Assembly: GCA_016858145.1 (NCBI GenBank)
Contig: JAEHOE010000178.1
Span: 143,918 to 207,917, forward strand
DNA length: 64,000 nucleotides
From: Edaphochlamys debaryana
Lineage: Eukaryota > Chlorophyta > Chlorophyceae > Chlamydomonadales
Direction: 5' to 3'
The translations under genes and the position numbers were made by a program. The notes beneath the pieces are model-generated. The model saw only the letters and a list, made by a program, of their open reading frames with translations, was not told the origin of the DNA and made no database searches. This document shows positions 1 through 64,000 of the stretch, in pieces. Every line of letters begins with the position of its first letter. Position 1 is the first letter of the stretch.

Positions 1-285
1 CACAACGCCTGAAACTCCGCCTGCGTGAGGATGGCGCGGTCAGGAGACCGGCTCCTCCGCTGGCCTCGCTGTCACGCTGGGGTCGCCGAGGTGGCTTAGG
101 GCTCCTGATCCTACTGCCGGCGAGCCGGCGGCGGCGGCAAGCCCCAGCTGGCGTCGGCGCGCTCCTGCCGGCGGCCTTTACCGAGCTGCCGGTGGGGACG
201 CGGCGCAGGATCACGCAAGTGGCTGTGGAGCGCTCCTCGCGTTACGAGTCCCCTCACACAGTGGACGATGAATCCGAAGGCAGTT

Positions 286-425
286 GCTCTGACGGGAGCG
301 ATTCTGACGGCAGTGATTCGGACGGGAGTGACGCCGACGGCGGTGGCGAGGACGGCGGTGACTCCCGACGGCGGTGGCTAGGACGGCAGTGACTCCGACG
401 GCGGTGGCGACGACGGCGGCGCTGG
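286..425 (+). repeat. GACGGxAGTGAx minisatellite coding Ser/Asp/Gly
   Basis: Degenerate 9-15 bp units (gacgggagcgattctgacgg and variants) encode DGSDSDGSDSDGSDADG in the F-box/LRR paralogue. The second half has slipped frame and reads as an Arg/Trp-rich run with a TGA at 390-392. The related gene at 13507 has no such tract, so the repeat arose or expanded in this copy. Confidence 0.75.
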
Positions 426-496
426 AGGCTTCGCCGCCTCCTGGCGGTGTCCCTGCCCGGCCTGCGGGTCCTGAAGCTCTCGGGCCTGCCCTCTAC

Positions 497-886
497 GTGG
501 AGTCCTGGCGCCGCGGGGGAAGCCTACGCAGGTGGGATTAGAGCGGCTTCCAGCTGCTAGGAGGGCGGGAGGGTTTGGGGTGGGTGGAGGGTGAGGCCCG
601 TGTCCTTGTTCCCCGCAGCAGCTCTCGCCGACCCACATGGCGACCTCAACGTTTCCCGCTCCCGGCCTCCCCCTCTTTCGTCCGACCCACACCCCCAGCC
701 CTGGCTGCCCTGGGTACGCTGGAGGAGCTGGAGCTGCCCGGCGTCCACAGCCTGACCGGCATGGAGGCGATGGCGGGCAGCCTGGAGTGCTTGTCAATCA
801 AGGGCGCTCTCTCGTTTGGGCGGCTGGTGGACGATCCGGCTCCCCTCGCCCAGCTCACGCGGCTGGAGGTGCTGCTGCTGCCCGGC
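497..886 (+). repeat. 390-bp block near-identical to 13966-14355
   Basis: The two blocks align without gaps at a constant offset of 13469 bases. I count three mismatches by eye. The block includes the intron and its flanks. Left of 497 and right of 886 the similarity falls sharply. This is the footprint expected of recent gene conversion or a partial re-duplication, not of the older paralogue divergence seen on either side. Confidence 0.85.
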
Positions 887-1139
887 TATATCGACTTCGC
901 GCACTGGGATGGTCCCCCTCCACGTGCCCGTGCTGCGTGCGGAGTGCGCTCACCCTGGCCTCACGGCCTGCCCTTTGGCGCCGCAGGTGGCGAGCGAGCT
1001 GTGGGCGGCCAGCTGCGCGGTCGATGGAGGCCCCAGCCTGCAGACGCGGGTAGAGTGGACCATGGCGGTGCGAGACCTGGTTGACAGCCTGCCGGATGCG
1101 GTCAAGTTGCCTCTGGAATATCCTTCACTGTTTGACTGA

Positions 1140-4100
1140 TGGAAGTGGCCGAAGGAGAGTCCGACTTGGCGTTCCGAAGGCCCCCACCTAGAGCAGCGTG
1201 GTCGTGCGCTGCGGGGGGCAATGCCGGCCGGCCTCGCGGGGTTTAGGTCTCAGCCCTTTTCATATATCCTTGTACTTGGCACAACAGCTTTGCCGTGTCG
1301 ACCATGAGGCAAGCGTGGAGGGTCCCTCAGGCAGGGGGAGGACGTGGCCTGTGGGTTCCTATCATTCGGGTCGGACCAGCGGGGACCCAAAGGGGATGTT
1401 GGCGTGTCATTGGAGTCAGGCTTAGCCAGTTTTGCGCCCAGGGCCAAGGTCTCCGTGATGGGCAAAGCTGGGGTGCTGCTGCATCATGCATGGACGCCGC
1501 TGTTGATGGTGTTGCTGGGTTGGTGATCCGCTACCGCGAGGCGTGGGCCACAGCAGGGGTGACAGGGCCGCAGGGGTGTGGGCCGAGGTTGTGCTGCCCG
1601 CTAGAGTTTCTGTAAGGCGCATGGGACCGATGTCGTGGCCTGGCCTGGCCGTGAGCGTAGCCCGGAGCATGACGACGGGGGATGCAGCTGATCGCGATTA
1701 GGCTGTGCGCAACGCAAGAGAGAGGAGAGGCAGGGCGACGGCCAGCACAAGTTGCAACTTGCACGCCCTGACCCAGTGCTCAAACCCCTCTACTTCGCAG
1801 AGATTGAGCTCGCCCATCAGGGTTGCTGTTGAATCCTGGCTCCCATGTGCTGCGCGGTCGCCCGCCAGTGGTGGTGCATGGGCGAGGTGTATGTAGGAAT
1901 CCAGGAGTGAAGCGGCGGCGGGTGCGGGGTCCGGCTGGGGGGTGCACGGTAGCCGGGCCGATGTGGGGGCAACGGCGGAGGCGTCCGGATGGTCCCAGGC
2001 AGCAGCGCGGGCGCGGGCGCATGAGCGGGACACGGAGGCTTATACTACCGGGAGGCGGGCCAGGGCGCTGCACGACGAGGCAGCCCTTGCAGAGACAGGC
2101 CCCCGGAAACCAAGCAAGGAGCGCAGCCCCAGGCCCCCAGCGGGGCAGGAAACGGCACTGCAAGGCTGGACGGAGGGCGCAGGGCTCCTAATGAGCCGTG
2201 GGACGGGCGAATCCACTGGGAGCAGCGACACACGACAAACCTCAGGGGCAGGGGTGCAAGGAGGGTGCAGGCATGAGACGCGTGGCGGGCGTGGGGGGCA
2301 CAGAGCGCGCGAGGGGCACAGGGAGCTCGGGTGGGTTGCGGGATTGGGGGCACAGGGCGAGGGGCGCAGGGGGCGTGGGGGGGAGGGGGGCTGAAGGGGC
2401 CCCGAGAGCGCGACGGGCAAAAGCAGGCTTTGCGTGGGCCCCGGGGTGGGTGGGTGGCGTGGGGGGTGGGGGGAGGCTGAGGGGCGCGGGTCGCGGGGGC
2501 TGGGGGGTGGGGCGCGGCGGGCGAGCGGGCAGGGGGGCAAGGGGGCGAGGGTGGTTCACAAGCCGGTGGGCCTTTAGGGTTTAGGGTTGATAGGAAGTTA
2601 GGAACATGCCAGATCACGATTCGGGGGGTCGGAGGGGAGGCGCTGTGGTTGCGGTGGGGGAGGGTGAGGGTTGCCGGGCAAGGGCCGAGGGGGGTTGATT
2701 GACCAGACACCAGAGGGTGCTGACTCTAGCTACTCAGGGCGCGCGGAGGGGCACAGGGGGCGCATGCCGGGAGGGTGAGGGGTGTGGCCGGGCGCAGGGG
2801 AGGTGAGGGATGCGGGGTGGGGCGCGGGGCTTGACGCTTCCGCTCTTCTCTGTCGATAGGGCTTTCTGGCAGGGGCCCGCGCTGTGCCAACATGTCGGCC
2901 AGCAAGCCACGAGTGCAAGGTGCCTGCCTGCGTGTCCGCCAGCATGCTAGGGGCCCGAGCTGCGTGTCGGCCAGGCACCCTGTCCGCTATGGACTATGCG
3001 GACTTGCTTCCCGTGCGCCTCGGGCGAGGGGGGAAGGGGGGAAGGGGAGACCGAGCACGTTGGCGGTGTCCGGAGCCGCGTGCCCGACTGCCCGTAGCCC
3101 GGTCTGATACCACTATGACTGCGCGAGCCAGCCGCGGTCGCCCGAGGTCGCGTCGCTGCCACGCGGGCGGAGCATGGTTGCGTCCTGACTTGTGGTGCCC
3201 AAGTTGCCATGCAACGCCTTGCCTACGTATCAGTGATCTGGTACTTGATGTGCTGGGGCTGGTGTCAGGTCGCGCGACGTGCCTCAGTTTCAATCGCGAG
3301 CCGCTCGGTGCCCAGCCGCAGCGCTGCGCCCCGGCTTGTTCTCCTCGCTCTCTTCTATGTGTATTGTGTCGCTCTGAAGGGCTGTCACGGCCCGACGACT
3401 TTGTCGCAATTCGGTCGCTTTTGCGCTCGAGCCCCACGCGCTTCCCCAGCTTACTGCTTGTCTACCGGTCGCGAGGTTTTTCATGTGCTGCTCTGCGGTG
3501 CTGGTCGCGAGGACTCTGCCGACGTGGCGTGCACGGGCTTATTTTTAACTCGTACCAGGGGTGGGTATTCGGGCCGATCCGTAAGGCTCTGTCCCATCGT
3601 GGATGGGCGAGCCAACCCATGCCCCCTGCATGACGTATGGCACGTATCTCCAATCGAGCGCCACTGTATCACCCGCTGACGTGCTGCGCACATACACCCG
3701 CCGCTGCTGCCCGACTCACGCTTCCACAGTCAACACAAGCGTACGCCGGTTGGACTGGGCGGATGGGCGGGATGGGTTCGGGCTTCTGGGCTTTCGCGTC
3801 TCTCAGGCTCCTTGCTCCGGGTTGGGCGGGTTCGGGCTTCGGGGAGACTTCGCCCTGTTTCCCTGGTTTAAACGAGCAGCCCTGAACAAACTAGTACTCA
3901 CGGTTCATAGGAGACGCTTGCAAACTCCAGGGCTCGCCTGCCATGCCAAAGACGGGGTGAGGGCCATAGGGGTGAGGCGTGGGGGTGAGGGCTGGGGTGG
4001 GCCCATTCGAGATCCTTTATGACACATGGTGTGTAGTGACACCATTGTCGTGACCTGGCACCTGCATGGCGTGTCTGTTCAACGGGGTTCGGCCCCTGCC

Positions 4101-4283
4101 GTAGGGACCTCCATTCACCCCATCTTGCCCCCGACGCCGTGCCCCCCATGCCCCCAGGCACGACATGTCCCCATCCACATTCAGCGCACCCCCCTCCCGC
4201 AAACCCAACCCACACTAGAACTTGACACAGGAGACGCTTGCATAGGCAAGTCAAGGCTCGCCTGCGGTGCAGAAGTTGACATA
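1140..4283. other. No gene recognised; G-rich and low-complexity DNA
   Basis: No exon chain with consistent splice phase was found. Around 2270-2560 the plus strand is strongly G-rich (runs of 4-6 G). The long open frames on the opposite strand there are Pro-rich composition artefacts. Around 3200-3900 the GC content drops somewhat and open frames exist, but none resembles a known family. An imperfect repeat (ggagacgcttgca ... ggctcgcctgc) occurs near 3910 and again near 4232. Confidence 0.5.
2573..2586 (+). repeat. Two interstitial TTTAGGG units
   Basis: Two perfect head-to-tail TTTAGGG heptamers (plant-type telomere unit) sit at the edge of the G-rich tract. This is too short to be a telomere. 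It could be a relic or chance in G-rich DNA. Confidence 0.6.
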
Positions 4284-4572
4284 CATGGATGTCGGCAGCA
4301 TGGACCCTCGTGACGTGACGTGACGTGACACGCTTTGACCTTGAGGGGCCGATTGTGACTGCGCTCGGCCAGCTCAGTCGCCTGAGGACGCTGGAGCTCC
4401 ACGACTCTGGGTCCAGGTCCCTGGCGGGCCATACTATCCAGGCCCTCATCGCTCTTCTGCCTCGTTCTCGGCCTTAACGACAGCCCATGTCCCAACGGCG
4501 CCTACGGGCTGCGCCATGGACGCCTGACGTCATTCGAATGCGCAGACATGGATGTCGGCAGCATGGACCCTC
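4284..4572. repeat. 26-bp direct repeat flanking an LRR-like relic
   Basis: The same 26 bases (beginning catggatgtcggcagcatgg) occur at 4284-4309 and 4547-4572. Between them are four TGACG units (about 4310-4330) and a short open stretch reading LGQLSRLRTLELHDSGS, similar to a leucine-rich repeat. The pair could be target-site-like duplications or a local duplication. No element is recognisable between them. Confidence 0.6.
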
Positions 4573-4834
4573 TAAGTGCTTCTAAGCCTGCTCTATTAAT
4601 CCTTCTATTTCTTAGTGAAACAGCACTGCAAAGAATGTCCGTGTCCAACCCCACCCCTCCCCACCGTGGCCACCGTGGGTGTGAGCACTTGCCCCGAGGT
4701 GACGGGTGGCATGACGGAGGGCCTGCAACGGTGTTGGTGTCTTGAGTTTGCCTGACCCAGCCATGTGCATGGCAAACTCCACGAGGCAACCACCCGAAGC
4801 CCGCTCCCGCGCCCCGCCCCTGTCCTGCCCCCAG

Positions 4835-7800
4835 GCACTACTGGTACACCCGGCAAGGGCCCAACGGCAAGACGGTCATTCAGGTGCGGCCTAGGGACAC
4901 GGCCGGCCGTTGCGCCCTGGGACGCAGAATCAACGGATAGCTATCGTCGCGCCTCGGCACAGCGCGGCGCCTTGTGGAATCCCTTCTTCATGCGCCGCCT
5001 GAGCCGCCGCCCGCGCCGCCGCCTGGCCTGCCGCCCGCGCCGCCGCCTGGCCTGCCGCCCGCGCCGCCGCCTGAGCCGCCGCCCGGCCCGCCGCCCGCAC
5101 CGCCACCCCCTGATACCTCACTGCGAACCGTCGTGAAGGCCAAGACCCTGGGGGTAACAGTCGCCAACACCGCCGCCCTGTGCAAGCCGGCCATCGCCCT
5201 GGATGGAGTCTACTCGGCTCTAACCAAGCTGGTGTCCCTGAATTTTTCAGCCTTTGGGAGAGCGTCGACGGCCTCTGGCTACGCAATCTCCAAGGTCCTG
5301 TACCACCTGGAATTCGCTTTCCTCCCCCCGCCCGAGCTGCAGCGACTCTGCAGCACGGTCGCAGCCATGGTGGACCGCAGCATGACGCCGGCGGCACACG
5401 CCAGTAACCCACACGCTCGCCTACCGGGGATAGGCTACAAGGCGATGTGCGTCCCCCCGGAGGACGGAGGGCTCGGCCTCCTCCCGGTGGTAGAACACGT
5501 ACGGGCCCGACAAGCGGTGCTGGCGACACGCTGCGTGCTGGGCAGCTGCCCGAACCTCCTCCGCTTCAGGCCAGTGTGGCCGACGGTCGCAATGGAGCTC
5601 CTCCGACGAACGCACCCGGCCGTACACCCCCTCTGCCTCTTCACAGCCCAGCGGGCAGGCCCCAACGCCGCCACCAAGGTGCTGGGGACCACGGCAAACA
5701 GCCCCTGCCCGACGCTGAACATGATAACGGGGGCACTCCTTCATCTCCCCCGGGTTGAGTTGATCAAGAGCCCCGCGGTGGGGCCGTGGGTACACAGCGC
5801 GCCAGTATGGGGAAATCCGGCCCTCAGACCCGCAGCAGCGGGCCGTGGGGGGCTGGAAAGCATGTATGCGGACCTGATGGGTATCAATGAATTGAGGACT
5901 GTTGGCCAACTAGTAAGAGCCTATAGGGCAGGGGCGGGAGCAAGGGCGGGGCTCAGTGGAGCCCAGGGGGGCAGGCTGCCACCGATGGCTAGGAGCGAGT
6001 GCTCAAGGAAGGTGAAAGAGAACATCGTAGTTGGTCTGTGGGGACGAGGGGGGTATGAGTCTCTACCCGCAGCGCTACGCAATGGCCCTGCGCTCCTAGG
6101 GAGGATCGATAGCTTGATGGGCCATATTCCCGTACCGTGGGTGCAAGCAGCAACGGAGGTGGAAGAGAACCCGGACTTGGCCTGCCCAGAGGAGGAGGCA
6201 TGGAAAGAACTCTTGGGATGCATAGGTTGGCGGATCGGACAGACGCTTGTGTCAGCGGCTAGGCTGTCGGTGAGCTTGGCCACGGCCCTGCAGATGGAGC
6301 CCGCTTTTGAGTATGTGAAAGGCAAGCATTTGAATTTTGTGGCAGAGGCGCTGAGTGGTGGGGTAGGGGACGAGTCAGACCTGTTGGACCTACAAGCCAC
6401 CTTGCGCAGGCTGTGGGCCCTGCGCTGGGAGAACGTGTGGAAGGAAGCTTTCTGGCGCTTGGCGCTCAACGGCTTTACTGGCTTTTCGGCACATGAAGGA
6501 ACGGCCACGTGCCCATGTGAGATTGCGATGCACGGAGGGGACAGATTGCACCACTTTTGGAAATGCTACTTGGCTGAGGGCCTGGTTGATGAGATGTGCG
6601 CGTGTCTAGGGGGCGAGCAGGGCATGCCATGGACCTGGCCACTTCGCCGGTTCAATCTTTGGCTGGCTCGACCAACGGAGGGAGTTGACCAGAGAGTGTG
6701 GGATGTGGTGTGTCTTGCAGCCACGACAGCCATGGAGAAGGGACGCCGATATCTATACGCGACAAGGGAGAATGGGAATCGCCTCGGGGTGCTGAACCGT
6801 GGACGTGTGTTCGTGTCAGCTGAGTTTTGGGGAGCGCTTCACTCTTTTGCTGCGCTCAGGCCACCAAGTGGCTGGGAGACAATACCGGCGGACCACCCTT
6901 TCCTGCGAGTCTCAGGTGGCAGATTGACTGTGCAGGAGCCCCCAGGCGTCCTGGCCTTGATTGACGATGATTAAAGGCACAGCGGAATTAGTGGAATAGT
7001 ACTGAGGGGGGCTCTACGGGCCCGACCCTAGCAACGTGGTGTGACGACCGAAAGTCAGTCACGTTGCGTGGGTGTCGGTGTGCAGGTGGCACACCCAGTA
7101 GGTGGCGCTCTCGCTCAACCCCTCCCCTTCTGGAGGCGGTTCCTGCTGTAACCATCGCATCCTTCATGCGGTTGCATCCTTCGCCCACGGACGAATCGTC
7201 CCGCCGCACCCGAAGCCCGTCACGTTGACCCCCCGCTCACCACCCCTCTGCCCCCAGGTCAACACGTACCCCTTCCTCACGGTCCGCCGCACCCCCGACT
7301 GGGGCTTCACCATGGAGAACGCGGCCGTGCGGCTGACCGTGTGAGGGGGGCGCTGGGTGGGGGCGCTGGCGTGGGGGTTACACGTTATGGGTGGACGGGG
7401 CCCTTGGGCTTCGGGGCGCAAAAGGCAGAAGGGCGCCTGCAAGGCACGGGACTGGCCAGCAGGATGCATCGGCTTAGGCCAGCTGCGCGCTCCCACTTTG
7501 TCAGCACAGTGTGCCACGCTTGCTTGCCACCTTGGAAGCACCTACCGGTAACTCCCGCACGCCGCTCCTCCCGGCAGCGACGCCGAGGCTGGGCCCAACC
7601 CCGGACTGCCGCCCGACCACCCCGCTGCCAAGGAGACCCTGACGGTGGCGCAGGCAAGGGCAAGGGCACGGGAAGGGAGGGGAAGGGAGGCGTCGCTTTG
7701 GCCGAGGAGCAAGGGCGTATCACGCAGCAGGTTTGCATATATAGGTTAGAGCAGAGCGTGTCCGGTGCCCCCTGGCCCGATGCCAAGCGCTATGCCCGAT

Positions 7801-8045
7801 GCCTCTACCCGACTGCCCTGCTCCCTGGCCCCTGTAACGTGCCCCCATGCCCGCTCTCGGACCCCCCTCCCTCCCAGATCGAGGCCCGCTTCAACGACCT
7901 CCTGGCGCTGCACGGCGCAGGGTATGAGGACACCGACACAGAGGACGAAGAGGAGGAGGAGGAGGACGGTGACGACGAGGGGATACCTATGGTTGTGGAG
8001 GGCGAGGACAGTGAGGAGGAGGCGGAGGTGCAGGTGAAGGGTTAG
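4835..8045 (+). CDS. 3' end of an unidentified gene, interrupted by a LINE
   Basis: Three short exons fit together in phase: 4835-4883 (HYWYTRQGPNGKTVIQ, after a cccccag acceptor), 7258-7338 (VNTYPFLTVRRTPDWGF then MENAAVRLT) and 7878-8045 (IEARFNDLLALHGAG, then a run of about 30 mostly Glu/Asp residues, stop TAG). If the donor at 7339 is not used, the protein stops at a TGA at 7342-7344. I do not recognise the family. The acidic C-terminus suggests a soluble, perhaps chromatin- or RNA-associated protein, but that is a guess. The 2.4-kb intron between the first two exons contains a 5'-truncated LINE. Upstream exons were not found; an LRR-like piece at about 4335-4475 may or may not belong. 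Confidence 0.4.
4974..6974 (+). mobile_element. 5'-truncated LINE (non-LTR retrotransposon), C-terminal part of the reverse transcriptase ORF
   Basis: One open frame of 666 codons, with no start needed because it is truncated. Its first ~50 codons are a Pro-rich repeat (4990-5110) that may mark the junction. From about 5125 it reads as the region downstream of the RT palm: KTLGVTV, then a thumb-like stretch (FGRASTASGYAISKVLYHLE), then PPEDGGLGLLPV, the GGLG block typical of LINE and group II-like RTs before the C-terminal domain. Near the end CPC...HHFWKC forms a CCHC-type zinc-binding knuckle, as in zf-RVT domains. The endonuclease and the RT catalytic motifs are missing, so the copy is dead on arrival. 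It lies in the same direction as the host gene, inside its intron. No poly(A) tail or clear target-site duplication is visible. Confidence 0.8.
4990..5110 (+). repeat. CCGCCGCCxG repeat coding PPPxPPPAPPPGLPP
   Basis: Tandem copies of a ~27-bp GC-only unit (ccgcccgcgccgccgcctgg and variants). It is open in several frames, which explains the long shadow ORFs on both strands. It sits at the apparent 5' end of the truncated LINE. Confidence 0.8.
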
Positions 8046-8492
8046 GTGGGGGAGGCGAAAGTGGAGGACGACGGGAAGAGCGAGAGAGGCGTCGTCGGGG
8101 GATGAAGCGGCGGAGTTAGGAGTGGGGGTTACCGGTATCGGGGGCGGGCAACGGGGCTGGGACTCCGAGGAGGAGGTGCAAAAGCGGGGCTGCTGCAGGG
8201 TCATTGCAAGGCCGAGGGACAGGAGTCCTACCGTCGGGCCGGGGGCCCAGGCCGAGGAGCTGCAACGGGCGCCAGCCATCGTGGGCCGCCAGCCCAGGCG
8301 CTTGGGTTGAACTACCTTGACGGGCCTTGACGGCGAGTGCACTGACTGTCAATTACCCATGCTTCGGATTCTTGTGCTTGCGCAACGCGCGCTTCGAGAC
8401 GTATTCTGTCCGGACTCGCGGGCCCAACGACTGAGTGGGCCCAGGTTACTTTGCCGTCGTTCTCGCTGTCTGGCTGTGTGTTCTTCGTTACT

Positions 8493-8498
8493 TATATA
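8493..8498 (+). promoter_or_regulatory. TATA-like box upstream of the GRDP-like gene
   Basis: A tatata core inside an unusually AT-rich stretch (ttacttatatacaaagtaag), about 140 bases upstream of the chosen ATG at 8634. Position and composition fit a core promoter; there is no direct evidence of transcription start. Confidence 0.4.
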
Positions 8499-8613
8499 CA
8501 AAGTAAGAGCGAGCTGGTACGCGTGTCGTTCTTGCGTTGCTAGCACTGGTTCGTTCTCTCGACGCTGTCAAGTTTCTCTCCGTTAGCAACCCTGCCGCGC
8601 ATAGCTCCAGTCC

Positions 8614-8637
8614 ATGACGAACTGCCCGCATCGATGA
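8614..8637 (+). CDS. Upstream ORF overlapping the GRDP-like start codon
   Basis: A 7-codon frame, MTNCPHR, ends in a TGA that shares bases with the main ATG (ATGA at 8634-8637). This start-stop overlap could allow termination-reinitiation or dampen translation of the main frame. It is small enough to be chance. Confidence 0.35.
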   Translation: MTNCPHR

Positions 8638-11600
8638 GCTACAAGGCCGTCTCGACTGGGTTCGGGCCAGCGAGCCAGAAGTTGGCAGGCATGGCTGAGC
8701 CCGCGAAGGCTTGCTGGGCCCAGGGCGTGGATGACGTGCTACACAGTGGCAGCCAGAAGGCCGTGGAGTGTGCCGCGAGCCTCCTGCGACTGCTCCACGC
8801 GGCCGACACGTTTCCCCGAGGTGAGCTTCGCGCACACGTTGATGTCCCCCGCCCTGGCCCGCCCTTTCCGCTTGAAGGCCCAGGCTAAATCCAACTCTTC
8901 TGCCCCTGTCCCAGGCGGCCTGTACCGGGGCTACTACGCACAAGCTGCCGCGCTGCGCTACGAGCAGCACTGGGTGCGGGTGCTTGCCACACAAAACGCA
9001 ACGGCACTGCCGCCCATGGACGTGGCGTGGGCATGGTGAAGGGGATGGAAGGCCAAAGCGGCTGCGGAAAGCCGATGACGGCTGTACAGAGGAAGAGGGG
9101 AGCTTCGGGCCCTTGGGCCCAAGGGAAACAGTCCTGCTGTGTGCGATGTGCCTTGCTCGCGTTGGCCGCCCGTGCCCACACCCTGTCCGGCCCCGGTCCC
9201 CGCCCTATCCGCAGGTGGGTTCACCGCCAGTCCCCGGCCGCCTACCAGGCGCAGCTGAGGCAGGCGGGCTTGGCGCAGGTGCACCCCTCGAGCGCCCGCC
9301 AGGTGGGCCGGGGCGGCCTCGTGCTCATGCGTGTGCCCTCCTGGGCCCCACTACCTTCGATCGTTCCCCGCCACGAACTGCACCCGCACACCTGTCCAAG
9401 TGCCTAGTCATCTTCCTGCCCCCTGTCCCCTCAGGCCTTTGGCTTCAGCGCCTCCAACGCCCAGCGCTACGTATGGCGCGGGGCCGCGGGCCGCCACCCG
9501 CAGTGGCCCCCGCCGGCCCCCGGGTCCACCTACGACCTGGTGGGGGAGACCCTGGCGGCGGCGCCCGTGTTCGCCAAAGAGCTGGTGAGCGGGGGCGGGG
9601 AAGCGGGCTCGCGGGTGGAACTGCACTGGCGTTGTTGTGGAGGCTGGTCTCATGTTTGGTGGCAGCTCCCACCCGCGGTGCCCACCGCGGCCCCCCACGG
9701 TACCGGTACCCCCCCTTCCCCGCCCGTGCCCAGGCCGGCTGCATGTCCAAGTTCGCCTGGCAGCTGCGCACCTGGCTGCGGCCGCACTTCCTGGACGAGG
9801 CCTTCCTGAAGCGGGCGGCCAGCAGGTAGGGACGGGGTCAAGTGGTGAGAAGGAGGGCCTAGGCTGGTAGCAGCAAGCGAAGACACTGCTTGCAAGCCCC
9901 GAGGACCCCTGCGGTGATCGAGGAGTCATTTCCTTAGGGCCCAGGCTGCAAGGCTCGAGTGCGGGGGCCAAGGCAGTGACCGAAGACTGCCTCTCTGACG
10001 TCCCCACCCCTCCCAGGTACGTCCGCTACCTGCGGCTCCAGGCCGAGGACCCCTCCGCCCCCCTGGTCCCCGCCGCCGACATCGCCCTGCTCTGGCACAC
10101 GCACCTGGGACTGTCAGAGCGCTACGCAGCCGCCTGCGCCGCCCTGATGGGGCCGGGCGCGGAGCCGCTGCGCCCCGCCTACGTGGACCTGGGCGGCGGC
10201 CTGGACGCGGCGTACTGCCGTACGGCCGAGCTGTACGAGGCGCGATACGGTGCGTGCGGCAGGCGGTACGGCTTGGTGCAGTGTTCCCCAGAGGCCCCGT
10301 CCCTGCGTGCTCACCATTCACCTACTTGTCGTGACATGACCTCTCCCAGGCGAGCCGTACGACTCTGACGCCACCGGCTGGGTGCCCCGCACCACGCAGT
10401 ACGTGCTGGCGACGGCCCGTTGCCCCCTGGCCCTGTGCCGTTCGGTGCTGGACCTCAACCCGCAGGTGGGTGGGCGGGTGGAGGCGGCCCTGGTCTGCGC
10501 CCGTTGGCATAGGAGCCCACCTCTATGGTAATGTACCTGTCCGTCTGCCATGTCGTACATGCCAAATAACTGCCAACCGTCCGTCCGCCCTTCCGTCTGA
10601 CCGTAGGCCAGCCGCCAGCAGTCCGCCATCGATCGCGTGGAGCGGGCGGTGAAAGTGGATTTCACGGGCGGCGCGACGTCGGTGAGGGAGGAGCGATGCG
10701 GGCTTCGGTGCGGGTGGATATGGCGCAGCAGGGGCGCGGTCTGGGGCGCTGCGTGGCACCCATGCAAGGCTGATTGAGGGGCAGGTCGAGCCCAGTCTTT
10801 GCAGCCCAGACCTAGCCCATCCGGCATTTGAACAAGCACCGCTCTGCCCGCTGCGCCCTTGCTTACCTCCCAGGTCGCCCGCGCCGGCGCCCACCTGCTC
10901 TACCTCGCCTGGCTGGCGGGGCGGCGCGCGGGGGAGGAGGTGGCGGGCCGCTGCTGCTGCCTGCGGCTGCCGCTGCCGGGGAGGGAGGCGCGGCTGAGGG
11001 ACCGCACGCTTGGGTGGGTGGGGCGGGGGCGCCGAGTGGGCAGGACCCCGGAATAGCGGCCGCAAGTCAAACCTCAGGGCAGGTGCTTGACTGAGCCCAC
11101 CTTCGTGGTCAGCCTGGCCCCCGCTCACTTCTTCCTTCCTTGCCGTCTGTGTGTGTGTGCCCGCAGGCACGCTGCTGCTGCCATCATCAACACTTCCTTC
11201 TTCATCGACCTGCCCGCAGACGACACGGTGCGAGGGACGAGAAGAGGAGAAGGAGAGGAAGATCTGGATCGATGTTTGTGTTTGGCCGGTGCAAGGCATG
11301 TGTCGTACGTATCGTGGCAAGAGCAGCACTCGCCAACATACGGTACGCGCCTGCCCGTGCCTGCTTCCCTCGCCCCTCAGCACCCGTACCTCCAGGCCAT
11401 CGCCCTGCGGCCCTCCCCCGCCAAGAGCAAGGGGGCGGAGGACGACTCAGCCTCCAGCGCGGACGGCAGCACGGAGGCGAGCGCGGAGGGGCACACGGCA
11501 GCGGCAGCGGCGGAGCAGGAGGCCCCCGCGGCCATGGTCGCTCCCCCCGGCTTCTCCCCCTCTGACCCCGAGGCCTACCTCTGCGGCCAGAGCCACTGCC

Positions 11601-12739
11601 TGGGGGGGCTGGCGGAGCTGCTGGGGGGAGCGGGAGAGTGCGCGGGAGCAGGCAAGCAAGGTGAGGACGTGCAACCCCAGGTCTACCCTCGTCATAGCCC
11701 TCACGCTGCATACACCCACCAGGCGCCAGGCCTTGCTTCCAGGTACCCAGCGCTATCACCACTGCCCTCACACGCCCCTTCGTTTCTCCCCGTCCTCATT
11801 CTGACTAACCTGACAGGCGCGGCCAAGAAGCCGCCCCCGGCCCACGGCGCGGACGAGGGCCCCTCCCCGCTGTGGGCGCTGATGGCTAAGCCGGGCGGCG
11901 CCGACCGCTTCAAGCAGATCTTCATGGCTGCGTGGAAGAAGGCGCAGAAGTACGGAGTGACCGTCATGCAGGCGCACTACCAGCGGGGGCGCAGCAGCAG
12001 CGACGGAATGGGCTACTACGGAGGGAGGTGGGTGGCTGGGGGCTGGGGGGGGCCAGGGGGGGGGAAGCGGCTATGGAGTGTGTTGTGCTCTTGTGAATCG
12101 GAGTCTTCTCTCCGGGAGCTTGCTTGGTCCACTGCGCTTGGGCCCGGTGCTCACCTCACTGACCTTCCCCCTCTCGTTTGGCCCTTGCAGCGGCTACTAC
12201 GTGTCGTACTTCCTGTGGTACAACAGCACGTACCCGTACAACTACGACTGGGTAGGTGCACACGCGACCGTGCGACTCAGGTGCCGGTGGGCGGTGGCTT
12301 AACCTCGCTAACGCAAGTACGCAACCGACTCACCAAACCCATTCCCCTTTTGCGCTCTCCCACTGCAGATGCTATCCACCAACCCCGCAGTCTTCAGCGG
12401 AGGCCTCGCGGGTGAGAGGAAGGGGTCCGTAGGCTCGGAAGTCAAGACAGGCAAGGAAGCGTCACAGCAATCCCTACTCCCGGCAGGCTACGCAGCCCTC
12501 ACACTTAATGTCACTGCCCCTCCCCTGGCCCCACCCGCCCCTTAGTGACGTATCACCCTGTGCCTAGCAGCGCTACGGGCGTGGACGCGGCGCCAGCCAA
12601 GTGCGGGGTGGTGGCATCGGGCGGGGGCGGCTGCGGCGGCTGCGCGGGAATCGCCGGCGGAGGAGGAGGCTGCGGCGGTGCTGGGGGCTGCGGCGGTGGT
12701 GGGGGCTGTGGCGGAGGCGGCTGCGGGGGTGGCGGCTAA
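8634..12739 (+). CDS. GRDP-like protein (DUF1399, Gly/Cys-rich tail)
   Basis: Fifteen exons: 8634-8820, 8915-9035, 9215-9302, 9435-9584, 9734-9825, 10017-10249, 10350-10465, 10607-10681, 10874-11013, 11167-11227, 11381-11660, 11817-12027, 12191-12251, 12369-12411, 12546-12739. All splice phases agree and the total is 683 codons plus stop. Two DUF1399-type repeats are visible: LPPMDVAWAW (residues ~95-105) and DIALLWHTH (~233-241, with LSERYAAAC after it). A low-complexity acidic/Ala linker follows (~430-500), then YYVSYFLWYNSTYPYNYDW (~586-604), and a tail of Gly-Cys repeats (GGGGCGGCAG). This order matches plant glycine-rich domain proteins (GRDP1/2), implicated in stress and developmental signalling. 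The molecular activity is unknown. Signs of decay: none. Confidence 0.85.
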
Positions 12740-13506
12740 GTCAGTCGGTGTCCGCATGGCAAGCACTGTGGCGAGCTGACGAGCATTGCCGCGGAGATGA
12801 CGTGCTGTGGTGTCGTACTGGGGACAAGCAACTGGGGGCTGGTGAGACGTGAGAGGGGGAACGCACCGCGGCGCGGGGCCGGGGGCTGGGGGTTCACGAG
12901 CATGGCCGCCGTGGGGCACCGTGACCGTGCACTGACTGTGTGGTGTACAGGGGCAAGCGGTGAGGGCAATGCTGTACATCAAGATTGCGGCTTGTATCCA
13001 GGGAAACGTGTGAGGTGTGCGTAGACTGCATTGCCACGCGGCCCACGGCTGCGGGCCAGAAAGAGGGGGAGTGCAGTTGGCGTTTCCCAAGGTGTGGCCC
13101 CATCTGTACAAGTATTCGAGGTCGATGCGTCATAGGGGTGTTGGGCGCAGCCCTTTCCTGGCACAGTGTCACAGTGGTAAGGCCGTATTAAGGCCGTATG
13201 CCTTGCACTCGGCGGTGGGATGGGGGCGGCGGGCATAGCCCCCGCGTAGCGGTGGGATGGGGGCGCGTCTTGGATGTAGTCATGTAGACGGCGGGATCGT
13301 GCATGGCTCGCGTTCATTAATGTTCTCTTTACAGCAAAGGAGTGCATTCTCTCTCACACAACGCACGTCACACGCTGCTGCGAGCTACTGCTGTGTTTTG
13401 GCGCGCAACCATCGGCATAGGATCTTTGCCGGAGAGCAGCATCAGCCGGCTCCAGAAGAGTGCCCTTGGACCTTAGAGCAACCGAGACCTTGCTTAAGGC
13501 GCTACG
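12740..13506. other. 3' flank of GRDP-like gene and 5' flank of F-box-like gene
   Basis: No coding stretch recognised. A short duplicated motif (ggtgggatgggggcg) appears near 13211 and 13250, and aaggccgtat is doubled near 13181-13200. Confidence 0.4.
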
Positions 13507-15790
13507 ATGGCCGAACAGACATTGTCGCTGACGGATGTTCTCTTCAGAATTGAGCTCTTTGCGCTGGACGGCTTCCTCGACATTTTGTCCGACGACGGCG
13601 ACATCGGCTCGCTCCGCCTCGCATGTCGGGCGCTACGCGACCTGGTGGACAGCAGCGTCGAAATCCCCAATTTCCTGGAGGTCCAGCTGCGCGAGGATGG
13701 CGCGGTCATGGAACCGGCTCCTCCGCTGGCCTCGCTGTCACGCTGGGGTAACCCAGGTTACTTCGGGCTCATGCTACGACTGCCCGCTCAAGCCCCAGCG
13801 GGCGTCGACGCGCTCATGCCGGCGGCATTTGCTGACCTGCCGATGGAGACGCGACGCCGGATCACCTCCGTGGCTATCGAGCGCTCCGAGCAGGGCGAGC
13901 CCCCTCACCCGGCTGTCTCCGGCGCTGCGGTGGGCGCAATGGCGGTCTCCCTGCCGTGCCTGCGAGTGGAGTCCTGGCGCCGCGGGGGAGGCCTACGCAG
14001 GTGGGATTAGAGCGGCTTCCAGCTGCTAGGAGGGCGGGAGGGTTTGGGGTGGGTGGAGGGTGAGGCCCGTGTCCTTGTTCCCCGCAGCAGCTCTCGCCGA
14101 CCCACATGGCGACCTCAACGTTTCCCGCTCCCGGCCTCCCCCTCTTTCGTCCGACCCACACCCCCAGCCCTGGCTGCCCTGGGTACGCTGGAGGAGCTGG
14201 AGCTGCCCTGCGTCCACAGCCTGACCGGCGTGGAGGCGATGGCGGGCAGCCTGGAGTGCTTGTCAATCAAGGGCGCTCTCTCGTTTGGGCGGCTGGTGGA
14301 CGATCCGGCTCCCCTCGCCCAGCTCACGCGGCTGGAGGTGCTGCTGCTGCCCGGCGTCTCGCTGTACAACGAAGAGCGCCTGCAGCTTAACGACCAGCTT
14401 GGACTTGCTGCCGCTGCTGCCTCCCTCGCTGAGGAATGTGACGCTGGGGTCCGGGAGGGTCACGTTGGGTGTGGCCGAGAAGTGCCTCACCTCAGTCATG
14501 GTTGAGGGCGGACCCGTGCGGACGAAGGAGTTCGTGGCCCTCTACGAGCTGCTGCCGTGCCTGGGGCCGGATGCACGGCTGCAGCACCTCAGCGTGGAGG
14601 GGCTGTGGCGCTCCTGGTTTAACGAGGGAAACATGGACCCGGTACGGGAGCTGTTTCACCGCAGCAATACCACCTGCGTGGAGCGGCTGTACGTGGACCC
14701 GCGGCTAAGCCCAGAGGTCGTGTGCGACATTCTGGCAGCCTGCCGGAGCGTCCAGACAATCATCGTCCAGGACTCGAGCAGCGACGCCTGTGAGGAGTCG
14801 GCCGTGGTCTGGGATCCGCGTGCCAGCAGGTTCGACTTTGTCCTGGCCCTGCAGTGTCAGCCGTCATCGTCCGACCAAGACGTTCCGCGCGTCATCCCAA
14901 CGCCAGAGCGGATCCTCCAGGCGGCGGCGCGGTCGGCGATGCAGGCGGCCCGGGACCACCTGCCGAGGCCCGAGGAGCGCCTCGGGGAGCGGGGGAGCAC
15001 GGAGGGCGGGGTCGCTGCTGGCGGGCGAGAGGCGGCGGCGGTGGCAGGCGAGGGGCCTCGGCCCGTGCTGCTCGTGAAGGGCCCCGCCGCTGCCGCTGCG
15101 CTGCTGGTGCCCACGCACGAGCGCCTCAGGGCTTGGGCCGGGAAGCTGGAGTCCAGGGCGCTGTCGGAGCTAGCTGCGTCGGGTGCCCTTCCGGAGGGCG
15201 CCGAGGCAGCTGCCTACCATGGGCTGACTCCCCGTGGCGAGTCCCGTTCCAGGCCAACAAGCTGGTCGTCGGCGTCCTCCCCCTGCCGTTCGCCGAGGCT
15301 GTGCTTGTCGAGTGCAGCTCGCGGAGCGGCGGCGAGGGGGTGGCGGTGGCGGCGGCGGTGTCGAACGAGTGGGCGGGCAGCAAAACGTTGCGGTTCGTGT
15401 TTCCGGACATCCACATCTTTTTGTGGGGCTTGGCCTCAACCACCCTCACGGTAGGTCAAGGGGCATGGCGCGCGTCCAGAAGCTCAGACGACAGGCCGTG
15501 AGTGGGCCGTGGTTGCATGGCCTTGCCCTTCCTCGGGGTATTGTGCACCTCAGTCTACCTGCTTGATACGTGCCTCACGCTGCCCGCCTCCTTGCTGCCC
15601 GTCCCCGCTCCGCCGCAGGGGTTGGAGGAGCTGTGGGAGGACACCGCGGGCGAGGGAGGCCCAGCCTGGAGGAGCGGGTGGAGACCCTGCTCGGGACTGT
15701 GCGCATGCTCACGAGCCTGGCATCCTGCAATCTGTCGCACATAGGTGTGTGGGGCCCGGGCTTGGGTGCTCCCAGTGCTCCTCGGTAACG
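13507..15790 (+). pseudogene. F-box/LRR-like gene with several frameshifts
   Basis: Exon 1 (13507-14000) starts MAEQTLSLTDV and contains an F-box-like helix set (FLDILSDDGDIGSLRLACRA). Exon 2 carries LRR segments (LGTLEELELP, LTRLEVLLLPG). The frame then moves: near 14390 from RLQLNDQL to LDLLPLLPPSLRNVTL, near 15230 to FQANKLVVGVLPLPFAEAV, and near 15665 to SLEERVETLLGTVRML. No introns explain these moves. Compared with the copy at 1-1139, 29 bases are missing before the first donor. That breaks the original phase, although an alternative acceptor ending at 14087 restores an open frame by keeping intron sequence. The family supplies substrate receptors of SCF ubiquitin ligases. I call this a decayed copy; clustered sequencing errors are the alternative. 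Confidence 0.6.
13966..14355 (+). repeat. Second copy of the 390-bp near-identical block
   Basis: Partner of 497-886, ungapped, about 99% identical by eye, spanning the end of exon 1, the intron and the first LRR segment of exon 2. Confidence 0.85.
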
Positions 15791-17140
15791 GCATGGCCCC
15801 AATGACGGCGTTCAGGCATTACCCTGCAGACGCAAGGGCGCTTTCAGGCCTGACTGCACCCCGCCTCGCCGCTGCCTGCTCTTACGCCCGGTCCCTCCCT
15901 TCAGGCTACTGAGAGCTTATGAGCCTGACCAAACCCGCCCCACCGCCTGCGGAGACGCGAGCGGCCGCGGACCAGGGAGGCACCGCCTTGCTGTGTGCCT
16001 GCGCTCGACCAGGCGGGATCTCGCTCAGCAGCCGGGAGCAAGTCGGCGTGTGCATGGTCTTGCGCTGGCGGATGCCGGTCGGGGGCATGCAGACCAGCCA
16101 CCAGCTGGCTCACGGTACATGGGGGCCTCCCGCATTAGGGCGCGAAGGCATAGCATTCGATTGGCTTGGGAGTGGCCGGGCCAGCCGGGCAGTTGGGGAC
16201 AAGGGTACCGATGAGGGATGCAAGTTCTGTGCGGCTTTGGGGTTGACGCCACCTAGGGTGACGCTGCGTTGGGGCGGGGTCAGAGATTGAGTGCGGCCAG
16301 GCGTGTGGATGGCGATGGGAGCGGCTGGGCTAGCCAGGCAGTTGAAGGCAAGGGTACCGATACGGGGTGCGTTACTTTCGCGGCTTTGGGGCTGACGCCA
16401 CGTGGGGTGGCGCTGCTTATGTGCGGCGTCCGAGTTACAGCGGCGGCCGGGCGAGGCGGGGAAGATCCGGTCCGGAGGGGGTTAGTCGGATCAGCGTTGG
16501 GTTTCTTTGTGTTAGCATCAGATCTTGGCTACCGCCCGCCAGCGCTTGAAGGGGCATGCAGGGGTGCTGACTGTGCAGAGCTGGCGCCGTGTACCGGTAT
16601 CGAGTGGGGCGTAGTCGTTTTGCTTTGAGCTGTGGGCCGGGGTCTCACTGGATGCAGCCAACCCGTTCAGGTTGTGGTCGTGCCCCTGGTGGATGCGCGG
16701 GCCATCAGGGCACCGCTAGTGGGGAAGTTGCAGCGGTCCCGACCATTTGGGGCGCTTTGATGAGGTGAAGGCAGGGCAGGTGGGTTTGTGGCGCTATGCC
16801 GAAGGCCCTGAGGTGATGTGGGCCGGGGGCATGGGGCGGGGACGGTTGGGGATCAATGTACCACATGCGAGACCTTCAAGGCCAGGCGCCGTAAGGACAT
16901 GTTACAATTTTACCACTGCGCTGACCCCCCCCCGCCCCCCCGCAAAATTCGCTTGCTGCAACTGGGCCCGATGTCGAGCGCGGGTTGGCTGGGGGTTGGC
17001 AGCTCCGGCACGGGCCCAAACCCTGCCAGACAGCACCGCTCGCTGCGGTCTTGCGCGCTAGCTTTGAAATCGACAAAGCGCAGCTTACACTGCATAGCAA
17101 GACCATATGTGCTAAGAACGCAACCGCAGAGCACGCTGCC
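15791..17140. other. Intergenic, with a diverged tandem duplication
   Basis: About 115 bases at 16166-16280 recur, diverged, at 16315-16430; both contain aagggtaccgat, a ggctttgggg...gacgccac core and a GGGGTG/GGGGCG end. It lies upstream of the first RING-CH gene and could be a duplicated regulatory stretch. No exons were recognised here. Confidence 0.5.
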
Positions 17141-18566
17141 ATGCTTCCAAAGCAGGAGTACTCGGCGTTGCCCATATCTGCGGACGCCGCAGACCAGGAT
17201 AAGCAGGCAGACATGCTCAGGAGCAGTGCTGCGGCGGTGGGGCAGTCTAGCTCTGCAGCGGACGACGATGAGGAGCTCAACCCGCCTGCGTGCCGCATCT
17301 GCCTGGACAGCGCGGTTAGCAGCGACAATCCGCTCATTAGCCCTTGCCGCTGCACTGGCTCGACGGGATACGTGCACCGAGAGTGCCTCAAGCGATGGCG
17401 AGAAATGAAGCACGGAACAGCAGCTCACTACCGCTGCGAAATCTGCCACTTCACGTGAGGCCTGGGTCTCTTCGGGACGGGGAAGGGTGCGCACCCTGGG
17501 TTTAAGGTCAACCTCTGGCAGCAGGGTGCCCCAGCCCCAGTCGGGCCCCACCGGGTTTCACTGCCCCGAACACTCTGTTGGGACTCCAGGCCCCCACCGT
17601 ACGCTTTCAGTGCGCTTGCCCATGGGCCCTGCTTGGGGCCTCAAAGGTCCCAGCCGTAGCGGCACCGGCCTGGAACGCGCTGCGATGCTGTGGAAGCCTT
17701 ACCCATGCGGACGGGAGGCACTGTCGAGGGGGGCGTGAAGTCTTGGCTCTCCGGGACCCCCAGCCTAGCCCACTTGCTCCCCCCCCACACACACACACTC
17801 CTGTACCTGACGGCCCGTAAAATGTCACTACGCAGCTCTCTCCTACGCCCCCACCCCACGTGCACGACCCACCTTCCGCTCCTCCTCACCTCACCGCCCG
17901 CCCCTCCCACCCTCTACCACCCCCGCTACCCGCAGCTACCAGTTCCGGCGGCTCTGGTACGCCGCCGTGCTGCGGCACCCGCTCACCTCCTTCCTCATCT
18001 TCGCCACCCTGCTGTCGACCTTCGCCTTCGTGGCGGGCTTCATCCCGCTGCTGGAGGCGCTGGGCGTGCCACGTCACCCGATCACGCACATGCTCAACGG
18101 CTTAGTCATCCTGGGCCTCATCGGGTTCATCTTCCTCATGGGCAGCATCTGCGCTGGGGGTTCGTCCTCGGCCCTGGCGGACTGCGGCAGCTGCGGCGGC
18201 TGCTACCTAGGAGACTGCGGCGCCTGCGCCGCCGGCGGCGGCGAGGCGTGCGCGGCCATGATGCTGTTCGTACTGGTGGCGGCGGCGGTGGCGGGCATGG
18301 TTTACGTATCGACCATCATGTTCGGCGCCTTCTACCATTACGTAAGGAGCCAGGTCAGCATGGTCGAAACCATGGTGGAGAACGTGGGCGGCTCGCCCGG
18401 CGGCCGGGCGGCCAAGGCCCGGAAGACCTCTGCTGCCGGGGCGGCGGCGGAAGCGGGCGGAAGCGGCGGGGGAAGCGGCGGCGGCGGCTCCGGCTCGGGC
18501 GGCCCCAGCTCCAGCTCTGAGGCGGCGCCTCTGATGCGGGCTCCGGACAAGGAGTCCATGGTGTGA
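17141..18566 (+). CDS. Membrane RING-CH (MARCH-type) E3 ubiquitin ligase, copy 1
   Basis: Two exons, 17141-17454 and 17936-18566, joined in phase; 314 aa. A RING-CH (C4HC3) finger spans residues ~51-102: CRIC, CRC, HREC and CEIC supply the metal ligands. Exon 2 starts YQFRRLWYAAVLRHPLTSF and gives three hydrophobic helices (LIFATLLSTFAFVAGF, GLVILGLIGFIFLMG, MMLFVLVAAAVAGMVYV). A Cys/Gly-rich loop (DCGSCGGCYLGDCGAC) lies between helices 2 and 3, and a Gly/Ser-rich tail follows. RING-CH proteins of this layout transfer ubiquitin to membrane proteins. The start is the first ATG in frame (17141); the frame is open further upstream without an ATG. A tandem paralogue lies 2.8 kb downstream. Confidence 0.85.
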
Positions 18567-19999
18567 GGGCGGGGCCCATGGCGCCTCGGCCATTGGATAA
18601 CGGGGCGGCAGCAGGGGTAGCGGCGGCTGGACGGGAGCCGTGGGCCTGCGTGGGCCTGCGCCCGGCCTTCAGGGGGTGGGCACGTGGCCACACAGCGTGT
18701 GGCTGAGTCTGAGGCGCGTGGAGCGGAAACTGCGGGCCGTGGGAGAGGCGCCGAGGGCTGCGAGGCCGTCGACCCGGGTGATGGGTTTCGGGCCCGTGGC
18801 GGGCACGGCCCTGCGCGACTCGGTCGCCCACGCAGCCTGTGCGGCGTGCGTAGGGTCGCATATGGGTTGCGGCTGGTGGGGGCCTATGCTGGCTGTGAAC
18901 GGTCGGCATGGGTGGGTGGACGGTTCGGGCAACGACAGGTTGACGGCTGGTACAGCTTTGAGGACGTGGAGCCCAGAGCACATGGGCTGAGCATGAAGGA
19001 TCTGCGGGATGCAGGAAGTTGCATGGCATGGATGCGGTAGGCGCGGATCTGTCACGGAGGGGCGGCGTTACGGGCCAGGTTGAGAGCCTGCCTTCCCTGG
19101 GCCGCCAGTGAGGTGTGGAGCCCTGTTCTGAATTGCTTACAGCGTAGCCGTAGCTTATGCACAGTGACTGTTGTTCCGCTTTGGATCGCATGATACATTT
19201 AAGGTTGAGGAGCTTCCCGTATTGAGGTAGGATCAGGCTGTCAGCCTGTATCACAGGTAGCAGGAATGGGCTTTTGTCAGCTGTGGGGCTTGTCGCGCCC
19301 GGGGCCAGGGAGCTCTCGTGTGCTGCACGTCATCTACTTGTGGTATGCAGAAAAGGGTGGAATTGAGTGGTGATGACTGGGGCCGTTCAAGGAGTGCAAG
19401 GTAGATATCTGAGGAGCCGTCGTGCAAAGCCTAGCAGCTCGCCGAAGGCTGGCGTCCAGGGCTGTGCAGCAGGCGGCTGAGGTAGCGGACCGCGAGTATG
19501 CCTGGACAGCAGGGTGGCAATGATTGCCTGCACAGTAGGGCTGATAGCATGGGCCGAGGTCCTTGCGTTCTCTACCAGTTACCGGTATGTCACCCTCCTC
19601 CTTCGGCCCTGGCGGTTGCCTGATGGTGTCGGGGCCCCCGGCGGCGTCCTGTCGGGCGTGCGCGAGGGAAGGTTGCGGGGCCGGGAGCGTGACGGCTCGA
19701 GTTAGAACTCGACGACGTGTCGAGTTTACGGCCGGCGGGCCGCTTGTGCGGCGGGCATGTTGTCGTCGGCATTGTCCAGCGCGTCGAGCGCTGAGAGCGC
19801 GTGATGATGGGGAACCTGTCCGTTCAACCCCCCGCGTCCCAGCGTGCACGGCACAACGGGCAGCTCACGCAACTTTGCCGCGCGCCTCAAGCCGCGCGTA
19901 CACCTCCTCTGACACACAGGTCAAAGCCAATAAGCAGTACCCACATTACGGGGGGGGTTATAGCTGTTGACGTGGCGTCTCAGCGACTGATTGACAGTG
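18567..19999. other. Spacer between the two RING-CH genes
   Basis: No gene recognised. The first part is probably the 3' UTR of copy 1 and the last part the promoter/5' UTR of copy 2. An 8-base palindrome TACCGGTA is at 19580-19587. Confidence 0.4.
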
Positions 20000-21075
20000 A
20001 TGTCGTCGCTGGCGCCCCACCAGGCGGACGGACAACACCGCGACCGCGGCAGCGACCTTGAGCGACCGTCCAGAAGCGTGCCGCTGCCTTCGCAATACAC
20101 GGCGCAGTTCTTTAAAGCCCTGTATGAAGAGGGACCTCGCGCCTACGCGCCCTTACCAGGCGCTTCTAACGCCGATGTTGCCAACGATCCCAAAGCAGTG
20201 CACGGCAAGGCGGACAGCGCCCTGCTCTCGCTGGGGTGGCCGATGCCGATGCCGTTGGGTTTGCCGCTGCGAGCGAGTGCGCCGCTCCCAGGCCGGACCA
20301 CGGCTGGAGCGACTGCGTACCCGGTGTTCGCGGGAGTAGCTCCTTTGCGCGACGACGGGCCCGCTTGCCGGATCTGCCTGGACAGCGAGGTGACAGCTGA
20401 GAACCCGCTCATCAGTCCCTGCGTTTGCAAGGGGACAGCGGGCTTCGTGCACCGGGCATGCCTCCACAAGTGGCGCAAGGAGAAGGACGGGACCCCCTCC
20501 TTCTACCGCTGCGAGGTCTGCCACTTCAGGTGAGTGGGCCAAGCAGCAGGGAGCTAGTGGCGGAGCAGGAACACCTCTGCTCAAGAACAGGAGACAGCCC
20601 CCGGGCCCTGCTGAACCCTGCTGAACCCTGCCCTCATCCTCCCACCCTCGCCCCCCCGACCGCTCCCCGCAGCTACCAGTTCCGCCGGCTCTGGCACGCC
20701 GCCGTGCTGCGGCACCCGCTCACCTCCTTCCTTATCTTCCTCTGCCTGCTCCTGGGCGCCGCCGGCCTGGCGGGCTTTGCCCCGCTGCTGGAGGCGTTCG
20801 GCGCGCCCGTGGACATGGTTGGCCCGGTCGCAACGCACCTGCTCAACGGCCTCGTCGTCATGGGCCTCATCGGCTTCCTCTGCCTCCTGATCGGCATGTG
20901 CATGGGGGCCGAGAGCGCCACCTGCCCGACCTGCGGCGGTGGCGGCTGCAGCGGTGGCGGCTGCTGCGGCGGCGCTAACTGCAGCGGCGGCGGCGATGGC
21001 TGTGCGATCATCGTTCCATGTATCCTCGCGGTGCTGGCGCTGGTGGGGCTGCTGTACGTTATGACTGTCATGTAG
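20000..21075 (+). CDS. Membrane RING-CH E3 ligase, copy 2, truncated by an in-frame stop
   Basis: Exons 20000-20529 and 20673-21075. The intron sits at exactly the same place as in copy 1, before YQFRRLWHAAVLRHPLTSF. The RING-CH finger (CRIC, CVC, HRAC, CEVC) is at residues ~123-174. Three hydrophobic helices follow, with a Cys/Gly loop (TCPTCGGGGCSGGGCC) between helices 2 and 3. A TAG at 21073-21075 ends the protein at 310 aa, where copy 1 has Phe (MTVM-stop-GFFYKFI against TIMFGAFYHYV). The same frame then stays open and similar to copy 1 (VRSQV/IRSRV, MVENVG) to a TGA at 21442-21444. So about 122 residues are lost, unless the stop is read through or removed by an improbably short 30-base intron (21072-21101). 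The N-terminal region is not similar to that of copy 1. Confidence 0.75.
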
Positions 21076-21444
21076 GGGTTCTTCTACAAGTTCATCCGCA
21101 GCCGGGTGCAGGAATGGGGGCAGATGGTGGAGAACGTGGGCAACGCGCCGTTGCAGCGCACGCCCCGGCCGCCCCGGCCGACCGTGCCAGTGGCAGTGCA
21201 GAGCGGCGGGGCGCGGCCGGCATGGCAGGCACCGCCGCCGGCAGTGGTTGCGGCGTGCGGCGTGAGCGGGCCAGCGCCGCCTGCGGGGCTGGCGGCGCCG
21301 GCGGGGCCTGTGGTGGCGCCGGCGGCGCTGGCGGTGCAGGCAGGGCCAACGGCGCCCGCCGCGCTGGCGGCGCCTGTGGAGCTGGCGGTGCAGGGCAGGC
21401 CGAATCGCACATGGATGTCGCCGGCGGCGGCGTACATGGTGTGA

Positions 21445-22954
21445 GTGTGCTGGCCTGGGCCTGCGTCCAGGGTCCTGGTTGGGCCGCAGTCGGGGCGGTG
21501 CAGGCCCAACAGCAGGTCGTCAGCTGCTGCTGAGTTTACCCAGAGCTTCATGTGTAAAAGAGGCATCGTTGACATGCCAGGTTCCCAGGGCTTCATGCAT
21601 TGTTACATCTTTGCTGCATCCCTTCACTGTTGCTCTGTTTGAGTTTGAGAGGTCTGGACAAGCCATCCGCTTGTTCAACCTGTGGACCAAGGTAGGAAGC
21701 GGCTTCCCATATGGATGTACGGTAGAGGCACACTGGAGGCCTTGCGGTGGTTGCCTGACAGGTCATGGCTGCTTGGTTCCACTGTTTATAGACGCATTCA
21801 TACATATCGTATTATGAGGATATATTGGCTGAGGAATTTCTGAGGTTTTGACATGGGGCGGTGGGCGGACGGCCCCAGGGCCTACGCCGGGGTGTCGGAG
21901 CGCAGGCTGACCGTGGCTGACGGAGTGGAGGCTTGGTAGTGAGTGCTCAAGTGGCACGACGCGAAGTGTGTATGAGACCGGACCGGTGGCGGTAGGCCGG
22001 CGGCATCACTGGCCTAAGGGGCGACACAGTGTATCGGCGAGGACTAAGGGGTGGTCGATAGGGCGTTGGGGTGCAGGCGACGCCGCCACACAACGTGTGG
22101 ATTTTGCTTAAGAGGCTGCGTGGGGCCTCGCGTGGGGCCAGTGGGCAACGCCGCTGCGGTTGTAAGAAGAGCTGTTTGTGAAGCAGCGAGGGCAGCGCAG
22201 TGAGGTGGCCAGTAGGGCCTGTGGCGGGCTCAGAAGCAAGGCTCCAGGCTCCAACTGCGTGGACCCTGCCCTCAACCCCTTCGCTCCGCGGGTTGCCATT
22301 ATTGCCAAGGCGACCCGTCTGGCCCCGTCCAGCCCGGTCAAGCCCAGGAGGGTCAAGCGGGCGCTGCACAGGAGGGCACAGGCGCTGCCCACCCTGGCAC
22401 GGCCTGTCCCTGGCGACAGCTGCCGCATGCCGTGTAGAGCGCTCTGTCGCCGGCGGGCTCAAAGCCAGCCCCGATACGCCCCAGGTCCTCCCTGCGCAGT
22501 GTGCAGCCAAGCCCTCTCGGTAGCGGGAGGCACCTTGCCTTGGCTTTTGCCTGGTCACAGGCTCGGGGGGGGCGAGGCTCTCTTGGCGGCGCTGCCCGTG
22601 CGTGGGTATGGCGAGGGAGCGAGGGGTTGGCGGGAAGAGTGTTGAGGGCCCACGGGTCCGCTGCCACCCATTCGCGGGCGCCGTACTATCGACGAGCCTT
22701 GACGCCCCTGTCTCGCCTGTTGTGCACAAGTGTGCTATTGGATACGGAAATCGAAACGAGCCACATAACACACGCTCGCCGACTGTACGTGTCGAACGAC
22801 TGGTCCGCCTTCGGAGCTGTGCTCAGAAGCTTTGGCCGCCTACAATCACGCGTTTGGGCCCTGACCGCCCCCTGCATACGCTCGAGAGATACCCTTTCAC
22901 TTCTGTCACTCGCCGGTTCCTTATCTACGAGTGGCTCAGCGTTGAGCGGGCGGA
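21445..22954. other. Intergenic / 5' flank of the patatin gene
   Basis: No exon recognised. 21540-21850 is comparatively AT-rich. The open frames around 22180-22770 on both strands lack family resemblance and splice support. Confidence 0.4.
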
Positions 22955-25900
22955 ATGCAGCCGATGCAGCGAGCCCTGGCTGGGCAGCGCCTGCCCGTTC
23001 CTGCCTCCTATAGCAAAACCATAAGCCGAGTTCGTGTCCGTGGCGGCGCGGTGAAGCGCCAGCTGGCAACGCTCCAGCGCACCCGAGGTGAGCTTCGATT
23101 TTCCAACGCAAGTCAACCCGCGCCCCGCAGCCTGCTCGCCACGCGGCTCTACGTAGGCTGCTCCGTTTTGTACTGTGGGAGACAACCTCCGAGACTGACT
23201 TGGGAGGAAGTAGCCGAGAGCGCGCGCAGCGCCGATCCGCCTTTGAAGGCGTTATGAACCCCTGAGGCGCCGAACCGAGCGCACGGGGTAGTACGCCCCA
23301 GCGTTTATCTATGGAGTCGGCTAACAGGACCCCTCGCTTGTCTGCTTTCGGTCGCAGGGCCATCCGATGATTCCTGTGACGTCGTGCTGAGTTCTGGCTT
23401 CCTCGCCTTTGCTGGCCACGCTGGGTTCTTGAAAGCGATCGAGGAGGTGTGTTGGGCTCACGTCCAGGGCTGCAGCAGTCTGCGGCGTCTCTTGGACTGT
23501 CCGCGGCGGGGTTTGTGGCTCAACCCTTGTCGCTGCTGGCTCTGGAGACGTGCGCGACAGCGTTGCTCACATTTCACTCTTGGGGGCCCGGCGCAGGCTG
23601 GCGTTCCGGTCGGCGGAGTAATGGGCACCAGCGCGGGCGCGCTGACCGGCAGCCTCTACTGCGCTGGCTACACGCCCGAGCAGGTGCGCTGGCGCGTTGC
23701 GAGTTGCTTGCGCCCACAACCGCCAGCCGAAACCGCGACTTTGCGGCGAATCGCGCCATCAGCGTGACCATGCCCGCCGCGGGCTACGCCACAAGGCCCG
23801 CCAACTGCCACAAGTGGTCCGGGGTCCCCTAGGTGTTCACTGCAACCCGCAGTGGAAGACACGCTCATCCCCCACAAGACCCTAGCCCTCGCCGGGCGCT
23901 GAGGCACGCCGTGCCGACGCCCGTACCGCTCTCTGCACTACCCCATGCGAACACGCGCCCCGTGCTCCAGCCTTAGCACGGGATCAGTTCACGCTGTCCT
24001 CAATGCCAATCGCTACTTCCCGCCTGTCCGCCGCCTGCAGATTGCGCACTACCTGTCAGAGCAGCCGCCTGCGGCGCTCCTGCGGCCGGGGCAACCCTGG
24101 CGGGGCGGGGCACTGAGCCTCGAGGGCGTCATTGAGCGGCTGCGGGAGCTGCTCCCCCCGACGTGAGTTTGGAATGCAGGGGCCCCAGGGCAGAAGGTGG
24201 TGGCGTCGATGTTAGGGTTACAGGGGGCCCAGGGCAAAAGGCCGTGGCGTTGGCATTTGCGCGCAGAACTGCACGGTGGTGGAGCGCTCTCCAGTCTCCT
24301 CCACCCCGCTTCATCCTCCTTGCCCCCCGCCTCTCCACCCCAACTCCGCCTCCCCTCCACCCCCCCTCTCCCCAGCTTCGAGGACCTGCCCCGCGAGTTC
24401 GCGGTGGGCGTGGTGACGGCCGACGGCCAGCACCTGCTCATCGACAGCGGGCCGCTGCCCGAGGCGGTGGCGGCATCGGCGGCCATCCCCGTCATTTTCG
24501 AGGCCGTGGATGTGCCCGGGGGTGAGCGGGCGGCACAGGGCAAGGGAGCTCAGGCAGAAAAGGCGGGCTGGCGATTCGTCCGAGCTCTTCAAGGGTCGGG
24601 GCTGGGTCACTGGGGTGGGGTCGAGCGTTGTCGGCGTTGAGTTGCGGAGTGGGAGGGCAGGGCAGGGGTCCCTGTCGTAGGCGCGGCTCCCGTATGCTGA
24701 AGGGCTGAAGCGTCGAGGCCTGTGCACAACGGGTGCGGGCTGGTTGACCCCTCTCCTGACGAGTACGTGAACCAGAAGGGGACGGGATTTCGCGCCTGAG
24801 CCGAGTGCTGTCCCCTCATGCTGGCATGTCCTTCACCATCCCCTCAGGGCACTCCCGGTACGGCCCCTTCAAGGACGGGGGCATCGTGGACCGAGTGGGG
24901 CTGCGCGCGTGGCGGGACAGGCGGAGGGCGCAGGTGAGGGCCCTACCGTAGGGGACGGTTGTGGGTCTAGGACGGTACGGCCACCTTTCGATGCATCTGA
25001 GCCGCTCGCCATGGGCAGCTCCTTCTTCATAGCATGTGAGGTTGGAAGGGCCGGTTGCAGGCTCTCCGCAGCTACCTGTGGCGTTGCGCAAACTGTTGCC
25101 ATGACTCACATCGGTCCGGCGTCCTGCCCCCGTGCCCCTGCAGCTCATGGAGATGCACGGCACCACTGCCGTACAGCCGCCCACGTGTCTGGTGCACGTG
25201 ATTGAGCGCAGCTCGGCCTTCTCTGGCGCGGATGACGTCAGCAGCATGGGTGAGGCGGGGGCGCGGGCATGGGACCGGGGGTTGCCTGACGGGCAGCTGG
25301 AGCGTGGACTCTGGCGAGGGGCGCGGGAACTGGGCTGGGGCTCGGGGGCGCAGCTCGTCCGTCGGGTCTTTCCCGGCGAAGCGGTGAAAGGAGACGAACA
25401 TATGTGGTTGATTATGTGCCTGTTTGGGCAGGAAGTCCTGTCGGGCCCTACCGCGACGCTAATAACATCAGCACCGCATCAGCCCCACCCTTGCCTTGAC
25501 GCGCACCCACATCACCCCGCCGACCCCGCCTTGCAGGCGAGCACAACATCGTGGTCGTCAAGTCGCCCCGCGCCCAGGCCAACTTCTTTGACCTGGGCTC
25601 CTTCAGCGAGAACATGGCGGCCGCCGTGGAGCGCGCGCGGCCCAAGCTGGAGCCCATTGCCCGCAGCAGCAGCAGCAGTGCGCTGTCGGCGTCTTCCAGC
25701 CATGTCAGCAGCAGCAACGGGAACGGCAACGGGAACGGCAACGGGCGGTCGGGGTCCCCGCCGCACGGGCACGCGAACGGGGCCGCGGTCAACGGAGCTG
25801 CGGTCAACGGAGCTGTGGTCAACGCGACCGCCGTATACCTGAACGGCAACGGCCACGTGAACGGCTACGCCAACGGTCATGCCAACGGCCACGCAAACGG

Positions 25901-25991
25901 GCACGTAAACGGCCACGCGAACGGGCACGCAGCAAAGCCGGCAGCGGAGGTGACGGTGGGCGAGGGCGCCGTCGCGCGGGCCTCCTCCTAG
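22955..25991 (+). CDS. Patatin-like phospholipase
   Basis: Eight exons: 22955-23087, 23358-23446, 23597-23683, 24041-24162, 24376-24521, 24848-24933, 25144-25249, 25537-25991. Phases agree throughout; 407 aa. Residues 1-44 are rich in Arg, Ser, Thr and Gln with almost no acid, which fits an organelle transit peptide. The patatin fold begins at CDVVLSSGFLAFAGHAGF (the oxyanion-loop region). The nucleophile elbow GTSAG is at residues 84-88 (Ser86), and KDGGIVDR holds the dyad aspartate (about Asp202). Family members hydrolyse acyl esters of phospho- or galactolipids. The last exon adds a Ser-rich stretch and a long Asn-Gly/Ala-Asn-Gly-His repeat unrelated to catalysis. Start: first ATG before a GTGAGC donor; the upstream context does not decide it. 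Confidence 0.88.
25715..25935 (+). repeat. AACGGx-based minisatellite coding NGNG and ANGH repeats
   Basis: Six- and twelve-base units (aacggg, gccaacggccac and variants) encode GNGNGNGN, then AVNGA repeats, then ANGHANGHANGHVNGH at the C-terminus of the patatin-like protein. All units keep the frame, so length changes leave the gene intact. Confidence 0.85.
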
Positions 25992-27957
25992 GCAACCCCG
26001 TCCTGCCGGCGGCGGGGCGGGCTTGCAACGCAGATGCCCGTGCGCCGGTCGGTCGGCTGCTGCTGGAGGGTCAAGGCCGGAAGCCGTCGGGCCCTGGTGA
26101 GGGTCCATCTGTGGCCTGCAATCTGCCTGAACAGCCTTCGAGCTGGAAAGGCCGAACAGAGGTGACACTGTAGCTGGGTGGGGCCGGGTTTGGTGTTCGT
26201 TGGTGCTTGAATTAATGGTTGCGGGCTGGCGGGCTAGGGGCACGCACGTTAGGACCACCGGGGAAGCAAGGCCTCAGGGCTGGGCTGCGATCCCTCGTTC
26301 GCTGCGCGAGGGCCGGACAGGCAGCGTTTTAGAGGGGTGGTGGGTGGCGGTTGAAGGTTGAAGGTGATTGGCTGAACCCGCAGACGGTTGGTTAGCGGCG
26401 GGCGATAGGGCCCGCACTGGCCTCGGAACTAGGCTCCTGTACGACATTAATTGCAGCGGCTGACATAGTACGGCAAAAGGGACAGCGCCCTCGTCCATCG
26501 CTGAGGGACCCTTGCAGGCGACGAAGGGTCCCCGGGCGCAGTCCTCCGTACATGCCTGTGTGTGAGAGAGAGAGCGTGCCTTACAGCCTTTTGTCGAGTG
26601 TTAAGAGAGCGAAGAGAGAACCACGAAGAAGCGACGGTTTGCTACGGTTGCGTTTACTGCTGCATTATTCCGGGCCGGCAAAAGAAGCAGGCGTGTAACA
26701 TGGTGGAGGGGCTATTGCAGGCCGGCTGGCGATTGATTGGCCGGAGGCTTGATCAAGTGATGAGGGGAGGCGGGGGTCATGCTGTGTAGCCCCTAGGGAG
26801 GCGATAGTGCATCGCCGCTTCGTGGTCGGCTAGGGACCGAGCGCTGGGCGTTGGATTTGGTTGGCAAGGGTTGACGTGTTGCGGGCAGTTGGTAACTGCG
26901 GGGGTCCGTTATGCTTGAGGCGCGGCGTGTGCGGCACACAGGAGCACCGCACATTTACGCGGGTTACGGACCAGAGCCGGGTTATGGGCGAGGCACAGAG
27001 GCAGAGCAAAGCCGGAGTGGGAATGCAAGAGCGCCCAATGCTGGTATCGATGCGAGGAGCGGGTGGGCGGTCGTGAACGTCGTGTGTCAACTCGAGTTTG
27101 AGTGACAGGGCTGCCACATGAGCCGGTGGTGGCTTTCTCGGTGATTCGTACCGGTAGCTAGCTCTTGAGTGCTGGCCGCTGTCAGGTAGCGCCTGGGCCG
27201 CAGCACTGCATTGCGGGCCTGAGGGGCGGTCAGAGCGCAGTTGCTTATCTTGAGCGCCGGGCGGTATGTGGCGGGTGCAGCCTCGTGCAATCTGCCCACC
27301 CCGGTATTGCTTTTGCCGCGGGCCCCCTTTCGCAATCGGCCGGCATTGGCCGGGGCGGCCCTCGGTTATGTTACCTCGTAGCCGTTGTGCGGGGCTGGGG
27401 ATCTGTGGTTGGGGCCGCCGTTCCTGCGGCCTGCGTCATTAGGCTACCCGGCCGCGGCTGTGTCCATAACTGTCGTGAGAGTCCGGACATCCGCAAACTA
27501 GGCTGTTGGCAAGATGGTGAGACCAGTGCATGGTCGCATGCCTTCATTTGAGGCCTGGAGCTTCTCCAGCCGTTCCTATGCAAGGATCTACGGCGAGGCT
27601 ATGTAAGGATCTATGGCGAGTCAAAAGGCAGGAGGCTTCCCGAGTGAAGAGGCCTGGCATGTGTGTCCCTCCTGGCTGTGCCCTGGCACGGAGAGTCCTG
27701 CGTGAACTGTCCACCCATCTGCCTCCAAGCCGATTGTGGCCTGGCAAGCTCATGCCATGCAAAATCTCAGTCCATACACCGAATCCTCAATCGAGCGCAC
27801 TGCCTTCAGTCCCGGGTCACGATCAGGCCGAAGCTTGTGCCCCACGTGTCCCAAACGCCTTTGCCCCTAGAATCCATACCTGGGATCACTTTGACACCGT
27901 CACAGTTCCGACACGCCACCCGCTAGCCCCCATAGACCCGAGCATGGAGACCCCGAG
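25992..27957. other. Convergent intergenic region (patatin and BLD10 3' ends)
   Basis: No gene recognised. A TGTAA pentamer, the usual chlorophycean poly(A) signal, is at 26694-26698 on the plus strand and could serve the patatin gene. A near-tandem pair (gcaaggatctacggcgaggc / gtaaggatctatggcgagtc) is at about 27580-27622. Confidence 0.4.
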
Positions 27958-30900
27958 CTACCGCCGCGAGGGCTGGCCCACGCTCGCGCTCTCCTCGAAC
28001 CCCCCACCGCCGCCACCATGCCCGCCCCTGCCGCCGCCGCCGCCGCCCTGCTGGCTGCCCGTCGACGACGCGGCGGCAGCCTGCGCCGCCAGGGCCGTGA
28101 TGCTGCTGAGCGATGCTGTCGTACTGTCGTACTCGGCCTGGATCCCGGCCATCTCTGCGCTCATGGCGGACAGGGTCGCGCGAGCGCGGGAGGTGGCCTC
28201 GTCCAGGGCGGCCTTCTCCCCCTCCAGGGCGTCCACCTGGGTCTGAGGGGCAGAGGGGAGGAGGGGGACAGGACACGGGGGATGAGGACGTATGTGAGGC
28301 AGGGCAGATTGACGTATTCAATCAAAAGACTTCGAGCGCAGGTATGCAGGTATGCAGGATTCTCGCCCGAGGCGCTGTCACCTATGGGAGCCCAGACTTG
28401 CTCCCGCGGCTGCCCCCGTGTCTGTCGTACCTGGAGGTCCCGCAGCCGGCGGCTGACCGCCACCGCCGCGCCCTCGCCGTGCGCTGCCGCCGCCCGCTGC
28501 GCCGCCTCCTCCCCCGCCGCCCCTTCGATGGACGACAGCAGCTCCAGGAAGTCCCGCTCCGCCTGCCGCCGCCGCCCTTGCTCGTCCTGCGGTTAGATCG
28601 CCGAACACGCGGGCGGTTGGCGGTTAGCGGTTACCGCAACCTTCAGAGGACACACGGCGCAAGGGGTGGTGCGGCTGGGGGCCCGGGCCGGGGCCAGGGC
28701 CGTGGAGGCTGCCGTACAGCCGTACCTTGAGCTGCGCCTGCAGGCGGGTGGCCCCCGCCGCCGCCTCCTGCTCCGCCGCCTGCTGCCGCCGGGCTGCGGT
28801 GGCCACGTGCTGCCGAGCGGCCGCCACCTGGGGGCGCGGGGCGTGGGGTATGGGCAAGAGGCGTGGGGCGTGGGCGAGGGCTTTGGCGGGCGGTTGCAGT
28901 GAGCCCCCATTCAACCAGGTGCGGAGGTGAGGACTCAACCAAGTCCGGACGTGTCTTGCAGCCCGCTGCACCTCGGCCCCAGTCACCACCCACCACCCAG
29001 CCCCACGACTTCCCCCTGCCCCACCTCTGCCGCCAGCGCCGCCTTGTCCTGGTCCAGTCGGGCCACCAGCTCCACCAGGCGCCGGTGCTCGGACTGGGGT
29101 GGGGCGGGGACAGCGGGGGTGGGGTGGGGTGAGGTGCAGGAAGGGCAAGGTTCAAGGAGGACTGGCCCAGGGGGTGCGGTGGGGGAAGGTGCAGGGAGGC
29201 AGGTAAAAGAGACAGGCTGACGTGGGACTACGCGTGACGCCAGGACGGAAGGCTGGCCCAGCAGCCCAGGTGCGGCCAGGCCCAACGCCAGTCCCGCCTG
29301 CTGGGTGCCACCGGTACTATCAGACACACCACCTCCACCACCGCGCCAGCCCCACCTGCAGCGCTGCCAGCTCGTTCTGTGCCGCCGACAGCAGCGACTC
29401 CTGCTGCCGGCACGTGTCCTGGAGCTGCGGTCGGGAGGGTTGAGGCGGTGGGGGGCGGCGGGGAAGGAATGAGGCGGGCGGCCAACAGAGGGAGGCAGCA
29501 GGACCCCGTTCAGGCACGGCCGCAGTATACCCACGGCCGCACGGCACGGCACCTAGGTTGCAAGCCCGAGGACAGCAGCCCCGCACTGGACGTCTCCGCC
29601 GCATCCATGGCGCCGCAGGGACGCCTGCACCTAACGCAGGACCCTCATCACCCTGCGGGTTCCCTGTTCCCCCCGCTGCGCCCCCACCCACCGTCCTCAG
29701 CTCCTGCATCAGCTCCCCATTGCGCCGCTCCAGCTCCGCCACGCGGCCCCGCAGCGCCCCCACCGAGCCGCCGGGGTCGCCCGCGCCCGCGCCCGCAGCA
29801 CCCGCGCCGCCTCCCGGCCCCCCATGCTGCTGCTGGTGCTGTGCGGCCTCGAGCGCTGCGCGCATGCGGCCTGCCTCCTGCACCGCCGCGTCCCGCTCCG
29901 CGGACAGGCGGGAGACCAGGGCAGCCTGGGGGGCACCGGGTGGGTGGTGGTGGAGCTGGAAGGGGGGCGCATGGGTGAAAATGGGCAGGTGCTCCTTCCT
30001 ACCGCCTCACTCCGTTTAAGGTGCCGCCTTGCTCTGGCGCCGCGTCAGATGCAGCCCTGCAGGCCCGCAGCTTCGACCGCGCGCAGGCCGGTCTGAAGCG
30101 CGGCGCCGATTCCCACCCAGGCTCGACACCTCATTCCACGGAGGTGTGCACGGGCCCCACCCTAACCCCTTCACATGTCCCGCCCCACTCCCTCGTCCCC
30201 CACTGCCCCTCTCCCCCAGCATCCATGCTCTGAGTCCGTTGACAATCCACACCCCACCCCTTTTCAACCCCCATTCCCACGCCCTCGCCCCCCACGGCCC
30301 CTCTTCCCACACCCACCCACCTGGTCCTTGACGGCGCTGGCCGCGCTGCTGGCCTGCCCCGCCAGCGCCGCCACGGAGGTGGCCGACCGCGCCTCCAGCT
30401 GGGCGGTGGAGGCGGCCAGGGCCAGGGCCTCCTGGCGCAGGCGGGACAGCTCGCGGTCCTGGGGGTCGTGGGGAGGGGTTGAGGGGGAGGGGAGGGGTGG
30501 GGAGGGGGATTGAGGGGAGGGTGGTTGAGGGGAGGGTGGTTGGGGGGAGGGTGGTTGAGGGGAGGGGGTTGAGGGAGGGGGCAGGAGAGGAACGGAGCGG
30601 CGAACGTGCTGGAGGGTGGTAGGAAGGCAATGCAAGCCCACATGGGTTACTGCATGCGTGCCGTGGGCTGCGTGCGAGGGGGCCCACCTGCACCTCCCGC
30701 GATGCGGCCAGCGATGCCACCTGGTGGGTGAGCGACGTGACCTGGCGAGGGGCGGGAGGAGATGAGAAAGCGTGGGGACAGTCCGGGTGATGAACACGCA
30801 GCAACGGGGGCACCCGCAGCCTGGATGGTCGCCCCAGTCGCCTGCCCCATCCAAGCACACGACACCGCCCCTGTCTCTGCCCCATCAGTCCCCCCGCCCC

Positions 30901-33900
30901 ATCCATCCCCCCTCTCCAACCGCACCTGCTCCTCCAGCGCCCGGTTCCTCTCCGCCATGACCCCCAGCTGCCCCCCGCTGCGGTCCACCGCCAGCTCGGA
31001 GCGGAACTCGCGCGCGCGCATGCCCGCCAGCAGGCCCTCCAGCTCGGCCACCCTGGGGGTTGGGGGGGGGGAGAGGGGGGCGTTGAGGTGAGGTTTTTCG
31101 CTTCCCGGGATGTCGGCGTGGAAGGTGAGGGCGGGCAGAGCTGTAGGTCCGCAACACCCGGAAGTTGCGCACCTGCTCCGCTCGTGCGTGAGGCGCTGCG
31201 TGAGGCTGTTGGCCTCCGCCGCGGCGTCGTCCAGCCGGGCCCGGGCGATGGCCACCTGCGGGGGGTGGAGGGGAGGGGTGAACGGAAGCACATGAGATGA
31301 CACGAGAGATATTGAGAGGGCTCAGGCGACCCCGAGCCCAGGCGCGGGCGAGTCCCCACGAGCTCCAGCTCTCACTGCCTGCCGCTGGGGACCACGCGCC
31401 CACGGGTTGCTCTTTTCCCTTCATCGCGCCGCCCCCTCCCCTCCTCGCGCCCTGAGGGTGGGTTACCCACCTGGCTGTCCAGCGATGCCACCTGGCGCTG
31501 CAGCTCCTCGCGGTGCCGCTCCAGGCCCAGACGCACCTGGGGGGAAGGGGTGAGAGGGGGGGGAGGATGGGTTTGGGACTTTGGGGGCGTGGGTTGGTGT
31601 GATTGGGTGCGGACGGAGAGATTGAGCCGTGTATACGGAAGTTGAGAGGTACGGGGCCAATACCGGTAAGAGGCATGACGAGACAGCAGCAGGCGCGCAC
31701 CAGCAGTCCTGAACGTCCCCGCATCCCGCCCCACGCTGCCCCGCGTCGCACCCATGCCCGGCCCGCCCCGCCCCCGCCCCACCCCACCGCACCTGCTGCC
31801 CCGCGCGTATCTCCTCCAGCAGCCCCTCCCGCTGCCGCACCAGCTCCTCCCCGTCCGCCTCCGCCTGGGACAGCTGCCGGCTGAGCGCGTCCACCTGCCG
31901 CTCAAAGGCCTGGGGGGGGGGTGCGGAGGCAGTGGTGAGTGGTGCATGGGCTCGAGGGTGGAGGCAGTGGTAGCAGGCAAGGTACCGGTATGTTTGTCGC
32001 GGGCAGGGCAGCGGGCGGGCGCCTCCCAATCTTCCAGGGCCCGGGGCCGCCCGTATCGTATGCCCTCAACCCCACCCTGCCGTACGCTGCCGTACCTGCA
32101 GGTCCATGACGTACTGGTTGATGGTGGCCTGCGCCGATCGCTGCGACTCCGTCAGACTGGATACCTCGGCGGCCTTGGCCTGGGGGTGAGGGCGGGGGCA
32201 GCGAGTGAGGAAGGGGTTCAGAGCAAGGCATGAGGAAAGCAGGGGGCGTATGGAGTAGCGCCTCTTATCGGTGACGCACTCCCGTGCCGCGCCCACCCCG
32301 GTCAGCTCCACCCCCCACCCCCTCACCTGCAGTGCCGCCTCCCGCATGGCCCCCTCCCGCTCCAGCGCCCCGTAGCCGCTCTGCAGCCTGGGGGGGGCGG
32401 AGGGCAGGGGGAGCGCCGGGTCGTCCACGGGGAGGGCAGGGGCACAAGTACAGATACCGTAGGCGAGCCACCGCGCCCCCCGAATGCCACCGCCACCAGG
32501 GCGCAGCTCCCACACGCAACCTCGTCCCCTGCCTTAAGCCCACCCCGCCCCTCCATCGGCCCCCACCCGCCTGCACGCCCCCCCTGCGGTGCGCCCCCAC
32601 CCTCCAGCACGCCCCCACCCTCCTGCGCTTCCCACCTGTCCGCCCCCTCCCTTCCACCCTCCGCTACCCACCCCCCATCCTCCTCCCACCGGCCCCCACC
32701 TGCGGTGCTCCGCCGCCAGCCCCTCGTACACGCGGCGCAGGTCCTCCGCCTCCGCCTCCTTGGCCCGCAGCAGCTGCTCCGCCTGCCCCAGCCGCCCGCC
32801 CAGGCGCCGGGCCTCCTCCGCGGCTGAGTCGCGCTGCGCTGCGGCGGTGGCCAGCTCGCTGCTCACCACCTAGGGGTTCGAGGGGGGCAGAAGGGAGGGG
32901 TGGTGTAGGGGATGAGGAGGATGGACAATGGGGTGCAGTGAGGAGACGGGGACCCGCGACAGAGAGGCCTGCGAAGGCCCTGAGCCCTCACGCATGAGCG
33001 CCCGCGAGCTCCTAGCCAGAATCAACCGCCCCCTCCCCCACCTGGTTCTCCCGCACCAGCGCCTCCAGGTCCTCGCTGACCGCCCGCAGCTCCTCCCGCA
33101 GCGCCTCGCCCTCCCCCGCCAGCGCCCGGGAGCTCTCCAGCGCGGCCCCCAGCTGCCGCCGCAGCCCCTCCGCCTCCGACTCGCCCTCGCGCGCACGGGC
33201 GTCCGTGTGGGCCAGGCGGCCCTCGGCCAGCGCCAGCATCCTAGGAGGGGGGGCATGGGAGGAGTGGGAGGGGGGTGTTGGTCTGGATCATGACCCCAGG
33301 GGGTGCGAGCGGTGGTAGGGTGGGCGCAACAGCGTGGGCAGGCAGGTCGTTGGCCAGAAAGCAGCATGCGGAGCTTTCGTGGGCGTTGAGCAGCGGGTCA
33401 GGACGGATGGAGTAGACCCTCCAGACTGGTGGTCCGGCCCCGCACCTGGCCGACTCGTCCGCCGCCGCCTGTGTGGCCGCCAGCTGCTGCTGCAGCGCCG
33501 CCAGCTGCTCGGCCTTGGAGTCCAGCTCGGACTGGGGGGTTGGGGGGCGGGGGAGGGATAGGGAAGGTGCGCGTGGTGGTTGCACCATGCATGAGCGCGA
33601 GGCGCAAGCACCAGCCGCTGCATCCGCAGCTTTCCTTCCTTTCGCCAACTCCCGCACTCCTGTTACCCCCCCCCCCTAATGGCATCCTCCATGGCACCAG
33701 ACGCGCCCCCGGACTCCCGGACTCCCGCCTCCCAGCTCTTTCTCCGTTCCTTTCCCCAAGGCCCGCACTCTTGCCGCCCCCACCCCCCGCACCTGCAGCC
33801 CGTCCCTGTCTCCGTCCATCTGCCTCAGCAGCCCCCGCAGCTGCTCCGCCTCGGCCCGCCAGCCCGCCGCCTCGTCCTGCCGCGCCGCCAGCTCCCCGGT

Positions 33901-36900
33901 GAGGTCCGCCAGCCGCATCTCGGCGGCACGCAGGTCGGCGGACATGGCCTGGGGGGGGGGGCGGTGGATGGAGTGGGGAGGAGGGAAGGGTGGTCAATCT
34001 TGAATCTCGCCACAGCAGCTCCCTTGCCACCCTTCAACGGCAAGCCCGCTCCAACCCTCAGCTGGTCCGTTCCGCTCCTCAACCCACGCCGACTATCCCC
34101 TCTACCCACGGGCCCAGCCCTCCCCCTCCCGCCCTCCCACCTTGAGGTTGGCCATGTACTCCTGCACCGTGGCGTCCCCCCGCAGGCTGAGCGTGGTCAG
34201 CTGCTCCACCTCGCCCCGCCGCGCCTCCGCCTCCCGCCGCGCCTCCGCCAGCGCCTCCTCCAGGGAGCGCAGGGCGGAGGCGTCGGAGTCACGGGCGGAG
34301 CGGAGCTGAGGTGGGGGAAGGGGAGGGTGGATGAGGTGAGGTGAGGTGAGGGTGGTAGAGGGAGTGTGAGGTTAGCGGCTGAAGGGGGCGGGTTGCCCAT
34401 GTCCAACACGGTGGAGCAAAAGGACGCAAAGACGCGTGCCGCTGTCGGCCGCTGCCCAGCTCAATCCCTGCCCCACCCGGGCAACTTCGCGCCACCCCCC
34501 CCCGCCGGCCCCGCCCACCTGCGCCACGTCCTCCTCCAGCTCCGCGCACAGCGCCTCGGCCCGCCGCGCCCGCTCCGCCCACTCCCGCCCCTGCGCCCGC
34601 GCCTCCTCCTCGCGGCCCCGCGCCGCCGCAGCGGCCGCCTCGGCGCCGTCAGCGGCGGCCGCCGCTCGCTCCCGCTCCTCTAGCGCCGCCGCCGCCTGCA
34701 GGGCATGGGCACAAGTGTATCCCTCAGTATGTTCTGTATCCTTTAGCCAGAACCACCTGACTCCGTACACCTGGATGCACCACTCCTCCCGGCCCCACGT
34801 ACCTGCCGCTCCGCAGCCGCCAGCCGCGCCGCCAGCTGCCGTGCGGCGCCGCCCGCCTCGGTGGCGGCGCCCGCCTCCGCCGCCAGCTGGTCCCGCAGGG
34901 AGGCCAGGTCGCCCGCCGCCACTCGGGCGTCCACCATGGCACGGTCCCGCTCCGCCTGCAGGTAGGTTTGGGGTGGGTGGAGGGTGGGGTTGCAAGGAGC
35001 AGGGTTCGTTCCGCAAGGCCGTTCCCACACATTTGCCGGGTGAGCCATGGAGGTATCATCCTTCACGTAACGCCCCCAAGTCGCAGCTGCCACCCCCAAC
35101 CGCATCACCGCACCTCGGCACCCTTGAGGGCCTTGCTGGTGGCCTCCAGCACCGCCTCCGCCTCCCGCAGCTGCGCCCGCGCCGCCGCCTCGGCCTCCCG
35201 CGCCGCCTCCGCCTCGCGCCGCGCCTCCCTTGAGCTGCACTCGTGCCGGGCCTGCCCCTCCACCGCCGCCGCCGCGGCTGCCCGCAGCCGCACGGCCTCC
35301 GCCTCTGCCTCCGCGGCCGAGGCGAGGGCGCGCCGGGCCTGCTCGCCCAGTTCCTCGCATCGCAGCTGCAGGGCCGACATGCCCGACAGATCGGCGGCGG
35401 AGCCGGCCGCGCGTGCCTCGGCGGTGGCGAGCTGCTTCCTGGCCGCCGCAAGCTGCGTTGCGGAGACAGGGACAACGAGATTCGGCAATGTGTCAAGTAG
35501 GGGACTGCAGGATCTCGTGTCAAGCGCCCTGGCAGCACTGTTTGCCCGTCGGCCTCGCCTACGACGCTCATGCCCCACAAGCGGCCCATTTTCAGCACCA
35601 GCACGCCCTGACCCCCGCCTGGCCCCCACCTGTTCCGCCAGCAGTCCTGCCTCCTGCTGCTGCAGCGCCGCCTGACCGGACAGGCGCTCCAGCTCCAGCT
35701 GGCGGTGCGTGAGGGCGGAGGAGAGTGCATTTTGGGGGGACAGGAGACAGGGTCAGGGCCGTCAGCATCACCCGGGGCCACCAACTGTGCAACCACGCAT
35801 GAACCTCCAGCTGTCCACCTTTCTGCCACCACCATCCGCCACCGTCCCCGATGCGCTCACCTGCAGCTGGTCCCTCGCCGCCCGCAGCTCCTCCGCCGCC
35901 CTGCGCTCCTGCGCCAGCTCCCGCCCCAGCGCCTCGGCCTGCTGCCGGGAGCGGGAGGCGGCGTCCTCGGTGGAGCTGAGGGCGCTGGCGGTGCGCACAC
36001 GGCCCGCGGACACGTCCTGGGGTTGGGAGGAGCGTGGGGGCCGGGGGAGGGGTTGAGGGTCAGGTGCAAGGGGTTTGAGGGGTGGTGCCCCAGCTTCGCA
36101 CCTGGCGCCTGCTCTCCTCTTGCCTGCCTGAGAACCCGACCAGTCAGTGCGCTCCGTGCGAGGTAGCACCTGCATCTGCAGGCGCCTGCTCTTCTCTTGC
36201 CTGCCTGAGTCTACCCGGCCCGTGTCCCCGGAACCCACCTGCAGCTGCTGCCTCAGCGCCGCCGCCTCCTGCTCCAGCGCCGCCTGCCCCGAGCGGGCCA
36301 CGCGCAGCTCCGACTCGAGGCGGGAGGCCGCGGACTGCGCCGCCAGCAGCGCCGAGCGGTCCGTGGCGGCGGAGCGCTCCACAGCCTCCAGGCGCCGCTG
36401 CAGCTCCTCGCACCTGGGACACCGGTAGTGGGCCCAAAGGGAGTGGTCATGGGAGATGGGGGTCGCGTGGCGTAGTGGGCATAGAACTGGGCATGAGGGA
36501 ACGGGCGTCGGCCGGGGGCAGGTGCAGAGTGGCAGGGATTCCGCTACCGCTGGGGCGGAGCGGAGCGGGGCGCACCTGGCTTGGGTTGCCGAGAGCTCCT
36601 GCTCGGTAGACACCATGGCTGCCTGCCTGCCCTCCACCTGGGTCAGGACCTGCGGCCCAGAGGTGGAGGTCGGGGCTCTTAAGCTGTGAGAGGGGCGCCC
36701 AGAGGTGGGAGTGGGGGCTCTCAGTGGCACACGGGTAGACATGGGCCTGTCAACGAGGCCAGCCGGCAACCAGGCAAAGGGAGGGGGGATCACCATGGCT
36801 CTGCTGAACTCCATCGCCAGTGCGAAGAGCCGCACCTTCTCGAGCCGGGTCTGGGCATCCCGCAGCTCCGCACTGCGCGCCGCCAGCTCCACGCCCAGGC

Positions 36901-39665
36901 GCTGCGTCTCAGCGCCGGCCTGCGCCAGCTGCGCCGCGGACTCGGCGGAGCGGGTCTGCGGCGACGGAGCAAGGGCACCAGGTCAGGGCCCGCAAGCTCG
37001 ACATGACCATGTTCCAGGTGTTCCCGCGCAAACGCGCCTGCTCTACGAGCCATCATGTGGTCACTCCTTCACCGCCGACGAGGTTGGGGCGCCCACGCCC
37101 AAGCTCAAGCTCGCGCAATCACACGCCAGTCCTCCCCCCTCGCTTGCCTGTGCCTCGGTGAGGAGGAACTGGCAGTCGTCCAGCTCCGAGCGCAGGGCGC
37201 CAACCTGCAGGGGCCGGGCACAAGCGTGCGGGTCGATAGGCGCACACCGTGTAGGGGCGCCGGGTGCTGATGCCATGGTGTGCAGGCGAGGGCGCCGGCA
37301 TTGCACATTGCCAAGGGCTGGCAGGGGGTGAGGTGGGGGCGCACGTTTCTCCAGCGCACCCACCCACCTGCTGCGCCAGGCTCCGCCGCTCTGCGTCCGC
37401 TGCGCCCAGCTCTGCCGCCAGCCGCTCCGCCTGCTCCCGCAGCGCCTGGCCAGGAAAACACATGCATGGTAGGGCCGCACGGTTGACTGCAGAGCAGGGC
37501 GCATGTAAGGCAACGGCATACAGCGCAACACGAAACCGCTGGCCCGTGCACGTCTGGTCCCCTGCTGATATGCAGACGCCACAGGCGTGCGACCAGCACC
37601 CTATCTCACCCCGCTGCCGGCCCCGTCCGCCTGCGCCAGCCCCAGCCCCAGCTCCGCGGCCCGGCCGCCGGTGTCCCGCAGCGCCGCCAGCTCCCGCTGC
37701 AGCGAGGCCACCTGGCGGGAGAGGGCCTCGTGGTCGTGCGCGGACCTGCGTGGTCCGGCCGTCAAGGCGATTAGGGCGGGGAGGTGGACGTCATGTTCAG
37801 GATCAAAAACAGAGTTAGGACAGGGATGGGCGCCTGCAGCCTACTGGCCCGAAGCAGCCTTAGGCCCGGAGTTTGGGTGGGGCCGTACAAGGCTGTCGTC
37901 GATGCCCCGCCCCGGCCCCACCTCTGCAGCCGCTCCTCGGCCTCCGCCCTCGCCGCCTCCGCGCCCCGCAGCGCCGACTCCATGTGCCGGCACTGCGCCT
38001 CGGCGCCCTCCAGCTCCCGCAGCCGCGCGGTCAGGGAGTCCACCTGCAGCGGAGGACCAGCAGGCAAGGACGGGTGAGGCAGACACACAAGCCCGTCACG
38101 TCTGGCCCAGAGCCCCATGAGCTATCAGCCGGCCACGAGCCATGTGCGCTTGAATGCTAGAGCGTGCACACGCAGTGATGCCGCCCTTCCCGCGCTCCCA
38201 CGCCGCCTCTCCCTCTACATGCCCTTCTCTCCACACACAAGCGTCCCTTCTCCCCACCGTGCTGTTGAGCTGCAGTATCATGCTCTCGTGCGCCTCGTTG
38301 CGCGCCCGCAGCGCCAGCACGTCCACGTCAGCGCCCGCGCGGCTGCCCAGGCGGCTGATCTCCACGTCGCGGCGCCGGATCTGGTCCTGCGGCCGACACG
38401 TGCGCAACAAACGAGCAGTGACGAGTCAGCAACCATACCTGCAAGCCGAGCGGTCTGCTGCTGCGCAAGCTCACATGCAAATGCACAACAGCTGCTGCTG
38501 CTCTGGCAGCCCCCCCGCACCTCGTCGTCCGCGACCCGCTGCCGCAGGGCGTCCAGCTCCGCGGTGGTGTCCGCCAGCTGGCGCTGCAGGGACAGGATGC
38601 GGCCGTTGGCGGCCTGCAGCACATCCACGGAGGCCTGGCGGGGCCGCGGGGGGGAGGCCGGCGGGGTGGCGCCTGCGGGGGCGGGAGGGGAGAGATGGGC
38701 GGATGCCGTGAGCGCTGGGAGCCACGTGTGGAGGGCAGATTGGCTCTGCGTAGGTGTCAGGACACGCCGGACTCACGGATTGGCCCGGGCGAAGAGATCT
38801 TGGCCGTGGCCGACTCAGGCATGGCCGCGCCTGAGGGGTGGACGGCCAGGAGGGGCGTGGAGGCCGGTCAGCGAAGCCGCCATCAGTCTCCTGACGTAGA
38901 CAGGCCCAAGCTCTCTGCCTCCCTCTAATCTAAACCAGCCTTCTCCCTCGCCTACGCCTTCCCGGCCACCACCACCCCGCCGCCTAGGGGCCCTCCACAC
39001 CCGAGCGCACAGCACCCACCCGAGGCGAGCCTGTCCGTGAGCTTCGTGAGCTCCTCGCAGCGCCTGCGCAGGCCGCCGTTCTCGCGGTCAGCTGCGTGCA
39101 GCTTCTCCGAGGCGCTGTGCTTCCAGTACGACAGCTCCGCGATCGTGTCCTCCAGGCGCTTGCAGGCCTGGTAGTGCTCCTTGGCCTCCCGCTCGTGCCT
39201 CTCCGCGTGCTGCATGACTAACACGTGCAGGTGGCTGTTCTCCGTCTGCAGCCGCACCGAGTCCTGGCGCACGGCTTCCAGCTGCGGGAGGGAGAGAGGA
39301 TGATGGAGCGGGATCGGTGGGAGGGGTGGAGGCTTCACGAGGATGTCGGTCTCCAGATGTGGGTTGGGTTGGGAACCCCGCCACCCATACGCTGCCTGCA
39401 CGGGCTGCCCCGGCCCGGGTCCGGCCCCTGCACCCCTTCCCCCTCCACAACCAGAGACTGGCAGGCTCACCCGCGAGTCAAAGGCTGCAATCTCCTGCGC
39501 CTGCTTCGCGCACTGTTGCTTGACTGTGCGGAAGCTGTCGGTCGTGTGCACGAGGTCCTCGACGAGCTTCTGCACCAGCGGCGCACTTATCGGATCCAGA
39601 GGGTCCGAGTAGCTCAGCGCCTCAAGCTTGCGCTTGAGCACAGCGAGCTGGCGGTCGTCCATCAT
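27958..39665 (-). CDS. BLD10: Bld10p/CEP135 basal-body cartwheel protein
   Basis: Thirty-six exons on the minus strand, from ATG at 39665 to TAG at 27958. All phases agree, giving 1622 aa; Chlamydomonas Bld10p is about 1640 aa. Exons: 39471-39665, 39020-39281, 38777-38830, 38521-38672, 38258-38386, 37922-38043, 37610-37745, 37368-37445, 37148-37204, 36836-36955, 36576-36649, 36239-36413, 35861-36016, 35630-35698, 35114-35452, 34803-34955, 34519-34695, 34141-34305, 33793-33948, 33446-33531, 33042-33240, 32700-32869, 32327-32387, 32096-32179, 31793-31909, 31471-31536, 31173-31255, 30926-31052, 30688-30741, 30321-30458, 29692-29925, 29356-29424, 29025-29093, 28726-28827, 28431-28586, 27958-28242. 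The N-terminus has the CEP135 signature (KRKLEALSY, PLVQKLVEDLVHTTDSFR). The rest is almost continuous Ala/Glu/Gln/Arg coiled coil with a Gly-rich tail. Bld10p links cartwheel spoke tips to centriole triplets; mutants lack basal bodies. Confidence 0.93.
37146..37147 (-). other. GC (non-GT) splice donor in BLD10
   Basis: The exon 37148-37204 must end at ...GCACAG followed by GCAAGC. No GT is available nearby, and the next exon (36836-36955) continues in phase. GC-AG introns are a known minor class, and the CAG|GCAAG context is the usual one. Confidence 0.65.
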
Positions 39666-41378
39666 GGCTCAGGCTGGCGATGTCTGCTCCTTTGACTTGG
39701 GAGACTAACTTCGACGCTTTTCTCTATCTGCCTGCTTTATGCTGTAGCTTATCAGCTAGCGCGATAGCCAGGCGGTGCAGCGCCCGAGGAAAGAAGTCAA
39801 CAAAGTGAATTTGCTTGGGCTTTCGGAAGCCTCAGCGTGACCTATTGGCTACGCATCTGCGGTCATGTTATCATCATAGTCATGTTGGGCCATCGTGGTG
39901 AGCGATCCTAGCGAGTCCATTCCCGGCAGGGTCGAATTGCCAAGCAAACGTCAGAGTGGGTGCGTCCAGGCGTGGAGGTCGCAAAAGGTCAGCGTCAAGT
40001 ATAATAAGCAGGTATGGTGGGCAGCGGCGGAGGAACGCTGCTCACGGCCGCAGCACGGCATGGGATCGCGCCGCTTCACGACCCGGCCCCCGCTGGCCCC
40101 CTCGCCCTCCATCCACGCCCTTCCCGCATCCTGCCGCCTCCTTCCACGTGGTCACCTTCCCCGCTCCGATGACTTCGTCCTCACCAACATGGCAGCATCA
40201 TAGGGTCGAGGAAAGACGAGGTAACACCTAAGTTGAGTGCACACAGCCATTGGCCTTGCGGGCAATGCGGGATTCCGAGGCGCGGACATAGTTCGGCCAT
40301 GGAAGACAACTGGGGTTACACTTCAGCATTTCAGCAGCCAGGGACCGGCAGCAGCCTGCATGCAGTCAGGAGGTAGTCCCACCCCTGACTGCAGCGGTCC
40401 ATCGGCCCACCTCCTCCCAAACAACCCCGCCCGTCTACCGTACCTGAAACACCTCAGCCGCGCGAAACCCCGGACAATGATGCCCGCTGAGAGGTTCCCG
40501 CCCACGGCATGGCCCCAACGTGTCCAACGTGTCAGCTAGTAGGCACTGCCCGTGCACTCGCTGCCCTTGACACAGGGCAACAACTCAAGAGGTCAGCCAA
40601 CCGCCAACCGCAAAACGAAGGTGGCAACCCATCAAAGTCCTAAGCGCCGTGGGTGCACAGGTGGCAACCGCGCCTACGCCCCCATGCCCTCTACCTTGCC
40701 CCCACGCCAGCGTTTTGCCAGTAGCAGCAGAATCCTCATTCCACTGTCTCACGCGCGACATCCCCCCACTCTGATTGCGTTCTCAGCAGTGCCCCATCCT
40801 CACGCTGTGCTCCCACGCGGTCAACACTTGGTCAACCGCCTCAGGGCAACATGCTTCCACCTAACCTAGATCCAACCCACCAGCCTGACTGTAGCCTACA
40901 CTAGCTGTCCCTCAAGTAGGGAGATGGCAAGTCAGCGTGCCCTCTCGGCCAACCACGACGCAGATGCATCTACCCCACTCATCTACCGCAAACCTAACAC
41001 AGCAATTCCGTAACATAGGAATAATGCTGCTCCCTCTCGCGGTCATGTGCGTGCACTGGCAACGCAAACGTAATGAAGGAGGCACTTCGGCCCCGGCTCG
41101 CCGTTCTCTCTCCCACCCGAAGAGAGTTATGTCCGCATGTGGAAGGGCACTATCCGGCCGTGCAGGCACCAACTCTGGACACCTGGCAAGCGGTTGGTGG
41201 CACGAACCCCGGAGTCACACGGACAAGCCACGGAAGGCTGCCGGCCGTTCCCGGCCGCTGCGGCCCCCATAAAGCTTTCAAGCCAATCCTTCCTTCCCCA
41301 GTCCACGGCCAGGGTTGTCTCGCTGCGCTAGCCCCAGCGGGCCGCCACCCCCGCTACCCCGTCCCACAGCGATGGGCT
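39666..41378. other. Intergenic, BLD10 5' flank
   Basis: No gene recognised. Comparatively AT-rich just upstream of BLD10 (39700-39900), as expected for a promoter. Short open frames at 40000-41300 show no family resemblance or splice-consistent partners. Confidence 0.4.
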
Positions 41379-42371
41379 TTAGCGCGCCGCTGCTCCTGCC
41401 GCCGCCGCCGCGTCCGCCGCCGCCGCCGAGGCCACCGCGCCCGCCTGCCCCAGCGCCGCCAGCATCGGCCTCAGCACCACCGCCACAGCGGGGAAGTTAT
41501 CACACAGGGACCGGGCCATGAGGAGCGAGCCCCGCAGCCCAATGTAGACGGCACCTGGGCAGGAAGGAGCGCGGGGGAACGGGCGGGACTCGTGAGGACG
41601 GCACGGAAGCGGAACCGTCGGGACTCAGCACGTGGACGGACACCGGTACCCGTTCAGACCGTGGCCAGCCGGTTGTTGCACGACAGCTTGGGGCTAGCAG
41701 GTTGTGTTAAGGTGAAGGGACTCCAGAACGCAGGCAGGTGCACCTACCCAGGGGCAGGCTGAGGATGGCCCCCAGCAGTATCACCAGCAGCAGAACGGCC
41801 AGAATGGTGTCCGCGGTGAGGAAGACCACGCGCCGGCCGGAGCGGGCTGCGCGTGGGGGGCGGTCAGGGAAGCGCGGGAAGGGGCGGGTCGAAAGGGGGC
41901 GGGGAGCAGGCAGTTGGCAGGCCTGTGCGCTGCGACGCATGGTCGAGTGCACCACGCCCCCCGGCACCTCTCACACCCCCGGCACCATCCTTGGACGATG
42001 CTGTCTACGGCGCCTCCAAATCGTCTTGCCAGTTCGTATCTTTCCACTTGCTGAGAACCGGGTGCGGGTCGGATTACCGAGGTGCTGCCGAGCTGCCCGG
42101 CCCCGGGCGAGCGGGGACACGCGTCGCCGCACCCGTCAGGTGTGGCCCGCCCACCCGCCACGCCACTCGCGCCGCACTCACTCAGCAGCACGAGAATGAA
42201 TTGGGCCAGCGCCACAGTGCCTAGCGCCGTGTAGAGCACGTTCGGCTCCACCTCGGCCAGGGATGGGAGCCTGCCATGGTGCCATGCGTCCTGTGCCAAC
42301 GAGCTCAGCGACGCCAGGTCTGCCAATCGTTCCGCTTGAAACTTTTTCAAGTCCTCGAGAATCATGGTCAT
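41379..42371 (-). CDS. Small membrane protein, two predicted helices, function unknown
   Basis: Three exons in phase on the minus strand: 42182-42371, 41748-41846, 41379-41554; 154 aa. It starts MTMILEDLKKFQAERLADL, an amphipathic coiled stretch. Hydrophobic segment one is VLYTALGTVALAQFILVLL (about 45-63). Segment two is TILAVLLLVILLGAILSLP (about 77-95). The C-terminus is an Ala-rich helix (SAAAADAAAAAGAAAR). A loop with basic residues (RSGRR) sits between the helices. I do not recognise the family. Its ATG and that of the gene at 42752 are 380 bases apart and diverge, so the two may share a promoter. Confidence 0.65.
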
Positions 42372-42751
42372 GGGAGCGGCTTAAGACAGCGGCTCAGCGG
42401 CCGAAGCTTCTGCGCGGGAAGAACGCTCGGCTGGCGCTCCTCGTATTGTTTGGCCGAGGAAGAGGCTGGTTTATGAGGGTGACGCAAGGCTGGGGCTGTG
42501 GGTGGGGCGGGGCAGGGCGGAATTGCAAAGCGCGCTCGGCATCGAAGACTGGCCGGTATGTTTCCGTTGCTGTCGTCGCCCATGCTGCCGCGCTCGCTTG
42601 TCGCTCGCGCGCGCGTGAGAGATAGGTCCAGCGCACAGTGCGTTCGAACGCTTGCGCGGGACGCGTCGCGCTCGGTGATCGCGGGCTTGCAGACGGCTTG
42701 CTTCTTCGGCCATCCCGGCACTGCACGCATTCCCCACACGACCGCGAACAT

Positions 42752-43030
42752 ATGGACCGCAACAGCGAGCCTCTGCCGACGCCGCAGAGCCTCCCGCACC
42801 TCAGCAAAGACGACAAGGCCTGGCTGAGTCGCAAGTACCACCGCCGCGTGAAGCTTGGCACACGAGCCATCTTAGGCGTCACTGTAGTCACCTGCCTCCT
42901 CTTTGACTGGGACACGTATCTCGGCACCCGCAATCACATTTTCAGCCCAATTCGCCCCGGCTTGCGTCGGGCTCTTGACAGCCTATACGGTATTCCAGCG
43001 GAGCCCAAGGAGCGCCGCCGAGACCCCTGA
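42752..43030 (+). CDS. Small single-pass membrane protein, function unknown
   Basis: A single-exon frame of 92 aa, starting MDRNSEPLPTPQSLP. A basic segment (SRKYHRRVKLGTRA) precedes one hydrophobic helix (ILGVTVVTCLLF), followed by DWDTYLGTRNHIFSPIRPG and a basic, polar C-terminus. Composition and codon use resemble the neighbouring genes, which argues that it is real. Basic residues before the helix suggest N-in topology or mitochondrial/ER insertion; this is inference. The frame stays open upstream to 42638 without an ATG. Confidence 0.55.
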   Translation: MDRNSEPLPTPQSLPHLSKDDKAWLSRKYHRRVKLGTRAILGVTVVTCLLFDWDTYLGTRNHIFSPIRPGLRRALDSLYGIPAEPKERRRDP

Positions 43031-43275
43031 AGCGGCAGCAGCTTACGGGCCCACTCCCGGCGGCGGGCATCTACGCAGCCCGCTCGTGAGTATGCAGACA
43101 CGCCGGCTCGAGTTGATGATGCCCTTCGATACTGTGCGACAGTGTCCCTGAGGCGAATCTTGGCCTCTTCTGTTGAGGACGAGGGGGGTTCCGGGATCCA
43201 CACCTGCATGCTGCCCTCGACGTCTATCCTGGGCCCTCCCGCGCCTGCAGGGGTGACTTCCTTACACGCCTGAAC

Positions 43276-46200
43276 ATGCTGAACGCCGGGGCCAAGGAGT
43301 TCGTGCCACCGACGTCGGCGCGGGCGCCAACCGCTGCCAGTGCTGCGGCGCCGTCGGGCCCACCCGTCACGGCGCTGGCGCCCAGCCCCGTGGCCGAAGC
43401 GGAGCACAGCGCCCCAACCAGCACCCACTCTGGTGCTTCGACCAGCCCGTCCCTGAGCGTCAAGGCCCCCGCCTTTGTGCCCACGGCGCGCAGCCCCGCC
43501 CTCTCCCCGGTGCCCTCCGCCTCGGCTGCTGTAGTGGTGACGGCGACCGCTGAGCCCGCCTCCGCCTCGACGACACCTGCCGCCCCTCAGCCCAGCAGCG
43601 CCAGCGATCGAGGCAGTGCCGGATCGCACGCTGCGGACTGCGAATGGGAGGAGCCAGCGTCGGCGTCGGCCGCCTCGGCGGGGGGCCTCGAGGCCGGGCA
43701 GGACGACACGGAGGAGTACGACATGTACGAGTCGTACGATATGTATGGGTATGCGTACGATGCGTACGCGCCGGTGTACGGACCTGATGGCTTGTTGTAC
43801 GGCCCCGACGGCATGCTGTACGACCCCACCTCGTTCGACGCCAGCCTGTTCGGTGCCGCCGTCGACCCCGCGTCGGCGTACTACTGGGACCAGTCATGCT
43901 CGTACATGTACGGCGCCGGGTACGGCGATGACTGGGAGCAGCCCGCGGATCCGGCAGCGGCCGAAGGCGGCGACGCCGCGACCCGTCCGTCCCGCTCCGG
44001 CCGCAGCCCCCGCGGAGCCGGCGGCCGCCCATCCCACCACGGCCCCTCGCCGCACCAACACAAGCAGCAACCCCAGCACCCGCACCACTCACAGCGCTCG
44101 CAGGAGCAGCAGCAGCAGCAACATCAGCAGAGGCAGCGGCAGCAGCAGGAGGCCCGTGAGGAGCGGGAGGCCATGTCGGCTCTGGCGGAGGGCCTGGCGG
44201 GCCGCGGCGCGGGCCTGGCCTCGACCGACGCCGCCGAGCTGCTGGGCTGGTTCTTCCCCGGCTACTCGGCCTCGGCCCTGGCCAAGGTGGGGTGGGGCCC
44301 TTGGCGTCTATGCATGCGGTGTGGGCTGCGCGCCGCGTTCGTCTTGCGTGCACAGTGACCTCAGGTGGCCGCCGCATATGAACCGCCAGACCCACATGCC
44401 ACACCAGTGACCAGGGGCCTTGGTGGTACGCCCCAGAGAGTGTGCCCCAGAGTGTGCGCCACGGCGCGCTCCAGTATTGCGGACCTCGCTGATCCTTCGG
44501 GCCCGTCCTGTGCGTTGCAGGTGCTGGCGGGGCGGGACGGCGACCTGGTGGCGGCGTTCGGGGAGCTGGCGGCCAACGAGCGGCAGGTGGGGGCCTGGAG
44601 GGGCCTGGGGATGGGCCTGAGGGGGTCTGGGTTGGGCCTGGGGGTTGGGCCTGGGGGTTGGGCCTGGAGGGGGCCTGAAGGGGCGGGGAGGGCTCGAGGT
44701 GGAGGGCCTCGGGGGCCTGGGAACAGGACTGGGGGCGGCGGTCGACCGGCCAAGGCAGGCCACAACGGGCTTGACGGGGAGGCCGGGCCGCAACAGACGC
44801 GGGGTTCTGCAGAGGTGCGACGAGCGGTGTGCGGCCCTTGCAGTCAGCCTTTGCCTGCGCACCACCACCACCATTGACGTCACGAGTCTGCAGGTCCCCA
44901 CGCGTCCTTCTCCCACAACGCACCCACGACCCCCACCACCTGTACCTATCGTACCCGCCCGGCCTCTCCAGGTCAGCGCCGAGCGCATGGCTGCGGCGGC
45001 CGCTGCGGGCCCCAGCGGCCGGGGCTCGGGGCGGCAGGGGTCGGAGGGGAGCGGCGCCGGGGCGCAGGGCGGCCGGGGCGGCAAGGGCCGGGCTGCGGCG
45101 GCTGCAGGCGGCCAGGGGCAGGCACAGGGGCCGGAGCGGCCCCGGGTGGCGGCCTTCAAACTGGACATGCAGGTGCGTGTGGTTGAGGGTGGGGGTCGGC
45201 GGGCTCCGGAGGATCAAGGGGAACGCTGAAGGGCATGGGAGAGGGTAAACAGGTGGGGAGGGAGAGGCAGTCGCGGCAGGTGGAGTAGGGGTGAGAGTGG
45301 CCTACAGGATGGGGTGGGTAGGTCGCGCAGGGATGAAGGCCTCCCTAAGATGGGCTCAGGGGTTGGTGAGGCTTCGAGTGGTTGTGAGGAAACCTCCCCT
45401 CTCCCCCACCCCTCCCACCCGAGCGCAGGCCTTCCCATCGCTAGGCGGTGCCCCGGGCCCCGCATCGGCCCCCGCCGATGCAGCCGCGCAGGCGGACGGC
45501 CCCCGGGCCCAGCCCGCCGCCAGCCCCGCCAAACCCAACTTCGCGGCCCTGCTCAAGTCCGCCGCCGCGACCTCGCCTCCCCCCGCGGCCCCAGCCCCGC
45601 CGCCCAAAGCCAAGCCCGCGCCCGCGCCCGCTCCCTCGTCGGCTGCGGCCGCGGGGGCAGCTGCGCAGAAGCGGGGTGGCGGTGGCGGCAAGGGCGCGGG
45701 GGCGGGGGCCGAAGGTGTGCCGCGGGTGGCTACCGGGGAGGCAGCGGCGGCTCAGTACGCGGCGGAGAGGCGGGAGGCAACGGTGCTGGCTAAGGCGAGG
45801 AACACATTCTTCGAGCAGGTGGGGTTCAGGGCAGTGTGTTTGTCGGGGGGCTCAAAGAGACAAGGGGGTAGTGCACGGGCATGCGGGTCAGGGTGGAGGA
45901 AGGACTGGGCCGGCCATGGGCCGGGGGGTGGTAGGGCATGGAACGGCGTATGCTGGGGCGGGAGAGGTCGGGCGTGGGGCCTGGGACGTCACGCACGCTG
46001 GACCCCCTGCGCCGCACACCCGCGGCTCTACCCCAACTCCGCTCCCGCCGGCACTCCCCGCCACCCCCACCCAACTCACCAACACCCTCTCTGCCCTCCA
46101 CCCCCCACAGGCCACGCTCGCCTTCCTGGGCGGCAACAAGGCCCTGGCCCGGGAGCTGGGCGCCAAGGGCCGGGCGGCGCACGAGGCCATGCGGGAGGCG

Positions 46201-46948
46201 CACGCGGCGGCGGCGGCACGGATCTTCGCGGCGCGCAACGGCGGGGCGGCAGCGGCGGGCGGTGGCAGGGGCGGCCGCGGCGGCGCGGAGCAGGTGGGGC
46301 CGCGCGGGGAGGTGCGGGACCGGCTGCGCTACGTTGGTCGAGTCCGCCTGCCAGCGCCACTGCTCCGGCCGGCTCCCATCACGCGCTCGTCGCACAGCCG
46401 CTCACCTGCCATCCCCCTCCCACCTTCTCCTCTCCTTCCGATCTCCAACTTCGTTCGAATCACCCCTCCTCCCTGCCCCCCCCCCACCCTCCTCTCCCCA
46501 CCCTCCCCTCCCCACCCCACCCCCCAGCCCTCCTCCCGCTTCGTGGACCTGCACGGGCTGCACGCGGCGGAGGCGGTGGCGGCGCTGGAGGCGGCCATCG
46601 CGGGGGCGCGGGCCGAGGGCTGCCGCGTGCTGAGGGTGTGCACGGGCGCGGGGAACCACACCAAGGTGCGGGAGGGGGCTGGGGAGGGCGGAGGGAGGGG
46701 ATGGAGAGGGGGTCTTCCTGATGCGGTTACAGGGCAGGCTTTGGGAGGGACTGTGGGGGTTAGCGGCATGTGGATGGCGAGAGGGCAACCGCCACTGGCC
46801 CATGCGCGAGCCCCACTTCTCCCCACCATCACCACTTCAGGGCGCCAAGACGCCCGCCCGGCTGCCCGCGGCGGTTGCGGACGCCCTGCTGTCCAACCAC
46901 CTCACCTTCCGGACTCTGCAGCCGGGGCTGCTGGAGGCGGCGCTGTGA
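43276..46948 (+). CDS. CID7-like protein: PAM2, CUE, DUF1771 and SMR domains
   Basis: Seven exons in phase: 43276-44286, 44521-44586, 44972-45172, 45429-45818, 46111-46293, 46528-46665, 46841-46948; 698 aa. Residues 2-11 (LNAGAKEFVP) are a textbook PAM2 motif, which binds the MLLE domain of poly(A)-binding protein. A Ser/Ala/Pro-rich region and a Tyr/Asp run (YDMYESYDMYGYAYDAY) follow. A CUE-like helix bundle, which binds ubiquitin, spans the exon 1-2 junction (~317-357, DAAELLGWFFPGYSASALAK). DUF1771 is at ~536-610 and an SMR domain ends the protein (VDLHGLHAAEA; TGAGNHTK). Arabidopsis CID5/6/7 have this order. SMR domains are often nucleases, so a role in mRNA turnover or ribosome rescue is plausible but inferred. 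Confidence 0.87.
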
Positions 46949-47787
46949 GGCAGAGGAGGCGGGAAGGGCTGGGAGCACTGTCAGGCTTGAGCCGGCACGG
47001 CGACAGCAGCGGGCGGCGGTGGGAGGCGGAGGACGAGCAGCAGGATGGCAGGGGGCGGGGCGGCATCGGCCGACTGAGCAGCATGGCGGTGACTGGAGAG
47101 TGCGGGCGGCATGTGGGGCTGTCGTCTGGGCTCTAGCACAGCCGAAGAGGAGGGGCATTGATGGCGCTGATGCAGGGTGTCAAGGCGCGGAACGGGGTAA
47201 GGCCTGCAGATTTTGGCGGAAGGATCATGTAGATGTAGGGCTGCCGGGACAGTCGAGCAGTGTTGGGGCTTTGGGGCCGTGTTGGGTTTTGGGTCTCGTG
47301 CTTGACGCGATGGATAACATCATCCAGACGCAGGGCATACCGGTAACATGGTTCCCTTCTCTTGGCCCTGCGCCGCCCGGCCCGGCTCCACCCTTCCCAG
47401 TAGCAACGCCCCACACACTTGAGGCATTGGAAGTCCCCGAGCACCCTCCTCGGACATGAGCCTCGCCAAAGATCTCACCATCCACAGCTATAAACCGTCA
47501 CCGCAACCTACCGCAACAGCGTCACCTCATCCACTTTACGCTACGCCCAACCATCAGCGCAATAGCGTGCTTGGCTCACGAGCATTCCTGTGAGCCGCTT
47601 GGCTCCACACAGTGAGGCTACCACTCGAACACCGTCCGCCGGCCCCATGGCCTCAGCCCCCGCAGCCAACACCGCCCTGAATCTTCTTCCCGCCCACCCC
47701 CTCCGTGGCACGCGCTAGCGCATACGAGACCGCCCTACGCTCATGGCCCCTACCGGCGCCCCGTTGGTCGGGCGGACGCATGCGGCC
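46949..47787. other. Intergenic, 3' flank of the CID7-like gene
   Basis: No gene recognised. The palindrome TACCGGTA is at 47338-47345. Confidence 0.4.
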
Positions 47788-48119
47788 TCACTGCCTGGCC
47801 AGCCACTGCGTCACCTCCGCGACGGCCGCATCAATATCCGATGTGGGTCGGCCCCCGAGGAACTCCCAGCGGCGCCGGAGGCTCCCCACCGCCTCTCCCG
47901 CACCTCGCGCCAGTCCGACACCAGGCAGCCCTGCGCGCGCAGCCACCGGAGCGTGTCCAGCGGAGCCCCGGCCCGCACGGCCTTCAGCATCAGCTTCTTG
48001 TCGGCCGGCCCAAAGGCCACGCCCAGGCGGTGCAGGCAGGGGAGCATCCACCACGGGCACCACGGGCTGTAGGGCCCGCCGAAGTGCTCGAGGAGGCTGT
48101 CGTACGGCTGCCCGTACTG
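47788..48119 (-). pseudogene. Ankyrin-like C-terminal fragment with a frameshift
   Basis: After a plausible acceptor (gcgcag) the minus strand reads QYGQPYDSLLEHFGGPYSPW, then KAVRAGAPLDTLRWLRAQGC, in the style of the degenerate ankyrin repeats common in volvocine algae (xLRWLRxxGC). The reading then moves frame near 47890 to AVGSLRRRWEFLGGRPTSD and ends TQWLARQ-stop. No intron of credible length bridges the shift. Upstream exons were not recognised. Either a decayed gene end or a sequencing indel. Confidence 0.45.
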
Positions 48120-49000
48120 CTGCGCATTGTAGGAAAGGGAGGGGCATGCACGGCCGTGCTGTCAAGTGTCAACCCACATCAACCAACGCCAACGGTTTGG
48201 TAAAAGGGCCGTGATCAGGCCTGATCGTATCAAGTGTTCCTCCGTCTGGATTTGCGCGTAACAGCACCGGATAGATGCGTGTATGTCAAAGCCCAGGCCC
48301 CAACCCTCATCAGGCATCCCGAAGTCCCACCCGATGGGAAGGCCTGCCCGGGCTGCTCCGCGCGACGGTGCACCGAGAGGGGCTGGCGAGCCGGCTCCAC
48401 CGAAGGAAAGCCCCGAGAAGCCCCGCTTACCTCGTCGTTTACCTGTGCGCTGCTGCTGTGCGTCCTCCGCTCCTGGCCCGCCATCGCCCGAGCCCGTTCG
48501 CGAGCTGCGCGCCCACGGAGGCCTAAGCGTCCCCACGTCCCACGGAGCCGAACCTGTGGGTAGTGGAGTTGTTGTCCCAGAGACGGAGGGAAAGAGCGTG
48601 AGCGGCCGAAGACTTGATAGCATGCCAGCGAGGTGAACAGGCGGACGGCGAAGGCCAGCGCGGCCGGTGTCTACCAGGCAACCTAGGGCTCGGGCTATGG
48701 CGGTGAAGCCGGTGCGGCCACCTGCGCGGCAGGAAAGGGGGCGGGGCAAAACGGCCGTACCCGGACCATGTGAAGAACGAGCGGAACCAGCGGGGCCGGT
48801 GCAGTGCGGTGCGATGCCGTGCACGGGGAGCGGGCCAGAGAAGGGACGTGCGTGCTGGGGTGCAGCGGGGCTAGGGCAGTCGGGGGGCGGGCGCCCTTGT
48901 CAACTACTCAGGTTGCTGTGGGCCCCAAGCCCAGTTGGGGAAGCAGATGGGAAGCACCCCCGCAGCTGCGCCATGGCCTGCAAGCCCCGCAAGGACACAC
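48120..49000. other. No gene recognised
   Basis: Open frames on both strands lack family resemblance and consistent splice sites. Upstream ankyrin exons or downstream exons of the 49001-49955 gene may be hidden here. Confidence 0.35.
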
Positions 49001-49955
49001 CTGGAACACGCCGCCTCCCGCATCAGCGCCAGGGCCAGCGGCGGCGTCAGCGGCAGCGCCGCCGCCAGCGGCAGCGGCAGGGGCAGGGGCTTCGACAGAG
49101 CCAGTGCCGAAGTCAGGGCCTTGTAGGACAGGGAGGAAGGAGTGCTGTGAGCAAGACCCCTCCCCAGATCGACCCATCCCCTCAGGTGCGCATGCTTGCC
49201 TGGTCGGCCACGTAAAGCACCAGGGGAGCACCAGGGGAGCAAGAAGCTGCAGGAAGGTGCGCGTCCGTCCAGCAGACCGTGCTTGCTGGCTCCGACATCT
49301 GCGGGTTGGGGTTGGCTAGGGCGGCGGGGGTTGCAGCTAGCTTACGTACGTGCCGCCGTAGTTGCGTCTGGGCCCCGCAACCCTCACCGCTCCACAGTCC
49401 CTCACGACCCCACACCCTCCCTAGCCCACATCCTCGCGCCCCACCCCTCATCCGCGCCACCGGCCATGCCCGCGACGAGGCTCGTCGGCTCAAGCACGGG
49501 GCCCGGGCCGTGCGCACTTCATGCAGCTAGCAGGGGTGCGGATGGACGTCCAACGAGGCCCAAGACATGTGCAACTGCCTGCCGCAACCCCCTGCCCCCA
49601 TGCCCCGGGCCACTTTTCTGTGGGACATCAAGTATATTCGAATGGATTTGTAGTTGCAGTATTGTTGCAGCAGGCGCAGGCGCCCAGAATGAACGCATAA
49701 TTGTGAAGGTCATACACGAACATCCAGATTACCACGTTCACCATTCATGACCTGTTCCCCCTCCAGCCCTCACCTCGAGCACCCTGCACGCCGCCAGCAG
49801 CACCTGCCCCGGCAGCAGCAGGTGGCAGCCGAGGGTGGTGGCCGTCGCCAGGCCCGAAGAGGCCCACAGCAGGCCCCGCAGCTCGCCCGCAACGTGCGGC
49901 GCCGCGCGGGCAGGCACGGGGTGCGTGGAAGCCAAGGCGGACACCATAGGCACCA
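49001..49955 (-). pseudogene. Hydrophobic protein gene cut by the retroelement
   Basis: Two minus-strand exons fit in phase: 49774-49955 (LRGLLWASSGLATATTLGC, LLLPGQVLLAACRVLE, donor GTGAGG) and 49001-49119 (ALTSALALSKPLPLPLPLAA then LTPPLALALMREAACS, donor GTGTGT). Both are hydrophobic and look like pieces of a multi-pass membrane protein; the family is not recognised. The first exon runs straight into the left edge of the retroelement at 49956, so the gene's upstream part is either on the far side of the element (outside the window) or lost. The 49119 acceptor ends AAG rather than CAG, a weakness of the model. Confidence 0.4.
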
Positions 49956-50394
49956 TGACAGAGCACAGTACCGTCGCTGTCACAGTATGGTTGCCGGTTT
50001 GGAGTTGAGGTAGGGTGCTGGAGGTTTGTGGTTGGTCTGCTGGTTGGTGCCGGGGGTTACGTCTAGGGTTGAGACTAGGGTTGTGACACCAGGGTTTGGC
50101 CCGTGAGACACGTGGCATGAGCACCTGAGGTACGGCAAAGAGCCCTTCCGATTGGGGCGACTTAGGCGAACGCCCAGCTTCCGACTGGCAAGTCGGAAGC
50201 ACTACTTGCGCGGATCTACTCTGCTGTGACTGTAACTACTAGAGTGTTGCTGCTCTGCTGCCTCTAGCGCCTGCGGCGCAGTCTCTGTGCCATCCGACGA
50301 CTTCCCGAGGAGCCTTCGCTCGACCCAGCCGCTGAGCCTCAGCGCTGGTCCTAGAAGTGAGCCCAGGCACCGCCTGCGTCTTTGCTCGCCGATT
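49956..50394 (+). repeat. Left terminal repeat, block B
   Basis: Aligns with 63515-63950 from tgacagagcacagtaccg to ctttgctcgccgatt, with roughly eight substitutions or small indels. It contains gggttacgtctagggttgag and similar telomere-like words. It lacks the 50-base block A that precedes B at the right end. A long open frame begins inside it (50357). Confidence 0.9.
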
Positions 50395-53300
50395 TGCTTC
50401 CGACTTCTCTTTCGTCCGCTGGCGCCGCGCGCTACGGATTTCCAGACTCAATCGCTCCGGGCTCCGCCCGCGCTGCGATCTGGCTTCCAAGGAGGCTTCT
50501 AGGAAGTCTAAGCAACAGACTGCGTCTGGTGCTGATAGGCGTGGGCCCGCGGCCGCGCCTCTGCCGATTCCTCAGCTCACGCCTGTGTCCACGACCGCGA
50601 GTCGAGCTGCGGCGCGCGAGCTCCGTAGGCAAGAAGAGCAGGAGGCTAATCTCCCGATCGATCGTTTGGCTGCCCTGCTGAACGCCCGAAACGCAGGTAC
50701 TCCCATACGCTCGGCACCTGCAAGCCCAACTCGCGGACGAGGCTTTGCTGACCCGCGAACGGCTACAACTGCTCTTCGCGGCAACCCGCTATTTGAGCAA
50801 GACCCCACCGGCTCCGCCGGTGCGGGGCCGTCGAACTCCGGAGGCTCCGGTCCTTCTGGCTCCAACTCCGGTGGCAGCGCTGCTGGAGCGTCTTCGGGAC
50901 CGGGCCCCGCCCGCGTTCCCTCTCCGCCAGCCCCGCAGCCCTCGGCTGCGGGGGCTCTACCTGCACTCACCGAAGAGCTCGGACATCGCCTGCCGGCACC
51001 GCCCGACGCGCCTGGTGAGCAACAAGATCTCGGCCCGGGCCCCGCCCCGGCCGATCAAGCACAGCCTCCCCAGCCTGCGGCTGCGGGGGCTCTAGACTTA
51101 GCACCTGCTGAGGAGGGCGACGGGGAGCAACCTCCTCCCGCCCCGGCGCTGCCTGCGCCGGCACCTGCTGCCCAGCTAGCTCCCCGGGCTCCGCCCAGGT
51201 GGAGTGAAGACGAAGGCATGGGCGACCGCAACTGCCCCAGCTTTGATGCTAAGCCAACTTCCCTTCCCGCCTTCCTGCAGTCCGCTCGCCTGTTCGTCAA
51301 GCAGTGGGCCATGAGCGACCGAGGCGACAACAAGGCCCTGATAGCCGAGCTCATCCTCGCTGGCATGGCCGGTGGGCTCACCAAGGATGGGGGCAACAAC
51401 CTCAACCTGGTCGTGCAAGGCTGGTGCGCGACCGAGGGCGCCGATGCCCTGACTGAGCACAAGGACAAGTGGACCCTGCTCCACGCCGGCGTCGCCAATC
51501 CCCCCGAGTACAAGGGCCAGGCCAAGCTCCCTGACCTCAAGCTCGACGCCTGCGAGTACCTGCTGGAGGCCCTGGCCAAGAAGTTCGGCCGCGAGGACCC
51601 CACGTCCAAGAAGAGCTACGACAACTTCGGCGTCGAGCCCCTCGAGGACCCCATGACGGCGGGCGCCCGCTTCCTCTCCATCGTCAGGCCCATCAGCGAG
51701 GCCAGCATCTCGAGGCGCGTCCGCACCGAGCGCTGGCTCCGGGCCGTCATGGAGTCGCACTGGGTCAAGGCCAGCTTCATGAATGACACCATCAAGGTCA
51801 GCTACCTGGGCAAGGAGGACAGCGACCCCACCGCCTGGGACCTCGCTAAGGCCATCGTCCGCTGCCACGAAATCTACAGTGCCTTCCGGGTCGAGCAGGA
51901 GGCCGCCGACAGCAAGGTCAAGGACCCCAAGAAGTTCAAGGCGTTCGCCACGTCTGCTGGCCCCGTCTCCGAGAGCACCAGTGCCCCCGGCGTGGGCTCG
52001 GCTGACATCGCCCGCCTCTCGTCGCAGATCGAGCGCATGGCCAACAGCGTCTCAGCCCTGGCCACGCACTCCGGTCGCCAGGACCACGGCAAGGGCTACG
52101 GCGGCCAGGCGGGCGGGCGCCAGCAGCAGCAGCAGTCGAGCGGCGGCAACAAGCCCCGCTGGCCCAAGGCGGAGCCCGGCCCCGCCACCGGCTCCACGGG
52201 CGACTGCTCCTTCTGCAACGCCAAGCACCACTCGGTGGACTTCTGCACGGCCAACGCCAAGGCCGGCAACCTGACGGCGCTTCCCGGCCACCCCAAGTCC
52301 ATCAACATGGACAACGCCTGGGCGGAGCTGGTCCGCAAGAAGCCGGAGTACGCGGCGCTGCTCTCGGCGCCGCGCCAGCAGCAACCGCAGGGCGACCGCC
52401 CCCGCAGGCAGGACTACGCCAAGCCCAAGGACAACAACCGAGGCAAGGGCAACCCGCAGCATGCGGCCTACGCTGCTGAGGCCTCGCCGTACCTGCAGTC
52501 CCAGGCTCCGCCTGCGGCGCTGCACTACGGCCAGGGTCCCGCGTCCTACGGCTACGGCTACGGCTACTCCACGCCGCCGCCCTCGTCGTACGGCCACAGC
52601 TACGGCTACGGCCAGGGCCCTCAGGCTCCGCCTGCAGGTGCCTTCGCGTCCTCGGCCTCCTTCCGGGCCCCGGCGGCCCCGCCGCCCGGTGTGCCGCCGC
52701 CACCGTCCTGGCCCATGGGCTTTGGGGCTCCGCCTTTCTCGCACCCACCGCCATCCTCGTACGCGCCGAGCACGGCGTCCGCTCTGCACACGGACGTTCT
52801 CTCGGTGGCCCAGCTCCCGTACAACAGTACGTTCGTCACGTACGTGGAGTACGGCACCCCCGGCGCAGCCCTGGCCACGTCGGCTTCGGTCTCCCAGCTG
52901 GGGGGGGGTATGAGCGCGTGCAACAGCGTCGGCACCTTCGCCAGCAAGGAGACCGGCCCCGCCGTGTCCCCGACTGGGCCGCCAACGCCAATCCAGGGCC
53001 AGACCGTGTGGCCGCCGCAGGCCCCCTCGACCGCGGCCTTCAACACCACCAAGGAGCCTATGCCTGCCAGCTTCCGGCAGCTGCCCCCCGGGCCGCTGCC
53101 CAGCTCCATGCGCCTGCCGCCCGTGGAGCAGGTCTCCTTCTCGCACATGAAGGACGGCAGCTCTAACGTCCGCTTCGGCCCCATGGCTCCGGGCAAGACG
53201 GCGGCGGCGCTCGAGATCCTGGGCAAGATGATGGCCGAGCTGCTGGATCTGCTCAAGGCCCCCGAGGGGGTGCCCGAGGCCTCTGCCCTCGCCTGCTCAT

Positions 53301-55726
53301 CTACGGCCGCCACCGCCGGCTCCAAGATGGAGGAGATCAAGCAGTACCTGAAGAGCGAGCTCGCCAGCTCCCTTCACTACGTCGACAACAGCGACCCCAA
53401 GCGCGGCGCTGGCCTGCTCAAGGCCGACGGCACCCTGATCTTCCCTCCCGGCATCGGGCCAGACACCATGTGCAACACGGTGGGTCTGATGGTCCAGAGC
53501 CTGTACGAAAACCTTGGCGTCAAGCTGGAGCCCTGTAACGCCGGCGTCAAGTCCCTGCGCCAGAGCAGCCGACCCCTCGGCATCGCCCGCGTATGGAACG
53601 TCATCACGCCTGGCACCGCGTCCGAGCTGCGCGTCTGCGGGGACTTCCTGGTCGTCCCCGACGACTGGGCGGCCGGCCTCTTCACCATGCTGTGGGGCGG
53701 GCCCCTCTTCCACCAGTGCGGCATGCTGTACGACTACTACCCGCGCCCGCACCTCCGCTTCCGCTCCGGGCTGCACCAGGGCGACGAGACCATCAACGGC
53801 CACGTGGCGCTGGTTCCGGCCCCGCCGGAGCTGGAGAAGGTGGCAGCCTCGCTCCGCGCCTGCTACGCCACGGCCCTGCTGCCCTCTGAGCCCTCGCCAC
53901 CCCCGGTGGACGAGGCCGAGGCCCGGCTCAAGACCGTCTCCGTGCACATCCCCACCGTACGGTTCGATCCCAGCGACTGCGCTCGCCCACTGGCGTCTGC
54001 GCTGGGGCTGAGCGACCGCCGCATTCGCATATGGGACTGGAGCCCCGCGGACGGCGCCAGCGTGGCCTTCGCCACCAGCCTCGACACTGCGGAGGAGCTG
54101 GACGAGGAGGAGATGCTCGTGTACGAGGACGAGGAGCTGGCGGAGGCTGACGCGCGTGGGGAGCTGTCAGGGCCCCAACTCGAGGAGGTGGAGCCGCACC
54201 ACACCCAAGTGCCTACGTCCGCCGCCTCGGCTCCGCCGAAGGGGGGCCCCGAGGTCCAGGCCCTGGCTACGCACGACCACCCAAGACGCCCCGCCTCATC
54301 CCGAGATGAAGGGCGTCAGTCCAGCCGCGGCCGCTCCCGCTCCCGCGACCGAGGTGCTGAGAGCCGAGGCCGTGACCACGAGCGCGAGCGTTCAGGTGAC
54401 CGTCAACCCCGCCGCAGTGGCAGTGGTGGAGCTGGCGGCCGCCGACCTTCGGGCTCTCCACAGAGGTCCCGCAGCCGATCCCCTGGGACGCCTGGACGGC
54501 TCTCAGGCTCACGCCGCCCCTGCACCCTCTGCGGCTGTCTGCGCGAGGCGACGAAGCTGCAGGCTTACCGAGATCTGGCCGTCTTCCCCGGTCACGAGAA
54601 CTACCGAGGTGCTGGCCCCAGGCTCGGCAACCCGCTGCGCTACCCACCTTGGTTGCGGCACAGCCAGGACTACTGCCTGCTGCACGCCTTGCTGGGCGGA
54701 CCCACGCTGCTGCGGTGGACCCCGGAGCTGCAGGACTCGCTCGGCAGCCTGGACATCAAGGGCTTCTTCCAGCCCATTAACGAGGTCGATCTGCAACCAT
54801 GGCCTGAGGACCTGCCTGCGCTCCCCCTGGCCAAGGCGTACGACCGAGATGACAAGCAGCTTCGCCATGAGTGCCGGTGGACGGAGGAGGTGCTGGCGCG
54901 CATGGGTCCCGACCTAGATCGCCCCAGGGTCTCCGTCTACCGCCAGAGTGAGCGCCACGTCCACTCCAGTACCTACTTCATCGGTGCGTACATCGACTGG
55001 TGCCGTAAGCTCCGGGACTGGCTCGCCTTCAAGGGGCAGACCATCGGCTGGCGGGAGCAGCGACCGCTCCCGGCACCTCAGCCTGCCCCGCCACCGCCTC
55101 GCAAGGAGCGCAGCCGGCCCCCTGAGGTGCCCCCTGCCGCAGCCGCCGGGCCCTCGACCTCGGCGACGCCCCAGCACGACGCCGCGGCGGCGGGTCCCAG
55201 CGGCAGCGCCCAGGTGCGCAACCGAGAAGCGCTTGAGGCTGGCGCCCAAGCCCCGCCTGCGGTGCCCTCACCCAAGCGCCAAGCGACCGCGATCCCCGCG
55301 ACTCGGGCTCCGCCCGCAGCTCCGGAGGTGGCAGCTTCGGCGGACCAAGGCCCGCGTCCCGCGGGGGCCGAGCTCCCCCCCAGGCAGGTAGCTCGCCCCC
55401 AAGGCCCCGGTGCTGACTGCGGCTCTGGCGTCGCGGTACCCTTACCTGCCGCCACCGCTGCCTGCCCCAATAGTCCGCGATGCCCTCGTGCCTCCGCTAC
55501 CGGCCGAGCAACCTGGTTCGGACCCCCAAGCCCTGCCGGCCAGCCAGCAGGCCTACATGTGGCGCCGGGCTTCGGCCATCATGGTAGGAGACGTGATCTT
55601 CGGCGAAGGCTGCGCGGACACGTATCAGCGCTATACGGAACGCGAAGCCGCGGTCGCCCTGCCGAGGCCGCCGCCTCCCGTCTGCGTCCTGGCATCCGCC
55701 TGCTACCACGGGTCCTCACTCACTGA
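50357..55726 (+). CDS. Gag-like polyprotein (ORF1)
   Basis: Open for 1789 codons, but the first ATG is at 51218 (codon 288). Residues numbered from 50357: a Ser/Pro/Ala-rich leader; a capsid-like helical region from about 288 (FDAKPTSLPAFLQSARLFVK ... RLSSQIERMANSVSAL); a CCHC zinc knuckle at 617-630 (CSFCNAKHHSVDFC, spacing C-x2-C-x4-H-x4-C); long Tyr/Gly/Pro-rich linkers; a folded region (~1010-1160) ending LWGGPLFHQCGMLYDYY, faintly like the end of an aspartic protease; an Arg/Ser-rich tract (~1314-1380, RGRSRSRDRGAESRGRD); and a further folded region (CTLCGCLREATKL onwards). Gag packages element RNA into particles. The next ORF overlaps it by about 317 bases in the +1 frame, suggesting a frameshift or reinitiation for Pol. 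Confidence 0.8.
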   Translation: MSPGTACVFARRFASDFSFVRWRRALRISRLNRSGLRPRCDLASKEASRKSKQQTASGADRRGPAAAPLPIPQLTPVSTTASRAAARELRRQEEQEANLPIDRLAALLNARNAGTPIRSAPASPTRGRGFADPRTATTALRGNPLFEQDPTGSAGAGPSNSGGSGPSGSNSGGSAAGASSGPGPARVPSPPAPQPSAAGALPALTEELGHRLPAPPDAPGEQQDLGPGPAPADQAQPPQPAAAGALDLAPAEEGDGEQPPPAPALPAPAPAAQLAPRAPPRWSEDEGMGDRNCPSFDAKPTSLPAFLQSARLFVKQWAMSDRGDNKALIAELILAGMAGGLTKDGGNNLNLVVQGWCATEGADALTEHKDKWTLLHAGVANPPEYKGQAKLPDLKLDACEYLLEALAKKFGREDPTSKKSYDNFGVEPLEDPMTAGARFLSIVRPISEASISRRVRTERWLRAVMESHWVKASFMNDTIKVSYLGKEDSDPTAWDLAKAIVRCHEIYSAFRVEQEAADSKVKDPKKFKAFATSAGPVSESTSAPGVGSADIARLSSQIERMANSVSALATHSGRQDHGKGYGGQAGGRQQQQQSSGGNKPRWPKAEPGPATGSTGDCSFCNAKHHSVDFCTANAKAGNLTALPGHPKSINMDNAWAELVRKKPEYAALLSAPRQQQPQGDRPRRQDYAKPKDNNRGKGNPQHAAYAAEASPYLQSQAPPAALHYGQGPASYGYGYGYSTPPPSSYGHSYGYGQGPQAPPAGAFASSASFRAPAAPPPGVPPPPSWPMGFGAPPFSHPPPSSYAPSTASALHTDVLSVAQLPYNSTFVTYVEYGTPGAALATSASVSQLGGGMSACNSVGTFASKETGPAVSPTGPPTPIQGQTVWPPQAPSTAAFNTTKEPMPASFRQLPPGPLPSSMRLPPVEQVSFSHMKDGSSNVRFGPMAPGKTAAALEILGKMMAELLDLLKAPEGVPEASALACSSTAATAGSKMEEIKQYLKSELASSLHYVDNSDPKRGAGLLKADGTLIFPPGIGPDTMCNTVGLMVQSLYENLGVKLEPCNAGVKSLRQSSRPLGIARVWNVITPGTASELRVCGDFLVVPDDWAAGLFTMLWGGPLFHQCGMLYDYYPRPHLRFRSGLHQGDETINGHVALVPAPPELEKVAASLRACYATALLPSEPSPPPVDEAEARLKTVSVHIPTVRFDPSDCARPLASALGLSDRRIRIWDWSPADGASVAFATSLDTAEELDEEEMLVYEDEELAEADARGELSGPQLEEVEPHHTQVPTSAASAPPKGGPEVQALATHDHPRRPASSRDEGRQSSRGRSRSRDRGAESRGRDHERERSGDRQPRRSGSGGAGGRRPSGSPQRSRSRSPGTPGRLSGSRRPCTLCGCLREATKLQAYRDLAVFPGHENYRGAGPRLGNPLRYPPWLRHSQDYCLLHALLGGPTLLRWTPELQDSLGSLDIKGFFQPINEVDLQPWPEDLPALPLAKAYDRDDKQLRHECRWTEEVLARMGPDLDRPRVSVYRQSERHVHSSTYFIGAYIDWCRKLRDWLAFKGQTIGWREQRPLPAPQPAPPPPRKERSRPPEVPPAAAAGPSTSATPQHDAAAAGPSGSAQVRNREALEAGAQAPPAVPSPKRQATAIPATRAPPAAPEVAASADQGPRPAGAELPPRQVARPQGPGADCGSGVAVPLPAATAACPNSPRCPRASATGRATWFGPPSPAGQPAGLHVAPGFGHHGRRRDLRRRLRGHVSALYGTRSRGRPAEAAASRLRPGIRLLPRVLTH

Positions 55727-58700
55727 CGACGTCACGCCCATGGACCGCAACGACCTGTGCACCGGTCTGCTGTTTGGCGACAACGAGCGATCCCGGTGGG
55801 AGTCACAAGGCCTCCCCAAGATCGAGATCACGTGCGCGGGGTTCGACATCACGTCGGCGTCGTACAGCGTCGACATGGGCCTCACCGGGGCATGCTGCCT
55901 CATGCGGCAAGACCTCTTCAACGGCGTTCCCGTCGCCGTGCTGCAAGACACAGCGGTCACTACCGCCGGTCTCTACCACGAAGACGAGGTGATCAAGGTC
56001 TTCGGAGCGCGCGGTGTCAAGAAGTCGTGCTACTCCACCAAGCGCACGGCACGCGACGTACGCATCTTCATCAACGGCACCCTGGGATGCGACGGCGCCC
56101 CAGGTGAACCCGCAGCGATCATGGTGCAAGTGCCCGTAGCACCCGTCCTGCCCGTGGAGGACCTGCCCTACGGCATCGTGTTTGGGCGCCCATTCCTCTC
56201 CCTGCTGCGGGCAAACATCAGCGTCCGCACCTCAGGCGACGAGTACTGGCTGAGCTACCCCGTCGACGACACCGCCTCCTGGCGCACTCGGCTCTGGCTC
56301 TGCAACCGGTACACGGACAACGCCATCCGCTTCTGCGCCCTAGCGACGGCCCCGGCTTCGAGCAGGGGGGGGGTAGAGCCCGAGCCCGAGTCGGAGCCCG
56401 AGCCTGAGTCCAAGCTCTCCTCGTCTGCAAAGCTGCTCGAGCCGGCCCCGCCGCTCGCGACCATGCCCGGGGACGAGCAACCCGACTCTGCCAGTGGTAA
56501 CTCCGGCCCCGGCCCCGCCGGCGAGCGGGATGGGAAGGCGCTGCCCGACAGCAAGTGCAGTGCGACTCCGCGCCAGCTGCCCTTCTGGGTCAAGGCCAAC
56601 ACCCCCGCCAAGCGCAGCATCAACGGGCCCGGCGCCGCCGGTCGCAGCCCCGCTGCGGAGCCCCTCGAGACTGGTGAGTCCTCGGCTCCCGGCACCGCCG
56701 GTACTGAGTCGCAGGCCAAGGGCTCCAGCTCCCTCCCCAGCTGCGGCCTGATTGACCATGACGTCTACGGCGTGTCCTTCACTCGTGCCCTGCACCTGCT
56801 CTGCGATCTCGGTGCCCGCACGATTGCTTACGGTGCCACCACCTTCGGCATCTGGGTTCCCCTCCCGCACTGCCCCAGGGCCATCGCGCGCCTGATCGCG
56901 GCCAGCCCTGTCTACGGCCCCGTGCAGCCGTACGACACCTTCGGTGCCAACACCACCGACACCGAGTATGAGGACTGGCACTCGACCAGCAGTGAGGAGG
57001 AGTCTGATGATGACGCGGAGCTAGACGAGCAGCTGGATGACTGGATGGAGCACGTCCAGTGGAGGCTGGGCTGCATGATCCTGCGTCGCGTCACGCGCAG
57101 CATCAACCGCAAGCTGGCCCGCCAAGCGAGGCGCGAGCTGCGCCGACGGGAGGAGCTGCGTGCGCAGGCCTTCGCTGCTATGGAGCAGGCCCGTCGCCGG
57201 TACCTGAGCCTGGTCAAGCGACAGCTCCTGCAGCAACGGGCGGAGCGCTGGGCGGCCACGGCGGGCGCCAAGGTGCCCAAGCCCAGGTACGCACCGCCCG
57301 ACGCCAACACCAAGTCGGCGACTCCGGCGCGCTGGCGCCTCAACAGCTACAAGACCTTCACCTTCGCCATCGTGATGCTGGTCTTCCTGGGCTGCTGGCG
57401 GTTGTCGGACGCGACGCCCAACTGCGTCCCGCATCCGGCTTACCCTCAGGGGGGGCAGTGGCTGCCTCCGAGCTGGGCGCAGCTGGAGCAGTCGCCCGCC
57501 ACCACCCCGCTGGAGCAAGCCATGCGGCGCATCCAGCTGCGCGACCCGGCACCGCCGGCGAGGCGCTCGCCGCCCCAGGCCCCGCCTGCGGGCTCTCCCT
57601 CGGCTGACACACCTCTAGCAGAGCCACCGAGCACCTTTGTCACGGGCACCGCACCTGCAAACGCATCTGGTGTAGAGAGGCCTGCGGCTCCGCCGACAGA
57701 GCCGCCTGACGTAGCTGCACTTGGACCTTCTCCCGCGAATGTGACGACTCCCGACGGGGCTAGGACACCGCCCGAAGACTCCACTTTAGTCAAGCAGGAG
57801 GCAGGCTATACCTTGTGCATACGTCCGGACATGACCGAGGCACAGCGTGACGATCTGAGAGCGTTGTTTGGCAAGTACGATCACTTGTTCGCGCGGAGTC
57901 TGAAGGACATCGGGTGCTATAGAGGCGAGTTGGGGCCAGTGAGACTCGAACTCAAGCACAACAACCCGATATTCGAAGCCCCGCGACGACATTTGGCTGC
58001 CGAGCGGTTGGTCGAGGATGCCAAGTGCCGCGAGCTGTACGATGCCGACATTATCGAGCCGTCCAACTCCACGCAGTACGCGATGAATGTAACCCTGCCA
58101 CGTAAGAAGGGAATTGACGGTTCGTACGAATCCAACGAGTACCGCTATTGTGCGGACGCGCGCCGTATAAATGCAGCGAGCGTGCGCGATTATTTCCGAC
58201 CGCCAGCGCCGGAAGACCTGTTCGATCGCATCCTGGGCGCGCGATTCATTACTAAGTGCGACTGCCGCGCCGCGTTCAACCAACTGCCGCTCGCCGAGGA
58301 GGATCGCGATAAGACCTCGTTCTGGTGGAACAACACCCTCTGGCGGTACAAACGGTTGATGTACGGCGCCGTCAACGCCACGGCAGCTTGGCAGCGAGTA
58401 CTTTCGCACCACGTGCGTAAGTACGGCCTGCAGGACTGCGTGTACCTTTTTGTCGACGACGCCGCAGTAACCGGCCGTACGGCAGAGGAGCACGAGCAGA
58501 ATCTCGCGCGGTTCCTCGCAATGTTGGACGAGATCAACATCAAGCTGCATCCCGACAAGACCGTAGTCGCGGCAGACAAGATAGAGTTCCTGGGCCACAT
58601 GGTGAGCGCTGACGGGCTCCGCCCGGTTCAGGCCAAGGTCGCTGCGATCCAAGCCATCCAGCCCCCTCGCTCGCTGACCGAGCTCCAAGCCCTGCTCAGC

Positions 58701-59915
58701 CTCTGCAACTACTATCGTTGTTACATCCCCCGCTTCGCCTGCATCGCCAACCCGCTCTACGAGCTCACCAAGAAGGGCGTCACGTGGGGTCCCGAAACCT
58801 GGCAGCCGCGCCACCAGGAGGCCTTGGACCAGCTCAAGGCCGAGTTCTCGACCAACGACCGGCTGCTGCGCAAGCCTGATCCCAACCGTCAACTGATCCT
58901 GCACACTGACTTTTCCAATGTAGGCATCAGCGCCGTCCTAGGCCAACTGGATGACGAAGGGCACGAGTACATGGTAGCCTGCATCTCGCGCTCACTCAAC
59001 GTGCACGAGCGCAACTACACCTCCTACAAGGGTGAGATGCTGGCTGCCTGCTGGGCAATGAAGATGCTGCGCCCCTACCTGATAGGCCCACGCTTCATCC
59101 TGGTCACCGACCACGCGCCCCTGCTCTGGCTGATGGAGAACCAAAACCTAGTGGGGCAGTACGCTCGCTGGGCACTCTTGATGCAAGAGTACGACTTCGA
59201 TGTCGCCCATCGGCCAGGCCAGCTCCACTATAACGCTGACACCCTCAGCCGCTCGCCTCTGCCCTCGAGCGCTGATGGCTCTGGAGCCCGCATGGATGAG
59301 GACTCCGACGCCAAGCCGCCGCCACCTCGGCTCGTCCCGTATCCGACCGTCACGCCCTCGGCGCAACCCACGGCGTTCATGTCTGCAGCCCAAGTCCTGG
59401 CGCTGCGCGCTCGCGAGGAGTACTCCCTGCTGGCCACCGTCACGGGACAGGGCTCCGCCCTCGCGCCCTCTCCCGACGAGTGGCTCGCTGGCGGCAACGG
59501 CACGGCCTCTGACCCCGTCGAGCGCTTCGCCGACCCCGAGTGCACTGCGGCTCAGCTCCTGACCCGACAGGCCAACCTCACCGCCAACCGCGTCGTGCGC
59601 GAGGCCCGAGACGCCCTCCGGGCGACCTCGCTTTCGCCGCCGCGTCCCCGCCGAGTTGCCGAGGGCCGCACCGTCGCCCTCGACACCAGTCTGCTCTCGC
59701 ACCACTTCCTGGAGCACGCCCTCACGGAAGGGCTGGTAATCGTGGAGTGCGGCACCTCCGCCGCCACGGGCCTCGAGGCCTGCCTCCGGGCGGGCTGGAC
59801 CGTGCGCCGTTATCACACCCCTGGGCGCGCCCGCGCAAGAGCATTCGCTGCTGCGCCGCCGCCTGGGCTGGCTCCGTGCCTCCTTTCCCCGACAGCTTCG
59901 CGGCTCCGCCGTTGA
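55410..59915 (+). CDS. Pol ORF2: protease-like, reverse transcriptase, RNase H, start of C5-MTase-like domain
   Basis: Open for 1501 codons. The first part has VDMGLTGACC and YGIVFGRPFLSLL, resembling a retropepsin in which D-T-G has become D-M-G. A Glu/Ser/Asp-rich linker and a basic coiled stretch follow, with one hydrophobic segment at ~648-667 (TFTFAIVMLVFLGCWRL). Reverse transcriptase: motif A-like CDCRAAFNQLPL, motif B-like YGAVNATAAWQRVL, catalytic FVDD at residues 1014-1017, then FLGHMVSADGLRP. RNase H: LHTDFSNVGISAVLGQ (Asp ~1167), YKGEMLAACWA, VTDHAPLLWL, HYNADTLSR. These are Ty3/gypsy hallmarks. The C-terminus enters a methyltransferase-like domain (IVECGTSAATGLEACLRAGW) and then leaves frame near 59825. 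Confidence 0.9.
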   Translation: MLTAALASRYPYLPPPLPAPIVRDALVPPLPAEQPGSDPQALPASQQAYMWRRASAIMVGDVIFGEGCADTYQRYTEREAAVALPRPPPPVCVLASACYHGSSLTDDVTPMDRNDLCTGLLFGDNERSRWESQGLPKIEITCAGFDITSASYSVDMGLTGACCLMRQDLFNGVPVAVLQDTAVTTAGLYHEDEVIKVFGARGVKKSCYSTKRTARDVRIFINGTLGCDGAPGEPAAIMVQVPVAPVLPVEDLPYGIVFGRPFLSLLRANISVRTSGDEYWLSYPVDDTASWRTRLWLCNRYTDNAIRFCALATAPASSRGGVEPEPESEPEPESKLSSSAKLLEPAPPLATMPGDEQPDSASGNSGPGPAGERDGKALPDSKCSATPRQLPFWVKANTPAKRSINGPGAAGRSPAAEPLETGESSAPGTAGTESQAKGSSSLPSCGLIDHDVYGVSFTRALHLLCDLGARTIAYGATTFGIWVPLPHCPRAIARLIAASPVYGPVQPYDTFGANTTDTEYEDWHSTSSEEESDDDAELDEQLDDWMEHVQWRLGCMILRRVTRSINRKLARQARRELRRREELRAQAFAAMEQARRRYLSLVKRQLLQQRAERWAATAGAKVPKPRYAPPDANTKSATPARWRLNSYKTFTFAIVMLVFLGCWRLSDATPNCVPHPAYPQGGQWLPPSWAQLEQSPATTPLEQAMRRIQLRDPAPPARRSPPQAPPAGSPSADTPLAEPPSTFVTGTAPANASGVERPAAPPTEPPDVAALGPSPANVTTPDGARTPPEDSTLVKQEAGYTLCIRPDMTEAQRDDLRALFGKYDHLFARSLKDIGCYRGELGPVRLELKHNNPIFEAPRRHLAAERLVEDAKCRELYDADIIEPSNSTQYAMNVTLPRKKGIDGSYESNEYRYCADARRINAASVRDYFRPPAPEDLFDRILGARFITKCDCRAAFNQLPLAEEDRDKTSFWWNNTLWRYKRLMYGAVNATAAWQRVLSHHVRKYGLQDCVYLFVDDAAVTGRTAEEHEQNLARFLAMLDEINIKLHPDKTVVAADKIEFLGHMVSADGLRPVQAKVAAIQAIQPPRSLTELQALLSLCNYYRCYIPRFACIANPLYELTKKGVTWGPETWQPRHQEALDQLKAEFSTNDRLLRKPDPNRQLILHTDFSNVGISAVLGQLDDEGHEYMVACISRSLNVHERNYTSYKGEMLAACWAMKMLRPYLIGPRFILVTDHAPLLWLMENQNLVGQYARWALLMQEYDFDVAHRPGQLHYNADTLSRSPLPSSADGSGARMDEDSDAKPPPPRLVPYPTVTPSAQPTAFMSAAQVLALRAREEYSLLATVTGQGSALAPSPDEWLAGGNGTASDPVERFADPECTAAQLLTRQANLTANRVVREARDALRATSLSPPRPRRVAEGRTVALDTSLLSHHFLEHALTEGLVIVECGTSAATGLEACLRAGWTVRRYHTPGRARARAFAAAPPPGLAPCLLSPTASRLRR

Positions 59916-60290
59916 AAGCCCCTGGGCCGCGCTGCCGCCCGGTCCGCTCACCAACGACCACCTCCTTGCTGCTTCCGCCAGGTCAGGGCAGCAGTGGTTG
60001 GTGCTCGGCAACCTAGACTCGACCCTGGCTCCGCCAGATAGAGTGCTAGAGCTCCTTGGCAGGCTCCAAGAGCTGCAACCCCGACTCCCGCCCGGCTTCC
60101 TGCTGGAGCGCGAGCCTCCAGCGTCTGCGGACACGCCCTTCGGGACCTGCCTCACGCTGGACACCGCTGCCATGGGCAGGGCCCAGCACTCGCTGCGCGC
60201 CTTCTGCACCAACCTCGCGGCCCCCGAGCACCTGCGCAAGGTGGCAACATCTGGTGCCTGGAGCCCCGGTAACCTCTCGGCAGCTGCAGC
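59690..60290 (+). other. Cytosine-C5-methyltransferase-like domain, degenerate and frame-split
   Basis: In frame with ORF2: SHHFLEHAL then IVECGTSAATGLEACLRAGW, resembling motif I (F-G-G-x-x-t-G-l-e-a-l-l-r-a-G) of DNMTs. After a frame change near 59825: LGWLRASFPRQL, QQWLVLGNLDS (position of the Pro-Cys motif IV, with the Cys missing), LPPGFLLEREP (position of the E-N-V motif VI) and GRAQHSLRAFCTNLA (compare the R-A-R-Y-F-W-x-N-L-P segment of DNMT3-type enzymes). Order and spacing match a C5-MTase, but the catalytic Cys and the ENV are not intact, so activity is unlikely in this copy. Identification rests on motif order read by eye. Confidence 0.55.
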
Positions 60291-61821
60291 GGCACCCTCG
60301 CGCCGCCTGCCCCTCTGCGAGGCACCCCTCAGCGAGCCCTACTCGGCCTGCGACGTGCCGGGTCGCCCCGTCACCGTCTTCCCGCCGGGCAACCTCGCCA
60401 CTATCCAGCTAGCCTCCACCGCCTCGGCCGTGCCCTCGCCGCTGCTGCCAGAGGAGATAGCCGCCCTGACCGGCCTGGAGCCTGCTTCGCTGCTGGAGCG
60501 GCGCAACGACGGCACCCTCGCCGTGCCCTCCGCCATCGACGCCCTGCAGCAGGGTCTGCAGACTCCAGCTGCTGCACGCATCCTTCTCTGCGCACAAGCC
60601 ATTCAACGCGCTTTCGTCACCCCGCACCACATGGCTCGCATGCCACCTCAGCAGGCGCCACCGGCTGCCCCGCTGGGGGGGGGTAGGGAGATTGAAAACA
60701 ACACAGCGGCGCAGCCTGCAGCCCTGGTCACCACCGCGCTGCAGCACCACCAATCCAACGAGCACTGGACTTCTGCCCTGGTCTCGGCCGCCGCCGACGC
60801 ACAGGAGTCCCGCTACTGCGACCCTTGGGAGGACAAGCAACTGCTCCACTACCTCGCCCAGGGCACCTGCCCCGCCGGCATTGTCGGAGAAGCGGCTAGA
60901 CGGGTGGCGCGTCGCGCCATCAACTACCGCTTCGACGACCGGAGCAACCGCCTGTACCGCCGCATGCCTAACAGCACCATGCGCGAGGTACCCCCACCTG
61001 AGCGCCGCCAAGCCATCATCCAGGAGGCCCACCACCGCCTGGGGCACTGGGGAGCTCGCCGCACCCTGTGCCTGGTCCAGAACGGCTACTGGTGGCAAGG
61101 CATGTCCAGGGATGTCGAGTATGTGGTTCAGCGCTGCCCCCTGTGCGATCGCGCCAACACCGTCGGTAACGTCACTCCGCCCGAGTTGCACCCCCTGCCA
61201 ATCCGCGGGCCCTTCTTCCGCTGGCACGTGGACCTGGCTGGGCCCCTCACTCGCACGAGCTCCGGCTACGAGTACGTCATGGTCTGCGTCGAGGCTTGGA
61301 CCAAGCACGTGGAGATGATCCCGCTTCGCTCCAAGGGCTCGGAGGAGGTGGCCAACGCCTTCCTAGCCAACGTCCTAGCCCGCTTCTCGGCGCCCGCCGA
61401 GGTGGTGACCGATGGAGGCACCGAGTTCCAAGGCGCCTTTGCCGCCCTGCTCGAACAATGTTTCATCGACCATCGTCACACGTCGCCCAACCACCCGCAG
61501 GCCAACGGCGCTGCGGAAAGGGTTGTGCAGGTCTGCAAACGCTCTCTGCGCAAGTACTGCGCTCAGTACGCCTCCGCCGAGCGCTGGGACGAGTACCTGC
61601 CTTGGGTCCTGATGGGCTACCGCTGCTCCCCTCAGAAGTCCACCGGCAAGTCCCCGTTTGAGCTCATGTACGGCGCACCGCCTGCTGTGCCCTCGGCGCC
61701 GCCGAGCTGTGGGCAGAGGCGATCGACCCTGAGGCCGATCCGCAACGGGCCGACCAACTCGTCATGCTGCGCTCACACAACGTGCAACAGGCCGCGCCTT
61801 TCAACGGCCAGAACCTGCTGA
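59826..61821 (+). CDS. Pol ORF3: end of MTase-like domain and DDE integrase
   Basis: Open frame, +1 relative to ORF2; no ATG is needed if it is part of Pol, and the first in-frame ATG-independent start lies near 59998. Residues numbered from 59998. After the methyltransferase-like remainder (~1-95) and a linker comes the integrase: an HHCC zinc domain (H345/H346-RLGH ... C380-PL-C383), then the catalytic core with Asp412 (WHVDLAG), Asp472 (VVTDGGTEFQG) and Glu507 (NHPQANGAAERV), exactly D-D-35-E. The core is complete. The frame runs out after ELMYGAPPAVPS near 61690, where the next frame continues the integrase C-terminus (AAELWAEAIDPEAD). Integrase inserts the cDNA into the host genome. Confidence 0.88.
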
Positions 61822-62501
61822 CGGCGCAATGGCGAGACCGCCACAACTACGCCCGCGTGCGAGCTGGCGGCTACAAGCCCCGCTTCACCAAATTCAACGT
61901 GGGCGACTACGTCTACGTCATCCTGCGCAATCAGAACAACACGCTCCAACTGCCCGTCCGCGACACCGTGCTCCGCATTGTGGCCGTGAGCCCAGAGGGA
62001 GTTGCCGAGCTGATGGGCCGCGACGGCACCATCCGCAAGGAGCACGTGAGCAACCTTGCCCCCTGCCACCTCCAAGACCTGGACCCAATCGTCGATCCCC
62101 GCATCGCGGTGCCGCCGCTGGACCTGCCCTGCGAGATCTGTGCCTTCCCAGGCGACGAGTCCAAGATGGTCATGTGCGACGGGTGCGGCACCGGCTGGCA
62201 CCTGTACTGCCTTCGACCCCCGCTCCAGCGCGTGCCCCGCGGCACCTGGACTTGTCCCGACTGCCAGTGCCGCGGCGTGACACCGGCAACGATTGATCAG
62301 CTACCTGCCCCCGTACCGCGCGAGGCACCGCAGCCGCAGATCTTCCCCTCCGCCCAAGCGCGCCGTCGGCTCAGCGAGGCCAAAGCGCTGGAGGGCGTTC
62401 CCTGCTCCCGCAAGGTCCGAGACCCCGCGACCAACACCTTCGTGAACCGTAGGGGCACCCTGCACTACAAGTCGGAGCGAGCCGCACTCTCGCCCCATTG
62501 A
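61690..62501 (+). CDS. Integrase C-terminal region with PHD finger
   Basis: Continues Pol after a frame change. First comes an integrase C-terminal SH3-like part (FKFNVGDYVYVILRN is near the observed KFNVGDYVYVILRN, then VLRIVAVSPEGVAELMGRDG). At 62128-62268 follows a complete PHD finger with Cys4-His-Cys3 ligands: CEIC, CDGC, GWHLYC, CPDC, and the conserved Trp before the last pair (TWTCPDC). It ends with a basic tail (KVRDPATNTFVNRRG) and TGA at 62499-62501. PHD fingers read histone H3 tails. Chromodomains at this position steer chromoviral integrases, so the PHD could target insertion to particular chromatin. That role is inferred. Confidence 0.85.
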
Positions 62502-63266
62502 GGCGCGCTACACTGACGGCACCGCGGAGCGCCTGACTCTGCGAGCAGCCAAAGCATGCGCTCAAACCGTCCACCACGGCCCTCGTCACGGCGGCTGGGG
62601 TTCCGCCCTTAGTCCTGCCCGACACCTGGACCTATCTTCGCCAAGCGCCCGAGCTGCTGCGCTGCTGCAGCTGCGCTCCGTGCCCGGGCTGGCCTCCAGC
62701 CTGCCTGAGTCCTTTCCCACGGGTACGCACCCTGCGCCCGCTGAGGAGGCGCTCAACCTGCTTCTGGACCACCTGGACGCAAGCCGATCGCCCGTCATTC
62801 TGGACCCGTGCGCCGGCGACGAGACCTGGCCAACGCGCTCCGCGCGAGAGGCTACTCCGTCTGCGCCAACGGGGGCCGGGCCACCGAGGCCCCGGGCTGG
62901 CCCCGCTTGGATCCCCTACAACCTGGGACCTACCGCCGCCTCGCCACGCCCGGCGAGTCCTGGCTCATCATCTCTGCTCCGCACCCGGAGCTCCTGCCCT
63001 TCTGGCTGCCCTTGGCCGTCGCCATGGTGCCGCTAGTCGTGGCCTTCATCCCACGGCGCATGCTGACGGCCCCGCCGGACGCATGGGCCGCCCTGCTCAA
63101 CGCCTTCACGGAGGACGAGCGGCTGGCCATCATCACTGGAGACACCTGTGGATACGTCAACGGAAAGCCTGGAGCTTGGCTGTTAGTGTTCCGGGATGCG
63201 ACCATGAGGGCGCAGCTGATGAGGGGTATCGGGAAGGGACGCGCTGGGCACTGGGTGCATGCGTAG
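62497..63266 (+). CDS. Amino-methyltransferase-like domain at the 3' end of Pol
   Basis: Begins by overlapping the previous stop in another frame (IEARYTDGTAERLTLRAAK), continues through ALNLLLDHLDASRSP and reaches VILDPCAGD (62794-62820), a class I SAM-binding motif I. The reading then moves frame by a small indel at ~62820 and continues DLANALRARGYSVCANGG, as expected after motif I. WLIISAPHPELLPFWLPLAV sits where N6/N4 amino-methyltransferases have their (D/N/S)-P-P-(Y/F/W) motif; here it is S-A-P-H, so the catalytic motif is altered. It ends GKGRAGHWVHA-stop. DIRS-type elements carry adenine-methylase-like domains; one in a DDE-integrase element is unusual. Confidence 0.6.
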
Positions 63267-63453
63267 ATAGGGAGGTGAACCGAGGGAGATGAGTTCTGCT
63301 GGCTGTAGCCTGGTGAGGACACTTAGCGAGCATGGGGGAGGATTGAGGTTTCTCTGCTGGAGGGAACTGTTGTGTACAGCTGAGCGAACTGCTTCTGACT
63401 TAGCGTATGGCCTCGAGGCCGCCTGACTTCGCGTTTTTGGCTCTAGAGTCGCC

Positions 63454-63464
63454 AAGGGGGGGAG
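63454..63464 (+). promoter_or_regulatory. Polypurine tract
   Basis: aagggggggag directly precedes, and overlaps by two bases, block A. This is the position from which plus-strand DNA synthesis is primed in retroelements with LTR-type replication. Confidence 0.6.
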
Positions 63465-63512
63465 TTCGGTCAGCCGGCTGCACTTTGCCGTAGCCCATAG
63501 TGTGTCCTGACA
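63463..63512 (+). repeat. Block A, inner copy
   Basis: Fifty bases from agttcggtcagccggctgca to gtgtgtcctgaca, identical to 63951-64000. Two bases (gc) separate it from the right-hand block B. Confidence 0.9.
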
Positions 63513-63514
63513 GC

Positions 63515-63950
63515 TGACAGAGCACAGTACCGTCGCTGTCACAGTATGGTTGCCGGTTGGAGTTGAGGTAGGGTGCTGGAGGTTTGTGGTTGGTCTGCTG
63601 GTTGGTGCGGAGGGTTACGTCTAGGGTTGAGACTAGGGTTGTGACACCAGGGTTTGGCTCGTGACACGTGGCATGAGCACCTGAGGTACGGCAAAGAGCC
63701 CTTCCGAGGGGGCGACTTAGGCGAACGCCCAGCTTCCGACTGGCAAGTCGGAAGCACTACTTGCTGCGGATCTACTCTGCTGTGACTGTAACTACTAGAG
63801 TGTTGCTGCTCTGCTGCCTCTAGCGCCTGCGGCGCAGTCTCTGTGCCATCCGACGACTTCCCGAGGAGCCTTCGCTCGACCCAGCCGCTGAGCCTCAGCG
63901 CTGGTCCTAGAAGTGAGCCCAGGCACCGCCTGCGTCTTTGCTCGCCGATT
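63515..63950 (+). repeat. Block B, right copy
   Basis: Copy of 49956-50394. On the left side B runs into the coding region (gatt|tgcttccgac); here it runs directly into a second block A (gatt|agttcggtca). Confidence 0.9.
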
Positions 63951-64000
63951 AGTTCGGTCAGCCGGCTGCACTTTGCCGTAGCCCATAGTGTGTCCTGACA
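63951..64000 (+). repeat. Block A, outer copy at the window edge
   Basis: Identical to 63463-63512 and ends exactly where the window ends, so whether the element stops here or continues into another B cannot be seen. Confidence 0.85.

Follow-up and report, generated by a model that had tools for sequence, protein, structure and literature searches.

A probable Ty3/Gypsy-type retrotransposon with a DNMT3-related Pol domain, framed by split direct repeats

Results

Overall anatomy of the element

The element at the right end of the window (the whole 64-kb stretch of DNA analysed, which is the final part of a contig of 207,917 bases) is probably a Ty3/Gypsy-type retrotransposon that carries a DNMT3-related domain in Pol and is framed by split direct repeats in the order A1–coding region–B1–GC–A2–B2. 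Reverse transcriptase and RNase H are followed by an H2C2–DDE integrase within one Pol (Pfam; open frames), and target-site duplications of a fixed length of 4 bp were found in 10 of the 13 copies with both flanks. Two complete identical LTRs beginning right after a polypurine tract were not found; the ends are formed by A1 and B2. The element behaves as a Gypsy element would if its ends were displaced. The following features were assigned:

49952..49955, strand not assigned: 5′ target-site sequence ACCA adjoining the element
49956..50394, + strand: A1, left terminal repeat, starts TGACAG (repeat search)
50336..55726, + strand: first ORF, Gag-like, frame of 1796 aa (ORF list; Gag from position and zinc knuckle)
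52205-52246, + strand: zinc knuckle CX2CX4HX4C in the first ORF (sequence motif)
57843..58676, + strand: reverse transcriptase (Pfam RVT_1, 1.4e-17; coordinates from tblastn of an open copy)
58854..59276, + strand: RNase H (Pfam RT_RNaseH, 2.7e-31; coordinates from open-copy comparison)
59667..60687, + strand: DNMT3-like domain, probably C5-methyltransferase-derived, lacking the catalytic motifs, with a frame break near 59820 (homology to open copy)
60940..61182, + strand: integrase H2C2 zinc-binding domain with HHCC finger (Pfam, 7.5e-17)
61195..61677, + strand: DDE integrase core, D,D-34-E (Pfam rve, 3.2e-8)
61692..62096, + strand: integrase C-terminal region, frame change at 61692 (tblastn of open copy)
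62112..62276, + strand: PHD finger (Pfam, 1.3e-11; best PDB match KMT2D, 2.8e-18, also CHD4 and KDM5)
62713..63263, + strand: C-terminal domain resembling amino-methyltransferases, with an altered motif IV and a frame break near 62815 (homology to open copy)
63454..63462, + strand: polypurine-tract-like AAGGGGGGG, directly before B1 (sequence)
63463..63512, + strand: B1 repeat, 50 bp (repeat search)
63513..63514, + strand: GC spacer between B1 and A2, forming the CA–GC–TG junction (20 of 20 loci examined)
63515..63950, + strand: A2 repeat (repeat search)
63951..64000, + strand: B2 repeat, closing the element on the right with CTGACA at the contig end (repeat search)

The G+C content of the window ranges from 0.62 to 0.73 in 2-kb steps, and the right end of the element coincides with the end of both window and contig. 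The gag-pol region of this copy consists of two overlapping ORFs, and comparison with an open copy by tblastn revealed frame changes near 59820, 61692, 62478 and 62815; the window copy is thus broken. Other copies contain single open frames (4303 aa in C376, 4332 aa in C3 and 4329 aa in C9). When the genome (141.9 Mb in 502 contigs) was searched with the C-terminal domain, matches were obtained at 76 places with E ≤ 2.2e-64, which may include alternative assemblies of one copy, and at a further eight with 38-39% identity. Together with the disappearance of the profile matches on shuffling, this excludes a chance origin of the observation.

The A1–B1–A2–B2 order of the repeats is that of the DIRS order (PAT/Ngaro). 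In place of a tyrosine recombinase, Pfam found rve and H2C2 domains in the given frames and no phage integrase match in the frames of the window element, and integration is accompanied by the 4-bp duplications rather than free of them. Membership in DIRS or PAT was therefore rejected on the grounds of the DDE integrase and the target duplications.

Terminal repeats, junction and target sites

A1 and A2 differ by four mismatches in 435 aligned bases and five gap columns. The 5′ boundary of A1 lies at 49956, and in 40 of 40 scored places A1 leads directly into internal sequence and not into B. The arrangement B1–GC–A2 followed by B2 was present in all 20 loci examined, drawn from 40 places found, two fragments not being counted. 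Behind B2 the flanks differ from copy to copy, except for pairs that share one flank.

The same arrangement with the same GC spacer occurs in two further families of this genome, C89 (A of 401 bp and B of 52 bp by BLAST) and C41 (A of 543 bp and B of 53 bp). In a third family, C115, the tract, B1, GC and A2 are present and the B2 match extends over only 25 bases; its A1 was not found in two upstream stretches. All three families show a run of G where the polypurine-like tract sits. Inspection by eye of three families revealed no conserved TGG-type primer-binding site directly after A1. In a copy of the C41 family (L079, C41:826800-834500; L086) an array of tandem repeats of about 110 bp starts about 150 bases past B2.

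The 4-bp duplications were found in copies C10, C9, C40, C143, C166, C81, C123, C242, C41 and C89. In C457, C460 and C463, contigs of 16-17 kb, the two flanks do not match, but equal those of other copies, which suggests that the assembler switched flanks between copies there, as well as in C17. For the window copy, the 5′ flank ACCA matches ACCATGCC, which adjoins the copy at the beginning of contig C17 on its 3′ side. The window copy having no 3′ flank of its own, this match is read across contigs, and it is consistent with a 4-bp duplication.

Gag-like frame, reverse transcriptase, RNase H and integrase

The first-pass annotation of this DNA had described one Gypsy-like polyprotein with two methyltransferase-related domains and a PHD finger, and this is supported: the order reverse transcriptase–RNase H, DNMT3-like domain, H2C2-integrase, PHD finger and C-terminal domain is common to five open copies of three subfamilies, and is kept across several families. 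Pfam bore out the reverse transcriptase and RNase H. For the proposed Gag, the position and the zinc knuckle speak in its favour, whereas no Pfam family was matched in that ORF. The integrase is of the DDE type, as had been noted, but the spacing is D,D-34-E and not 35.

The DNMT3-like domain

A C5-methyltransferase-like domain had been placed between RNase H and integrase. The place was right and kinship with DNMT3 is indicated through relatives, but the catalytic residues are lost and a direct Pfam search of the window frames, run up to E 1, gave no methyltransferase match for either of the two methyltransferase-like regions. Taken literally this is the outcome named beforehand as counting against the whole reading; the relatives overturn it. 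PF00145 was not detected at E ≤ 0.001 in a six-frame search of the whole genome, a search that does not handle introns. Profiles of five copies of the window family gave best E-values of 0.53 and 0.98 against PDB, which are not significant, and A5 gave no match against PDB. Support for a methyltransferase ancestry of both regions, which we regard as probable, comes through relatives and not from the window frames themselves.

Both sequence kinship and a predicted fold are of the DNMT3 type. The fold was predicted on the Gonium relative P0001, with a mean pLDDT of 64 (about 85 over the first 150 residues) and TM-scores of about 0.3-0.6, the model being weak beyond residue 200. For a comparison of the catalytic motifs we aligned 134 proteins, 128 from the search (120 of 206 matches listed) and six from the genome of the window, a sample that leans towards relatives of P0008. 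Among the matches listed, the catalytic column holds Cys in 123 of the 134 proteins; this number includes P0006, a broken model whose Cys is accidental. The 11 proteins without Cys are the six copies from the window's genome and P0001-P0005, Gonium and Tetrabaena included. In none of these 11 is the EN pair (motif VI) or the Arg pair (motif VIII) present, though some retain a single residue of a pair. The window clade has none of the three catalytic signatures of a DNMT3, namely the Cys of motif IV and the pairs of motifs VI and VIII. The Cys-bearing relatives mostly retain motifs IV, VI and VIII, again among the matches listed. A GWEC-type motif was absent from the printed frames of four stretches (L079-L082), which belong to 107 genome matches to the P0008 domain. 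By these motifs, a working enzyme is unlikely in the window clade, while the relatives that keep the Cys may still methylate DNA. In P0009 and P0010, the DNMT3-like domain is N-terminal, before the reverse transcriptase and not between RNase H and integrase.

PHD finger and C-terminal domain

The PHD finger was confirmed by Pfam, and a PHD-like pattern is present in 119 of the 134 aligned proteins (among the matches listed). The C-terminal domain has the class I fold of N6-adenine and other amino-methyltransferases. An amino-methyltransferase-like domain had been proposed here; its place and, through relatives, its kinship held, while direct Pfam matches were absent and motif IV is altered. 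Instead of (N/D/S)PP(Y/F/W), the window family has SAPHP or SAPPP; many relatives show SPWF or a PP form at this site, and others are variable too.

Relatives and repeated loss of the catalytic Cys

Relatives with the same domain order were found elsewhere. All named eukaryotic hosts among the matches listed are green algae: Gonium pectorale, Tetrabaena socialis, Monoraphidium neglectum and Haematococcus lacustris. In viral and genome contig collections, no locus of a relative was confirmed. One retroelement polyprotein, P0022, is filed under a Minisyncoccia bacterium MAG, which suggests eukaryotic contamination of the latter. P0078 carries an extra PF00293 domain within the polyprotein.

The C41 family of the same genome has the same domain order and lacks the catalytic Cys as well. 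We built a midpoint-rooted tree of reverse transcriptase and integrase for 109 of the 134 proteins, which comprises only relatives of the window element and from which P0003, one of the Cys-less proteins, was dropped for its length. The window family falls within a clade of ten tips (support 1.0), none of which has a genuine catalytic Cys. The Cys-less C41 copy lies apart from this clade, beside P0044 (0.998), which has Cys in the catalytic column; the nodes in between have supports of 0.72-0.84. Because the C41 copy groups with a Cys-bearing protein and away from the window clade, the Cys would have been lost at least twice, unless it was regained.

Selection on the polyprotein

dN/dS was estimated by NG86, which ignores the G+C bias, and ranges refer to three pairs of open copies. 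Two further pairs were kept out of these ranges: C40-C89, whose members are too similar, and C3-C115, which is diverged and gave 0.17-0.76 across its parts. Values were 0.06-0.14 for reverse transcriptase, 0.03-0.07 for the integrase core and 0.06-0.08 for the PHD finger, compared with 0.15-0.21 for the DNMT3-like domain, 0.25-0.28 for the C-terminal domain and 0.14-0.40 for the linkers. The polyprotein frame is under purifying selection. In the three pairs the two methyltransferase-like domains are not more constrained than the linkers, which weakens the claim of a precise function, and a specific scaffold role of these domains is weakly supported.

Discussion

A junction route to the integrated form

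A standard LTR element begins right after its polypurine tract. The left end of the element described here lies 52 bases inside the point that such a tract would define. If the LTR is taken to be B–GC–A, the inserted form would equal a two-LTR circle opened at CA–GC–TG, and the split end repeats are likely a sign that a circular DNA precedes insertion. Transcription would start in A1, leaving both RNA ends incomplete, and reverse transcription would complete these ends from B1–GC–A2, which holds both of them back to back. The product would likely be a circular or end-joined cDNA in which GC links the two ends of A1...B2. Cleavage by the integrase at CA^GC would remove GC after CA on both strands, and the element would be inserted with a 4-bp stagger; since GC is self-complementary, both 3′ ends would read CA^GC, comparable to the retroviral CA^GT. 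Tethering of the complex to histone H3 tails is the predicted role of the PHD finger, and by analogy with DNMT3L, a non-catalytic DNMT3, the DNMT3-like domain would most likely serve as a non-catalytic scaffold or DNA-binding module.

A linear route is possible, if somewhat doubtful: template switching during reverse transcription would restore the split repeats with no circle, and an ordinary linear cDNA would be the substrate of the integrase. The 4-bp duplications and CA termini seen in the family are typical of an integrase acting on linear ends, and a polypurine-tract-like sequence is present. The displacement of the left end argues against such a route, as would the fact that A2–B2 repeats the sequence of an LTR–LTR junction, if the LTR is B–GC–A. 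Preferring the circular junction, we tentatively suggest a widespread green-algal lineage that combines a DDE integrase acting on a circular, end-to-end CA–GC–TG junction with a chromatin module (DNMT3-derived domain and PHD finger). Its route would be a retroelement counterpart of the copy-out-paste-in of bacterial insertion sequences, and its chromatin module would be catalytic in most of the relatives, but in the volvocine clade would have become a DNMT3L-like pseudoenzyme.

Role of the methyltransferase-like domains

A similarly tentative alternative for these domains is that they are functionless passengers, persisting as in-frame spacers of the polyprotein. Their linker-like dN/dS, above that of reverse transcriptase, integrase core and PHD finger in all three pairs (in C115-C219 only barely above reverse transcriptase, 0.15 versus 0.14), would fit this, as would the separate loss of the motif in the C41 family according to the reverse transcriptase–integrase tree. 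On the other hand, full-length domains are kept in open copies, in Gonium and in Tetrabaena; identity to the distant family is 46-48%, with more than 100 of 351 columns invariant among five copies; and in the C3-C115 pair the two domains (0.49 and 0.55) fall below two of the three linkers (0.76, 0.72 and 0.35). These observations argue against the passenger reading.

Very unlikely, in our view, is the mechanism offered by the first-pass annotation, whereby two active methyltransferase domains would modify the element's own cDNA so as to imitate or manipulate host chromatin. Kinship with methyltransferases is seen in both domains, most Cys-bearing relatives retain the motifs, and SymbioDIRS-Dnmt3 enzymes are described as methylating CG de novo, but the SymbioLINE enzyme tested in the same study was inactive in yeast (PMC5890265). 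In the window clade itself the catalytic Cys and both the motif VI and motif VIII pairs are gone, and the second domain has SAP in its motif IV, where many relatives have SPW or a PP form; self-methylation is not borne out.

That the repeat arrangement or the domain mix is a misjoin at the contig end can practically be dismissed and is already contradicted for the family: the window element does end with its contig and small contigs show swapped flanks, but the arrangement recurs in 20 of 20 loci and two further families, with matching 4-bp flanks in 10 of 13 copies and open frames of more than 4300 aa elsewhere.

Comparison with known systems

The combination had been put forward as a new architecture. 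It is not unique to the window element, and KnitGypsy-Dnmt3 of Klebsormidium nitens is described as a Gypsy element that bears Dnmt3 in Pol along with repeats of the DIRS type (de Mendoza 2018; PMC5890265). Compared by this description only, the two share the Gypsy domain composition, the Dnmt3-type domain within Pol and the DIRS-style repeats; the functional residues of KnitGypsy-Dnmt3 are reported to be conserved, whereas those of the window clade are lost. The main text of that paper makes no use of the words PHD, circular or target site. Methylase-encoding Gypsy and DIRS elements are also described from green algae (Morozov 2019; PMC6338049). As far as our searches of the open PMC literature reach, three features are new: a Pol that also contains a PHD finger and another methyltransferase-like domain, a clade that has lost the catalytic residues, and target duplications combined with a fixed CA–GC–TG junction.

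The predicted DNMT3 fold is shared with DNMT3L and the DNMT3A-DNMT3L complex. Unlike in DNMT3A-DNMT3L, the PHD finger of the window element is closest in sequence to those of KMT2D, CHD4 and KDM5 and lies apart from the methyltransferase-like domain. We know of no regulatory partner of the DNMT3-like domain in the window element. Within the wider family, the DNMT3-like domains grade from ones that have all motifs to ones that have none, in polyproteins that otherwise resemble each other. This natural series offers a way to test whether methylation or binding is what retroelement methyltransferases are kept for.

SymbioDIRS-Dnmt3 is described with Dnmt3 in Pol and A–coding region–B–A–B repeats, but with a tyrosine recombinase of its own (PMC5890265), in contrast to the DDE integrase of the window element and the 4-bp duplications of its family. 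The split direct repeats A1–B1–A2–B2 are likewise found in PAT, TOC, kangaroo and Ngaro, which are tyrosine-recombinase elements without an integrase gene; as these sources describe them, some DIRS-order elements bear a methyltransferase domain, and DIRS1-like integration is duplication-free at the target (PMC3266345, PMC4157794). Split direct repeats serve as a mark of tyrosine-recombinase elements (PMC4157794). Here three families within a single genome have them together with a DDE integrase and target duplications, and the arrangement may therefore reflect the way in which ends are restored rather than the type of recombinase.
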